Shown here piece by piece: positions 1 through 46,172 of a stretch of DNA of 46,172 bases (positions are counted from its first letter, which is position 1; each line of letters opens with the position of its first letter). The notes under the pieces are model-generated. The model saw nothing but the letters and a program-made list of their open reading frames with translations. It did no database searches and was not told where the DNA came from. This DNA comes from Bacteroidota bacterium. Its GTDB lineage: Bacteria; Bacteroidota; Ignavibacteria; Ignavibacteriales; Ignavibacteriaceae. The stretch spans positions 1 to 46,172 of the forward strand of contig JAMCWE010000258.1 of assembly GCA_023475265.1 (NCBI GenBank). The letters run 5' to 3'. Made by a program: the position numbers and the translations under genes.

Positions 1-37
1 AATTTTTAATTTTACATTTTTAATTGTTCATTGAATT

Positions 38-106
38 GCCCGGATGGTGAAATTGGTAGACTTGCCTACCGGCAGGTAGGCACGCTAGGTTCAGAGTCTA
101 ATGCTG
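38..106 (+). pseudogene. Disrupted 5' part of a tRNA-Leu(CAG) gene
   Basis: This segment repeats the first two thirds of the intact tRNA-Leu at 366-449: the acceptor 5' strand GCCCGGA, the D arm GGTGAAATTGGTAGAC and the anticodon arm with CAG in the loop. It differs by a 20-nt insertion after GGTAGAC (62-81) and by two substitutions in the anticodon arm (TTCAGAG and TCTAA instead of TTCAGGG and TCTAG). After TGCTG at 102-106 the similarity ends, and the variable arm, T arm and 3' acceptor strand are replaced by the leader of the GIY-YIG gene. It cannot fold into a tRNA. It is best read as a duplicate or remnant produced when the GIY-YIG segment entered the tRNA gene. Confidence 0.75.
62..81. 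repeat. 20-nt hairpin insertion in the D arm of the broken tRNA copy
   Basis: Compared with the intact tRNA-Leu, exactly 20 nt are added between GGTAGAC and ACGCTAGG. Positions 64-70 (GCCTACC) pair perfectly with 75-81 (GGTAGGC) around the loop GGCA. It looks like a small mobile palindrome of the REP/MITE kind rather than a tRNA intron, because the adjoining tRNA copy is already non-functional. No duplicated target bases can be defined with confidence. Confidence 0.6.
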
Positions 107-125
107 AGCGAAGGAAGGAAAAACT

Positions 126-359
126 TTGTACCAGGTATATGCTATTAAAAGTATTAACAGAAATTATATTTATGTTGGGATGACTAGTAATCTCGAAGAA
201 AGATTAAAGAGACATAATAATGGATATGAGAGAACAACTAAACCATATAAACCCTTTAAACTGATATATTCAGAAGTTTATACAACAAGAGTTGAAGCAA
301 GAAAAAGGGAAAAATATTTTAAGTCTGGAATTGGGAAAGAGTTCTTAAAAAAAATATAA
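126..359 (+). CDS. Small GIY-YIG nuclease family protein
   Basis: A 77-residue single-domain GIY-YIG protein. The motif is seen as YQVYAIKS near the N-terminus, then YIYVGMTSNLEERLKRHNNG (about residues 15-34) with the conserved Gly and Arg, and the C-terminal AxxREKYFKSGxGKEFL. This is the UPF0213-like family common as single genes in Bacteroidota; its members resemble the catalytic module of homing endonucleases and UvrC, but their role in cells is largely unknown. The start is a TTG at 126, chosen because AAGGAAGG at 111-118 sits 7 nt upstream and no in-frame ATG precedes it. It lies directly after a broken tRNA-Leu copy and 6 nt before an intact one, which suggests insertion into the tRNA locus. 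Confidence 0.85.
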   Translation: MYQVYAIKSINRNYIYVGMTSNLEERLKRHNNGYERTTKPYKPFKLIYSEVYTTRVEARKREKYFKSGIGKEFLKKI

Positions 360-365
360 GTTTTT

Positions 366-449
366 GCCCGGATGGTGAAATTGGTAGACACGCTAGGTTC
401 AGGGTCTAGTGCTGGCAACGGCATGGGGGTTCGAGTCCCCCTTCGGGCA
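366..449 (+). tRNA. tRNA-Leu(CAG)
   Basis: An 84-nt class II tRNA. The acceptor stem GCCCGGA pairs with TTCGGGC with one G-U pair. The D arm follows, then the anticodon stem CTAGG/TCTAG around loop TTCAGGG (anticodon CAG), a long variable arm (TGCTGGCAACGGCAT region) and the T arm GGGGG-TTCGAGT-CCCCC. The discriminator is A449 and CCA is not encoded. A run of six T follows at 451-456 and may end transcription. The T9SS cargo gene starts 43 nt downstream. Confidence 0.95.
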
Positions 450-492
450 CTTTTTTAAGCGTTATATTTTTCAAAACAAATGGGGTGCATTT

Positions 493-1608
493 ATGAAAAA
501 ATATATTTTATTACTTGCCTTGTCTTTGGGAGTTCAATCTTTCCTGTGGTCTAATCCAATTGATGGTACTCCATTTACAAAATTTTCCGAATTAGTTTTT
601 GACAATAATAATAATTGGACGATGGAAATTTTGTTTTCCCCTGGTGGATATGGTTCTAAAACAGACAGCATTGTCATCGTCGTCTCAAATATTTCGGCAA
701 AATTAAAAGCTAATTATCCATCTTGGGCGCAAGTTGGAATAATTACTGCTGATAGTCTAACTGTTCCATTAGTTATTAACCGCAGCGGAGACAAGATCTT
801 AATCTATACCTATTCATATGGACAAGCAGTTAGAATGGATAGTGTGATTTTTGGAAATTATCCTTATGCTACTATAGGTGCGCCGATAAATGGCTATTCA
901 ATAATCAGAAATTCATGGAGATATTCTTCTAATTACATAACCATTACTTGTCTAACAAATAAACCTTCTCTTGGTGTAGTAAATGATACCACTGGATTAA
1001 CCAGCATACTAACTGGCAACATGTACGATGCGAATAATAATCTTGTAACAAAACTTAAAGTGTTTCCTTCCGCGCCTAGTTATTTTGTATTAGAAACTCC
1101 AATTACTATTGATTCCAATGGAACATATAGTACAAAGATTTTTCCTATAACATTTTCACCTCAAACACTAACAGTAAGATTGGCAGATTTTGGGGGATGG
1201 ATAGATTATCAAAATATTGAGTCTTTTGAATTAAAAGATATACACCCTGACACTGTAGTAATTCATGATATACATCTAATGGACAATAGATATGTTGTTA
1301 CTTCAGTTGATAAAGAAATATATAATACTAACGATGAATTGGCGTTGATAAACTATCCTAATCCATTTAATCTTTCAACAAATTTCTTTATCAAGCTCCC
1401 GAATAAAATGAAAGGGAAACCGGGAAATATTAATATCTATAGTGTTAACGGGCAGCTGATTAGAACAATCCAGGTTAGCGGAAGCGCAACAATATTATGG
1501 GATAGTAAAGATATGAATGGAAGAATAATGCCTTCCGGAGTTTATTATTACCGGCTTGTTATAGATAAGCAAGTAATGAAAAACGGTTCGATGATTTTGC
1601 TAAAGTGA
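493..1608 (+). CDS. Secreted protein with C-terminal type IX secretion sorting domain
   Basis: A 371-residue exported protein. Residues 1-22 form a signal peptide (MKKYILLLALSLGVQSFLWS). The middle, about 25-275, is beta-rich and not recognised. About residues 285-371 form a type A sorting domain: NYPNPFNLSTNF, then NIYSVNGQLIR, ILWDSKDMNGR and GVYYYRL, ending in the usual short hydrophobic strand. The family is secreted through the outer membrane by the type IX system, whose SprA and PorX are encoded in this window. The open frame extends upstream into the tRNA to 409, but the ATG at 493 is chosen because the signal peptide begins there and GGGGT lies just upstream. It is followed after one nucleotide by the 1610 gene, so the two are probably co-transcribed. 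Confidence 0.85.
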   Translation: MKKYILLLALSLGVQSFLWSNPIDGTPFTKFSELVFDNNNNWTMEILFSPGGYGSKTDSIVIVVSNISAKLKANYPSWAQVGIITADSLTVPLVINRSGDKILIYTYSYGQAVRMDSVIFGNYPYATIGAPINGYSIIRNSWRYSSNYITITCLTNKPSLGVVNDTTGLTSILTGNMYDANNNLVTKLKVFPSAPSYFVLETPITIDSNGTYSTKIFPITFSPQTLTVRLADFGGWIDYQNIESFELKDIHPDTVVIHDIHLMDNRYVVTSVDKEIYNTNDELALINYPNPFNLSTNFFIKLPNKMKGKPGNINIYSVNGQLIRTIQVSGSATILWDSKDMNGRIMPSGVYYYRLVIDKQVMKNGSMILLK

Positions 1609-1609
1609 T

Positions 1610-2164
1610 ATGATAAAAATTTCATGGTTACTGTTATTTATTTGCTCGTTTGCCTACGGACAGAGAGCGAACTTCTTTAAAGAAGATATTACATTCCGTC
1701 TTGACAGCATTCATTTTAATGTTGAAGGTTATTACTGGTTTGCAAATAACTCGGATAAGCCGGTCAGCAGTGATATATTTTATCCATTCCCAAATTCTTC
1801 CGGTGAAAAGATTGATTCAATTCGACTCTTTAATATTTCAGCGGGGCAAAAAACACACTACAAGTTGGAAGGCTCGAATGGAATATCATTTGATTTATTT
1901 ATCGCACCTCATGATACAGTTCTTTTCCAAATTGGATACAGGCAGGAATTAACCAGTGATAGTGCGGAATATATTCTAAGAACTACGCAAGGATGGGGCA
2001 AGCCATTAGAGCATGCAGAATATAAACTGATCGTTCCCGCTGATTTCAAAATAAAAAATTTTTCATATCAGCCTGATAAATCCTACAATATTGAAAATCA
2101 AAAAATATATTACTGGAAAATGGAAAACTTTATGCCTTCACGCGATATGGTATTTTATTTCTGA
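1610..2164 (+). CDS. Exported protein of unknown function
   Basis: A 184-residue protein starting with a signal peptide (MIKISWLLLFICSFAYGQ). The rest is predicted to be beta-rich with many aromatic residues (for example EGYYWFANNSDKPV) and ends FMPSRDMVFYF. No catalytic motif, lipobox or type IX sorting domain is visible, so a periplasmic or membrane-surface location is likely. The ATG lies one base after the stop of the preceding type IX cargo gene, with no strong ribosome binding site of its own, which points to translational coupling and a shared role. No family is recognised with confidence. Confidence 0.7.
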   Translation: MIKISWLLLFICSFAYGQRANFFKEDITFRLDSIHFNVEGYYWFANNSDKPVSSDIFYPFPNSSGEKIDSIRLFNISAGQKTHYKLEGSNGISFDLFIAPHDTVLFQIGYRQELTSDSAEYILRTTQGWGKPLEHAEYKLIVPADFKIKNFSYQPDKSYNIENQKIYYWKMENFMPSRDMVFYF

Positions 2165-2298
2165 ATAAATAATTGCGAAAAAAATTGATGAAATTTCTGC
2201 TTAATTGTAAAATATACTTCTTCAATTTATTTTTAGCTTATTATTGATGCTATAAAAAATTTTTATTAAGTTTTGTACATATTTTCAAGAGGGAAAAG

Positions 2299-2466
2299 GT
2301 GACTATAGGTTCAATATTAAATCTAAAATTACCGTCGGTTGATAGTAATATTTTTCTAATCGATTTTTTGCTTACCAAGCATTTTCATTCTACATGCAGC
2401 ACTGACGGGGAAAAGTTATTTAACACATATTCATATTTCCCAAATTTTTATTTGCACGAGTTGTAA
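2299..2466 (+). CDS. Possible small ORF, 55 residues
   Basis: A GTG at 2299 opens a 55-codon frame ending in TAA at 2464-2466. AGAGGG at 2288-2293 lies 5 nt upstream, a good Shine-Dalgarno spacing, which is the main reason to list it. The product begins MTIGSILNLKLPSVDSNIF and ends in FPNFYLHEL; it has no recognised motif. It is followed by a hairpin at 2481-2500 and then the 21-bp array. It could be a leader peptide, a decayed gene fragment or chance; there is no independent support for expression. Confidence 0.25.
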   Translation: MTIGSILNLKLPSVDSNIFLIDFLLTKHFHSTCSTDGEKLFNTYSYFPNFYLHEL

Positions 2467-2625
2467 GGTCCTTTATTGCGTTGCCGCTTTCACACGGCAA
2501 TTGATAATTACACGATTCTAAATCTTGTAATTCATTAGGCTGATTATACTTTTAAATTAAACATTTAAAAGCTGCAATAGTTATTTATGTTTTTGCAAAC
2601 TTCATTTTGTAAATAGACTTTATGC

Positions 2626-2890
2626 TTGTAAATCACGACTTGACTTATGTAAAAATAGACTAGGCTATTGCAAAAATTAACCTTGTGATTGTAAACGTTG
2701 ACCAGGTAATTGCAAAAGTTAACTAGGCTATTGTAAAAGTAAACCTTGTGATTGCAAACATTAAACAGCTAATTACAAAACCTAACTAGGTAATTGCAAA
2801 AGTTAAGTAGGCAGTTGTAAAAATTGACTAAGGCATTGTAAATCCAAAATGTATCATTGTAAAAACTGTATGGGCTATTGTTGCAAAAGA
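2626..2890. repeat. 21-bp periodic degenerate tandem array, 13 units in register
   Basis: The core TTG(C/T)AAA recurs at 2626, 2647 (ATGTAAA), 2668, 2689, 2710, 2731, 2752, 2773 (TTACAAA), 2794, 2815, 2836, 2857 and 2878 (TTGTTGC), every step exactly 21 bp. A consensus unit is TTGCAAAAGTTAACTAGGCTA. Between 2647 and 2772 the units also form a three-unit, 63-bp higher-order repeat, shown by suffixes CTAGGCTA, CCTTGTGA and CAG(G/C)TAA recurring in that order. All plus-strand frames contain stops. One minus-strand frame stays open for 67 codons but lacks a start. The period equals two turns of B-DNA and brings the A-tracts into phase. Confidence 0.85.
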
Positions 2891-3029
2891 AATGGCAAAA
2901 GGAACTCTAAAAACCTGTATTTCTTAAATAAAATATAGGATTGTTTAAAAAAGAGTGAAAAATGAAAATAAATGGCTCGATTCAATCAATAAATAATTAT
3001 CAATTTATTAATTACTAAGGGAGGTTCGG

Positions 3030-3761
3030 ATGTCTTCTCAGAGAACATTTCAGGCAATTTTAGGCAAATTTTCGGCTGGATTGGTTATTTTAAAAAATGC
3101 AATTGGATATAATCCATCGAAAAATATTTTAAAACTTACCTCACTTGAGGTACAAAAGACCGATGCGGAAGCTAAAAACTCTGCTGTTTTAACTGCAGAA
3201 AATATAGAGCAGGAATTACGAAAAAGCCGCAGGTTTATGGCTTTCAAAACAAAAGATTCTGATGAAAATTGTATTGAAAGCAGGATCAAAGCGATTGCAA
3301 ATTATATAAAAGCCGAGCACGATGCTAAATACCCGGCATATTTACAAGTCACTTCTATTATTTCAAAGATTCAGCCGCCGTCTGAAAAAAAGGCTGCACC
3401 GGCTGAAGGCGCAGATCCAAAGAAATCAATATCCAAAAGTGAAAAGAGCTATCAATCGCTTGTTGGGTTTGGAAATAATGTACATACAATTATTTCCAAT
3501 CTGGGCGCTGATTATAATCCCTCCAACACAAATATTACTGTTGCAAACTTTAGAGCAAAAGTAGATGAGCTTGCATCATTAAATTCCCAGATAGTAACTG
3601 CGGAAAAAAATTATGCAACGGCAGTACTAGAACGTAATGAAGCTTATAACGGTGAAGCAGGGATCAATTCAACCATGACTTCAATTAAGGATTATCTTGC
3701 AAGCTTAGAAGGCGGCAAGAAAAATCCGGATTATGTTGCGTATGTAAATGCGGTAAAATGA
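3030..3761 (+). CDS. Two-fold-repeat helical protein of unknown function
   Basis: A 243-residue, charged, largely helical protein with no signal peptide or membrane segment, so probably cytoplasmic. It shows an internal duplication: residues about 12-70 and 140-205 each have a helix, then the motif YNPS (AIGYNPSKNILKL and GADYNPSNTNITV), then a helix rich in Ala, Lys and Glu. A Pro/Ala/Lys-rich linker (PPSEKKAAPAEGADP) joins the halves. The start is firm: ATG at 3030 with AAGGGAGG 5 nt upstream. It lies after the 21-bp array and before a REP-like module, with no operon partner. Proteins of this general look occur in Ignavibacteria and Bacteroidota as uncharacterised families, as far as I can recall; no function is assigned. 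Confidence 0.75.
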   Translation: MSSQRTFQAILGKFSAGLVILKNAIGYNPSKNILKLTSLEVQKTDAEAKNSAVLTAENIEQELRKSRRFMAFKTKDSDENCIESRIKAIANYIKAEHDAKYPAYLQVTSIISKIQPPSEKKAAPAEGADPKKSISKSEKSYQSLVGFGNNVHTIISNLGADYNPSNTNITVANFRAKVDELASLNSQIVTAEKNYATAVLERNEAYNGEAGINSTMTSIKDYLASLEGGKKNPDYVAYVNAVK

Positions 3762-3790
3762 AAAGAAAAAATATCAATTAATAATTCCAG

Positions 3791-3882
3791 CAGTCCAACG
3801 ACAAATGTTGTGGGCTGCATTTATAAAATGTGTATGATTATTGCAAAAAGATAAATGCAGCCCATAGCCTCGGCTATGGGAT
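3791..3882. repeat. REP-like double-hairpin module R1
   Basis: Two hairpins about 40 nt apart. The first is an imperfect palindrome around ACGACAAATGTTGTGGG. The second is a perfect 9-bp stem, CCCATAGCC/GGCTATGGG, with a 2-nt loop. The first is followed by CTGCATTTATAAAATGTGTA, nearly identical to the flank of module R2. The layout resembles REP/BIME elements mobilised by IS200-like RAYT transposases; no such gene is in the window. Confidence 0.65.
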
Positions 3883-3978
3883 AGGAAAAAATAAAACAAA
3901 AAACGAGGAACAGTTTCAACGGTTTACAAATTATGTGATTTTCAATTGTACATCAAAAAATATTGATTGGTTGTAGTA

Positions 3979-4099
3979 AGTCGTTAAAACGACTAAGAAA
4001 TATTTTATTGAGTATTCATGCCCACGACAAATGTCGTGGGTTGCATTTATAAAATGTATAAGAATAGTAAATAGATTAATGGCAAGCCCATAGGGCTCA
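3979..4099. repeat. REP-like triple-hairpin module R2
   Basis: Three palindromes in a row: AGTCGTTAAAACGACT (3979-3994), then CCCACGACA/TGTCGTGGG with a 2-nt loop, then AGCCC-ATA-GGGCT (4085-4097). The stretch from the first to the second palindrome is shared almost base for base with module R3 at 5667, and the segment after the second is shared with R1. It ends about 45 bp before the S41-like gene, and R3 lies just after that gene in the same orientation. Confidence 0.7.
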
Positions 4100-4145
4100 G
4101 TTAACTAATTGTGAAGTTTTGTATTTATTTTGATTAGGAGGTCAT

Positions 4146-5636
4146 ATGAAGATTGCTAGGTTATTCTTCTTTCTATTTTTATTACAAAGTTTAAACGCAC
4201 AAGGATTTACTCCTTCTCTTCCTGTTCAATCAACAGAGATTTATAAAAATTCCAATATTTATCAACAAGATTTTCTTTACTTGTGTGAAGGTCTGGTTGA
4301 ATTTCACGCAAATGTTTTTAAGAATTTTCCCGAAAAAGAATTTAATAAAGAGAAAGAAACGTACTATAAAGATTTAGCAGCCTGCAATAATGAAAAAGAA
4401 TTTGGATATATAGCGAACAAATTTACTAATCGAATAAGGGACCTCCATACCAACGTAAAAATCAAAGGTGCGATAGGGAATAATTATACTTACCCATTCA
4501 GATGTAAATACCTTGTTGATACTCTTGTAATTATGGCTGTTTCCGATCAATTGCCGTTTTCATTATGCGGCGAACGAATAAAAAGTATAAATGGAATCGA
4601 CATAAAGGATATTGAGAAGAAATCTTCTGAGATTTATATAACTGAAAATTATGTGAGCTTGCAGAATAATATTATGCAAAGTATAAATACAACAGGATAT
4701 TTAAAGAGCACCGGGATTATTCATGCCGACACTGAAGGAGTAAAGGTATCTACTTATGGAGGTAAGGAATTCGAGGCATTTCCTAATTTTAACGGCGAGT
4801 GGAAATCTCAAATACCAAACAACCCTTCCATAACAGAAAGAATTTCCGAACCTTTTTCTTATAAGATAGTAAAGGAAGACAGCTTATGTTATATTCAGTT
4901 TAATCAGATGGTTGATAAACGGATAGGGGAAATGTATTTGGATTTGATTCCTTTTTGGAAGCGCTGGTTTGTAAAGACTATAAGATTCTTTGGAGGAAGT
5001 GCAGGTTTTTCCAAAGAGAATTTTGAAGATTTTTTGAATCTCTGTATCGAAGACATTGAAAAAAATAATATTAAGAAAGTAATTGTTGATTTAAGATGGA
5101 ACACAGGTGGGAGTGCGTCCCTTGGAGATATTCTTTTATATGCGTTTGGTGTTGATAAATATAAAAGTTATACAAGCGAGATAAAAGAATCTGAACTTTA
5201 TAAATTGCAAATGAAAACTTTAGGAATAGAAAAAGTTATATCTGATGATAAAGATACAACCGACGGATTTCGTTATACTAAGTTTGCAAAAGGTGTGGAA
5301 AATATAAAAAGTAGATTTCATGGGGATGTTTATTTTATTACATCGGAATGGACTTTCAGTGCTGCCGTTCAGCTTGCTACAATAGTGGAAGACAACCATC
5401 TATTCAAGGTTGTTGGCGAGCCAATATCGGAAAGGCCTTCGCATTTTGGTGAGGTACTCTTTTTGAAACTACCCAATACCAAAGTAATTTGTTCTATAAG
5501 TAGTAAATTGTTCCATCGTCCCGATCAATCGAAAGATAATGACGAAACTCTTTATCCTGATGTTACTATATATAAAACTTATGATAGCATAAAAGAGGGG
5601 ATAGACCCTGTTTACAATTGGATTGTGAGACATTAA
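4146..5636 (+). CDS. Exported S41-family peptidase-like protein
   Basis: A 496-residue exported protein with a signal peptide (about residues 1-18, ending SLNAQG). The C-terminal half matches the S41 tail-specific protease fold: KKVIVDLRWNTGGSASLGD (about 312-330), GDVYFITSEWTFSAAVQLA with the expected nucleophile near Ser405, GEPISERPSHFGE, and the closing LYPDVTI. The lysine that pairs with the serine in CtpA-type enzymes (usual context GKxTFGKG) is not evident in GEPISERPSHFGE, so activity may use another residue or be lost. RBS AGGAGG lies just before the ATG. The gene stands alone between two REP-like modules. A periplasmic or outer-surface role is likely; the substrate is unknown. Confidence 0.75.
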   Translation: MKIARLFFFLFLLQSLNAQGFTPSLPVQSTEIYKNSNIYQQDFLYLCEGLVEFHANVFKNFPEKEFNKEKETYYKDLAACNNEKEFGYIANKFTNRIRDLHTNVKIKGAIGNNYTYPFRCKYLVDTLVIMAVSDQLPFSLCGERIKSINGIDIKDIEKKSSEIYITENYVSLQNNIMQSINTTGYLKSTGIIHADTEGVKVSTYGGKEFEAFPNFNGEWKSQIPNNPSITERISEPFSYKIVKEDSLCYIQFNQMVDKRIGEMYLDLIPFWKRWFVKTIRFFGGSAGFSKENFEDFLNLCIEDIEKNNIKKVIVDLRWNTGGSASLGDILLYAFGVDKYKSYTSEIKESELYKLQMKTLGIEKVISDDKDTTDGFRYTKFAKGVENIKSRFHGDVYFITSEWTFSAAVQLATIVEDNHLFKVVGEPISERPSHFGEVLFLKLPNTKVICSISSKLFHRPDQSKDNDETLYPDVTIYKTYDSIKEGIDPVYNWIVRH

Positions 5637-5666
5637 ATAAAAAATGCTGCCTAACAACAGATGAAA

Positions 5667-5735
5667 GTAGTTAAAACGACTAAGAAATATTTTATTGATT
5701 ATTAATGCCCACGACCGGGGTCGTGGCTGCATTAA
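5667..5735. repeat. REP-like module R3
   Basis: Starts with AGTTAAAACGACT, continues with the same TAAGAAATATTTTATTGA segment as R2, then the palindrome CCACGACC-GG-GGTCGTGG and CTGCATTA. It is in direct orientation to R2. Its hairpin lies between the convergent S41-like and propeller-phosphatase genes and may also act as a terminator. Confidence 0.65.
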
Positions 5736-5764
5736 TTTTTTTATGTTTAATTATTTACAAAAGA

Positions 5765-8700
5765 TTAATTAATTTTAATAACTATTACAGTCATGTCATC
5801 GTGCCTTTGTTGTTTGCCGGAAAACTTTTCCACATCTTTAATTATTTCTACTTTAATTTCTGAGGCTGACATCTCACTTGTTTTCAAATTCATAAGTAGA
5901 ATTTTAAGCCTCTCTTCGCCGTAAAGTTCATTCGTACTATTTTGCGCTTCTGAAATTCCGTCTGACATAAAAATTAATAAATCACCTTTGTTTAATTGTA
6001 ATTTTTCTTCAAGATAATTTACTTCTTTCATCATGCCTAAAGGGAATCGCGGACCTTCGGATTTAATAAATTTAATTTTGTTGTTTGTCTTTATAAGTGG
6101 ATTGGGAAGACCGGCATTGGTAAATGATAATTCTTTTGAACCTACATTTATTACTGCAAGACAAACTGCCGTGAACATTTCTTTATTTGTTTTGAGGTAA
6201 AGCGGAGTATTAACCTTTTTTAAAATAGTATTTATTGAATTAGCTTCATTTATTTCTGAAATTAACATTCCATTTGTCATCACAGCAGTCATTGCTGCTT
6301 TCATTCCTTTTCCGGAAACATCGCCGACAATTATTCCAAACTTTGATTTATCATTATTCAACCAAAAATAATCAAAGAAATCCCCGCCGACTTCATTTGC
6401 TGGAATGCAAATGTTAGAAATATCCAGCCCTTCAATTACCGGCGCTGAATTCGGCATGATGGACATTTGAGCGTCGTGTGCTGTCTTCAATTCCACTTTC
6501 ATTCTAATATTTTTCAAACGGTTTTTGTAGAAAATAAATCCGAAGGTAATAACTAAACCTGAAATCAAAGTAGTGAACCACCAGGTTCGCCAATACGGCG
6601 GGGTAATAAAAATATTTATCGAAGCTCCTTTTTCATTCCAAATCCCATCACTATTAGTTGCTTTAACTCTGAATCTATAATTGCCTGGATTTAAGGTTGT
6701 ATAACTCGCAAATCTTTTTTCCGAATTTGTATAAATCCAATCTTTATCCAAGCCTTCCATTTTGTATGCATATTTATTTTTTTGTGGTGCGGCAAAATCC
6801 AGTGAAGTAAATTCGAATGAAAAAACATAATCCTGATAGGAAAGCTCAATTTCTTTTATATCTGAAATTGGTTTATCAAATTGAATTTCATTATTAAATT
6901 TTTGAAATGAAGTTATAATTACAGGCGGTAGGAAAGTATTATCTTTTATTTCTTTTGGGTAAAAAGAATTGAATCCGTTTATTCCGCCGAAAAACATTTC
7001 GCCGCTGTTACTTTTAAAATAAGAGCCTCCGTTAAATTCATTATCCTGAAGTCCGTCGCTTGCTGTATAATTTTTAAATGCAGTTGTTTGTGGATTAAAT
7101 TTTGATAATCCCTTATTTGTGCTCAGCCAAAGATTTTCATTTTCGTCCGCTAATATTGCATAGATTGCGTCACTCGGAAGTCCATCCTTTGAAGTGAAAT
7201 AATTAAATGTTTCGGTTTGGGGATTAAATTTATTCAGACCGCCGCCCCATGTTCCGATCCATAGATTTCCTAATTTGTCTTCATATATTGAAAAGATGTA
7301 ATCATTATTGATTTTGTTTTTACCTTTGGGATCTGATCTATATGAAGAGAACGTCTCTTTATTTCTATCAAATTTGTTTAAACCGCCTCCTTCGGTACCG
7401 ACCCAAAAATTACCCGATCTATCTTCGTAAATTTCTCTAACAAAATTATTGCTTAAGCTATTCGGAATATTTGGATCATTTTTGTAATGTATAAATTTCT
7501 CGGTCTGCTTATCAAATTTTTCCAAACCTCTTCCGTATGTGCCGATCCAAACTGTTCCTGATCTATCTTTATATATTTTTCTTACTTCATCAAATGTTAA
7601 ACTACCAGGATCATTCGGATTATTTCTATATTGTTTGAACTTTCCGGTTTTTCTATCAAATTTATTTACTCCGCCGCCGTGTGTTCCGATCCATAAAAAT
7701 CCTTCATTATCTTCAATTATATTTCGTACAATATTATTGCTTAAACTATTTAAATCACTTGGATTGTTTCTATAATGATTGTAAGTATTTGTTTTTCTAT
7801 TTAACCGGTCAAGCCCTCCTCCGTGAGTTCCGATCCATAAGATTCCTTCTTTATCTTCATACATTGCCCACACAATAGCATGACTCAAACTGTTACTTTC
7901 GTTAGGTCTGTGCATATAATGATAGAATTGTCTTGCACCTCTGGTAACCTTGTTTATTCCGGCTCCGTAGGTTCCTATCCACATGATCCCGGATTTATCT
8001 TTAAAGATGCTTCTAATTTCATTATAGCTTAAAGTGTGTCTATTCAATGGGTCATTTATATATCTGATAAATTTATTATTGTTTTTATCGTAAATATTAA
8101 TTCCGCCGCCGTTTGTGCCGATCCATAAATTATGGTAATTATCTTCGCATAAAGAATAAATCTGATTATGACTTATGCTCGATAAGTTATTAGGATCATT
8201 TTTATAATTAATGAAGCTTTCTGAATTATTATTTTTTATCAACTTGTTCAAACCATTATCAGTACCTATCCATAAATTTCCATAGCTGTCCTGAAGAATT
8301 GCTCTGACAATATTATTAGAAATACTTCGTTTGTCTTTCGAATCAAACTTATAATTAACAAAAATTGGAGTAGAATAATTTGTTTGTTCACTGATTATTT
8401 TATTCAAGCCATCCTGGGTTCCGATCCAAATATTTCCTGTTTTGTCTTGGTAAATAGAATAAACTGTATTGTTGCTAATACTGGTTTTATTTTTCGGGTC
8501 ATTTAAGAAATGTAAAAACGAGAAGTTTTTTGTGGCTGAGTCAATTACTAATCTATTTAATCCGAAATCAGTGCCGATCCAAAGGTTGCCGGAATTATCT
8601 TCTAATATTGCATTTATGTTATTATGGCTGAGTGAATTTGGATTTCCTAATTCATTTTGAAAACGTTTAATTATCTTTTTTGATTGATCAAATCTATTTA

Positions 8701-9070
8701 GTCCGGCATTAAAAGTACCTATCCACATTATTCCTTTGCTATCGACAAGAAGCGATGTAATATCGTTATAGCTCAGACTGTTCGAGTCTTCGGGATTATG
8801 TCGAAGTACTTTAAACTTATAACCGTCAAACCGGTTTAAGCCGTCTTCTGTTCCAAAGTACATGAAACCGTTTTTATCCTGGCAAATGGATTTTACAATA
8901 CTTTGAGAAAGCCCTTGCTCAAGAAATATTTGTTCAAAATTTATATCGGTGCTTTGAGCTAAGATTTTGGTTGTTAGTGAGGATAAAAATAATATAAAAA
9001 ACACATGAATAAATTTAATATTCTTGCCCCTTAAATTTGCGGAGAAAATATAGCCAATTATTGATTCCAT
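5765..9070 (-). CDS. Reg_prop beta-propeller sensor with Y_Y_Y domain and PP2C/SpoIIE phosphatase
   Basis: A 1101-residue one-protein signalling device. After a signal segment (about residues 15-38) there are 14 Reg_prop repeats of the form GNLWIGTxxGGLNKFD, making a large periplasmic propeller. A Y_Y_Y domain (about 755-820) and one membrane helix (WWFTTLISGLVITFGFIFY, about 828-848) follow. The cytoplasmic part is a SpoIIE/RsbU-type phosphatase: ANEVGGDFFDYF, GDVSGKGMKAAM, SDGISEAQN and the final RHDDMTVIVIKI, all metal-site Asp residues present. Such proteins read an extracellular ligand and dephosphorylate an anti-sigma-factor antagonist in the cytoplasm. No antagonist or anti-sigma gene is nearby. 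The ATG is supported by AAGGGAG 9 nt upstream. Confidence 0.92.
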   Translation of the reverse strand: MESIIGYIFSANLRGKNIKFIHVFFILFLSSLTTKILAQSTDINFEQIFLEQGLSQSIVKSICQDKNGFMYFGTEDGLNRFDGYKFKVLRHNPEDSNSLSYNDITSLLVDSKGIMWIGTFNAGLNRFDQSKKIIKRFQNELGNPNSLSHNNINAILEDNSGNLWIGTDFGLNRLVIDSATKNFSFLHFLNDPKNKTSISNNTVYSIYQDKTGNIWIGTQDGLNKIISEQTNYSTPIFVNYKFDSKDKRSISNNIVRAILQDSYGNLWIGTDNGLNKLIKNNNSESFINYKNDPNNLSSISHNQIYSLCEDNYHNLWIGTNGGGINIYDKNNNKFIRYINDPLNRHTLSYNEIRSIFKDKSGIMWIGTYGAGINKVTRGARQFYHYMHRPNESNSLSHAIVWAMYEDKEGILWIGTHGGGLDRLNRKTNTYNHYRNNPSDLNSLSNNIVRNIIEDNEGFLWIGTHGGGVNKFDRKTGKFKQYRNNPNDPGSLTFDEVRKIYKDRSGTVWIGTYGRGLEKFDKQTEKFIHYKNDPNIPNSLSNNFVREIYEDRSGNFWVGTEGGGLNKFDRNKETFSSYRSDPKGKNKINNDYIFSIYEDKLGNLWIGTWGGGLNKFNPQTETFNYFTSKDGLPSDAIYAILADENENLWLSTNKGLSKFNPQTTAFKNYTASDGLQDNEFNGGSYFKSNSGEMFFGGINGFNSFYPKEIKDNTFLPPVIITSFQKFNNEIQFDKPISDIKEIELSYQDYVFSFEFTSLDFAAPQKNKYAYKMEGLDKDWIYTNSEKRFASYTTLNPGNYRFRVKATNSDGIWNEKGASINIFITPPYWRTWWFTTLISGLVITFGFIFYKNRLKNIRMKVELKTAHDAQMSIMPNSAPVIEGLDISNICIPANEVGGDFFDYFWLNNDKSKFGIIVGDVSGKGMKAAMTAVMTNGMLISEINEANSINTILKKVNTPLYLKTNKEMFTAVCLAVINVGSKELSFTNAGLPNPLIKTNNKIKFIKSEGPRFPLGMMKEVNYLEEKLQLNKGDLLIFMSDGISEAQNSTNELYGEERLKILLMNLKTSEMSASEIKVEIIKDVEKFSGKQQRHDDMTVIVIKIN

Positions 9071-9281
9071 TTCCGTAACTCCCTTTTGTCGAAATTAATT
9101 TTTAAGAATAATATAAACTTGCTGGAGAAGAAAATTAAAGGATAGATGTTTATTATAAGTTAGATATTTCCATCTCAAATCTCAACTGAAATTAAAGTTC
9201 CCCCAAAAACAGTTTATTAGAAGAGTATTAAATAGTAAATTAATTCAAATAAGTGGTACACTCATGTAGTAATATCTGGAT

Positions 9282-10895
9282 TTATTTAGCTAATTCATTT
9301 ACTTCAGCTGTGAATGGAATATCAGATAATTCTACTTTTGGAAATTTCTCTATAAAATAATTTAGTGACCATTCGCTTGTAAGAAGAATTACATTTCGCT
9401 CAGAAGAATCAACGGCTAATGCAGCACCGGCTGGAAGAACGATTTTATCTAATTGATCGCTTTCTACATTAGGCGAAATCCATCTTAGAACTTTCCAATT
9501 AGTTTGTTCTAATCTCGATTCAGCGCCGTACTCGCTTTCGAGCCTATATTGTACTACTTCGAACTGCAGCGGACCAACAGCACCAAGCAAAGGAACTTTC
9601 TGAACAGAATTTTTTAAATAAAAAGCTTGAATAACACCTTCCTGCAAAAGCTGGTCTAAACCGTCTCTGAATTTTTTGTAATTAGAAGGATTAGGATTTT
9701 GCATAAATACAAAATGTTCCGGCGCAAACTTTGGAATCTCTTTGTAAACAATTGAGGGATCTTCGGTGATAGTGTCGCCAATTCCAAAATTAGAATTTCC
9801 TACAAATCCAATTATATCTCCTGGATAAGCTTCGTCAACAGTTTCTCTTTCCTGACCGAATAGTTTCTGTGAATTTGAAAGACGAATTTTTTTCCCGCTT
9901 GCCGTATGTGTGGCTTGCATATCGCGAGTAAATTTCCCTGAACAAACTCTTAGGAAAGCAATTCGGTCGCGATGTTTTGGGTCCATGTTTGCTTGTATTT
10001 TGAAAATGAATCCAGAAAAATTTTCGTCTTCCGGTTTTACAATACCTAAAGAGCTGTTCCTTGGCGCAGGTGGTACAGCATAACTTAAAAAGCCATCGAG
10101 CAAAAGCTGTACACCAAAATTGTTCATTGCACTTCCGAAAAATACAGGCGTAAGTTTTCCATCGATAACTGCAGCCGGAATAAATTGCTCACCGGCTGTA
10201 TCGAGCATTTCAATTTCTTCAATAAGCCTATCATAATTTTCTTTGCTTAACTTTTCTTTAATTAAAGGATCGGATAAATCATGAATTGAAACCGGTGCGA
10301 TAAATTGTCCTCCGGTAGTTTTTTCAAATAAATGAATTTCTTTTGATATACGGTCAAACATGCCTTTAAAATCAATCCCGGTTCCTAAAGGATAATTCAT
10401 AGGAAAGGCGCCTATGCCAAGTACGTTTTCAATTTCATCAATCAATGCAAGCGGTTCAAGTGTTGGACGGTCTAATTTATTTATAAATGTAAAAATTGGA
10501 ATTGATCTTTTACGGCAGACTTCAAATAATTTTTTGGTTTGCGCTTCAATTCCTTTTGCAGCATCAATTACCATTACAACGGCATCAACAGCGGTTAAAA
10601 CACGGTAAGTATCTTCAGAAAAATCTTCGTGACCTGGCGTGTCAAGTAAATTAATTTTGTAACCTTTATAATCAAATTGAAGTACAGTAGAGCTGATTGA
10701 TATTCCTCTTTTCTTTTCAAGTTCCATCCAATCTGAAGTTGACGACCGCTGGTTTTTTCTTGCAGTTACCGAACCGGCAAGCTGTAAGGCGCCGCCGTAT
10801 AATAAAAACTTTTCTGTTAAAGTTGTTTTGCCGGCATCGGGATGCGAAATAATTGCAAATGTTCTTCGTCTATTAATTTCTTTTAAATTGCTCAT
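9282..10895 (-). CDS. prfC: Peptide chain release factor 3
   Basis: A 537-residue translational GTPase that releases RF1/RF2 from the ribosome after termination. The G motifs are clear: SHPDAGKTTL (about 17-26), the RGISISST effector loop, DTPGHEDFSED, and NKLDRP. The insertion with ARKNQRSSTSDWM after the first helix is characteristic of RF3 rather than EF-G, and the protein stops after domain III, the normal RF3 length. It stands alone; 211 bp separate it from the sensor gene downstream, and a 291-bp divergent region separates it from hpnC. That region contains the 14-bp palindrome AAGAAGATCTTCTT at 10994-11007. Confidence 0.97.
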   Translation of the reverse strand: MSNLKEINRRRTFAIISHPDAGKTTLTEKFLLYGGALQLAGSVTARKNQRSSTSDWMELEKKRGISISSTVLQFDYKGYKINLLDTPGHEDFSEDTYRVLTAVDAVVMVIDAAKGIEAQTKKLFEVCRKRSIPIFTFINKLDRPTLEPLALIDEIENVLGIGAFPMNYPLGTGIDFKGMFDRISKEIHLFEKTTGGQFIAPVSIHDLSDPLIKEKLSKENYDRLIEEIEMLDTAGEQFIPAAVIDGKLTPVFFGSAMNNFGVQLLLDGFLSYAVPPAPRNSSLGIVKPEDENFSGFIFKIQANMDPKHRDRIAFLRVCSGKFTRDMQATHTASGKKIRLSNSQKLFGQERETVDEAYPGDIIGFVGNSNFGIGDTITEDPSIVYKEIPKFAPEHFVFMQNPNPSNYKKFRDGLDQLLQEGVIQAFYLKNSVQKVPLLGAVGPLQFEVVQYRLESEYGAESRLEQTNWKVLRWISPNVESDQLDKIVLPAGAALAVDSSERNVILLTSEWSLNYFIEKFPKVELSDIPFTAEVNELAK

Positions 10896-11186
10896 GTTCT
10901 TAAAAATCTTTCTTAAATAACTAATTAAATTTTGTTAGATGAACTGTTTGAAGGTTGGTTGCGAATTGTGCTAATAGAAAAATTCGGTGATCAAAGAAGA
11001 TCTTCTTGAATGAAATGTATTATTTGCTTTTACTAAAAACATTAATATTTAATCGTAATAAATTATTTTTTACAATACAAAATTAAGTATTTTATTGATA
11101 TTGACAAAAATAAAAAATAAATAGTTAATTTAAGATCATATTAAATCAACAAGTTCTAATAAATTTTAGATTACTTACTGGCGAAA

Positions 11187-12026
11187 ATGGATATTGAATC
11201 AGCATATAATGATGCATTGGAATTTGCAAGAAACCATTATGAAAATTTTCCAGTAGTTTCATTTTTGGTTCCGAAGAATTTAAGAAAGCATGTCGCAATA
11301 ATTTATTGGTTTGCGCGGACTGCCGATGATCTTGCTGATGAAGGTCCTATGAAATCTGAAGAAAGGATAAAAAAGCTTGATGAATTTGAAAATCGACTTA
11401 CAGAATTATTAAACGGAAATTATGCAAATCCATATGAACTGGCTCTCCATTCAACTATCGAAGCTAAAAATCTTTCGGCTGATAATTTTTATAATCTGTT
11501 AAAAGCATTTAAGCAGGATGTAATAAAAAAAAGATATAACGACTTTTCCGAAGTTTTAGACTATTGCCGATACTCAGCAAATCCGGTTGGAAGATTAATC
11601 CTTGAATTGAATGACATTCGAGATGAAAAAGCATTTCATTATTCCGATCAAGTCTGCACTGCTCTGCAGCTTACTAATTTTTGGCAGGATACATTGAATG
11701 ACTTTCAGAAAGGTCGAATTTATTATCCTTTGGACGAAATGGACAAATTTGGAGTCATGGAAAAAGTGTTTGAGTTAAAAGAAAATAATCTTAATTTAAA
11801 AGCGCTCGTAAAGTATAATGTTGAGAGAACTAATCAGCTCTTCAATGAAGGAAAGAGTTTGATTAAATACCTAAATGGTAGATTAAAATATGAAATCAAA
11901 TGGACGATTCTCGGCGGAGAAACAATTCTAAAGAAAATCGAGTTAAATAATTTTGATGTACTTAATTTAAGACCGGTGGCAACGAAAAAAGATTTTTTAA
12001 TTTTATTTGTGAAATCAATTTTATAG
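11187..12026 (+). CDS. hpnC: Hydroxysqualene synthase HpnC
   Basis: A 279-residue squalene/phytoene synthase-fold protein. The two Asp-rich motifs are FARTADDLADEG (about residues 47-58) and FWQDTLNDFQKGRIYYP, where NFWQD is typical of the HpnC subfamily. In the three-gene route HpnC turns presqualene diphosphate, made by HpnD, into hydroxysqualene. It is the first gene of hpnC-hpnD-hpnE, one base before hpnD, which supports the assignment over a phytoene synthase. The promoter should lie in the 291-bp divergent gap to prfC. Confidence 0.9.
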   Translation: MDIESAYNDALEFARNHYENFPVVSFLVPKNLRKHVAIIYWFARTADDLADEGPMKSEERIKKLDEFENRLTELLNGNYANPYELALHSTIEAKNLSADNFYNLLKAFKQDVIKKRYNDFSEVLDYCRYSANPVGRLILELNDIRDEKAFHYSDQVCTALQLTNFWQDTLNDFQKGRIYYPLDEMDKFGVMEKVFELKENNLNLKALVKYNVERTNQLFNEGKSLIKYLNGRLKYEIKWTILGGETILKKIELNNFDVLNLRPVATKKDFLILFVKSIL

Positions 12027-12027
12027 A

Positions 12028-12870
12028 ATGAGTGAATCAGCAAAAGATATTGCTAAGACGAGTAAAAGCAGTTTCTACTATGCATTTAATTTACTGCCTA
12101 ATGAGAAGCGCGATGCAATGAATACTGTTTATGCATTCTGTCGTCAAACCGATGATATAGTAGATCAAGAAAATTTGTCTGACGATATTAAATATGAAAA
12201 GCTTCACAAATGGACTTATGAGTTGGAAAAGGCTCTTAATGGGCATTCCGAATATGTTCTATTAAACAAGCTAGGAAAAACAATTTCGCAGTTTAACATC
12301 CCGTTGGAACCTTTCTTTGAGCTGCTGAAAGGTATGGAAATGGATCTTCAGAAAAATAGATATTTAACTTTTGAAGATCTTAAACTTTATTGCTATCGTG
12401 TTGCGTCTACTGTCGGATTAATGTGCATTGAAATATTTGGATACAAGCATAAATCTGCAAAAGACTTTGCTGTCGATCTTGGAATTGCGCTTCAACTGAC
12501 AAATATTCTTCGTGATGTAAAAAAAGATTCCCAGAACGGAAGAATTTATTTGCCGCAAGAAGAGCTGCAAAAATTCAATTATTCGGAGAAAGAAATTTTA
12601 AGCCAAAATTATAATGAGAATTTTAAAAATTTAATGAGTTATCAAGTTCAACGAGCGGAAAATTATTTTGAACATGCGACTCATGATTTAAATCTGGATG
12701 ATAAATATTCAATGTTCGCAGCTAGGGCAATGCAGCATATCTACCATAAAATTCTTGAAAAAATAATTGCCGCCGATTATGATGTTTACCATAAAAACAT
12801 AAAAGTTACTAAAATAGAAAAAGTTGGAATCTCCATCGGTGTTTGGGCAAAGTATAGCCTAGTTTATTAA
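12028..12870 (+). CDS. hpnD: Presqualene diphosphate synthase HpnD
   Basis: A 280-residue member of the same prenyl-synthase fold as its neighbour. It has the classic motifs FCRQTDDIVDQE (about 37-48) and LTNILRDVKKDSQNGRIYLP. HpnD joins two farnesyl diphosphates into presqualene diphosphate at the membrane face. Its ATG lies one base after the hpnC stop and its TAA overlaps the hpnE ATG (TAATG), so the three are translated from one message. An alternative, phytoene synthase, is less likely given the HpnC and HpnE partners. Confidence 0.9.
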   Translation: MSESAKDIAKTSKSSFYYAFNLLPNEKRDAMNTVYAFCRQTDDIVDQENLSDDIKYEKLHKWTYELEKALNGHSEYVLLNKLGKTISQFNIPLEPFFELLKGMEMDLQKNRYLTFEDLKLYCYRVASTVGLMCIEIFGYKHKSAKDFAVDLGIALQLTNILRDVKKDSQNGRIYLPQEELQKFNYSEKEILSQNYNENFKNLMSYQVQRAENYFEHATHDLNLDDKYSMFAARAMQHIYHKILEKIIAADYDVYHKNIKVTKIEKVGISIGVWAKYSLVY

Positions 12871-14159
12871 TGAAGAAATGTGTTGTTATTGGCGGAGGAT
12901 TCGCAGGACTTACAGCGGCAGCCTACCTTTCTAATTCTGGATTTCAAGTTGAATTATTTGAAGCTTCACCAAAGCTTGGCGGAAGAGCTTATTCGTTTTA
13001 TGACAATGAATCCGGTTCAATTATAGATAATGGCCAGCATATTATGATGGGCTGTTATAAAGAAACATTGGAATTTTTTAAACTCATCGATGCTGAAAAC
13101 AATTTACTCTATCAGAAAAGATTAAGAGTTAATTTCTTAAAGGAAAATTTCAATTTAATCCCGACAAAAACTTTTCCCTTACCTTATCCCTTAAATCTAA
13201 TTTTAGGTTTGCTGAACTACAAAGCCATTTCAATTTCTGATCGATTATTATTTCTAAAATTTTTTCTTAAGCTTCCATTTGTTTCATCAAATTCCTTGAA
13301 TGATCTTTCAGTCTTTGATTGGTTAATTAAAGAAAATCAAAATGAAAATATCAGAAAAGCATTTTGGGAAATATTGGCTGTCGGCGCACTTAATACAAAT
13401 ATCAAAAAAACATCCGCATCAACTTTTGCTTTAATACTTAAAGAAATTTTTCTAAAAGGAAATAAATCAGCAACAATAATCCTTCCCAAGTTTGGTTTAA
13501 GCGAAACTTATTGTAATAGTGCAGTTGATTTTATTCAAAAACGAGATGGTAAAATAAATTTACTTGAATCGGTTGAGAATCTACAAATAAATGAAAAGAG
13601 GATTATTGAGATTGAAACCTCAAAAAGAAAAATTACAGATTTTGATTTTGTGATTTCTACAGTTCCATTCTATGCAGCAAAAAAAATGATTCCACAATTA
13701 AAATATCCAAATGGATTTGAGCCGCAATATTCTTCAATACTTTCAGTTCATGTTTGGTTAAAAGAAAATAAGCTGAAAGAAGATTTTTACGGCTTAATAA
13801 ATTCACCCATACATTGGATATTCAATCATCATGATCATTTAACGCTTGTAATCAGTGATGCAAATGAATTAACCGAAAAATCCAAAGAAGAAATCTTCGA
13901 ATTGATTTCCGATCAGTTAAAATTATTTGTAGGAATTAGCAAAGATGAAATTCTCAATTACAAAATTATAAAAGAGAAACGCGCAACTTTTATTCCGTCA
14001 AAAGAAATTTTATCTAATCGTCCGGATTCAAAAACCGAAATTACAAATCTCTTTCTTGCTGGTGATTGGATAAATACTGGTTTGCCATCAACTATTGAAA
14101 GCGCAGTAAAGAGCGGAAGTATAGCAGCGAATCATATAATTGAAATAACTGGAAACTAA
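12870..14159 (+). CDS. hpnE: Squalene-forming FAD-dependent reductase HpnE
   Basis: A 429-residue flavoprotein of the amine oxidase/phytoene desaturase type. The N-terminal dinucleotide site is VVIGGGFAGLTAAAYLS followed by LFEASPKLGGRA, and the C-terminal FAD contact is LFLAGDWINTGLPSTIESAV. HpnE reduces hydroxysqualene to squalene, completing the pathway of this operon. No squalene-hopene cyclase is in the window, so squalene must be used elsewhere (hopanoids or sterol-like lipids) or be itself the product. An inverted-repeat element follows and separates it from the convergent M28 gene. Confidence 0.9.
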   Translation: MKKCVVIGGGFAGLTAAAYLSNSGFQVELFEASPKLGGRAYSFYDNESGSIIDNGQHIMMGCYKETLEFFKLIDAENNLLYQKRLRVNFLKENFNLIPTKTFPLPYPLNLILGLLNYKAISISDRLLFLKFFLKLPFVSSNSLNDLSVFDWLIKENQNENIRKAFWEILAVGALNTNIKKTSASTFALILKEIFLKGNKSATIILPKFGLSETYCNSAVDFIQKRDGKINLLESVENLQINEKRIIEIETSKRKITDFDFVISTVPFYAAKKMIPQLKYPNGFEPQYSSILSVHVWLKENKLKEDFYGLINSPIHWIFNHHDHLTLVISDANELTEKSKEEIFELISDQLKLFVGISKDEILNYKIIKEKRATFIPSKEILSNRPDSKTEITNLFLAGDWINTGLPSTIESAVKSGSIAANHIIEITGN

Positions 14160-14203
14160 GAAGGTTAAGGAATTTAAAACTGGATATTTATAATAATAAC
14201 AAA

Positions 14204-14281
14204 TTGGAAGATTGGAGTACTGGAAATTCCAAGAGTATTTAATTCTCAGACAATATTCCATTACTCCATAACTCCATTTTC
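14204..14281. repeat. Inverted pair of 8-bp arrays, element A
   Basis: The left arm has GG at 14206, 14214 and 14222, units TTGGAAGA, TTGGAGTA and CTGGAAAT. The right arm has CC at 14258, 14266, 14274 and 14281, units ending ATTCC, ACTCC, ACTCC and TTTCC. The arms pair imperfectly across a 20-30 nt spacer, forming a long hairpin between the convergent hpnE and M28 genes. Elements B (42165) and C (45654) have the same design with other sequences. Confidence 0.65.
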
Positions 14282-15673
14282 CTATAAGCCTTCTCGATCA
14301 ATTAAGTAAACTAAAGTTGCGATTGCCGCTGAACCAAGTTCAAATTCTCTAGGTTGAATTATTGAATATTGATCATTATCGGAATGATGATAATCGAAAT
14401 ATCTTTGTTCGTCCGGAATGTAACCAATTAATGCTTTTGCATTTTTAATTTGTCCTACATCTTCGCCGCTGCCGCCTTTTCGAACCCAATCAATTCCGGC
14501 TCTTTGAAGAATAGGAATCCAAGTCTTCACTTTTGCGATAGTAGTTGAATCCGATGTAAAAGAAAATCCTCTTGGAGATCCGCTGCCTGCATCTGCTTCA
14601 ATAGCTGCTAGCTGGACTTCCTTTGCAGTATCTGCATATTTTTCATAAGCAATTCCGCCGCGTGTTCCGTTCTCCTCGTTTATATAAAATATGCAGCGGA
14701 TGGTTCGTTTTGGTTTTATCCCAAGCCGCTTAAATAAATCTAAAACTTCTAAAGATTGAATTATTCCTGTTCCATCATCATTTGCACCTACGCCTTTGTC
14801 CCAGCTATCAAGATGTCCACCGATCGCAATTATTTCGTTCGGTTTTTCTGTTCCTCTTAATTCTCCGATAACATTAAATGATTTTGCATCCGGTAAAGTT
14901 TTGCAATTCATCTTCAAATTAATTTTTAAAGATGGATCTTCTTTTAATGCCATACTTAAAAAATCAGCATCAATGTATCCAAGTGAAGCTGCTGGAATTT
15001 TCGGAATTGTATCGGTATAAATTGTTACTCCGGTATGAGGAACATTATCGTATTTTGTTGTAATTGATCTAATCAAAACAGCAACTGCACCATATTGTGC
15101 AGCGCGGGAAGGACCGAATAATCTTTGATCTACTGCACCTCCGTAACCTGTAAAAGTGTTTAACAAACCTGCGTCTAATGGTCGGCTGAAGTAAACTATT
15201 TTTCCTTTAACCTCTTCCTTTAATGAATCTAGTTCTTTAAGACTATTTAATTCGATAACTCCCGCTGTAATTCCAGCTTTAGGTGTATTAACGCTTCCGC
15301 CAAGATCGGCAATTACTAATTTTTTATTATTAAATAATTTTGAATCTACAATTTTTGCTTGTTCTATATTTCCTCTTATCCAATGAGGAACCATTACCGG
15401 CTGAAGCCATACTCTATCAAATCCTAAGCTTTCCATTTTTGCTTTCGCCCAATGAATGGCTTTTATGGAATTTTCGGAACCGCTTAATCGTGGACCAATT
15501 TTACAAAGATCACCTAAGATCATAAATCCTTTTCTATCAGTTAAAGCTGTTCTTACAAATTGATCTGCAGTTTTAATGTATGAGTTATCATTTGAAATTG
15601 ATTGTGCCGGAATTATAATTGGCAAAAGAATTATTAGATAGGTAAGCAAAAGAATAAAAGTAAATCTTCTCAA
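14282..15673 (-). CDS. Exported M28-family metallopeptidase with PA domain
   Basis: A 463-residue exported aminopeptidase or carboxypeptidase of family M28. A signal peptide (RRFTFILLLTYLIILLP...PAQS) is followed by a PA-like insert and the catalytic core. Zinc ligands are seen in GGHLDSWDKG and GANDDGTG, in NEENGTRGG (with the catalytic Glu), in EADAGSG and in the final DYHHSDND. The open frame begins at a GTG at 15718, but TTG at 15671-15673 is preferred: AAGGAGATAAAA lies directly before it and the signal peptide then begins MRRFTFILL. The protein probably degrades peptides in the periplasm or outside. It is transcribed away from gltA. Confidence 0.88.
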   Translation of the reverse strand: MRRFTFILLLTYLIILLPIIIPAQSISNDNSYIKTADQFVRTALTDRKGFMILGDLCKIGPRLSGSENSIKAIHWAKAKMESLGFDRVWLQPVMVPHWIRGNIEQAKIVDSKLFNNKKLVIADLGGSVNTPKAGITAGVIELNSLKELDSLKEEVKGKIVYFSRPLDAGLLNTFTGYGGAVDQRLFGPSRAAQYGAVAVLIRSITTKYDNVPHTGVTIYTDTIPKIPAASLGYIDADFLSMALKEDPSLKINLKMNCKTLPDAKSFNVIGELRGTEKPNEIIAIGGHLDSWDKGVGANDDGTGIIQSLEVLDLFKRLGIKPKRTIRCIFYINEENGTRGGIAYEKYADTAKEVQLAAIEADAGSGSPRGFSFTSDSTTIAKVKTWIPILQRAGIDWVRKGGSGEDVGQIKNAKALIGYIPDEQRYFDYHHSDNDQYSIIQPREFELGSAAIATLVYLIDREGL

Positions 15674-16173
15674 TTTTATCTCCTTATGTTGATTTTCAAA
15701 TAATTTTTTAAGAAGCACTAATTTAATTCTTAAATAAAAAAATTATTTAAACCATTGAGGTATTTTTTCATTCTAACAGATGATAAAAAATTTATTTTCT
15801 GATTAAAACTTATACAAAATTTAAAATGAATATAAACTAAATTTCATGAAATTTAGTTTATATTCTACTTATAATTTAGATATTCTATACATTATTACTA
15901 AATAAGAAATTTTAACTTTAATAAAATTAGAAAAATAAAGATTGATTGTTATAATAGATGTCGCTAAATTCTACAAGTATTTATTTAATTATAGTACAAA
16001 AAAAGTATATTTATAAATTTATATAAGGAGGAATGTACAAGGGGAATCATATCTTTTTATTTTAATTAAACTTAAAAATAGTTACTAACATAATCATTTT
16101 AGTTGCTGTTTTAAGAGAAACAATTAACAAATTAAATAATTTTTTTTTAACAACACATATAGAGGGGATCATT
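15674..16173. other. Divergent 500-bp intergenic region upstream of gltA
   Basis: Very AT-rich DNA between the M28 gene and gltA. It contains the 38-bp palindrome at 15828-15865, an AAGGAGG at 16025-16031 that is only one base from ATG 16033 and would start a 10-codon peptide, and the real gltA ribosome binding site AGAGGGG just before 16174. Promoters for both genes must lie here, but no promoter motif can be called safely. Confidence 0.5.
15828..15865. promoter_or_regulatory. Perfect 38-bp palindrome in the M28/gltA divergent region
   Basis: The half-site GAATATAAACTAAATTTCA (15828-15846) is followed at once by its exact reverse complement up to 15865, with no loop and no mismatch. It has no T tract and lies between divergent promoters, so a dimeric regulator operator is more likely than a terminator. 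A recombination site or a cruciform element is the alternative. Confidence 0.6.
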
Positions 16174-17475
16174 ATGAGCAATGATCATATAACACTCACC
16201 GAAACTTCGAAACTGCTACTCCAAGATAAGGAGTATGAACTGCCTACCATTACCGGATCCGAAGGTGAAGTAGGAATCGATATTACACAATTAAGAAACA
16301 AAAGCGGTGCTATCACTTTTGATAGTGGTTATGGAAATACCGGCTCTTGCGAAAGTGCTGTAACCTTTATCGACGGTGAAAAAGGTATACTTCGTTACCG
16401 CGGTTACCCGATAGAAGAGCTTGCGCAAAAATCGAATTTTGTTGAAGTAAGTTATCTTTTAATTTTCGGTCATTTACCTAATAAAGTTGAATTGGAAAAA
16501 TTCCATTTCAATTTAACTCATCATAGTTTAATTCATGAGGATATGAAAAAATTCTTTGAAGGATTTCCTCCAACTGCTCATCCTATGGGAATTTTATCGG
16601 CTATGGTCAGTTCTTTATCTGCATTTTATCCCGAAGCCGGATATAACGCTGATATAGAATTGAATATCGTCAGGCTGCTTGCAAAACTTAAAACCATAGC
16701 GGCATTTTCCTATAAGAAATCAATTGGACAACCTTACATTTATCCGCGTAATGATTTAAACTATGCAGCAGATATGCTTCATATGATGTTTGCTGTTCCA
16801 TCCGAATCTTATGAAGTTCCGCAAGTCGTTGCTGAAGCTTTGGATCTGCTTCTTATTCTTCATGCCGACCATGAACAAAATTGCAGTACTTCAACCGTAA
16901 GAATGGTTGGAAGCAGCGAGGCTAATTTGTTCGCTTCAATTTCTGCCGGTATTTGCGCACTGTGGGGACCACTTCACGGCGGCGCTAATCAGCAGGTTAT
17001 TGAAATGCTTGAAAAAATTAGGAACGATGGAAGTGATTATAAGAAGTATATTGATTTAGCAAAAGATAAAGAATCTAAATTCAAGCTGATGGGATTTGGG
17101 CATAGAGTTTATAAGAATTTCGATCCTCGAGCTCAAATACTTAAAGCTTCTGCAGATAAAGTTCTTGATAATTTAGGAGTTCACGATCCACTATTAGATA
17201 TTGCAAAGAATCTTGAAGAAGTAGCTCTTAAAGATCCTTTCTTTATCGAAAGAAAATTATATCCAAATGTAGACTTTTACAGCGGAATAATTTATCGAGC
17301 AATGGGAATTCCTACTAATATGTTCACAGTAATGTTTGCACTTGGCCGCTTGCCTGGTTGGATTGCCCAGTGGAAAGAAATGAGAGAAACACCGGGAATA
17401 AGAATTTATCGCCCAAGACAAATTTATATTGGTGAAACTAAACGTCCTTATATTTCCATTGATAAAAGAAAATAA
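16174..17475 (+). CDS. gltA: Citrate synthase, type II
   Basis: A 433-residue hexameric-type citrate synthase that condenses oxaloacetate and acetyl-CoA at the entry of the TCA cycle. Signature segments are ILRYRGYPIEELA, ADHEQNCSTSTVR, GPLHGGANQQ with catalytic His near 268, GFGHRVYKNFDPRA with the second His, and the catalytic Asp in PNVDFYSG (about 367). The length and the N-terminal beta-rich extension fit the type II form. ATG is supported by AGAGGGG 7 nt upstream. A strong terminator follows at 17497, so it is monocistronic. The 38-bp palindrome upstream may be its operator. Confidence 0.97.
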   Translation: MSNDHITLTETSKLLLQDKEYELPTITGSEGEVGIDITQLRNKSGAITFDSGYGNTGSCESAVTFIDGEKGILRYRGYPIEELAQKSNFVEVSYLLIFGHLPNKVELEKFHFNLTHHSLIHEDMKKFFEGFPPTAHPMGILSAMVSSLSAFYPEAGYNADIELNIVRLLAKLKTIAAFSYKKSIGQPYIYPRNDLNYAADMLHMMFAVPSESYEVPQVVAEALDLLLILHADHEQNCSTSTVRMVGSSEANLFASISAGICALWGPLHGGANQQVIEMLEKIRNDGSDYKKYIDLAKDKESKFKLMGFGHRVYKNFDPRAQILKASADKVLDNLGVHDPLLDIAKNLEEVALKDPFFIERKLYPNVDFYSGIIYRAMGIPTNMFTVMFALGRLPGWIAQWKEMRETPGIRIYRPRQIYIGETKRPYISIDKRK

Positions 17476-17496
17476 TCTTTGGAAATAATTAATCTC

Positions 17497-17545
17497 AACG
17501 TGCAATTACTTGTCATTTAATCAAAAAGTAGTTGCACGTTTTTTA
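17497..17545 (+). terminator. Rho-independent terminator after gltA
   Basis: AACGTGCAATTACTT pairs with AAGTAGTTGCACGTT over 15 bp with one G-U pair, across a loop of about 14 nt, followed by a T run TTTTTTA. It ends the gltA message 14 bp before the cupin gene. Confidence 0.9.
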
Positions 17546-17558
17546 TTTATAATTTCTT

Positions 17559-18071
17559 ATGCATGAAAAATCAAAATATTATATCAACAACCTGGAACAT
17601 TTCTCCCTCGTCGAAGGCGGATATTTTAAAGAGAATTATCGTTCTAACGAATTTTTTCAGTCCGAATATCTCCCTGCAAGATTTACTACAAATAAAAATT
17701 TTTCAACATCAATTTATTTTTTATTAGATTGTGACCAGGTATCAGCCTTTCATCGATTAAAATCAGATGAAATATGGCACTACTATGACGGCAGCTCTGT
17801 AAAAATATTTGAAATTGAAGAAGATGGAAATCTGATGGAATTTTCTCTCGGTAAAAATTTAGACGAGGGAGAAATGTTCCAGGTTGTTATTAAAAGAAAT
17901 AGTTGGTTCGCTGCTGAAGTAACAGATAAAAATTCATATTGTTTAATCGGTTGTACAGTCTCTCCGGGATTTGATTATGGCGACTTTGAATTAGCAGATC
18001 GTACATCATTGATAAAACAATTCCCCCAGTATGAAGAAATAATCAAAAAGTTCACTAAATTTAAAAAGTAA
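17559..18071 (+). CDS. DUF985 cupin protein
   Basis: A 170-residue single-domain cupin of the DUF985 family. Visible signatures are LVEGGYFKENYRS near residue 18, TSIYFLLDCDQVSAFHRLKSDE with a His/Glu metal-binding pattern, IWHYYDGSSVKIF, and the second half SWFAAEV...GCTVSPGFDYGDFELADR, which is typical of the family end. The fold is an RmlC-like jelly roll; the substrate of this family is not established. ATG at 17559 lies close behind the gltA terminator, so it needs its own promoter or read-through. An inverted repeat TTTTATAATT/AATTATAAAA follows at 18073-18107. Confidence 0.85.
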   Translation: MHEKSKYYINNLEHFSLVEGGYFKENYRSNEFFQSEYLPARFTTNKNFSTSIYFLLDCDQVSAFHRLKSDEIWHYYDGSSVKIFEIEEDGNLMEFSLGKNLDEGEMFQVVIKRNSWFAAEVTDKNSYCLIGCTVSPGFDYGDFELADRTSLIKQFPQYEEIIKKFTKFKK

Positions 18072-18320
18072 ATTTTATAATTCTGCCTCCGTAGAATAAT
18101 TATAAAAATATGTTCTTTTTCAATGTTGAATTATAGTGATAAAAATTTACCTTATAACAAATTATCAATAGTTATAAATTAGATTTAAGGATTCGAACAA
18201 ATATAATTATTGATATTAATTATGAAATTGTATAATTTTTTCAACAAAAATTTTAGGAGGAAGAATATAGATAGTTTTTACAATAATTATTGTTTGTAAT
18301 ATTTCCATCAGGGAATCCAT
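18072..18320. other. sprA leader region with an orphan AGGAGG
   Basis: After the inverted repeat behind the cupin gene, the region is AT-rich. AGGAGG at 18255-18260 is a perfect Shine-Dalgarno with no ATG, GTG or usable TTG behind it; the frame that follows (ATA GAT AGT...) reaches a TAA at 18297-18299. The sprA frame is open from 18300 onwards. Confidence 0.45.
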
Positions 18321-21300
18321 ATTAGCCAGAAAATATTAAAATTAACTTGGGAGATTGCCCGCGTAATTGTATTTGCTGTAATTTTATTTTACGCTGCAAT
18401 AAATGTTGGTTTCCTTCCACCTGTTGATCCTCAAATCAATCAAAGTATTTGGGTTAATGCTTTTTTCAAATATTATCATCACTTAGATAATCTCCGTGAA
18501 AAAGCAATTTCCGATCATTTTAAAAACACAAATTTTAATTCTAACCCTAACGATAATTTTTCTTTTAACGCACCGGAAACAATTCAGCCAGATACCACAA
18601 AAGAGAATAAAAATCTGACAACACCGATTTCACTTGTAGCTGACACATTAAAGAAAGATTCTCTTTCTGCATTGAGAGATACCACAAAATTAGATTCAAT
18701 GTCCATTGATTCTACAGCGAGATTAAAATATTTTCGTTATGAACGCAAAGACGTACCATATGTTCAGCTAAAGCTTCAAAATGAATCTAGCTTTTATGCT
18801 CAACCTTCAGCCAATACAGTTACTAGAACAATTTCTGTAGATTCTACGGGAAAATTTGTTGAGATAAAAGAATTAGTCGGCGGTAAACAAACGAAAATAC
18901 TTCTTAGAATGCCGATTGATGAATATATAAAATTAAAGCTTGCGCTTAATGAAGAACAGCTTTGGGACCAGCTTGCAGGAGGGTACGAATTAAAGAGTTC
19001 GAAAAAGGAACTTGGTCAATTAATTAAAGATATTACAAATCTTGAAATTCCTTTACCAAGCGTTGGTGTCTTAAGTATTTTTGGTAAGCCGAAAATTAGT
19101 TTACGGATTGGCGGCGCAGTTGATATCCATGGCGCCTGGAGAAATGAAACAACCCAGGGAGTTACTGCTTCGCTGCTTGGCAATACTAGAAATGAACCTG
19201 ACTTTAAACAGCAAGTTCAAATAAATGTAAATGGCACAATCGGTGATAAATTAAATATCGCCGCAGATTGGAATACCGAGCGAACATTCGAATATCAAAA
19301 TCAGCTTCATATAAAATATACCGGTTATGAAGATGAAATAATTCAGAGTGTTGAAGCGGGCAACGTGTCGATGCAGGCATCTCCGCTCGTTGGCGGAAGC
19401 GAAGCTTTATTTGGTGTTAAAGCAGAACTTAAGCTTGGTCCTTTGTCTCTAACAACTTTAGCTAGCCAGAAAAAAGGTGAAGTAAAAGAAGTGGCTGTAA
19501 ATGGCGGCGCAACGTCTCAAACATTTTCAATTCGTGCTTACAATTATGCCACAAATAATTTCTTTATAGATACAGCATATGCAAGTCCCAGTCTACATAT
19601 ATTTTACGACTATTATGGAAATGCTGTTCCAACTACAAATACTTATTATAATGTAAACTATATTGAAGTATGGAAATCGGTTAATACCCAAACAATTGAC
19701 AAATCGAAAGAGCGGCAGGTTAATGCTTATTTAAATTTACCGCCAATGACCAAATCAACTGATCCGAATTTAACTTATTCGGGTAATTACAGCAGCGATA
19801 CAGTGAATCCTGTACCCGGACAAATTGAAACCGGAAGGTTTGTTCTGCTTCAACCGGATGTTGATTATACTGTGCATCCGCAAACTGGTTATATAACTTT
19901 CAATACTCAAATACAAGATCAAGATGCAATTGCAGTTGCTTATGTTCTACAGGGTTCGGCTGAAAATTTAAATTACGGCGAAACATTAGCCGCGGCAGGC
20001 TCTATTACAAGTTCTGATTCTACCAGACGATTAGTCCTAAAATTAATTAAACCTGCATATCTTAAACCGCAATTTACACAGGCATGGAAGCTTTTATTAA
20101 AAAATATTTATCCGGTTGGCGGGACAAATATAAAACAAGACGGATTTGATCTTCAAATAAAATATGAAACTCCCGGTGCCGATCCTGTTACAATTTATCC
20201 CAATGGTAGTCTTCAGGTACAACTTCTTAATGCCTTTGGGCTGGATAGGTATGATGCAAGCGGCAACGCAAATCCGGATGGAGTATTCGATTGGAAGCCT
20301 CAACTTACTGTTCTGCCGACTGCCGGGGAAATTATTTTCCCGACGCTGGAACCATTTGGTAAGAATCTGCCATCTGATTTACCTGACTCGTTGGCTTATC
20401 AATCTGTTTACGATACAACGCAGAATTATGCTCAGCAAGATAAATCTCATGATAAATGGGAAATTACAGGAAAATATTCTGGCGAGGCTACTTCGGTTTA
20501 TCAATTGGGATTTAACGTAGTTGAAAATTCAGTAAGAGTTACTTTAAATGGAAGACAGCTTGTTGCAAACACAGACTATACTGTTGATTATAATATTGGT
20601 CAGCTTACAATTTTGAATCGTGATGCTTTAGTTCCCGGTGCAGATTTAAAAATATCTTATGAGCAAAATGATTTATTTACGCTTGCATCAAAAACTCTTC
20701 TCGGAATGCGAGGCGTATTAAACATTTCTAATAAAACTAAATTGGGCTTTTCTTTACTAAATCTTAACCAGCAGACTTTGAGTGATAAAGTTAGAATTGG
20801 AGAAGAACCATTAAGCAATACTATAATGGGAGTTGATTTCAGCACAGGGAGTGATCTCCCATTTTTAACTAATGCACTTGATCATGTTATTTCAACTAAA
20901 CAAATGTCTAGCTTTTCTCTTGCCGGTGAGTTCGCGTATATTAAACCTAATCCAAATACAAAAATCAGCACTATTCCCGCTGACAATGGACAAAGCATTG
21001 CATACATAGACGATTTTGAAGGAGCGAAAAAATTAATTCCAATTGGTGTTTCTTACACTTCATGGAAAGATCTAAGTCCGCCTGATTCACTTTCCGCATT
21101 TGCTGACTCAAACTTTAGCCCAGGTGAATATTACAAAAATATTTTAAGCTATAAAGGCAAAGCTTGGTGGTATTCTATTACTCCTTCAAATGTTTTGGTT
21201 CCGGCTATTTGGGGTACAAGAAAAAAAGTTGCAACTCAGGATCAGCAAGTTCCTGTTATGGATTTTGTCTTTGATCCCGATACACCCGGTACTTATAACT

Positions 21301-24300
21301 GGAATCCCAAATTACAGGATCCTAAAAAAAATTGGGGCGGAATGATGAAGGTTCTTTCGGGAACTGCTAACGATCTTCAAGCACAAAATATTCAGTATAT
21401 AGAATTTTGGTTGAATGAACAGCAAGTTCCGGCTAATGGGAAAATTTATATTGATCTCGGAAGAATTAGTGAAGACGTTATTCCAAATAGAGTACTTGAT
21501 ACCGAAGATAAAAATGGTAATTCAGCGATTGATCAAGGAGAGGATACCGGTATTGACGGCTTGACCGATGCACAAGAAAAAGACGCTGTGAAAGCTAAAG
21601 GATATTATACTTGGACTAAAGCTGATCCAAGCGGTGACGACTTTTCTCTCGGCTCACTTACTTCGGATGACATTTGGAATTATTTTAATATAAACGGTAC
21701 GGAAGGAAATGCTATTAATTATGATCTTGGAAGAATTCCCGATACGGAAGATTTAAATTATAATGGTAACCTAGATCTTGTTAACAGCTATTTCAGATAT
21801 GAAGTTCCTCTTGACACAAATGAAATTAAAAAAAGAAATTTACTTGCTGGCGGCGGAGACCAATCTTTTGATCTTCAAAATAAATGGTACTTAATTAGAA
21901 TTCCACTTCAGGATACAGCACTGACAGTTGGCAATCCTACTCTTTCGGATGTTGAATATATAAGATTATTTACAACCGGTGTTGATTCAATTATGCATTT
22001 GCGTTTAGCTGAATTTAATTTGGTCGGAAATCAATGGCAGCAAGCATTGCCGTATGATACCGTCATGTCGGTTTCAGTAATAAATATTGAAGATAATCCA
22101 AATTATTCAATGCCTCCGGGAATCAGCCAGGAAAGAGATCATAGCCAGCCGCAGCAAGATGTTTATCTCAACGAACAATCAATGGATTTAATTCTTAAAG
22201 GATTGCAGCCTGGTGAAGACCGGGAGGCAGTAAAGTATTTATATAGACCGCTTGACGTTTTTAATTACAGCGCATTGAAATTCTTTATTCATGGGGATGA
22301 ATCTCCCGGAGCTTCAATTACTGATACAACCGGAGGACAGTATCCCGCTCAAGTTTATTTTAGATTTGGATCCGATACGAATAACTTTTATGAATACCGT
22401 CAACCTGTACAAAAAGGTTGGAACGATGTAAATGTTGTTTTTAGTAAACTTACCGCAATAAAACAGAGTTTGGATTCTGCCCAATCCAAATCATTGTATC
22501 AAGTTCAGGTCCCCGGTGAGCCTGGACATTTCTATGGCGTTAAAGGAAATCCAACTTTAACATCAATAAGATTTTTAACTGTTGGAATTGTGAATGTTTC
22601 AGATAATTCAAAGTTCCCCAAACCAGTTTCTGGAGAATTATGGGTTGATGAATTAAGAGTTGTGGGCGCGGATAATCATCCTGGTTGGGCGTATAGCGTA
22701 TCAACTTCTTTTAAGCTTGCTGATTTGATGAATATTAATTTTAATATGAGTCAAACTGATCCGTATTTTCATAGATTATCAGATCAATTCGGGTCGAGAG
22801 TTGATACAAAAAATTGGAGCTTAGCTGCCGATATGGATCTAATGAAACTAATTCCTATGAATTTACCCGGCAGCAGCTTAAGATTAAGTTATTCTCATAC
22901 GGAATCAATTGGAAAACCATTATATCTTCCAGGTACTGATATAAAAGTTGATGAAGCGGCTGCGCGTGCTAATCAAGATACGATTGCCGGGCATCTTACA
23001 GGCAATCAGCTAATTTCAAATTCCCAAACAGTTAATGTCTCTGATTCCTGGTCAGCTTCAAATATTGCATTAAGGATTCCCTCGTCTTCATGGATAGTGC
23101 AAAATACCATTAATGCTCTTACGCTCGGGTTTAATTTTAACAAAACATTTGGCCGCAATCCCACAACTCTATCAAGCAAAATGTGGGTTTGGAATGCAAA
23201 TTTGAATTATGGAATTAATTTTAGTCCGGAAGATTATTTCTATCCTGCTAATATTCCTATAATCGGTACATTGCTGGGCTTCTTTAAAGATTATCGAAAT
23301 TTAAAAATTTATTATGCCCCTCAGAATTTTGCATTTACTTTTTCTGCCCGTAGAAATCGGTCTATAACTGTAAATAGACAAACCGGTCTTACGCCGGTAC
23401 AGGCAATCCTCTCTCATGATTTTTCAACTTCCAGAGGTTTCAATTTCGGTTGGAAATTTACAGAAGGAGGTTTATTTAACTTGTCCACTAATTACAATGT
23501 TAGTGTAAATTCTTCTTTAGCTTACCTCGAAGCTAATAACAGCGGCAATCTCATACCCGAAAGAGAAATATGGAGAGAGATATTATCCGGCAACTTTTTT
23601 GGCAAGGATTTTCAATATCAGCAAAGCTTGGATTTTCGTACTAATCCAAAGCTCCCAAGCATTTGGGATATCGATAGATATTTTAGTCTTACTGCAAATT
23701 ATTCTGTTGGTTACCAATGGAATAATAATTTCAGCCAGAAAATTAACGGTTATGATGCAGGTAGAAGCGCTGGATTCAATAACAAATCTCAGGTAGGACT
23801 AAGACTTGCTCTTAAGTCGATTATGGATCCTCTGTTTGCGGAGACAACTGAAAATCCGGTTCAGCAAAATCAGAGGCAGCCTAATTTTGAAAATAACCGT
23901 GACCGAAACTTTAATCAAGCATTGGGGAAAAATAATCCGAATGAAAAAAATAATATTAAAGCGGAACCGGATACTTTGGCAAAACATGATTCTTTAGCAA
24001 CATCACTTGCTGCTAAAAAATCACCAATCACAAATGCATTACTTTTCCTCAAAGCATTTGCAAAAATTATTTTATTTGATTACGAATCTATCAGCATAAA
24101 CTTTTCTAACGATAACAACGTTTCAAAATCTGCTTTAAAAGGCAAAGGCACTGGATTCAATAATTTCTGGGGACTTACTTACAACCAAAATAATGGTCCA
24201 TCAAGATTGTTTATGCTTGGATTAAGTTCAGACGTTGGTTTAAGAACTCCGAATCTTGGAAGCTTAACCGATGTATTTGCTCAAAGAAATAACCTTGATA

Positions 24301-25283
24301 TGCAAACTTCCCGTCCTTTGTGGGAAGGTGCAAAAATTGATTTGTCCTGGAAGCTTGGATGGACTATAAATAAAAGTGCAACTTTTCAGTCAGACCAGTT
24401 TGGAAATATATCTTCAACTATTCCACCAACTGAAACCGGATCAATTACAAGATCATTTTTTACTTTACCTCCAGTTTTATTTTTAAGTGTATTTAAGAGT
24501 GGAATAAAACGAGTAAGCCAGCTTTATGATCCAAATTCATCTGATCGTTCCGGAAGCCTTTCACAAGCGTTTATCCAGGGTTTTGAGTCTTTGCCGTTTT
24601 TATCAAGATTTAGTTTCCTTAAAAATTTTGCAAATTATATTCCCCGCCCAAATTGGACAATTAGCTGGGATGGACTGGAAAAATATTATCCATTTAAATC
24701 TATTGCCGAAAGAGTTTCTCTCGATCATTCTTATTCATCTACTTATACCGAAGGATGGCAAATTAGTACTGACGGTACACGGATGGTTCAAACTCAAAGA
24801 ATAGATTACGGATTTCAGCCGCTGGTTGGTTTGAACATGACATTTGCAAAACTTTGGGATGGAAATTTAAGCGGAAGTATTAAATACTCCATTAGGGAAA
24901 GTTTTGATTTAGGATTAAGCACTCAAAACATTACTGAATCGTCTTCTAAAGATATTGGCCTTTCTGCTTCATATTCAAAAACCGGATTCGAAATTCCAAT
25001 TTTCGGCTTAGCGCTAAAAAATGATATCGAGTTTACTTTCTCTTATACGAACAGTCAATCTTCAATGATCACTTATGATATGAATAATTATGTCGATGGC
25101 GGAACACCGACAGATGGTACTAGTAGAATTACTATTGAACCCAGGGTTAAATATACAATAAGCTCTAAAGTTACTTTAGCTGTTTTTTATACTCGTTCAA
25201 CTGTTGAACCGGTTGGTGCTTCAAGAATTCCGCCGACAACCACAAATGAAGCCGGTTTGGATGTTCACATATCTATTCAATAA
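18321..25283 (+). CDS. sprA: SprA, type IX secretion outer-membrane translocon
   Basis: About 2320 residues. SprA forms the giant beta-barrel that passes type IX cargo through the outer membrane. Recognisable parts are the paired SprA N-terminal-type blocks, DNGQSIAYIDDFEGAKK with VSYTSWKDLSPP, repeated FRYEVPLD/WYLIRIPLQD strands, LWVDELRVVG, and a long beta-strand-rich C-terminal half. The first usable TTG (18672) would give a protein without an export signal. The same frame is open back to 18300 and encodes SQKILKLTWEIARVIVFAV and more of a membrane-type N-terminus, but holds no ATG, GTG or TTG. ATT at 18321, 6 nt after AGGGA, is the best start candidate. A sequence error near 18255-18300 is the alternative. 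porX follows at 87 bp. Confidence 0.9.
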   Translation: MSQKILKLTWEIARVIVFAVILFYAAINVGFLPPVDPQINQSIWVNAFFKYYHHLDNLREKAISDHFKNTNFNSNPNDNFSFNAPETIQPDTTKENKNLTTPISLVADTLKKDSLSALRDTTKLDSMSIDSTARLKYFRYERKDVPYVQLKLQNESSFYAQPSANTVTRTISVDSTGKFVEIKELVGGKQTKILLRMPIDEYIKLKLALNEEQLWDQLAGGYELKSSKKELGQLIKDITNLEIPLPSVGVLSIFGKPKISLRIGGAVDIHGAWRNETTQGVTASLLGNTRNEPDFKQQVQINVNGTIGDKLNIAADWNTERTFEYQNQLHIKYTGYEDEIIQSVEAGNVSMQASPLVGGSEALFGVKAELKLGPLSLTTLASQKKGEVKEVAVNGGATSQTFSIRAYNYATNNFFIDTAYASPSLHIFYDYYGNAVPTTNTYYNVNYIEVWKSVNTQTIDKSKERQVNAYLNLPPMTKSTDPNLTYSGNYSSDTVNPVPGQIETGRFVLLQPDVDYTVHPQTGYITFNTQIQDQDAIAVAYVLQGSAENLNYGETLAAAGSITSSDSTRRLVLKLIKPAYLKPQFTQAWKLLLKNIYPVGGTNIKQDGFDLQIKYETPGADPVTIYPNGSLQVQLLNAFGLDRYDASGNANPDGVFDWKPQLTVLPTAGEIIFPTLEPFGKNLPSDLPDSLAYQSVYDTTQNYAQQDKSHDKWEITGKYSGEATSVYQLGFNVVENSVRVTLNGRQLVANTDYTVDYNIGQLTILNRDALVPGADLKISYEQNDLFTLASKTLLGMRGVLNISNKTKLGFSLLNLNQQTLSDKVRIGEEPLSNTIMGVDFSTGSDLPFLTNALDHVISTKQMSSFSLAGEFAYIKPNPNTKISTIPADNGQSIAYIDDFEGAKKLIPIGVSYTSWKDLSPPDSLSAFADSNFSPGEYYKNILSYKGKAWWYSITPSNVLVPAIWGTRKKVATQDQQVPVMDFVFDPDTPGTYNWNPKLQDPKKNWGGMMKVLSGTANDLQAQNIQYIEFWLNEQQVPANGKIYIDLGRISEDVIPNRVLDTEDKNGNSAIDQGEDTGIDGLTDAQEKDAVKAKGYYTWTKADPSGDDFSLGSLTSDDIWNYFNINGTEGNAINYDLGRIPDTEDLNYNGNLDLVNSYFRYEVPLDTNEIKKRNLLAGGGDQSFDLQNKWYLIRIPLQDTALTVGNPTLSDVEYIRLFTTGVDSIMHLRLAEFNLVGNQWQQALPYDTVMSVSVINIEDNPNYSMPPGISQERDHSQPQQDVYLNEQSMDLILKGLQPGEDREAVKYLYRPLDVFNYSALKFFIHGDESPGASITDTTGGQYPAQVYFRFGSDTNNFYEYRQPVQKGWNDVNVVFSKLTAIKQSLDSAQSKSLYQVQVPGEPGHFYGVKGNPTLTSIRFLTVGIVNVSDNSKFPKPVSGELWVDELRVVGADNHPGWAYSVSTSFKLADLMNINFNMSQTDPYFHRLSDQFGSRVDTKNWSLAADMDLMKLIPMNLPGSSLRLSYSHTESIGKPLYLPGTDIKVDEAAARANQDTIAGHLTGNQLISNSQTVNVSDSWSASNIALRIPSSSWIVQNTINALTLGFNFNKTFGRNPTTLSSKMWVWNANLNYGINFSPEDYFYPANIPIIGTLLGFFKDYRNLKIYYAPQNFAFTFSARRNRSITVNRQTGLTPVQAILSHDFSTSRGFNFGWKFTEGGLFNLSTNYNVSVNSSLAYLEANNSGNLIPEREIWREILSGNFFGKDFQYQQSLDFRTNPKLPSIWDIDRYFSLTANYSVGYQWNNNFSQKINGYDAGRSAGFNNKSQVGLRLALKSIMDPLFAETTENPVQQNQRQPNFENNRDRNFNQALGKNNPNEKNNIKAEPDTLAKHDSLATSLAAKKSPITNALLFLKAFAKIILFDYESISINFSNDNNVSKSALKGKGTGFNNFWGLTYNQNNGPSRLFMLGLSSDVGLRTPNLGSLTDVFAQRNNLDMQTSRPLWEGAKIDLSWKLGWTINKSATFQSDQFGNISSTIPPTETGSITRSFFTLPPVLFLSVFKSGIKRVSQLYDPNSSDRSGSLSQAFIQGFESLPFLSRFSFLKNFANYIPRPNWTISWDGLEKYYPFKSIAERVSLDHSYSSTYTEGWQISTDGTRMVQTQRIDYGFQPLVGLNMTFAKLWDGNLSGSIKYSIRESFDLGLSTQNITESSSKDIGLSASYSKTGFEIPIFGLALKNDIEFTFSYTNSQSSMITYDMNNYVDGGTPTDGTSRITIEPRVKYTISSKVTLAVFYTRSTVEPVGASRIPPTTTNEAGLDVHISIQ

Positions 25284-25370
25284 TTATTCAATCTTTAATT
25301 TTCATCACAAATAATATTTTGATAATGAATCTGCCAATCGAACAATTTATATTTAAATATAGGATTTAGA

Positions 25371-26984
25371 ATGATTAATAATGAAATATCACAAAGGGCA
25401 AAAGGTATCGATTCTATGAAAGGGAAAAAAATTCTTTGGGTAGATGACGAAATTGAATTATTCAGATCTCATATTATTTTCTTATCGGAAAAAGGATATG
25501 AAGTAGATACTGTTACTAATGGCGAAGATGCAGTATCATCGGTGCGAGAAAAAGAATATGATTTAATCTTTTTAGATGAAATGATGGCTGGTATGGGCGG
25601 ACTTGAAACGCTTGGCCAAATTAAAGATATCAATCCAAACTTGCCGGTTGTTATGATTACAAAAAGTGAGGAAGAAACTCTGATGGATGAAGCAATAGGC
25701 GGAAAGATTGCTGACTATCTTACTAAGCCGGTAAACCCAAGCCAGGTATTGCTTGTCTGCAAAAAAATTCTTGAAGGAAAAAAAATTTCAGGTCAATATG
25801 CAGCAAAAGATTATCTTCAAGACTTTAATGAAATTTCCAGGGCGTTCTTAAATGAAATGGATTTTGCTGAATGGATTGAAATTTATCTCAAGCTTGTTAA
25901 TTGGGATGTTGAACTTGACTCGCATCCGGAAATTGATCTCCGGCAAACTCTTTATGATCAGAAAAAAGAAGGGAATAAAGAGTTTTCAAAATTTGTAGAA
26001 AAAAATTATAGGCAATGGATTACTTCGGTTGGTGATGCTTATACGCCAACTCTTACTACAGAGATTGTTCCTAAATATGTTTTACCTTTCCTGGAAGATC
26101 CCAAATCATCGGTATTCTTTTTCGTCCTTGATTGTTTGCGTCTTGATCAATGGCTGATTATGGAAAAACATCTTCACGATCTTTTTAAAATTGAAAAAGA
26201 TTATTACTATGCAATTCTTCCCACCGCTACTCCTTATGCTAGAAATGCTTTGTTCGCCGGATTGTTTCCTTCGGAAATCGAAAAGCATTATCCTCAGCTT
26301 TGGAGCTCTGGTGACGATGATGAAAAAAGCATGAACAAATATGAAAAAGAATTGCTTCAATTTTTATTGGATAGAAAAAAAATAAAATTAAGAAATGAGT
26401 TGAAGTACATTAAGATTATCGATCCTGAAGTTGGAAGAAATTTTGAGCAAAACATTTTATCGTACCAAAATACTCAGCTCACCGCAGTTGTGGTGAACTT
26501 TTTGGATATGATTGCTCACGGAAGATCTGATTCCGAATTGCTGAAAGAAATTGCACCGGATGAAGCCGCATATCGATCTTTAACAAATACTTGGTACACT
26601 CATTCTTCTCTATTGGCAACATTTCAAGCACTTGCGGGAATCAAAAATGCTAAGATAGTTATTACAACTGATCACGGCAGCATTCGTTCATTAAGAGGCG
26701 CTAAAGTTTTAGGCGATCGTGAAGCTTCATCAAACTTACGTTTCAAGTTTGGAAGAAATCTTAAAGTAGATGACAAACATGCAATTTATATTAAGAACCC
26801 GGAAGATTTCAAATTACCGAAACGCGGTGTTACTATAAATTATATTATCGCCAAGGAAGATTATTATTTCGTTTACCCGACTGACTATCATAAATATTTA
26901 ACTTATTATAAAGATACTTTCCAGCATGGCGGAATTTCAATGGAAGAAATGATATTGCCTGTTATAACAATGGAACCGAAATAA
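25371..26984 (+). CDS. porX: PorX-type response regulator with PglZ phosphatase-like domain
   Basis: A 537-residue protein. Residues 17-140 are a receiver domain: ILWVDDE, phosphoacceptor Asp69 in FLDEMMAG, the switch Thr in VMITKS and the Lys in YLTKPVN. A helical linker follows. The C-terminal PglZ/alkaline phosphatase-superfamily domain shows VLDCLRLDQW, the nucleophile-type Thr in LPTATPYARNA, NFLDMIAHG, ITTDHGS and the final FQHGGISMEEMILP. PorX is known in Bacteroidota as the response regulator controlling type IX secretion genes and as a nucleotide phosphodiesterase. Its place directly behind sprA fits that. ATG at 25371 has AGGA upstream; Met16 is a possible later start. tsaE follows after 2 bp. 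Confidence 0.92.
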   Translation: MINNEISQRAKGIDSMKGKKILWVDDEIELFRSHIIFLSEKGYEVDTVTNGEDAVSSVREKEYDLIFLDEMMAGMGGLETLGQIKDINPNLPVVMITKSEEETLMDEAIGGKIADYLTKPVNPSQVLLVCKKILEGKKISGQYAAKDYLQDFNEISRAFLNEMDFAEWIEIYLKLVNWDVELDSHPEIDLRQTLYDQKKEGNKEFSKFVEKNYRQWITSVGDAYTPTLTTEIVPKYVLPFLEDPKSSVFFFVLDCLRLDQWLIMEKHLHDLFKIEKDYYYAILPTATPYARNALFAGLFPSEIEKHYPQLWSSGDDDEKSMNKYEKELLQFLLDRKKIKLRNELKYIKIIDPEVGRNFEQNILSYQNTQLTAVVVNFLDMIAHGRSDSELLKEIAPDEAAYRSLTNTWYTHSSLLATFQALAGIKNAKIVITTDHGSIRSLRGAKVLGDREASSNLRFKFGRNLKVDDKHAIYIKNPEDFKLPKRGVTINYIIAKEDYYFVYPTDYHKYLTYYKDTFQHGGISMEEMILPVITMEPK

Positions 26985-26986
26985 TT

Positions 26987-27415
26987 GTGAAATATCCTTT
27001 GATGAAAATAGTCTGTTCCGAAGAGGAAACAATTGATTTGGCTTTAAGCTTTGCAGATAATTTAAAGTCAGGTGATATTGTAGTTCTAAATGGTAATCTT
27101 GGCGCAGGAAAAACTTTTTTTGTCAGGAACGTCGTTAAAAAATTCGGTATAGAAAATGTTTGCAGCCCAACTTTTGCAATTGTTAATGAGTACACCAACA
27201 GTAATAAAATATATCACTTCGATTTCTATAGGATAAATAATTCTGCTGAACTTTTTGATATTGGGTATAATGATTATCTAAGTGATGTAGAAGCTATAAC
27301 ATTTATAGAATGGGGAAATTTAATTCCCGAAGTTCTTCCGCAAAAAAGAATCGAAATAGAAATAAAAATTGAGAGCGATTATTCACGAGAATTTAATTTT
27401 GTAAAATATGAATGA
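26987..27415 (+). CDS. tsaE: tRNA threonylcarbamoyladenosine biosynthesis ATPase TsaE
   Basis: A 142-residue P-loop ATPase needed with TsaB and TsaD for the t6A modification at position 37 of ANN-decoding tRNAs. Walker A is LNGNLGAGKTFFVR (about 37-50); family motifs CSPTFAIVNEY, IYHFDFYR and the Walker B-like ITFIEWG are present. The first possible start is a GTG 2 bp after porX; the ATG at 27002 (Met6) is an equally good candidate. The gene overlaps tsaB by 8 nt, so porX, tsaE, tsaB and the DUF1573 gene are probably one operon. Confidence 0.94.
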   Translation: MKYPLMKIVCSEEETIDLALSFADNLKSGDIVVLNGNLGAGKTFFVRNVVKKFGIENVCSPTFAIVNEYTNSNKIYHFDFYRINNSAELFDIGYNDYLSDVEAITFIEWGNLIPEVLPQKRIEIEIKIESDYSREFNFVKYE

Positions 27416-28085
27416 ATCTGGACCAATATTATCAATTGAAACTTCCGAAAGTATTTGCGGTGCGTGTGTTTATTTTGATGACAAAAAATATTTCGAAGCA
27501 ATTACTCATCTTAAAAATTCTCACGCTGAAAAGCTGTTTGAAACTATCGATTATGTAATCAGAACCTCCGAAATAGAAATTGATCAGTTTAAAGCAATTG
27601 CCGTTTCAGCCGGTCCCGGTTCATTTACCGGGCTGCGGATTGGAATGTCTGCCGCAAAAGGAATTGCGTTCGGTTCGTCTTTGCCGATTATTCCAGTTCC
27701 TACTTTCGAAGCATTCGCACTTCAGCTTGCCGGTTTATACAAAGATGGAACTGAATTTATAATTGCTAACAAAGTAAATCTTGAAGAGATTTATTATGCT
27801 AAGTTTCAAATTAAAGCTAATAATTATATATTTGCGGATAGATTAAGGATTGTGGATTTACCGGAATTTCACAGGTTAAGCCAAAACTTAATTATTTTCG
27901 GAAATGTAAGCTTAGAAAATATTGATGATAAGAAGGAACTAAAAAATAACATTGCTGCTCCTTCGCCCGTTTTTGTTGCAAAGTGGGGTAAATTATTCGG
28001 CAATGATTTGATAACTTTTAATTATGATTTTCTTGAACCTAACTATCTGAAAAATTTTATTATTAAGGAAAGAAAAAATGATTAA
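27408..28085 (+). CDS. tsaB: tRNA t6A biosynthesis protein TsaB
   Basis: A 225-residue ASKHA-fold protein, the scaffold partner of TsaD in t6A synthesis. The start PILSIETSESICGACVY is the family phosphate-binding strand, and SAGPGSFTGLRIGMSAAKG (about 67-85) is the diagnostic motif. The C-terminal part is less conserved, as usual in TsaB. It overlaps tsaE by 8 nt upstream and the DUF1573 gene by 8 nt downstream, showing translational coupling. tsaD and tsaC are not in the window. Confidence 0.94.
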   Translation: MNESGPILSIETSESICGACVYFDDKKYFEAITHLKNSHAEKLFETIDYVIRTSEIEIDQFKAIAVSAGPGSFTGLRIGMSAAKGIAFGSSLPIIPVPTFEAFALQLAGLYKDGTEFIIANKVNLEEIYYAKFQIKANNYIFADRLRIVDLPEFHRLSQNLIIFGNVSLENIDDKKELKNNIAAPSPVFVAKWGKLFGNDLITFNYDFLEPNYLKNFIIKERKND

Positions 28086-28827
28086 AAAAATACTTTTTTA
28101 TTTCACTTTCATTTCAATTGCAATTTTTGCTCAAGCAGTCGGACCAAAAGTTACCATCCCGCAAATAAATTATAATTTCGATTACGTTCCAATCGATTCT
28201 AGTCTTGGACATACTTATATGATTTATAACGGCGGCGGCGGCGTGCTTAAATTGTGGGGCGTTAAAACAACGTGCAAATGTATCTCCGCAAGTCTGGATA
28301 AAAGTACGCTTACACCCACGGATTCTGCACGGCTAGATGTTAGCTATACTAACATTAAAAGTTCACAAGGTTTGGATAAATATATTTCGATTAAGACTAA
28401 TGACCCTAATAATCCTGACGTAAGAATTTTTATTACTAGAACTATCCCAACAAATTCTCCAACATTGTCTTCAATGCCTAAAGATACAACCGGAGGAGCT
28501 GCATCAGTTGCACCTGTAATTTATTTTCCTGTTAGTGATCATGATTTTGGAAAGCTTAAACAAGGTACAATTGTCAGCTATACATTTAAATTTATGAACA
28601 AAGGTAATTCAACTTTAAAGATAAAAGATATTACTACATCATGCGGTTGTACTGCAGCTTTAGTAAAAGATAAAGAGATCGCCCCAGGAAAAAAAGGCGA
28701 ACTTGCTGTACAGTTTGACTCTTCTGGTAAAATTGGAAAGCTTTCAAGAAAGATTACAATATTATCAAACGATCCAAAACAATCTTATAAAGTTTTAACT
28801 ATTTATGCCGATGTTGAAACAAAATAA
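28078..28827 (+). CDS. Exported protein with two DUF1573 domains
   Basis: A 249-residue exported protein with signal peptide MIKKILFYFTFISIAIFAQA. Two DUF1573 Ig-like repeats are visible: residues about 23-120 with GVKTTCKCISASLD, and about 145-245 with FDFGKLKQG-type DHDFGKLKQG, ITTSCGCTAALV and SNDPKQSYKVLTI. Each repeat keeps the Cys-x-Cys pair of the family. A Thr/Pro-rich linker joins them. DUF1573 proteins are common at the surface of Bacteroidota and Planctomycetota, with no proven function. The start overlaps the tsaB stop, so it is expressed with the t6A genes though probably unrelated in role. Confidence 0.85.
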   Translation: MIKKILFYFTFISIAIFAQAVGPKVTIPQINYNFDYVPIDSSLGHTYMIYNGGGGVLKLWGVKTTCKCISASLDKSTLTPTDSARLDVSYTNIKSSQGLDKYISIKTNDPNNPDVRIFITRTIPTNSPTLSSMPKDTTGGAASVAPVIYFPVSDHDFGKLKQGTIVSYTFKFMNKGNSTLKIKDITTSCGCTAALVKDKEIAPGKKGELAVQFDSSGKIGKLSRKITILSNDPKQSYKVLTIYADVETK

Positions 28828-28914
28828 CATTTAACCTTTTTTTGGTTACGCATAAATAGTAATTAAAAAATATTTTTCTTAAGCTTTTAGAAATATTGAA
28901 AGAAAAAAAATATA

Positions 28915-29754
28915 ATGGCTTGGTTTAAAAGATCGAAAGAAAATATTTCTCCGGAATCTCAAAAAAAAGATTTACCGGATGGTTTGTGGGAGAAATGCCC
29001 AAACTGCGGAGAAATTATTCACAAAAAACAACTCGAAACAAATCTTTGGACTTGTTTGAAATGCAATTATCATTTTAGAATCGGCAGCAAAGAATATATA
29101 GAAATTCTTTTGGACAAGGGTACATTTAAAGAATCCGATAAAAAAATGCGTTCAGCTGATCCATTAGAATTTGAAGATACAAAAAAATACAGCGATAGAA
29201 TTCAAGAGACTATAAAAAAATTAGGAATGTTTGATGCCGTTCGAACAGGAACTGGAAAATTAAATGGAATGGACGTAGCATTTGGCTGCATGGATTTTAA
29301 ATTCATCGGCGGAAGCATGGGCTCTGTTGTTGGAGAAAAAATTGCAAGGTTAATTGATCGTGCTTATAAAAATAAAATTCCGTTGATAATTATTTCAGCA
29401 AGCGGCGGCGCTAGAATGATGGAAGGCGCTTTTTCACTAATGCAAATGGCAAAGACAAGTTCGCGGTTGGCTCGACTTTCCGAAGCAAAGATTCCATACA
29501 TTTCAATTATGACTGATCCAACTACCGGCGGAACAACCGCCAGTTATGCTATGCTTGGCGATATTCACATCGCAGAACCTCAAGCGTTAATTGGTTTTGC
29601 CGGGCCGCGAGTAATCAAACAAACTATCGGGAAAGATTTGCCAAAGGGATTTCAGAAATCTGAGTTTCTTTTAGAACAGGGTTTTGTCGATATTATTTCT
29701 CCTCGTAAAGATCTTAAAAATAATATTTATACTGTACTGTCCTTAATTAGTTGA
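28915..29754 (+). CDS. accD: Acetyl-CoA carboxylase carboxyltransferase subunit beta
   Basis: A 279-residue carboxyltransferase beta subunit, which with AccA moves the carboxyl group from biotin to acetyl-CoA for fatty acid synthesis. The four-Cys zinc ribbon is [11 protein letters not shown]...[10 protein letters not shown] (about 26-52). The crotonase-fold core has [42 protein letters not shown] and [11 protein letters not shown], the expected oxyanion-hole segments. Length is typical. panC begins 7 bp after the stop, and birA for the biotin ligase lies about 2 kb downstream on the other strand. Confidence 0.96.
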
Positions 29755-29761
29755 GGGTTTT

Positions 29762-30613
29762 ATTAAAACTATTTACGGCGTTAAAGAAGTACAAAAACTT
29801 TCCGCTAAGCTGAAGTCAAAAGGAAAAATAATTGGCTTTGTACCCACCATGGGATTTTTACATGATGGCCATCTCTCTCTCGTCAAGAAATCAAAAAAGC
29901 AGACTGATATTACAATCGTTTCGATTTTTGTCAATCCAACTCAATTCGCTCCAAATGAAGATCTCGCAAAATATCCTAGAGATATTGAAAGAGATAAAAA
30001 GCTCTTAGAGAAACACGACGTTGATTATTTATTTATTCCTGATGTAAAAGAAATTTATCCAGAAAATTTTCAAACATTTGTGGAAGTAGATAGAATTACA
30101 AAACATCTTGAAGGTGAATTCAGGCCGACTCATTTTAAAGGTGTTTCTACAATTGTTTCTATTTTGTTTAATATAGTTAAACCGGATTTCGCTTTCTTCG
30201 GACAGAAAGATGCACAACAAGCGGCGGTAATTAAGCAGATGGTGGGTGATCTTAAATTTAATATTAAGATTGTTGTTTGCCCGATTGTTAGAGAAAAAGA
30301 TGGGCTGGCTTTAAGCTCACGCAATTTTTATCTTTCTAAAAAGGAAAGGGAAGATGCACTGGTTTTAAGCAGGTCATTGAACCTTGCAGAAAAATTAATT
30401 AAAGATGGTGAAATGGTTTCGGAAAATATTATAAATAAAATGAAAGAAATTATTTACTCAGTTGAAACTTCAAAATTAGATTATATTAAAATTGTAAATG
30501 CAGGAACTTTTGAAGAAGTAGATAAAATTATTTCAGGGAATAGAATCTATATCCTAATTGCCTGCAAAATTGGAACTACCCGGCTGATCGATAATGTCCT
30601 AATTAAAATTTAA
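29762..30613 (+). CDS. panC: Pantothenate synthetase, apparent ATT start
   Basis: A 283-residue enzyme joining pantoate and beta-alanine with ATP. Motifs: PTMGFLHDGHLSLV with the HxGH signature, NPTQFAPNEDLAKYPRD, GQKDAQQAAVIKQM and LSSRNFYLS. The first ATG in frame (29849) falls inside PTMGFLHDGH and would remove the first strand of the nucleotide fold, so it cannot be the start. Upstream the frame reads KTIYGVKEVQKLSAKLKSKG, the expected PanC N-terminus, preceded by ATT at 29762 with GAGGG about 4 nt before it. There is no ATG, GTG or TTG in that part. AUU initiation is therefore inferred. It follows accD by 7 bp and converges on coaX, the next CoA-pathway step. Confidence 0.93.
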   Translation: MKTIYGVKEVQKLSAKLKSKGKIIGFVPTMGFLHDGHLSLVKKSKKQTDITIVSIFVNPTQFAPNEDLAKYPRDIERDKKLLEKHDVDYLFIPDVKEIYPENFQTFVEVDRITKHLEGEFRPTHFKGVSTIVSILFNIVKPDFAFFGQKDAQQAAVIKQMVGDLKFNIKIVVCPIVREKDGLALSSRNFYLSKKEREDALVLSRSLNLAEKLIKDGEMVSENIINKMKEIIYSVETSKLDYIKIVNAGTFEEVDKIISGNRIYILIACKIGTTRLIDNVLIKI

Positions 30614-30616
30614 TCT

Positions 30617-31378
30617 TTAAATTCTATTCTTATCATAAACCGTTTTAACACCGATTAAAACGAGTTCCTTTACAAAAGTAAAATCAAAATTAAAATGAGG
30701 AATTAACTTCTCTGCATTTCCGCCTGTTATAAAAACCTTAAAATCAGTTGCATTCATTTCTGATTCCAAATAATTAATTGTTCTTTCAATAAATCCAACG
30801 TTTGAATTAATTACTCCGCTTGCTATTGAAGAAATAGTATCTCTTCCAATTAAATATTTATAATCAATTTCGGAAACATTGGGTAACTGAGCAGTTTTTG
30901 TATTAAGTGAATCAAACATCATCCGGAAACCTGGTGCAATTGCGCCGCCGATGAATTCGCCGGGATACCGGATAATATTTATTGTTGTTGCAGTTCCAAA
31001 ATCAATTGAAAGTATAAACGTATTAGAATTGTAGTTTTTATATTCATTCGAATTCTTATAAAGATAAAAAGCGCCTTCTACCGAACAAATTCTGTCGATG
31101 CCCAATGTTTCAATTGAGTCATAGTCAATTCTTAAATTGAATTCAACATTTCTATCAATGATGAATGGAACTGAATTAGAATAATTCTTTAATAATGTTG
31201 AAATCTTTTCGGTTAACTTCGGAACCACTGATGAAATAGCAATTTGATCAATTGATTTTGTTATAAAAAGGCTGCTGAATGATTCAGCATTTTGAAACGA
31301 ATGAAATTCTACCAGTTCATTATTAGAAAATAAACCCGCCTTAATTCTGCTGTTTCCAATATCGCATGCTAAAAGCAT
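30617..31378 (-). CDS. coaX: Type III pantothenate kinase
   Basis: A 253-residue ASKHA-fold kinase that phosphorylates pantothenate, the first step of CoA synthesis. Signs are the N-terminal phosphate site LACDIGNSRIKAGLF, ETLGIDRICSVEGA (with the catalytic Asp), ILSIDFGTATTINII, and GGAIAPGFRMMFDSL, all typical of CoaX. It overlaps the birA stop by one base (TAATG) and forms a two-gene minus-strand operon with it. The 3' ends of coaX and panC are only 3 bp apart and converge, so the two CoA genes may interfere in transcription. Confidence 0.95.
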   Translation of the reverse strand: MLLACDIGNSRIKAGLFSNNELVEFHSFQNAESFSSLFITKSIDQIAISSVVPKLTEKISTLLKNYSNSVPFIIDRNVEFNLRIDYDSIETLGIDRICSVEGAFYLYKNSNEYKNYNSNTFILSIDFGTATTINIIRYPGEFIGGAIAPGFRMMFDSLNTKTAQLPNVSEIDYKYLIGRDTISSIASGVINSNVGFIERTINYLESEMNATDFKVFITGGNAEKLIPHFNFDFTFVKELVLIGVKTVYDKNRI

Positions 31379-32151
31379 TATGCTAAACTCACATCACCAA
31401 AATGAATTTTTTCTATTTTACCTTTATTTTTTAACAGAAGGAAACCATCATCGTCTAAATCATCAAAAATTCCGTATTTTACTTTTTCATTTTCAATTAT
31501 TGAAATCTTTTCTCCGATTAACCAGCATCTTGATTTCCAGTCTTTCATTATATCGCTTGGTGAGTGCTCAACTTTTTCAAGCAGCTCTTCAAATGTATTT
31601 AGAAGTTCTGCAAGTAATCTTTCGCGGTCAACCGGTTCATTCAATTCAAACTTAATTGAAGTTGGCGGGATGTTAAAATTTCCTTGAAACATAACTTGAT
31701 TTACATTCAAACCAATCCCTATTACCAGCTTTTCAATTTTACTTCCTTGAGAAATTGATTCAAGCAGAATGCCTGCAATTTTTTTCCCATTTACTAAAAC
31801 ATCATTTGGCCATTTGAGTTCTGTTTTCAATTGATATAAATTTTCAATTGCCAATGCTACTGATAATGAAGCTGCAAAATTTAAAAGATTAAATTTATCT
31901 TTTAAGAATTTCTTATTTGTAATTAAGATAGAGAAAGTAAGATTCTGTTCTTTATTACTGTACCAAACTCTATCTTTTCTTCCGTGTCCCTTGTTTTGTT
32001 TTTCGGCAAGTAACACAGTTCCATCAGTATTAAATTTGTTGGACTTATTCAGCAGAAATGAATTTGTAGAATCAATTTCTTCGGTGTAGACAAAATTTCT
32101 TCCGATTATTTCGGTATTTAACTTTAGGTCAAAGATTTCCAGATTAAACAA
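31378..32151 (-). CDS. birA: Biotin--[acetyl-CoA-carboxylase] ligase
   Basis: A 257-residue biotin protein ligase that attaches biotin to the AccB carrier. It shows EEIDSTNSFLLN, the biotinyl-AMP loop AEKQNKGHGRKDRVWYS, LKWPNDVLVNGKKIAGILLES, IGIGLNVNQ, and a C-terminal SH3-like tail ending KIEKIHFGDVSLA. There is no N-terminal helix-turn-helix, so it is a class I ligase and does not repress biotin genes. It leads the birA-coaX pair; a 234-bp divergent region separates it from the hsp20 gene. Confidence 0.93.
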   Translation of the reverse strand: MFNLEIFDLKLNTEIIGRNFVYTEEIDSTNSFLLNKSNKFNTDGTVLLAEKQNKGHGRKDRVWYSNKEQNLTFSILITNKKFLKDKFNLLNFAASLSVALAIENLYQLKTELKWPNDVLVNGKKIAGILLESISQGSKIEKLVIGIGLNVNQVMFQGNFNIPPTSIKFELNEPVDRERLLAELLNTFEELLEKVEHSPSDIMKDWKSRCWLIGEKISIIENEKVKYGIFDDLDDDGFLLLKNKGKIEKIHFGDVSLA

Positions 32152-32210
32152 TTTTTACCTCAAAATTACGCGCCCAAAAATAATTAAAATTTAGCAAAAG
32201 TGTCAGATTA

Positions 32211-32240
32211 ATTGTCATTATATTTATCTGATATGACAAT
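32211..32240. promoter_or_regulatory. Inverted repeat in the birA/hsp20 divergent region
   Basis: ATTGTCAT (32211-32218) and ATGACAAT (32233-32240) are exact inverted copies separated by 14 bp, so their centres are 22 bp apart, about two helical turns. This could be an operator for the divergent birA or hsp20 promoter. It does not match CIRCE or HAIR heat-shock operators. Confidence 0.4.
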
Positions 32241-32385
32241 GAGTCCGATACTATGCCAAAATGGTAAACCAGTAATTTTATCTTATATTTCCATAACTAG
32301 TTGGATATCTTAATCTTATAGATTTTAACACCTCATGGCATACCGATTGATATCTAAATATCAAATATTTTTTAGGAGATAGAAA

Positions 32386-32823
32386 ATGACTTATATTAAA
32401 TTTGGACCAAATGCTGATTTTGAAACTATCAATAATAAAATTCATGATTTCTTTGGAGAATTTCCGAATATAGACTTTAACGTTAATTTTTCATTCAAAC
32501 CAAAAGTAGACTACTATAAAGATAATGATAATATTTATATTGACTTAGAAATTCCTGGAATTAAAAAGGAAGATATTAAAGTTTCGTTTAAAGAAAATAT
32601 TTTGACAGTTTCAGGAGATAAAAAAGATCAAGCTAAAAATATCAAGGCAAATGAATTAGTAAAATCAGAAAGAAGCTTTGGTGCTTTTTCAAGATCATTC
32701 CAATTTACGGAAGAGATTGATCCCGATAGTATTAATGCATCTTTTGAAGATGGAGTATTAAAGATAAATGTTAAGAAAGAAATCAAAAAAACTAATCAAG
32801 AAAAAGAAATAAAAATAAAATAA
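32386..32823 (+). CDS. Hsp20/alpha-crystallin small heat shock protein
   Basis: A 145-residue small heat shock protein that holds unfolding proteins. The alpha-crystallin domain spans about residues 45-140: VDYYKDNDNIYIDLEIPGIKKEDI, ENILTVSGDK, SFGAFSRSFQF, DGVLKINV, and ends with an EIKIK-type tail (C-terminal IxI-like anchor). ATG is preceded by TTTAGGAGAT at good spacing. dnaK follows at 51 bp, with a small hairpin CGGC/GCCG in the gap, so the two are probably transcribed together. Confidence 0.92.
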   Translation: MTYIKFGPNADFETINNKIHDFFGEFPNIDFNVNFSFKPKVDYYKDNDNIYIDLEIPGIKKEDIKVSFKENILTVSGDKKDQAKNIKANELVKSERSFGAFSRSFQFTEEIDPDSINASFEDGVLKINVKKEIKKTNQEKEIKIK

Positions 32824-32874
32824 TAATCGGCGAAGAAACTGCCGGAAATAAAAAAATATAAGGAGTCATAAGTA

Positions 32875-34794
32875 ATGGGAAAGATAATAGGAATAGATTT
32901 AGGAACAACAAACTCTTGCGTCGCTGTTATGGAAGGGAATGATCCTGTTGTTATACCTAATTCTGAAGGTGGTAGAACTACGCCGTCCGTTGTTGCTTTT
33001 ACAAAGACCGGTGAAAGATTAGTCGGCCAGCCGGCTAAAAGACAAGCAATAACTAATCCGAAGAATACGATTTTTTCTATAAAAAGATTTATGGGAAGAT
33101 TGATAAACGAAGTTCAGGATGAGAAGACTAAAGTTCCGTATGAAGTAATTGCTGGCGATAATAATTCTGCGCGCGTAAAAATTAGCGACAGAGTTTATTC
33201 TCCACCGGAAATTAGCGCAATGATTCTTCAGAAAATGAAAAAAACTGCTGAAGATTATTTAGGACATGAAGTAACTGAAGCTGTTATTACTGTTCCAGCA
33301 TACTTTAATGATTCTCAAAGACAAGCTACTAAAGATGCTGGAGAAATTGCCGGATTAAAAGTTCGTAGAATTATCAACGAGCCTACTGCTGCAGCTCTTG
33401 CTTATGGATTGGATAAGAAAACTAAAGATCATATCGTTGCTGTTTATGATTTAGGCGGTGGTACTTTTGATATTTCTGTTTTGCAGCTTGGCGATGGTGT
33501 GTTCGAAGTAAAATCCACTAATGGCGATACTCACCTTGGCGGCGATGATTTTGATCAGCGCGTGATTGATTTTCTTGCTGATGAATTTAAAAAGCAAGAA
33601 GGAATCGATTTACGCAAAGATCCGATGGCTCTTCAAAGATTAAAAGAAGCTGCCGAAAAAGCGAAGATCGAACTTTCTTCTTCATCAACAACAGATGTTA
33701 ATCTGCCGTTTGTTACTGCTACTCAAGATGGGCCGAAACATCTTAACATAACTTTAAGCAGATCAAAGTTTGAGCAGTTGATTGATGATCTTGTTCAACG
33801 AACAAAAATTCCTTGTGAACAAGCTCTAAAAGATGCTGGAGTGCCTGCCGGAGAAATCGGTGAAGTTATTCTCGTCGGTGGTTCAACTAGAATTCCGATG
33901 GTTCAAGAACTAGTTAAAAAGATTTTTGGAAAAGAACCGCACAAAGGAGTAAACCCTGATGAAGTAGTTGCCGTTGGCGCCGCAATTCAAGGCGGTGTGT
34001 TAACAGGCGATGTAAAAGATGTTCTTCTTCTTGACGTTACTCCGCTATCGCTCGGTATCGAAACTCTTGGCGGTGTGATGACTAAATTGATTGAAGCTAA
34101 TACGACAATTCCGACAAGAAAAAGTGAAATCTTTTCTACTGCATCGGATAGTCAGCCTTCAGTTGAGATTCATGTACTTCAAGGCGAGCGTCCTATGGCA
34201 GGAGATAATAGATCATTGGGAAGATTTCATCTTGATGGAATTCCACCTGCACCAAGAGGTATCCCTCAAATAGAAGTAACATTCGATATTGATGCTAACG
34301 GAATTCTTCATGTTGCGGCAAAAGATAAAGCTACAAACAAAGAGCAAAGCATTAGAATTACTTCTTCCGGTGGTTTATCCAATGACGAAATTGAAAAGAT
34401 GAAGCATGACGCAAAAGATCACGCTGCTGAAGATAAGAAAAAGAAAGAATCTGTTGATGTAAAAAATCAAGCTGATTCATTAGTGTTCCAGACAAAGAAA
34501 CAGATTGAAGAATTAAAAGATAAAATTTCACCTGATGCAAAATCTAAGCTTGAAGCTGAAATCAAAAAAGTTGAAGATGCGTTGGCAACTAATAATTCTG
34601 ATCAAATTAAATCAGCTACCGATTCATTAAGCAAAGCTTGGAATGATATAGCATCTCAGCTTTATTCTCAGCCAGGTGCAGAGCAGCAAGCTCAAGGTGC
34701 GCAGCCGGAACCTGAACCAAGTGCAAAAGAAAAAGGCGATGATAAAAATGTCCAGGACGCTTCATACGAAGTAGTTGACGACGATAAAAAATAA
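32875..34794 (+). CDS. dnaK: Chaperone DnaK (Hsp70)
   Basis: A 639-residue Hsp70. The N-terminal ATPase domain has [56 protein letters not shown] and [13 protein letters not shown]. The substrate-binding domain begins after the linker [19 protein letters not shown] (about 383-402), and the C-terminal lid ends with [12 protein letters not shown]. Length and all motifs are normal. It sits between two small heat shock protein genes; grpE and dnaJ are not next to it. RBS AAGGAG lies 9 nt before the ATG. Confidence 0.98.
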
Positions 34795-34805
34795 TTTATG
34801 TATAT

Positions 34806-34838
34806 ACGGGCTTTACATTTTTAGTAGAGCCCGTTGTT
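34806..34838 (+). terminator. Stem-loop after dnaK
   Basis: ACGGGCTTTAC pairs with GTAGAGCCCGT (11 bp, one G-U) around ATTTTTA, ending at 34834 and followed by TGTTTAAT. The T run is short, so it may only partly terminate and let some transcript reach the second hsp20 gene. Confidence 0.65.
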
Positions 34839-34900
34839 TAATCAATCCTATTTATTAAAAAGTATAATTATTTAAAAATAAAAATTAAGGAGCTATAACT

Positions 34901-35302
34901 ATGTCTGAATATAAAGATCAAGTGATGTCTGAAGTTCAGGAAGAACTAAAGCCCTGGGAAAAAGCTTTGGAATATGAAAGAAGCATTGCGCCTCTTGTAG
35001 ATATTTATGAGACGGAAGAAGAGTTTGTTTTAACAGCAAACTTGCCGGGAGTATCTAAAGAAGATGTCCATCTTCAGCTTGAAGAAGGAACATTGACTAT
35101 TTTCGGTAAAGTGAATTTTAATGAAGCTTTGAAGAAAAAATATATTTTGCATGAAACATTGTTTGCAAATTATTCAAGAAGCTTTAAGCTTTCTGATAGT
35201 ATTGATGGTTCTAAAATAGATGCAAAATATGTTAATGGTCAGTTAATTGTAAGTCTTCCGAAGCATGATAAAGTAAAACCAAGAACAATAAATATTAATT
35301 AA
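34901..35302 (+). CDS. Second Hsp20/alpha-crystallin small heat shock protein
   Basis: A 133-residue small heat shock protein, divergent from the one at 32386. The domain reads PLVDIYETEEEFVLTANLPG, VSKEDVHLQLEEGTLTIFGK, LFANYSRSFKLSDSID, and YVNGQLIVSLPKHDKVKPRTININ with the C-terminal PRxIxI anchor. RBS AAGGAG precedes ATG by 7-8 nt. It lies behind dnaK with a leaky stem-loop between them. Two different small heat shock proteins flanking dnaK suggests one stress-induced unit. Confidence 0.92.
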   Translation: MSEYKDQVMSEVQEELKPWEKALEYERSIAPLVDIYETEEEFVLTANLPGVSKEDVHLQLEEGTLTIFGKVNFNEALKKKYILHETLFANYSRSFKLSDSIDGSKIDAKYVNGQLIVSLPKHDKVKPRTININ

Positions 35303-35322
35303 AAATTAGTTCAATCTTGATT

Positions 35323-35357
35323 AAGCCTGTCATTATAATGGCGGGCTTTTTGTTTTT
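35323..35357 (+). terminator. Terminator of the heat-shock block
   Basis: AAGCCTGTCAT pairs with ATGGCGGGCTT (11 bp with two G-U pairs) across the loop TATA, followed by TTTGTTTTT. It lies 20 bp after the second hsp20 gene and should end the hsp20-dnaK-hsp20 transcript. Confidence 0.88.
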
Positions 35358-35580
35358 AAACGGATCGAATTCATTATAATTAAGTCTAAAGTTTTCTTGA
35401 ATTAGTTATTCGAAATATATTGCAAAAATTGTGTATAAGTATGCTTTGTATTTTGTTAAACTTCAAGAAGAAATAAATGTCTACAAAATGATTTCTGAAA
35501 AAATAATATTAATCATATAAATCCAAAATTTTAATTATTTTTCACCTCTAAAATTCATTGTATAATTACTAATAAAGTAA

Positions 35581-36675
35581 ATGACACAAACTTCTAAAAA
35601 GCATAGAATTATTTTTATTGATTTGATGAGAGCTTTCGCTGTTCTTCAAATGGTGCAAGGGCATACTGTTGATGTTTTACTTTCTAATAACTACCGGGAT
35701 ATGAATTCTCCTATCTTTAGTTTCTGGTTTTTCATGCGAGGTATGACTGCACCTATTTTCCTTTTTTCTGCCGGAACTGTTTTCACATATTTATTTCGAC
35801 TTGTTGACGAGCCATTTAAAACAAATCCGCGAACTAAAAAAGGGATTAAAAGATTTTTATTACTTCTATTTTTAGGTTATCTATTGCGTTATCCTACTCC
35901 AACCTTAATAAATTTTTCCGGTGTAACACCGGATGAATGGAAAACCTTTTTTGCTATTGATGTCCTTCATTTGATTGGCTTCGGAATTTTCTTCTTGATG
36001 GGATGTATTTATATTGCAGAAAAATTTAAGCTTAATGATTACGTTGTTTTTTCTATTAGCGCTCTTATATTTTTTGGCTTATATCAGCCTTTCTCAGTTA
36101 TCAATTGGCTGAAATATCTTCCGGAATCTTTAGCGGGTTACTTTTATACCGGCAGCGGATCGAACTTTCCGTTATTTCCGTGGGCAGGTTATGTAATTGC
36201 CGGGGGAGTGCTTGGCAGTTATCTAGCTAAACATCCAATGGTTTTTAAATCAATAAAATTCAGCTATAGACTTGCTGCTGCAGGTTTATTTTTTGTTGTT
36301 ATTGCTCTTGTTGGAAATGAAATTGAAAAAGCAATTTATGGTCAAACTAATTTTTGGACTACCAGCCCCAACTTGATCTTTTACAGGTTAGGAATTGTTC
36401 TATTTCTAAATTCAATTGTATCTGTAATTGCTTTAAAGGTTGAAAATATTCCTAGACTTTTTATCCTTGTCGGCAGGAATACTTTATTGATTTATGTTGT
36501 ACATATTACAATTCTATATGGCAGCGCCTGGAATCCTGGCCTTATATCAATCCTGGATAAAAGCTTAAACGTTTGGCCAACAATAGGAACCGCTTTGCTC
36601 ATGTTGACAGCAATGACATTGATGGTTATTATAATTCATAGGTTCAAAATTCAAAATAAACAGATAGAAACTTAA
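35581..36675 (+). CDS. DUF1624-type membrane acyltransferase-like protein
   Basis: A 364-residue polytopic membrane protein with about 9-10 hydrophobic helices. The start RIIFIDLMRAFAVLQMVQGH is the signature of the DUF1624/heparan-alpha-glucosaminide N-acetyltransferase-like family, in which a conserved Asp and His sit in the first helix; a second hallmark is FLFSAGTVFTYL and, further on, FPLFPWAGYVIAGGVLG. The family transfers acyl groups to sugars across the inner membrane in known members, but the substrate here cannot be read from sequence. ATG at 35581 has no clear Shine-Dalgarno sequence. It stands alone between the heat-shock terminator and ruvB. Confidence 0.8.
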   Translation: MTQTSKKHRIIFIDLMRAFAVLQMVQGHTVDVLLSNNYRDMNSPIFSFWFFMRGMTAPIFLFSAGTVFTYLFRLVDEPFKTNPRTKKGIKRFLLLLFLGYLLRYPTPTLINFSGVTPDEWKTFFAIDVLHLIGFGIFFLMGCIYIAEKFKLNDYVVFSISALIFFGLYQPFSVINWLKYLPESLAGYFYTGSGSNFPLFPWAGYVIAGGVLGSYLAKHPMVFKSIKFSYRLAAAGLFFVVIALVGNEIEKAIYGQTNFWTTSPNLIFYRLGIVLFLNSIVSVIALKVENIPRLFILVGRNTLLIYVVHITILYGSAWNPGLISILDKSLNVWPTIGTALLMLTAMTLMVIIIHRFKIQNKQIET

Positions 36676-36786
36676 AGTATATTTTTTAACTGAAATTTAT
36701 TCCATTAAATATTAGTGTTTCTTATCTACATTTAATTTAATTTTAACCGAACAAATTTTTTAATTGAAATAAACAGTAAGAATCAT

Positions 36787-37818
36787 TTGAGAAAATCCTC
36801 ATCTACAGCTCCGGAAATAACTGAAGAAGAAAAACAATTTGAGCAATCGCTACGTCCATTAAGAATTTCTGATTTTCTAGGTCAATCAAAGATTATTGAA
36901 AATCTAAATGTATTTATTTCAGCCGCTACAAAACGCGGTGAAGCTTTAGATCATGTTCTTCTTACAGGACCTCCTGGATTAGGCAAGACAACGTTGGCAT
37001 ATATTATTGCTCATGAAATGGGAGTTAAATTAAAAATAACTTCCGGTCCGGTGCTTGAGAAACCTGGCGATCTAGCTGGTTTGCTTACAACTCTTGAAGA
37101 AAAATCTGTTCTGTTTATAGATGAAATACACAGGCTTAGTCCTGTTGTGGAAGAGTATCTTTATTCTGCTATGGAAGATTACAAGCTTGATATTATGATT
37201 GACAGCGGGCCAAATGCCAGGTCAGTTCAGATCAGTCTTCCAAAATACACTTTAATCGGTGCTACAACCAGAGCCGGTATGTTAACTTCACCTTTAAGAG
37301 ATCGGTTCGGAATCAAATTTAGATTAGATTATTACAACTCGGAAGTGCTTCATAAAATAGTAACTCGTTCAGCTAAAATTCTTAATCAAAAAATTGATGA
37401 AGATGCTGCTTACGAAATTGCCAAACGTTCAAGAGGTACGCCAAGAATTGCTAACAGACTTTTAAGAAGAACACGTGACTTTGCTGATTATGCCGATAAA
37501 AAAATTATAGATTTAGAAGTTGCAAAGAAAGCATTAAATGCACTTGAAGTTGATGAATACGGACTTGATGAAATGGATAAGGAAATAATTCTTGCAATTA
37601 TTGAAAAGTATAAAGGTGGTCCGGTTGGTCTTGGTACACTTGCCGTTGCAGTTAATGAAGATCCCGGAACAATTGAAGAAGTTTACGAACCTTTTCTGAT
37701 TCAACAAGGATTTATTCAAAGAACACCACGCGGAAGAGAAGCAACTGAATTATCTTATAAGAGATTTGGCAAGACAAAATTTGATTTGAAAAATGACACA
37801 CTTTTCAATGAGACGTAA
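36787..37818 (+). CDS. ruvB: Holliday junction branch migration helicase RuvB
   Basis: A 343-residue AAA+ motor of Holliday junction processing. Seen are [12 protein letters not shown], Walker [14 protein letters not shown] (about 60-72), Walker [11 protein letters not shown], sensor 1 [20 protein letters not shown] with the arginine finger, and the C-terminal winged helix with [28 protein letters not shown] at 36787 is the likely start: it gives the normal short RuvB N-terminus, although no strong Shine-Dalgarno precedes it. ruvA and ruvC are not adjacent. Confidence 0.97.
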
Positions 37819-37864
37819 TTATCACTAATTACTATTTTAATTTTTATTATTCAGCTTTTATAAA

Positions 37865-38335
37865 TTAAGAAATATTGCCAAGCATTAAATTCTGCTGTTG
37901 TTTCTTATTGCAGGTAAACAAAATCTTATCGTGAAGATCTTTTGAGTCAAAATATTGTTTAGCAATTAGCGGAACCACTTCCCACATTATATCTTCCTTC
38001 ATAGCAATTGAATATCTGTTCAGTGTAATGCTGTCCTTTTCTAAACAATAATATAGAATCTTCTCCTGTTCGCTATCTAATTTTTTATTTGCAGAGAGAT
38101 CTTGTTCAATCGAAAATTCTTCCCCTAAATCTTCAAGCGAACCGCCGAGTCTTTTAATTTCAGATTCTATTTTATTTATAATTTCAGCTTTCTCATTCGC
38201 ACAATTTAGAAAAGTTTGTTTTATAGAACTGTCTTCTATTTTTTCTTTCGCTGAATTAAATAACGTGTGTTCTTCTCTGCAGAGATTTAATAAATCCTTA
38301 AGCACAGAAATTGTGTATTCTCTTGCATGTTCCAT
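37865..38335 (-). CDS. DUF2383 ferritin-like four-helix protein
   Basis: A 156-residue, all-helical protein matching the PA2169/DUF2383 family: TISVLKDLLNLCREEHTLF, SSIKQTFLNCANEKAEII, ESEIKRLGGSLED, then EKDSITLNRYSIAMKEDIMW. Ferritin-like Glu/His residues occur (EEHTLF, ANEKAEI), but metal binding is not shown for the family. The open frame starts at 38344, but that ATG is part of AAAGGATG; the ATG at 38333-38335 lies 8 nt after AAAGG and is preferred. No operon partner. Confidence 0.8.
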   Translation of the reverse strand: MEHAREYTISVLKDLLNLCREEHTLFNSAKEKIEDSSIKQTFLNCANEKAEIINKIESEIKRLGGSLEDLGEEFSIEQDLSANKKLDSEQEKILYYCLEKDSITLNRYSIAMKEDIMWEVVPLIAKQYFDSKDLHDKILFTCNKKQQQNLMLGNIS

Positions 38336-38744
38336 TTGAATCATCCTTTCTTTTACCGATGAAAAATATTCTCAATTCAACTTTATTCAATATCATTTAC
38401 TTCAGAATAAAACTTATCTTGAAAAATGGTAGCAAGATAAAATTCCCTTCAAACACCTCCTTCATTATTTTTTTAGTTCGACATGAAGTTAATTTTTTGA
38501 TTTATTAATGGAAATGATTACTAACACAATATCAACGGAACTTTATATAGAGTGTATTTTTTACCCAAAGTACGGTGGGAAGATATATTTCCAATAAAAT
38601 AGCAAATTCTATATAACATTATACTCTCTTATCCAGAAAAAATATCTAAATTAAATTTTAACAAAAAGATAATATAAATGATGATTTTTAATATTTGAAG
38701 ATTGATCTATAATTTGCATATTTGACGAACCAATTTAATGCTTT
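38336..38744. other. 409-bp divergent intergenic region upstream of phnD
   Basis: AT-rich DNA holding promoters for the DUF2383 gene (minus) and phnDCE (plus). On the minus strand AAGGAGGT (complement of 38454-38461) is followed 2 nt later by TTG and a 12-codon frame, possibly a leader peptide. No Pho-box-like tandem repeat, riboswitch or terminator could be recognised. Confidence 0.4.
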
Positions 38745-39674
38745 ATGAAATTAGCAAAATACTTCCTTTATCTGTCGCCGATCGTAATATTCATCGTAGC
38801 CATTTCATTTAGACAATTAAACGAAGGCTCTTTAGGCTCATACACTAATCCTATCAGAATCTATTTTACTCCTTCCGTGGACGCAAACAGAATTTCTTTC
38901 AACGCCAAAGCTTTAACAGATTTTTTGCATAAGGAAACCGGATATTATTACATAACAGCGGTACCTGCAAGCTACATTGCTTTGGTTGAAGCTTTCGGAA
39001 CCGGCAAAGTAGAAGTGGCAGCGATAAATACATTTTCTTATTTAATGGCGAATGCTAAATACGGTGCTGAAGCTCGACTTAGAATTGTTCGCGAAGGAAA
39101 CGAAACAACATACAAAGGCCAATTTATTACAAGATATGATTCCGGTATAAATAGCATTAAAGATATTAATGGAAGAACAATGGCTTATGTTGATCCATCA
39201 TCAACTTCCGGTTATATTCTGCCTAAAGCTATGCTTGACAGCATGGGAGTTAAGCCAAGCGAAACTGTATTTGCTATGCGGCATGATAATGTTGTTATTA
39301 TGGTTTATCAAGGTCAAGCCGCTGCCGGTGCTACTTATTATGCCCCGCCTGATTCACAGACCGGTGAAATAATGGATGCCAGAATGAGAGTGCTTAAGCA
39401 ATTTCCTGACGTCGCTAAAAAAGTAAAAATAATCGGATTTACTCAAGACATTCCAAACGATCCTTGGGTGTTTAGAAAAGATATGAAAGAAGAGATGAAA
39501 GAGAAAATTATCAATGCTCTTCTTAAATTTGTTAAAACACCCGAAGGAAAAAAATCTTTATTCGATATTTATGACATCACCGGATTGATTCGAACAAAAG
39601 ACAGCGATTATGATGGACTTCGTAAATTGTTAGAACAACAACATATTAATTTTGAAGATTTAATGAAGAAATAA
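38745..39674 (+). CDS. phnD: Phosphate/phosphite/phosphonate ABC transporter substrate-binding protein
   Basis: A 309-residue PhnD-like periplasmic binding protein. A signal or anchor helix (YFLYLSPIVIFIVAISF) opens it. The PhnD-like core shows PIRIYFTPSVDANR, the ligand-binding segment INTFSYLMANAKYGAEARL, SIKDINGRTMAYVDPSSTSGYILPKAML, and IIGFTQDIPNDPWVFRKDM. These are typical of phosphonate or phosphite binders. It is followed without gap by phnC and phnE. Which oxyanion it binds cannot be decided here because no phosphonate or phosphite catabolic gene is nearby. Confidence 0.88.
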   Translation: MKLAKYFLYLSPIVIFIVAISFRQLNEGSLGSYTNPIRIYFTPSVDANRISFNAKALTDFLHKETGYYYITAVPASYIALVEAFGTGKVEVAAINTFSYLMANAKYGAEARLRIVREGNETTYKGQFITRYDSGINSIKDINGRTMAYVDPSSTSGYILPKAMLDSMGVKPSETVFAMRHDNVVIMVYQGQAAAGATYYAPPDSQTGEIMDARMRVLKQFPDVAKKVKIIGFTQDIPNDPWVFRKDMKEEMKEKIINALLKFVKTPEGKKSLFDIYDITGLIRTKDSDYDGLRKLLEQQHINFEDLMKK

Positions 39675-40436
39675 ATGTTACTAAAAGTTCAAAACTTACA
39701 TAAGATTTATAAAAGCGGAACTCATGCTCTTAAAGGAGTTAGTTTCGAAGTTGAAGAAGGTGAATTCCTTGTCGTTATTGGATTAAGCGGTTCTGGAAAA
39801 TCTACTTTACTCAGATGTATTAATCGTCTGATTGAACCCACTTCTGGAATTATAGAATTTCAAGGCAAAGATATTACTCATATAAAAGGAGAAGAACTTC
39901 GTCAGTCTAAAATGCAAATCGGTATGGTATTCCAGCAGTTCAATTTGATAAAAAGGAAATCAGTTTTATCTAATGTAATAAATGGTAAGCTTGGTTCACT
40001 CGGAACTTTTGAATCTATATTAGAAAAATATTCTGATAAAGTTTACGAAGAAGCTTACAAATGTCTTGACACTGTTGGCATTACCGATAAAGCAAAAATC
40101 AGAGCCGACTCTTTAAGCGGCGGGCAGCAGCAGAGAGTTGCAATTGCACGAAGTTTAATGCAAAATCCGAAATTACTTTTAGCCGATGAACCAGTTGCTT
40201 CACTTGATCCCGCAACTTCAAACTCAGTGATGCAATATTTCGAAAAAATTAATAAAGAACTTGGAACCACTGTAATCTGCAATCTTCATTTTTTAAGTTT
40301 AGTAAGAAGATATGCTTCCCGCGTAATTGCTTTAAGAGCAGGAGAAATAATCTACGAAGGCGCTCCGCGGGATATTGATGAAAATTGGTTCAAAACAATT
40401 TACGGCGAGGAAGCTGAAGAGGTGGAAATAAGATGA
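39675..40436 (+). CDS. phnC: Phosphonate-type ABC transporter ATP-binding protein
   Basis: A 253-residue ABC ATPase. Walker A is VIGLSGSGKSTLLRCINRL (about 35-53), the Q-loop is GMVFQQFNLIKR, the signature LSGGQQQRVAIARSL, and Walker B LLLADEPVASLDP. The long PhnC-type insertion with RKSVLSNVINGKLGSLGTF marks it as the phosphonate subfamily. It starts directly after the phnD stop and overlaps phnE by 4 nt. Confidence 0.92.
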   Translation: MLLKVQNLHKIYKSGTHALKGVSFEVEEGEFLVVIGLSGSGKSTLLRCINRLIEPTSGIIEFQGKDITHIKGEELRQSKMQIGMVFQQFNLIKRKSVLSNVINGKLGSLGTFESILEKYSDKVYEEAYKCLDTVGITDKAKIRADSLSGGQQQRVAIARSLMQNPKLLLADEPVASLDPATSNSVMQYFEKINKELGTTVICNLHFLSLVRRYASRVIALRAGEIIYEGAPRDIDENWFKTIYGEEAEEVEIR

Positions 40437-41509
40437 TAAAAGAACCGGCAATGGAAATCCATCCGCAAAATATTATTGAAGAAAATAAGAAACGCGAACA
40501 CAAGTATAATTTATACAAAGCAATCTTGCTTGATATATTTTTTGTATTCTACAGTATCCTTGTTGTTCAAAGAGCGATATATTATAAATTCTTTTTAGAC
40601 TTAAGAGAACTTCCGTTTTCATGGGGAGAAATAATTATTCTTTTTATAATAAGCATTGTAATTGGTACTTCTTGGGCAATTTCTAGAACTTCACTTTCTT
40701 GTAAGTTATTTGGAATTGCAAAAGAAAACAAAACTACAAAATGGACAGTTGAAATATTTGCCTGGTTCCTTTTTGATATTACATTTATAGCAGGCTGGGT
40801 TGTCACAAAAATTTCTATCGTCGGTTTGTTCAGTACTGAAGGATTACAAGGAGCGGAAAGATTATTCAGCGCACTTTTCCATCCGCAGTTTGGCATTTTT
40901 GACGATGCTTTGTTTGCAATGATAGAAACTATTTATATTGCTTTAATTGCTACACTTATTTCTATTCCGCCAACACTTCTCATCAGCTTTTTTACCGCAA
41001 GAAACTTAATGAAAGAAAATAAAATATCATTTGCTGTTTATTATATCCTCAGAATAATTCTAAATTTTGTCAGATCAATTGAACCATTAATTTGGGCGAT
41101 TATTTTTTCTGTATGGGTTGGAATTGGACCGTTTGCCGGAATGATAGCACTGCTTGTCCACTCGATTGCTTCAAATGCAAAACTTTATTCCGAATCGATT
41201 GAAAGTATTGAAGAAGGACCGGTCGAAGCAATCTCAGCCACCGGTGCAAATAAAGTTCAAATTGTATGGCATGCAGTGGTTCCGCAGATTGTTCTTCCTT
41301 TTCTTTCGTTCACAATTTATCGTTGGGATATCAATGTTAGAATGGCAACGATCATCGGCTTGGTTGGCGGAGGCGGTATCGGCACAATGTTGATGCAATA
41401 TCAAGGCCTTGCTCGCTGGAGAGAAGTCGGTTTGATTGTTCTGATGATTGCATTTGTAGTTTGGGTTATGGATTATATAAGCGCCAAGATTAGAGAAGCG
41501 ATTTATTAA
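40433..41509 (+). CDS. phnE: Phosphonate-type ABC transporter permease
   Basis: A 358-residue inner-membrane permease with an extended N-terminal part. It has about six hydrophobic helices (for example IIILFIISIVIGTSW and LISIPPTLLISFFTARNLM). The conserved cytoplasmic EAA loop reads ESIEEGPVEAISATGANKVQIVWHA, followed by GLVGGGGIGTMLMQYQ, as in PhnE. The start overlaps the phnC stop by 4 nt. It ends 8 bp before the convergent TetR gene. Confidence 0.9.
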   Translation: MIKEPAMEIHPQNIIEENKKREHKYNLYKAILLDIFFVFYSILVVQRAIYYKFFLDLRELPFSWGEIIILFIISIVIGTSWAISRTSLSCKLFGIAKENKTTKWTVEIFAWFLFDITFIAGWVVTKISIVGLFSTEGLQGAERLFSALFHPQFGIFDDALFAMIETIYIALIATLISIPPTLLISFFTARNLMKENKISFAVYYILRIILNFVRSIEPLIWAIIFSVWVGIGPFAGMIALLVHSIASNAKLYSESIESIEEGPVEAISATGANKVQIVWHAVVPQIVLPFLSFTIYRWDINVRMATIIGLVGGGGIGTMLMQYQGLARWREVGLIVLMIAFVVWVMDYISAKIREAIY

Positions 41510-41517
41510 ACCAAAAA

Positions 41518-42084
41518 TTAGTTTAAGAAATTTTCAATATCTTTTAATAAAATATCATTAAAATCTGAGTTCTTTTGTGGTTCGGAAAGAGTTTGAAAAC
41601 GCATACCTAAGCTCAAACCCCAGCTTTTAATTACAAGAAAATTTGGAAGAAGCTGATTAAAATTTTTATTCCCGGATTTAGTTAAAATTGATTTTATAAT
41701 TTCCTCTTCTTCATTAAACAATTTTTTGATAAAATTTAATTCACCATCCAATCCTTTGTCATCAAGAGTTTGAACGAACGCATCGGAAATAAGTTTGTAC
41801 TTTTGAGAAATATTTTCTTTCGATTTGAAATATTCCAGAAAACGTTCTTGCAAAGGAATTTCTTCTTTGACAAAAATAATTTTTACTTCTTCTAAGAACT
41901 GTGAACCTTCGTAATCGAGAACAGAAAAGAAAAGATCTTCTTTCGATTTGAAGTAACCGTAAATAGTAGCTTTCCCAATTCTCAAATCGCGGGCAATTTC
42001 ATTTAATGTAGTTTTATTAACACCATGCTTGTCGAAGCGTTTTACCGCAGCTCTTATGATTTGTAGTTTTCTTTCTTTTTCCAA
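41518..42084 (-). CDS. TetR-family transcriptional regulator
   Basis: A 188-residue regulator with an N-terminal TetR helix-turn-helix: IIRAAVKRFDKHGVNKTTLNEIA followed by RIGKATIYGYFKSKEDLFFSVL (about residues 9-53). The C-terminal ligand domain is divergent, so the effector is unknown. The start is a TTG at 42084, with no nearby ATG and only weak upstream purines. It converges on phnE and its own promoter region contains element B, so it is not clear that it controls the transporter; its target is probably itself or a distant gene. Confidence 0.88.
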   Translation of the reverse strand: MEKERKLQIIRAAVKRFDKHGVNKTTLNEIARDLRIGKATIYGYFKSKEDLFFSVLDYEGSQFLEEVKIIFVKEEIPLQERFLEYFKSKENISQKYKLISDAFVQTLDDKGLDGELNFIKKLFNEEEEIIKSILTKSGNKNFNQLLPNFLVIKSWGLSLGMRFQTLSEPQKNSDFNDILLKDIENFLN

Positions 42085-42164
42085 TTTGTAAATCCAAAAT
42101 TTTCTTTGGGAAAGATAGTAATTATAAAATTGTTATGGAAAGGAAATATAATATTGCGTATAAA

Positions 42165-42232
42165 GGAATAAGGGTAAATAGGTATAGGAGTAAAAAATTA
42201 GATAGAACTTTATACATCTATACTTTATATGG
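42165..42232. repeat. Inverted pair of 8-bp arrays, element B
   Basis: Left units GGAATAAG, GGTAAATA and GGTATAGG run at 8-bp steps from 42165. Right units CTTTATAC, ATCTATAC and TTTATATG run at 8-bp steps from 42208. The right arm is an imperfect reverse complement of the left. It shares its design with element A and part of its sequence (TAAGGGTAAA) with element C. Confidence 0.55.
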
Positions 42233-42346
42233 TCTGTAAGCTTAAGTCAAAAAATAATCCATTTATATTTTTATGTTGACATTCCAAAGTATTTTTGATA
42301 ACTATGTGCTGCATATTTAACAACTTAATTGAAAGGGGTTAGTTAA

Positions 42347-42397
42347 ATGGTGAATCACTTAAAAATTACTTGCTGCAAAAACAAATTCAGTGTTTAA
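42347..42397 (+). CDS. Possible 16-residue leader peptide
   Basis: ATG at 42347 is preceded by AAAGGGG with about 8 nt spacing and reads MVNHLKITCCKNKFSV before TAA. It lies 170 bp upstream of the 42568 gene. The good ribosome binding site is the only support; a chance match is possible. Confidence 0.2.
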   Translation: MVNHLKITCCKNKFSV

Positions 42398-42567
42398 AGA
42401 ACTAATTGCAAGCCACCAATGAAAACGCTGCATACCGTCATGCATGATTATTTATTTTAAGGGGCAATTGGTTCTGGAACATTCGACCGTCTGATTATCA
42501 TTTCCGACTTAATAAGATTTTTTTCTAATTAATTTATTTCTATTAACCTTAAAGAAGAGAGAGATTT

Positions 42568-43065
42568 ATGATTAAGAATCTTGTTTCATTCAGCCTAACC
42601 GAAGAAGAATCAGCAGCAGTAAAAAACGCCGGTTCTATATTGGATACAATCTTAAAGCCAAAGTTAATTTCACTTACCGATGAACTGCGCAAGTCAACGC
42701 TTAAGATGGGAGATAAGAATGTACCATTTGTAAGCAAATCACTCGAATATGCAGATAAGAATACCAATTTAGTCCCAGCATTCTTAAATGTACAGGAATT
42801 ACGAGTTGACTTTAATGCGGTAGTTGCACTTTCTGAAATATATAATGTATTATATCCAATTGTAAGCCTAATAAGTGATACAATGATGGAAAGCGGCAGC
42901 GAAGCATATTCGGCAGCATTATTATTTTATGAAACAGCAAAGCTTGCAGCAAAGATGAATGTACCAGGTGCAAAGGAAATCGTAGATGACCTTAGCAAGA
43001 GGTTTAAAGGCCAGGGTAATTTCGGGAATGGTTCGGCAGATAATCCGCCGGCAAATCCACAATAG
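42568..43065 (+). CDS. Helical protein of unknown function with LxKMGDKxxxFVxKxLEYA motif
   Basis: A 165-residue protein without signal peptide or membrane helix, probably cytoplasmic. The middle carries LRKSTLKMGDKNVPFVSKSLEYADKN (about residues 40-65), a pattern I recall from uncharacterised proteins of Bacteroidota and Ignavibacteria, followed by a helix pair and a Gly/Asn/Pro-rich tail. The ATG follows AAGAGAGAGA. A good terminator lies 15 bp after the stop, so it is a single-gene unit. Like the 3030 protein it is short, helical, alone in its unit and set in repeat-rich DNA. No function is assigned. Confidence 0.75.
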   Translation: MIKNLVSFSLTEEESAAVKNAGSILDTILKPKLISLTDELRKSTLKMGDKNVPFVSKSLEYADKNTNLVPAFLNVQELRVDFNAVVALSEIYNVLYPIVSLISDTMMESGSEAYSAALLFYETAKLAAKMNVPGAKEIVDDLSKRFKGQGNFGNGSADNPPANPQ

Positions 43066-43080
43066 TTAAGTATTGAAGAC

Positions 43081-43112
43081 ACCCAATGACTCTAAGGCGT
43101 TGGGTTTTTTTA
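43081..43112 (+). terminator. Rho-independent terminator after the 42568 gene
   Basis: ACCCAATG pairs with CGTTGGGT (8 bp, one G-U) around a 9-nt loop and is followed by TTTTTTTAA. Confidence 0.9.
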
Positions 43113-43673
43113 ATTGCTTTCGGATATATGTAAGTTAAGTATTTTCTGGGCTGTCATGCTTGTCCGGCTCTGACGGAGTCCGTACCATGACAGAATATGG
43201 TTTCAAGGAATATAGCTATTCAGCCACGGAGTGGTCAGTGACTGCCAAGGGAATTTATTATATGAGTTAAAAGCATAATGCAATTAAGTGGTTTTGAAAT
43301 AGCATATAACAAATTTTCTAAATTGATATATGCACGGAAGTGCGGCTTTTAACATCCTCAGATAATGCAATTATCATCTGAGGATAATATAATTAACAAA
43401 ATGTGTGATAGCATGGACATATTTTCTGATATGATTTATGCCCAGCAGTGAATACAATTATGAAATTAAGTGCGTTCTCGCACAAAAAAGAGTAAAGGAT
43501 ATATGTTCTGAACTCCTGCAATTATGTTCGGAACTCCAGAACCGGAGATAATATGTGCGTGCTGAACAAATAAGGATAGTACTAATAACTAAAAGCCCAT
43601 GAAACATTAAAAGACGAAATAAGCTTATTAAAATTAAAATCGATATTCAATTTCATAAACTAAAGGAGATAAT
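43113..43673. other. Hairpin-rich intergenic region
   Basis: Gene-free DNA containing a nested hairpin at 43151-43193 (CTGTCATG/CATGACAG enclosing CGGCTC/GAGTCCG), CCAC-GGA-GTGG at 43224-43234, GCAC-GGAA-GTGC at 43332-43343, ATCCTCAGAT/ATCTGAGGAT at 43354-43385, and GTGCG-TTCT-CGCAC near 43470-43483. None has a T run. It could be a structured RNA, a cluster of small palindromic repeats, or the leader of the 43674 gene. Confidence 0.5.
43505..43534. promoter_or_regulatory. Two GTTCNGAAC sites 21 bp apart
   Basis: GTTCTGAAC (43505-43513) and GTTCGGAAC (43526-43534) are each short palindromes, in near-identical context, exactly 21 bp apart, 140 bp upstream of the beta-barrel gene. They could bind a dimeric regulator on one face of the helix. 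Confidence 0.35.
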
Positions 43674-44324
43674 ATGAAAAAAATATTATTCATACTAACA
43701 TTTATTTCACTTAACGTTTTAGAAGCACAGGAAAGCAAACCTTTCTCCAATTTTGATATTGGTTTTTACGGTGGTATTAATTTTTATAACACAGACAACA
43801 TAAGAGGTGACTTTCTCGTAGAACTTAAAACGAATCTCACATCTTCGTTTAAACTGAAAGCATCTACCGGTTATTTTACAACAATTCAACCATACTCTTA
43901 CACGGTAAGAACATACTCTGAAAATACTATCATTGATTCTCTTCCAAGATATTTTGCAACTAAGTATAATTTGGTAAGTAAGACTTATGATATATTTCCG
44001 CTTACATTAGGCATTCAATATAATTTTGTTCATAGTATCTTCTCGCCATATATTTCGATAGATGCAGTTTATAACTTTATCCTTTCCTCCATAGATACTT
44101 CGCCAGGAGAAAGTTGGTCTTATAATTCAATAGATGAGATACCCCCAGAATTTAAGGGAATACAAAAAAATGAACAGCTACCAAACCATTCGTATGGAAT
44201 AATATTAGGAGTCGGTACATCATATCAAATTTCTTCAAAATTGAATCTTGATATTAGATACTTGTTTAAATACGATAATAGGATTATCAACACGAACCAT
44301 TTCATTGTAGGGATTTATTTTTAA
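43674..44324 (+). CDS. Outer-membrane beta-barrel protein
   Basis: A 216-residue exported protein with signal peptide MKKILFILTFISLNVLEAQ. The rest alternates short amphipathic strands (FDIGFYGGINFY, SFKLKASTGYFTT, PLTLGIQYNF, YGIILGVGTSYQI, LDIRYLFKY) and ends HFIVGIYF, with the terminal aromatic residue typical of outer-membrane barrels. Eight to ten strands are likely. RBS AAGGAG precedes the ATG by about 8 nt. The type IX cargo gene starts 9 bp downstream, so the two form an operon and may act together at the surface. Confidence 0.82.
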   Translation: MKKILFILTFISLNVLEAQESKPFSNFDIGFYGGINFYNTDNIRGDFLVELKTNLTSSFKLKASTGYFTTIQPYSYTVRTYSENTIIDSLPRYFATKYNLVSKTYDIFPLTLGIQYNFVHSIFSPYISIDAVYNFILSSIDTSPGESWSYNSIDEIPPEFKGIQKNEQLPNHSYGIILGVGTSYQISSKLNLDIRYLFKYDNRIINTNHFIVGIYF

Positions 44325-44333
44325 GGGAGCCTG

Positions 44334-45647
44334 ATGAATTTAGTCCATAAACTCATTTATCTTTTGTTTTATTGTCTGTTAGCGGCAGAAATTTTTCCAC
44401 AGGGACAATCTTATATTTCAACAAATGGAAAAATTAACAGTTCATTCCTCAAAAGAAGTATTTACAATATATCTACTTTTACTCCATTGAATAAAAATAG
44501 TTCTGCCGGAGTTTTAGATAGTCTTATTTGTATAACTAAAAACGGAGATACAGATAAGATTACATATAATTATAATGATGATTTATCATTAAATTATTTC
44601 ATAGCAGCAGTTTGGTATAATGGTGAATGGATTAATTTAGAAAAACATACAGACACATACAATTCCGAAGGAAAGCTTATATCAGTTCTATGGGAATCAT
44701 TTAATTCAACGACAAAAGAATGGTACCAAACTGAAAAAGATATTTTTAATTATGATTCATCGGGAAATAGGATTTTAAGTTTGCATCAGTTTTTCAATGG
44801 GCAGGTATTTGTGAATGATTTTAAATATGAAAATAGTTATAATGTTGCAAACAATTTAGTATCATCAGTAAATCAACAATGGATAGATAGTACATGGGTA
44901 AACATTTCTAAATCTATTTATACATATACTCCAGAGAAAGTAAAGGATACAACATTATTTCAGGTTTGGACAAACGATAAATGGGTAAATTATTATTTAA
45001 CTAATTATGAATATGATGAAAAGTTAAACGTAAACGCTATTCAAACAAAAATTTGGCAAGAACAACAATGGATAGATTATGCTTTGGTAAAATTTAATTA
45101 TAATGAAAATAAAAATTTAGTTCTTGAAAACTGGCAAAAGACAGTAAATAATAATTGGGAAAATTGGTTTAGAATATATTATGAATATGATGATAATTAT
45201 GATTTAATTCATCTATATGGGGAAGAATGGGAAAATGGACAGTGGATTCAGGAAAATGAACCTCTAAAAGTTACAAATCCAGATGGTATTTTATTCGGGT
45301 ACATAACTAAGGAAATATTTTTGTACTATAGCAAACCTACAAGTGTGGGAAGTAAAAAAAATATTGCTGATGGATTTAATCTCCTTCAAAACTATCCCAA
45401 CCCGTTCAATCCTTCCACTAATATTAATTTTATGCTTCCGTATAGTCAGCAAGTGCGTCTCGTAATCTATGATATTCTTGGAAGAGAAGTAAAGGAGTTG
45501 ATAAATAATTATTATTCTAAAGGCAGTTATGTTGTTAAATGGGATGGTACAAATAACAATGGAGAAAAAGTTAACTCCGGTATTTATTTCTATTCGCTTA
45601 AAACGCCTAATAAAACAATTGTAAAGAAAATGATATTAGCTAAATAG
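44334..45647 (+). CDS. Secreted repeat protein with type IX sorting domain
   Basis: A 437-residue exported protein. A signal peptide (residues about 1-22, IYLLFYCLLAAEIFPQG) is followed by YD/YN repeats in the middle of the form (Y)xYDxxxN...W.NxxW, for example FNYDSSGNRIL, NYEYDEKLNVNA, FNYNENKNLVLENWQ and YEYDDNYDLIHL, spaced about 45 residues. The C-terminal sorting domain, about 350-437, has LLQNYPNPFNPSTNINFML, LVIYDILGREVKEL, YVVKWDGTNNNGEKV, SGIYFYSL and IVKKMILAK. The repeats suggest a surface or secreted structural protein. ATG follows AGGGAG by 3-4 nt and is 9 bp after the barrel gene. Confidence 0.88.
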   Translation: MNLVHKLIYLLFYCLLAAEIFPQGQSYISTNGKINSSFLKRSIYNISTFTPLNKNSSAGVLDSLICITKNGDTDKITYNYNDDLSLNYFIAAVWYNGEWINLEKHTDTYNSEGKLISVLWESFNSTTKEWYQTEKDIFNYDSSGNRILSLHQFFNGQVFVNDFKYENSYNVANNLVSSVNQQWIDSTWVNISKSIYTYTPEKVKDTTLFQVWTNDKWVNYYLTNYEYDEKLNVNAIQTKIWQEQQWIDYALVKFNYNENKNLVLENWQKTVNNNWENWFRIYYEYDDNYDLIHLYGEEWENGQWIQENEPLKVTNPDGILFGYITKEIFLYYSKPTSVGSKKNIADGFNLLQNYPNPFNPSTNINFMLPYSQQVRLVIYDILGREVKELINNYYSKGSYVVKWDGTNNNGEKVNSGIYFYSLKTPNKTIVKKMILAK

Positions 45648-45653
45648 TGCTTG

Positions 45654-45733
45654 GGTATAAGGGTAAAAAGATATAGAGTTAAATAGGTTGAATATTATAC
45701 CCTTATACCTCTATACCCATATACCTCTAATCC
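45654..45733. repeat. Inverted pair of 8-bp arrays, element C
   Basis: The right arm is five 8-bp units from 45694: ATTATACC, CTTATACC, TCTATACC, CATATACC, TCTAATCC. The left arm holds five degenerate units of the inverse form from 45654: GGTATAAG, GGTAAAAA, GATATAGA, GTTAAATA, GGTTGAAT. GGTATAAGGGTA (45654-45665) and TACCCTTATACC (45698-45709) pair perfectly over 12 bp. It lies between two convergent genes. Confidence 0.7.
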
Positions 45734-45761
45734 TTATTGAAAACTTTCCACAAATCTACAA

Positions 45762-46172
45762 TCAATTTATCTCCCCCTGCGCTTTGCCCGCAGAAATTAA
45801 ATTTACAAAAAGTCTGTACGCTCCCGGAACCCCGGCGGGAAGCTCTCTGAACCAAACATAGCCGGTGTAAATAAAAATTCCTTTTCCATAATGAGTGTAA
45901 ATCAAACCGCCTTTTAATTGATCCTCACCTGAATCATGACATGCAATTACAGTTTTATAATGTGAATCCCAATTGTCGGCAAAATAAATTCCTCGCTCTT
46001 GAATCCAACCGTCAAAATCTTTTTCTGTAATTTTGTTCGGGAAATTTAATAGCGGGCTTTCCGGATCAAGAATAGTCACTTTAGATGTTTCATCAGTTAC
46101 TCTTTTATTCGCAATATGAAATGGATAGGGTCCAATCTTATCGGTAACTAAATCAAAATTTTTGTTGTATTG
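45762..46172 (-). CDS. C-terminal part of a PIG-L/LmbE-like deacetylase family protein (truncated by window edge)
   Basis: The frame is open from the window end at 46172 to the stop at 45762, giving the last 136 residues; the first 31 lie upstream of a GTG at 46079 that would otherwise look like the start. The end of the protein has YKTVIACHDSGEDQLKGGLI, HYGKGIFIYTGYVWFRELPAG and VPGAYRLFVNLISAGK, a segment I recall from the C-terminal domain of large Bacteroidota PIG-L deacetylases. The catalytic PIG-L domain is outside the window, so the assignment rests on this tail alone. Confidence 0.6.
   Translation of the reverse strand, partial: QYNKNFDLVTDKIGPYPFHIANKRVTDETSKVTILDPESPLLNFPNKITEKDFDGWIQERGIYFADNWDSHYKTVIACHDSGEDQLKGGLIYTHYGKGIFIYTGYVWFRELPAGVPGAYRLFVNLISAGKAQGEIN

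Follow-up and report, generated by a model that had tools for sequence, protein, structure and literature searches.

Iterons are directional sites of about 20–22 bp that lie in helical phase and are bound by a two-domain Rep protein encoded alongside, and in the partition systems parC/ParR, tubC/TubR, and parS/ParB a helically phased array is coated by a small protein encoded next to it. In type III toxin-antitoxin systems (ToxIN), repeats of about 35–45 nt act as RNA and lie beside the gene for a beta-barrel RNase. Here, we compare these three with a locus from a Bacteroidota genome of the Ignavibacteriaceae (contig JAMCWE010000258.1, the whole 46,172-nucleotide stretch that was analyzed being called the window), in which an array of 21-bp units adjoins a gene that starts at position 3030. 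Like iterons and Rep, the locus has helically phased directional sites beside the gene for a two-domain protein; unlike Rep, the 3030-type protein is predicted by AlphaFold to be nearly all-helical and not winged-helix, conserved neighbors are lacking, and the protein of one relative (L016) has no match in 72,556 plasmid records, nor any phage match. Centromere arrays differ in that neither a partition NTPase nor any other conserved neighbor accompanies the pair at the 80 loci compared, and in that a genome often holds several copies of it. ToxIN likewise pairs an array of repeats with a single protein gene, and at times a terminator stands between the two, but the unit here is 21 bp, 37 arrays contained no dyads, the protein is predicted to be helical, and no toxin profile matched the 3030 family in Pfam, NCBIfam, or PADLOC. 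Among the titles and abstract openings listed for openly available journals, we found no description of an array or element of this type.

The array and the 3030 gene in the window

The locus comprises the following features, all on the forward strand:

2593..2613, + strand: two extra cores out of register, TTGCAAA at 2593 and TTGTAAA at 2607, 14 and 19 bp from the next core
2626..2877, + strand: 21-bp array of 12 units in exact register, unit TTG(C/T)AAAAGTTAACTAGG(T/C)(A/T)A on the strand of the 3030 gene
2881..2887, + strand: last core, TTGCAAA, 24 bp past the previous core and so 3 bp out of register
2888..3029, + strand: leader from array to gene, in which AAGGGAGG at 3017–3024 resembles a ribosome binding site (by eye)
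3030..3761, + strand: 243-aa gene of an unnamed family, its product basic (pI 9.15) and predicted to be nearly all-helical, with two tandem four-helix domains

The array lies far beyond chance, since identity at a lag of 21 bp reaches 0.643 over 210 bp (0.662 at lag 63, 0.619 at lag 42) and the maximum simulated at any lag from 10 to 100 was 0.448 (20 simulations of the whole window under a first-order Markov model); outside the array, the strongest repeat in the window scores 0.533, at lag 87. A first-pass annotation of this DNA had read 13 units, spaced by exactly 21 bp without an indel and each bearing TTG(C/T)AAA. Twelve of these stand, and the register is strict inside 2626–2877; it is broken at both edges, where the supposed thirteenth core at 2881 is 3 bp off and the cores at 2593 and 2607 also fall out of step. 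The TTG(C/T)AAA core is exact in 10 of the 12 in-register units and one base off in the other two (ATGTAAA at 2647, TTACAAA at 2773). A three-unit, 63-bp order that had been thought partly visible was not significant when unit order was permuted (p = 0.096), nor was a 42-bp order (p = 0.70), in an analysis for which 63 arrays had enough units. No second copy of the array was found in the window's own genome.

On the plus strand, the region that starts 400 bp ahead of the array and ends at the 3030 gene gave no instance of TAnnTTTG, which we take to be the Bacteroidota −7 element. A sigma-70 consensus scan of 2100–4200 returned 20 matches versus 10.3 (sd 3.0) in shuffles, and since six of them lie on the minus strand, inside the array or at its edge, a promoter role is possible there. 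Farther to the left, positions 41–449 hold a partial tRNA-like stretch, an ORF (126–359) that presumably resembles GIY-YIG nucleases (by eye), and an intact tRNA (366–449; Rfam), an arrangement suggestive of a tRNA duplication that encloses a nuclease ORF. Over positions 1–6000 of the window, Rfam gave one tRNA alone above the gathering score and one chance-level match below it.

Functionally, the 3030 product matched no Pfam family above the cut-off and no NCBIfam model at all; PHROGs (E 0.18) and PADLOC (E 0.016) returned weak matches only, all of those in PADLOC having E 0.01 or worse, and no nuclease or recombinase family rose above any cut-off in Pfam, NCBIfam, PHROGs, or PADLOC. A sequence search of the PDB had a best E of 0.14. 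Modeled with AlphaFold, the window protein (pLDDT 88) and a relative from Flavobacterium (pLDDT 90) each have two tandem four-helix domains with a low-confidence linker, and Foldseek found nothing at E ≤ 0.001 for the L095 model against the PDB or for the window model against BFVD. With VIA-align, the best Z for the L095 model among the families listed there was 8.9, which is below the value of about 13 where helical bundles become informative. Generic bundles were all that the structure searches brought up, and the fold is itself predicted to be such a helical bundle, in which no DNA-binding motif is recognized. Relatives are usually basic (median pI 9.40, range 5.7–10.0, n = 78) and keep an uninterrupted reading frame in 77 of 80 loci, and the family is under strong purifying selection, as dN/dS was 0.04–0.11 in nine of ten pairs (the tenth was saturated).

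Linkage of array and gene, and recurrence of the pair

The first-pass annotation had tied the array to the 3030 gene, and the link is real, since relatives of this gene carry 21-bp arrays. Five of 59 genomes searched, the window's own included, gave 11 matches to the 3030 protein, which reduce to 10 distinct loci (window included), and all 10 have a 21-bp array near the gene, with units mostly unlike those of the window. A profile search of 395 genomes of the phylum found matches in nine, again counting the window's own, and 7 of the 12 further distinct places that it contributed have a 21-bp array; the other five are L024, L032, L031, and two matches of 30 residues. Simple 8-bp repeats (TAATCCAA, TGGAGTGT; 8/16-bp) lie beside the gene at L024:1230–1335 and L032:2170–2250 (genome G292), and 24-bp repeats of the GGCTGAGCAATGTCGAAG type lie beside a divergent family member at L031:790–915. 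The annotation had expected no other unit length in this place, an expectation broken by these few exceptions only (L024, L032, L031).

A scan of 84,980 species' genomes reported 307 relatives, the best 80 of which supply the figures below; they carry Bacteroidota-type titles, except for one 'uncultured bacterium', and six of them are loci already found in the 59-genome search. By a fixed rule, a period p was called if three or more of the five top lags were divisible by p. Downstream of the gene, this gave period 21 in 76 of the 78 loci that could be tested among these best 80 (L102 and L109 being those that miss it) and any other period from 15 to 35 in none of the 78; upstream of the gene, period 21 was called in none of the 78 loci and period 18 in two. 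The two loci left out, L089 and L105, had less than 200 bp available, and the 175 bp of L105 still show lag 21. The same rule fires for p = 21 inside 13 of the 80 genes themselves, presumably because of heptad codons of long helices. The arrays have a median length of 11.4 units (69 arrays). As for the side of the gene, the upstream position given in the annotation holds for the window, its closest relatives (L018, L014, L015), and two distant ones (L029, L030), and fails for most of the family, where the array is downstream. The window array is thus one example of a widespread bacterial gene-plus-array pair. Nothing else is conserved around the pair: the largest cluster of neighboring ORFs (at least 100 aa, within about 3 kb) spans 3 of the 80 loci. 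Two candidates were rejected, namely a weak array-like match in another genome (L171), which is a 7-bp simple repeat, and a CRISPR array, given that the units vary throughout and that spacers and conserved neighbors are absent.

Gene and array recur together as a block of roughly 1.3 kb in differing contexts. F. gelidilacus has two copies of a 1.33-kb block (upstream region, gene, array, and tail) with 94% identity in different contexts; L071 and L073, from one other genome, have 1.36 kb in common at 90%, plus further short flanking matches, and L114 and L121 represent 1.25 kb common to two Pedobacter genomes. No terminal repeats or target duplications were noticed by eye in the three pairs inspected. 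Each of ten genomes, all picked for holding a copy, contained 1–7 matches, fragments included, and many relatives sit on draft contigs. Four congeneric genomes conserve the window's left neighbors, and their homology to the window stops short of the array. One alignment of the family (A2) matched one viral contig (L123), also with a 21-bp array downstream of the gene. A contig of F. gelidilacus (L173:1443–1900) carries a terminator, a 21-bp array, and a tail that are homologous to L095 without the gene, i.e., a solo array. An attC-like imperfect inverted repeat was noticed by eye close to where the shared block ends on the right (L095:4100–4250, L117:4192), and an attC-like pattern ending in AACGTTA, which is one form only of the integron attC, occurs in 2 of 80 loci, at the element end in L117 (4192) and 2.3 kb upstream of the gene in L100 (127).

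Fixed spacing, drifting sequence, and a parallel in DUF6261

For the composition, motif, terminator, and spacing tests, arrays scoring below 12 were excluded, which kept 69 of 79 scored loci, and the window array was added to the 69 for the variability, palindrome, motif, spacing, and unit-order tests. All 515 spacings between strong units, across 70 arrays, were multiples of 21, and none was 20 or 22; these arrays had first been located by their 21-bp lag, and the scan, which reached 250 bp past each array end and would show strong shifted units, passed over the out-of-register cores of the window. Removal of near-duplicates took the 70 arrays to 37 for the variability and palindrome tests, dropping the window array (three 12-mers in common with L061), which was tested alone since it was absent from the 37; the motif test used 46 arrays, the window included. 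In the 37 arrays, bases 21 apart agree at 66% on average, and units differ almost completely between loci. The earlier suggestion that strict spacing combined with loose sequence points to selection on geometry is borne out by the uniform spacings and the 66% agreement, although the register is partly inherited, because units copy one another. Pairwise alignments of related arrays held 4 gaps that are multiples of 21 and 30 others, counts that ragged array ends spoil; the non-array sequence in the same alignments held 46 gaps, none a multiple of 21.

The 46 non-redundant arrays have in common a motif that is weak but directional; read on the strand of the gene, it is approximately CAACYGCAA-N6-AAACT. 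It scored 140.8 versus a null mean of 72.7 (sd 3.8; 20 null runs, with fewer restarts), and its strand relative to the gene is the same in 41 of the 46; common descent can explain part of both the shared motif and the choice of strand. Variability within the unit is raised at 21 and at 10.5 bp (both p < 0.0005, 37 arrays), with a 10.5-bp peak that does not reliably exceed the 21-bp one (bootstrap 0.58) and therefore may reflect motif clustering only. In the window array alone, the 21-bp component is nominally raised (p = 0.04), with p = 0.21 at 10.5 bp and p = 0.94 at 3 bp. Since the sequence is free and the 21-bp spacing hardly changes, the array can probably be read as a track on which the protein of the adjoining gene docks.

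Counts of promoters and a cruder count of terminators come from 64 of the 80 loci, and counts of neighbors from all 80. At the 64 loci, the density of TAnnTTTG per kb is 3.44 over the 150 bp that precede the gene, 0.20 in the gap between gene and array, 0.38 in the array, and 0.42 antisense after the array. Of 69 loci, 23 have an intrinsic terminator no more than 130 bp from the stop codon; in 10 of the 69 it falls in the gap (1.0 expected), and 13 are inside or just after the array limits, 12 of these in the first 37% of the array. Because terminators lie near the stop codon and TAnnTTTG is enriched before the gene and rare in the gap, much or most of the array seems in many loci to be outside the gene's transcript, probably so. 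The cruder scan of the sense strand (64 loci) gave equal numbers of terminators, 12 each, for the gap and for the 150 bp that follow the array, and thus the terminator picture is not uniform. At L096, L100, L082, L098, and L095, the terminator hairpin just past the stop codon carries the array motif in its arms (e.g., GCAATAAG, AACTGCAATTG; by eye), as if the arms were built from an inverted pair of array units.

A comparable arrangement was found for DUF6261 (PF19775), genes of which occur in 2 of 148 genomes of the phylum sample and in 65 of 197 genomes of one family. Two of the 34 loci sampled gave no ORF, and 25 of the remaining 32 have a clear array, 22 hand-chosen arrays reducing to 15 non-redundant ones. 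Upstream of the gene, the top lag is 41, 42, or 82–84 in 29 of 32 loci (24 strong, 5 weak), which corresponds to about four helical turns or double that number, and downstream such a lag occurs in 1 of 32 (weak). The DUF6261 pair resembles the 3030 pair in its protein of about 240 aa, its array directly beside the gene, and its period near a multiple of about 10.4 bp, and differs in that the period is 41/42 instead of 21, the array is upstream of the gene, and 7 of the 15 non-redundant arrays are palindromic (p < 0.01). Upstream units of 41 or 42 bp, some of them palindromic, occur at L038, L041, L125, L134, L136, L143, and other loci; by eye, L136 and L143 have a whole-unit 42-bp palindrome with two dyad centers 21 bp apart. 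At the 25 loci with a clear array, eight TAnnTTTG sites precede the array by 75–121 bp and another seven fall between it and the gene, so some of these arrays may be a transcribed leader. The window protein has no DUF6261 profile match, nor does the window's genome, and the best profile score among the relatives of the 3030 protein (L022, E 0.018) was 15.4 bits versus a cut-off of 27; hhalign aligned the two families with a probability of 16–21% and an E of 0.001–0.0017, as a single comparison. Titles and abstracts, within the same scope as above, yielded nothing relevant on DUF6261, and the DUF6261 arrays are strong enough to merit separate study.

What the pair may be

The annotation had also offered two readings of the array that involve no binding protein, and neither fared well. 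A former open frame of 7-residue units, now decayed, is in our view highly improbable. The slight excess of stop-free frames is the main result that favors coding (29 of 69 on each strand, versus nulls of 21.6 sense and 20.6 antisense with an sd of about 3.3, in permuted units), and one antisense frame of the window array has a single stop; yet period-3 variability has a power of 0.065, below the permutation null, in the 37 arrays (p = 0.94 in the window), the core TTTACAAA falls in different frames in L016 and L017, and several DUF6261 arrays have a period of 41, which is not a multiple of a codon and therefore counts against coding. Intrinsically curved DNA, with A-tracts on one face, would fit the A+T-rich units, the short A-tracts, and the exact two-turn spacing, as would a neutral satellite without a protein partner, and we regard this pair of accounts as very unlikely: AA/TT power at 10.5 bp is 0.7 in the window versus a mean of 4.5 in column-permuted units and is not raised in the 37 other non-redundant arrays, so that the curvature claim finds no support, and a neutral satellite would hardly adjoin one gene family in 76 of 78 loci with a single period. 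AA/TT power is raised at two other periods, 7 bp in the pooled 37 arrays (11.4 versus 5.0 in the null) and 5.25 bp in the window array (p = 0.006).

If the array were transcribed, the protein could bind the repeat as RNA, which would then serve in self-regulation, as a leader or a 3′ region, or as a scaffold. An RNA also fits the constant strand of the motif with respect to the gene (41 of 46 arrays), and this account can draw on the 12 sense-strand terminators just past the array in the cruder scan of 64 loci and, from DUF6261, on the eight promoter-like sites upstream of arrays (25 loci) and the 7 of 15 non-redundant arrays that are palindromic and could form hairpins. However, hairpin potential is not raised in the 21-bp arrays, where dyad symmetry was not found (mean z −0.31, 0 of 37 arrays at p < 0.05; window p = 0.44), 23 of 69 loci, with an array following, place a terminator no farther than 130 bp from the gene's stop, TAnnTTTG is rare both in the gap (at 0.20 per kb) and on the antisense strand past the array (at 0.42 per kb), and an RNA does not obviously need a period of exactly 21 or 41/42; binding at the RNA level is therefore, to our judgment, unlikely. 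A mobile or selfish element, in which gene and array form a small cassette, the array serving as a recombination or maintenance site and the protein aiding its copying, would account for the near-identical F. gelidilacus blocks (94% over 1.33 kb, in different contexts) and the similar block of L071 and L073, for 1–7 matches in each of the ten genomes picked for holding a copy, for the patchy presence in 9 of 395 phylum genomes (own included), for absence beside the same left neighbors in four congeneric genomes, and for the array that stands without its gene in F. gelidilacus. Against it, no nuclease or recombinase family rises above any cut-off, three pairs showed no terminal repeats or target duplications by eye, L071 and L073 have other short flanking matches in common, the attC-like pattern sits at the element end in one locus only, and the L016 protein lacks plasmid and phage matches, with one viral contig in alignment A2; we hold this account to be quite improbable.

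The explanation that we favor, with belief and doubt about balanced, is a self-contained element in which a protein comes with the helically phased array of DNA sites that it would bind. We posit that the gene encodes a basic protein with two tandem helical domains joined by a flexible linker, and that the adjacent array would be its DNA target, offering about 11 directional sites, one per two turns of B-DNA and on the same face. The protein might occupy these sites side by side and so form a regular nucleoprotein track, which would have an architectural job: bridging, anchoring, or stabilizing its own locus. That the protein binds its array, that it does so as DNA rather than RNA, and that its role is architectural are three steps that we infer; DNA binding by the family protein has about an even chance, and within the DNA reading an architectural track is favored because nothing else is conserved nearby. 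Observed directly are the linkage of gene and array, the constant period, the lack of coding character, the common directional motif, the purifying selection on the protein, and the recurrence of the pair as a single block. Weighing against the proposal are the generic predicted fold, the uncertain standing of the 10.5-bp peak, the constant motif strand, which would suit an RNA too, the terminators past the array in the cruder scan, the sigma-70 matches in and beside the window array, the promoter-like sites upstream of DUF6261 arrays, the partly inherited register, the relatives that lack a 21-bp array, and the three out-of-register cores of the window. The periods of 21 and 41/42, 41 being indivisible by three, together with the little coding signal, fit two and four turns of B-DNA.

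From a broader perspective, the two families could belong to a phylum-wide, previously unnamed class of mobile nucleoprotein cassettes, in which a two-domain helical protein and its own phased array form an ordered chromosomal track, with two turns per site here and four, in alternating orientation, in DUF6261, and in which the geometry is inherited and the recognized sequence drifts with the protein; we advance this tentatively and with more doubt than belief. Databases list these two families as nothing at all or as of 'unknown function', and each is linked to an array that is non-coding and constant in period; this linkage gives hundreds of genes a concrete and testable candidate function, namely array binding. 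The arrays also amount to a natural experiment, with a recognition sequence that changes almost beyond recognition and a spacing held to the base pair. If the proposal is true, it would add a new kind of chromosomal site to a phylum that dominates in the gut and is frequent in aquatic habitats.
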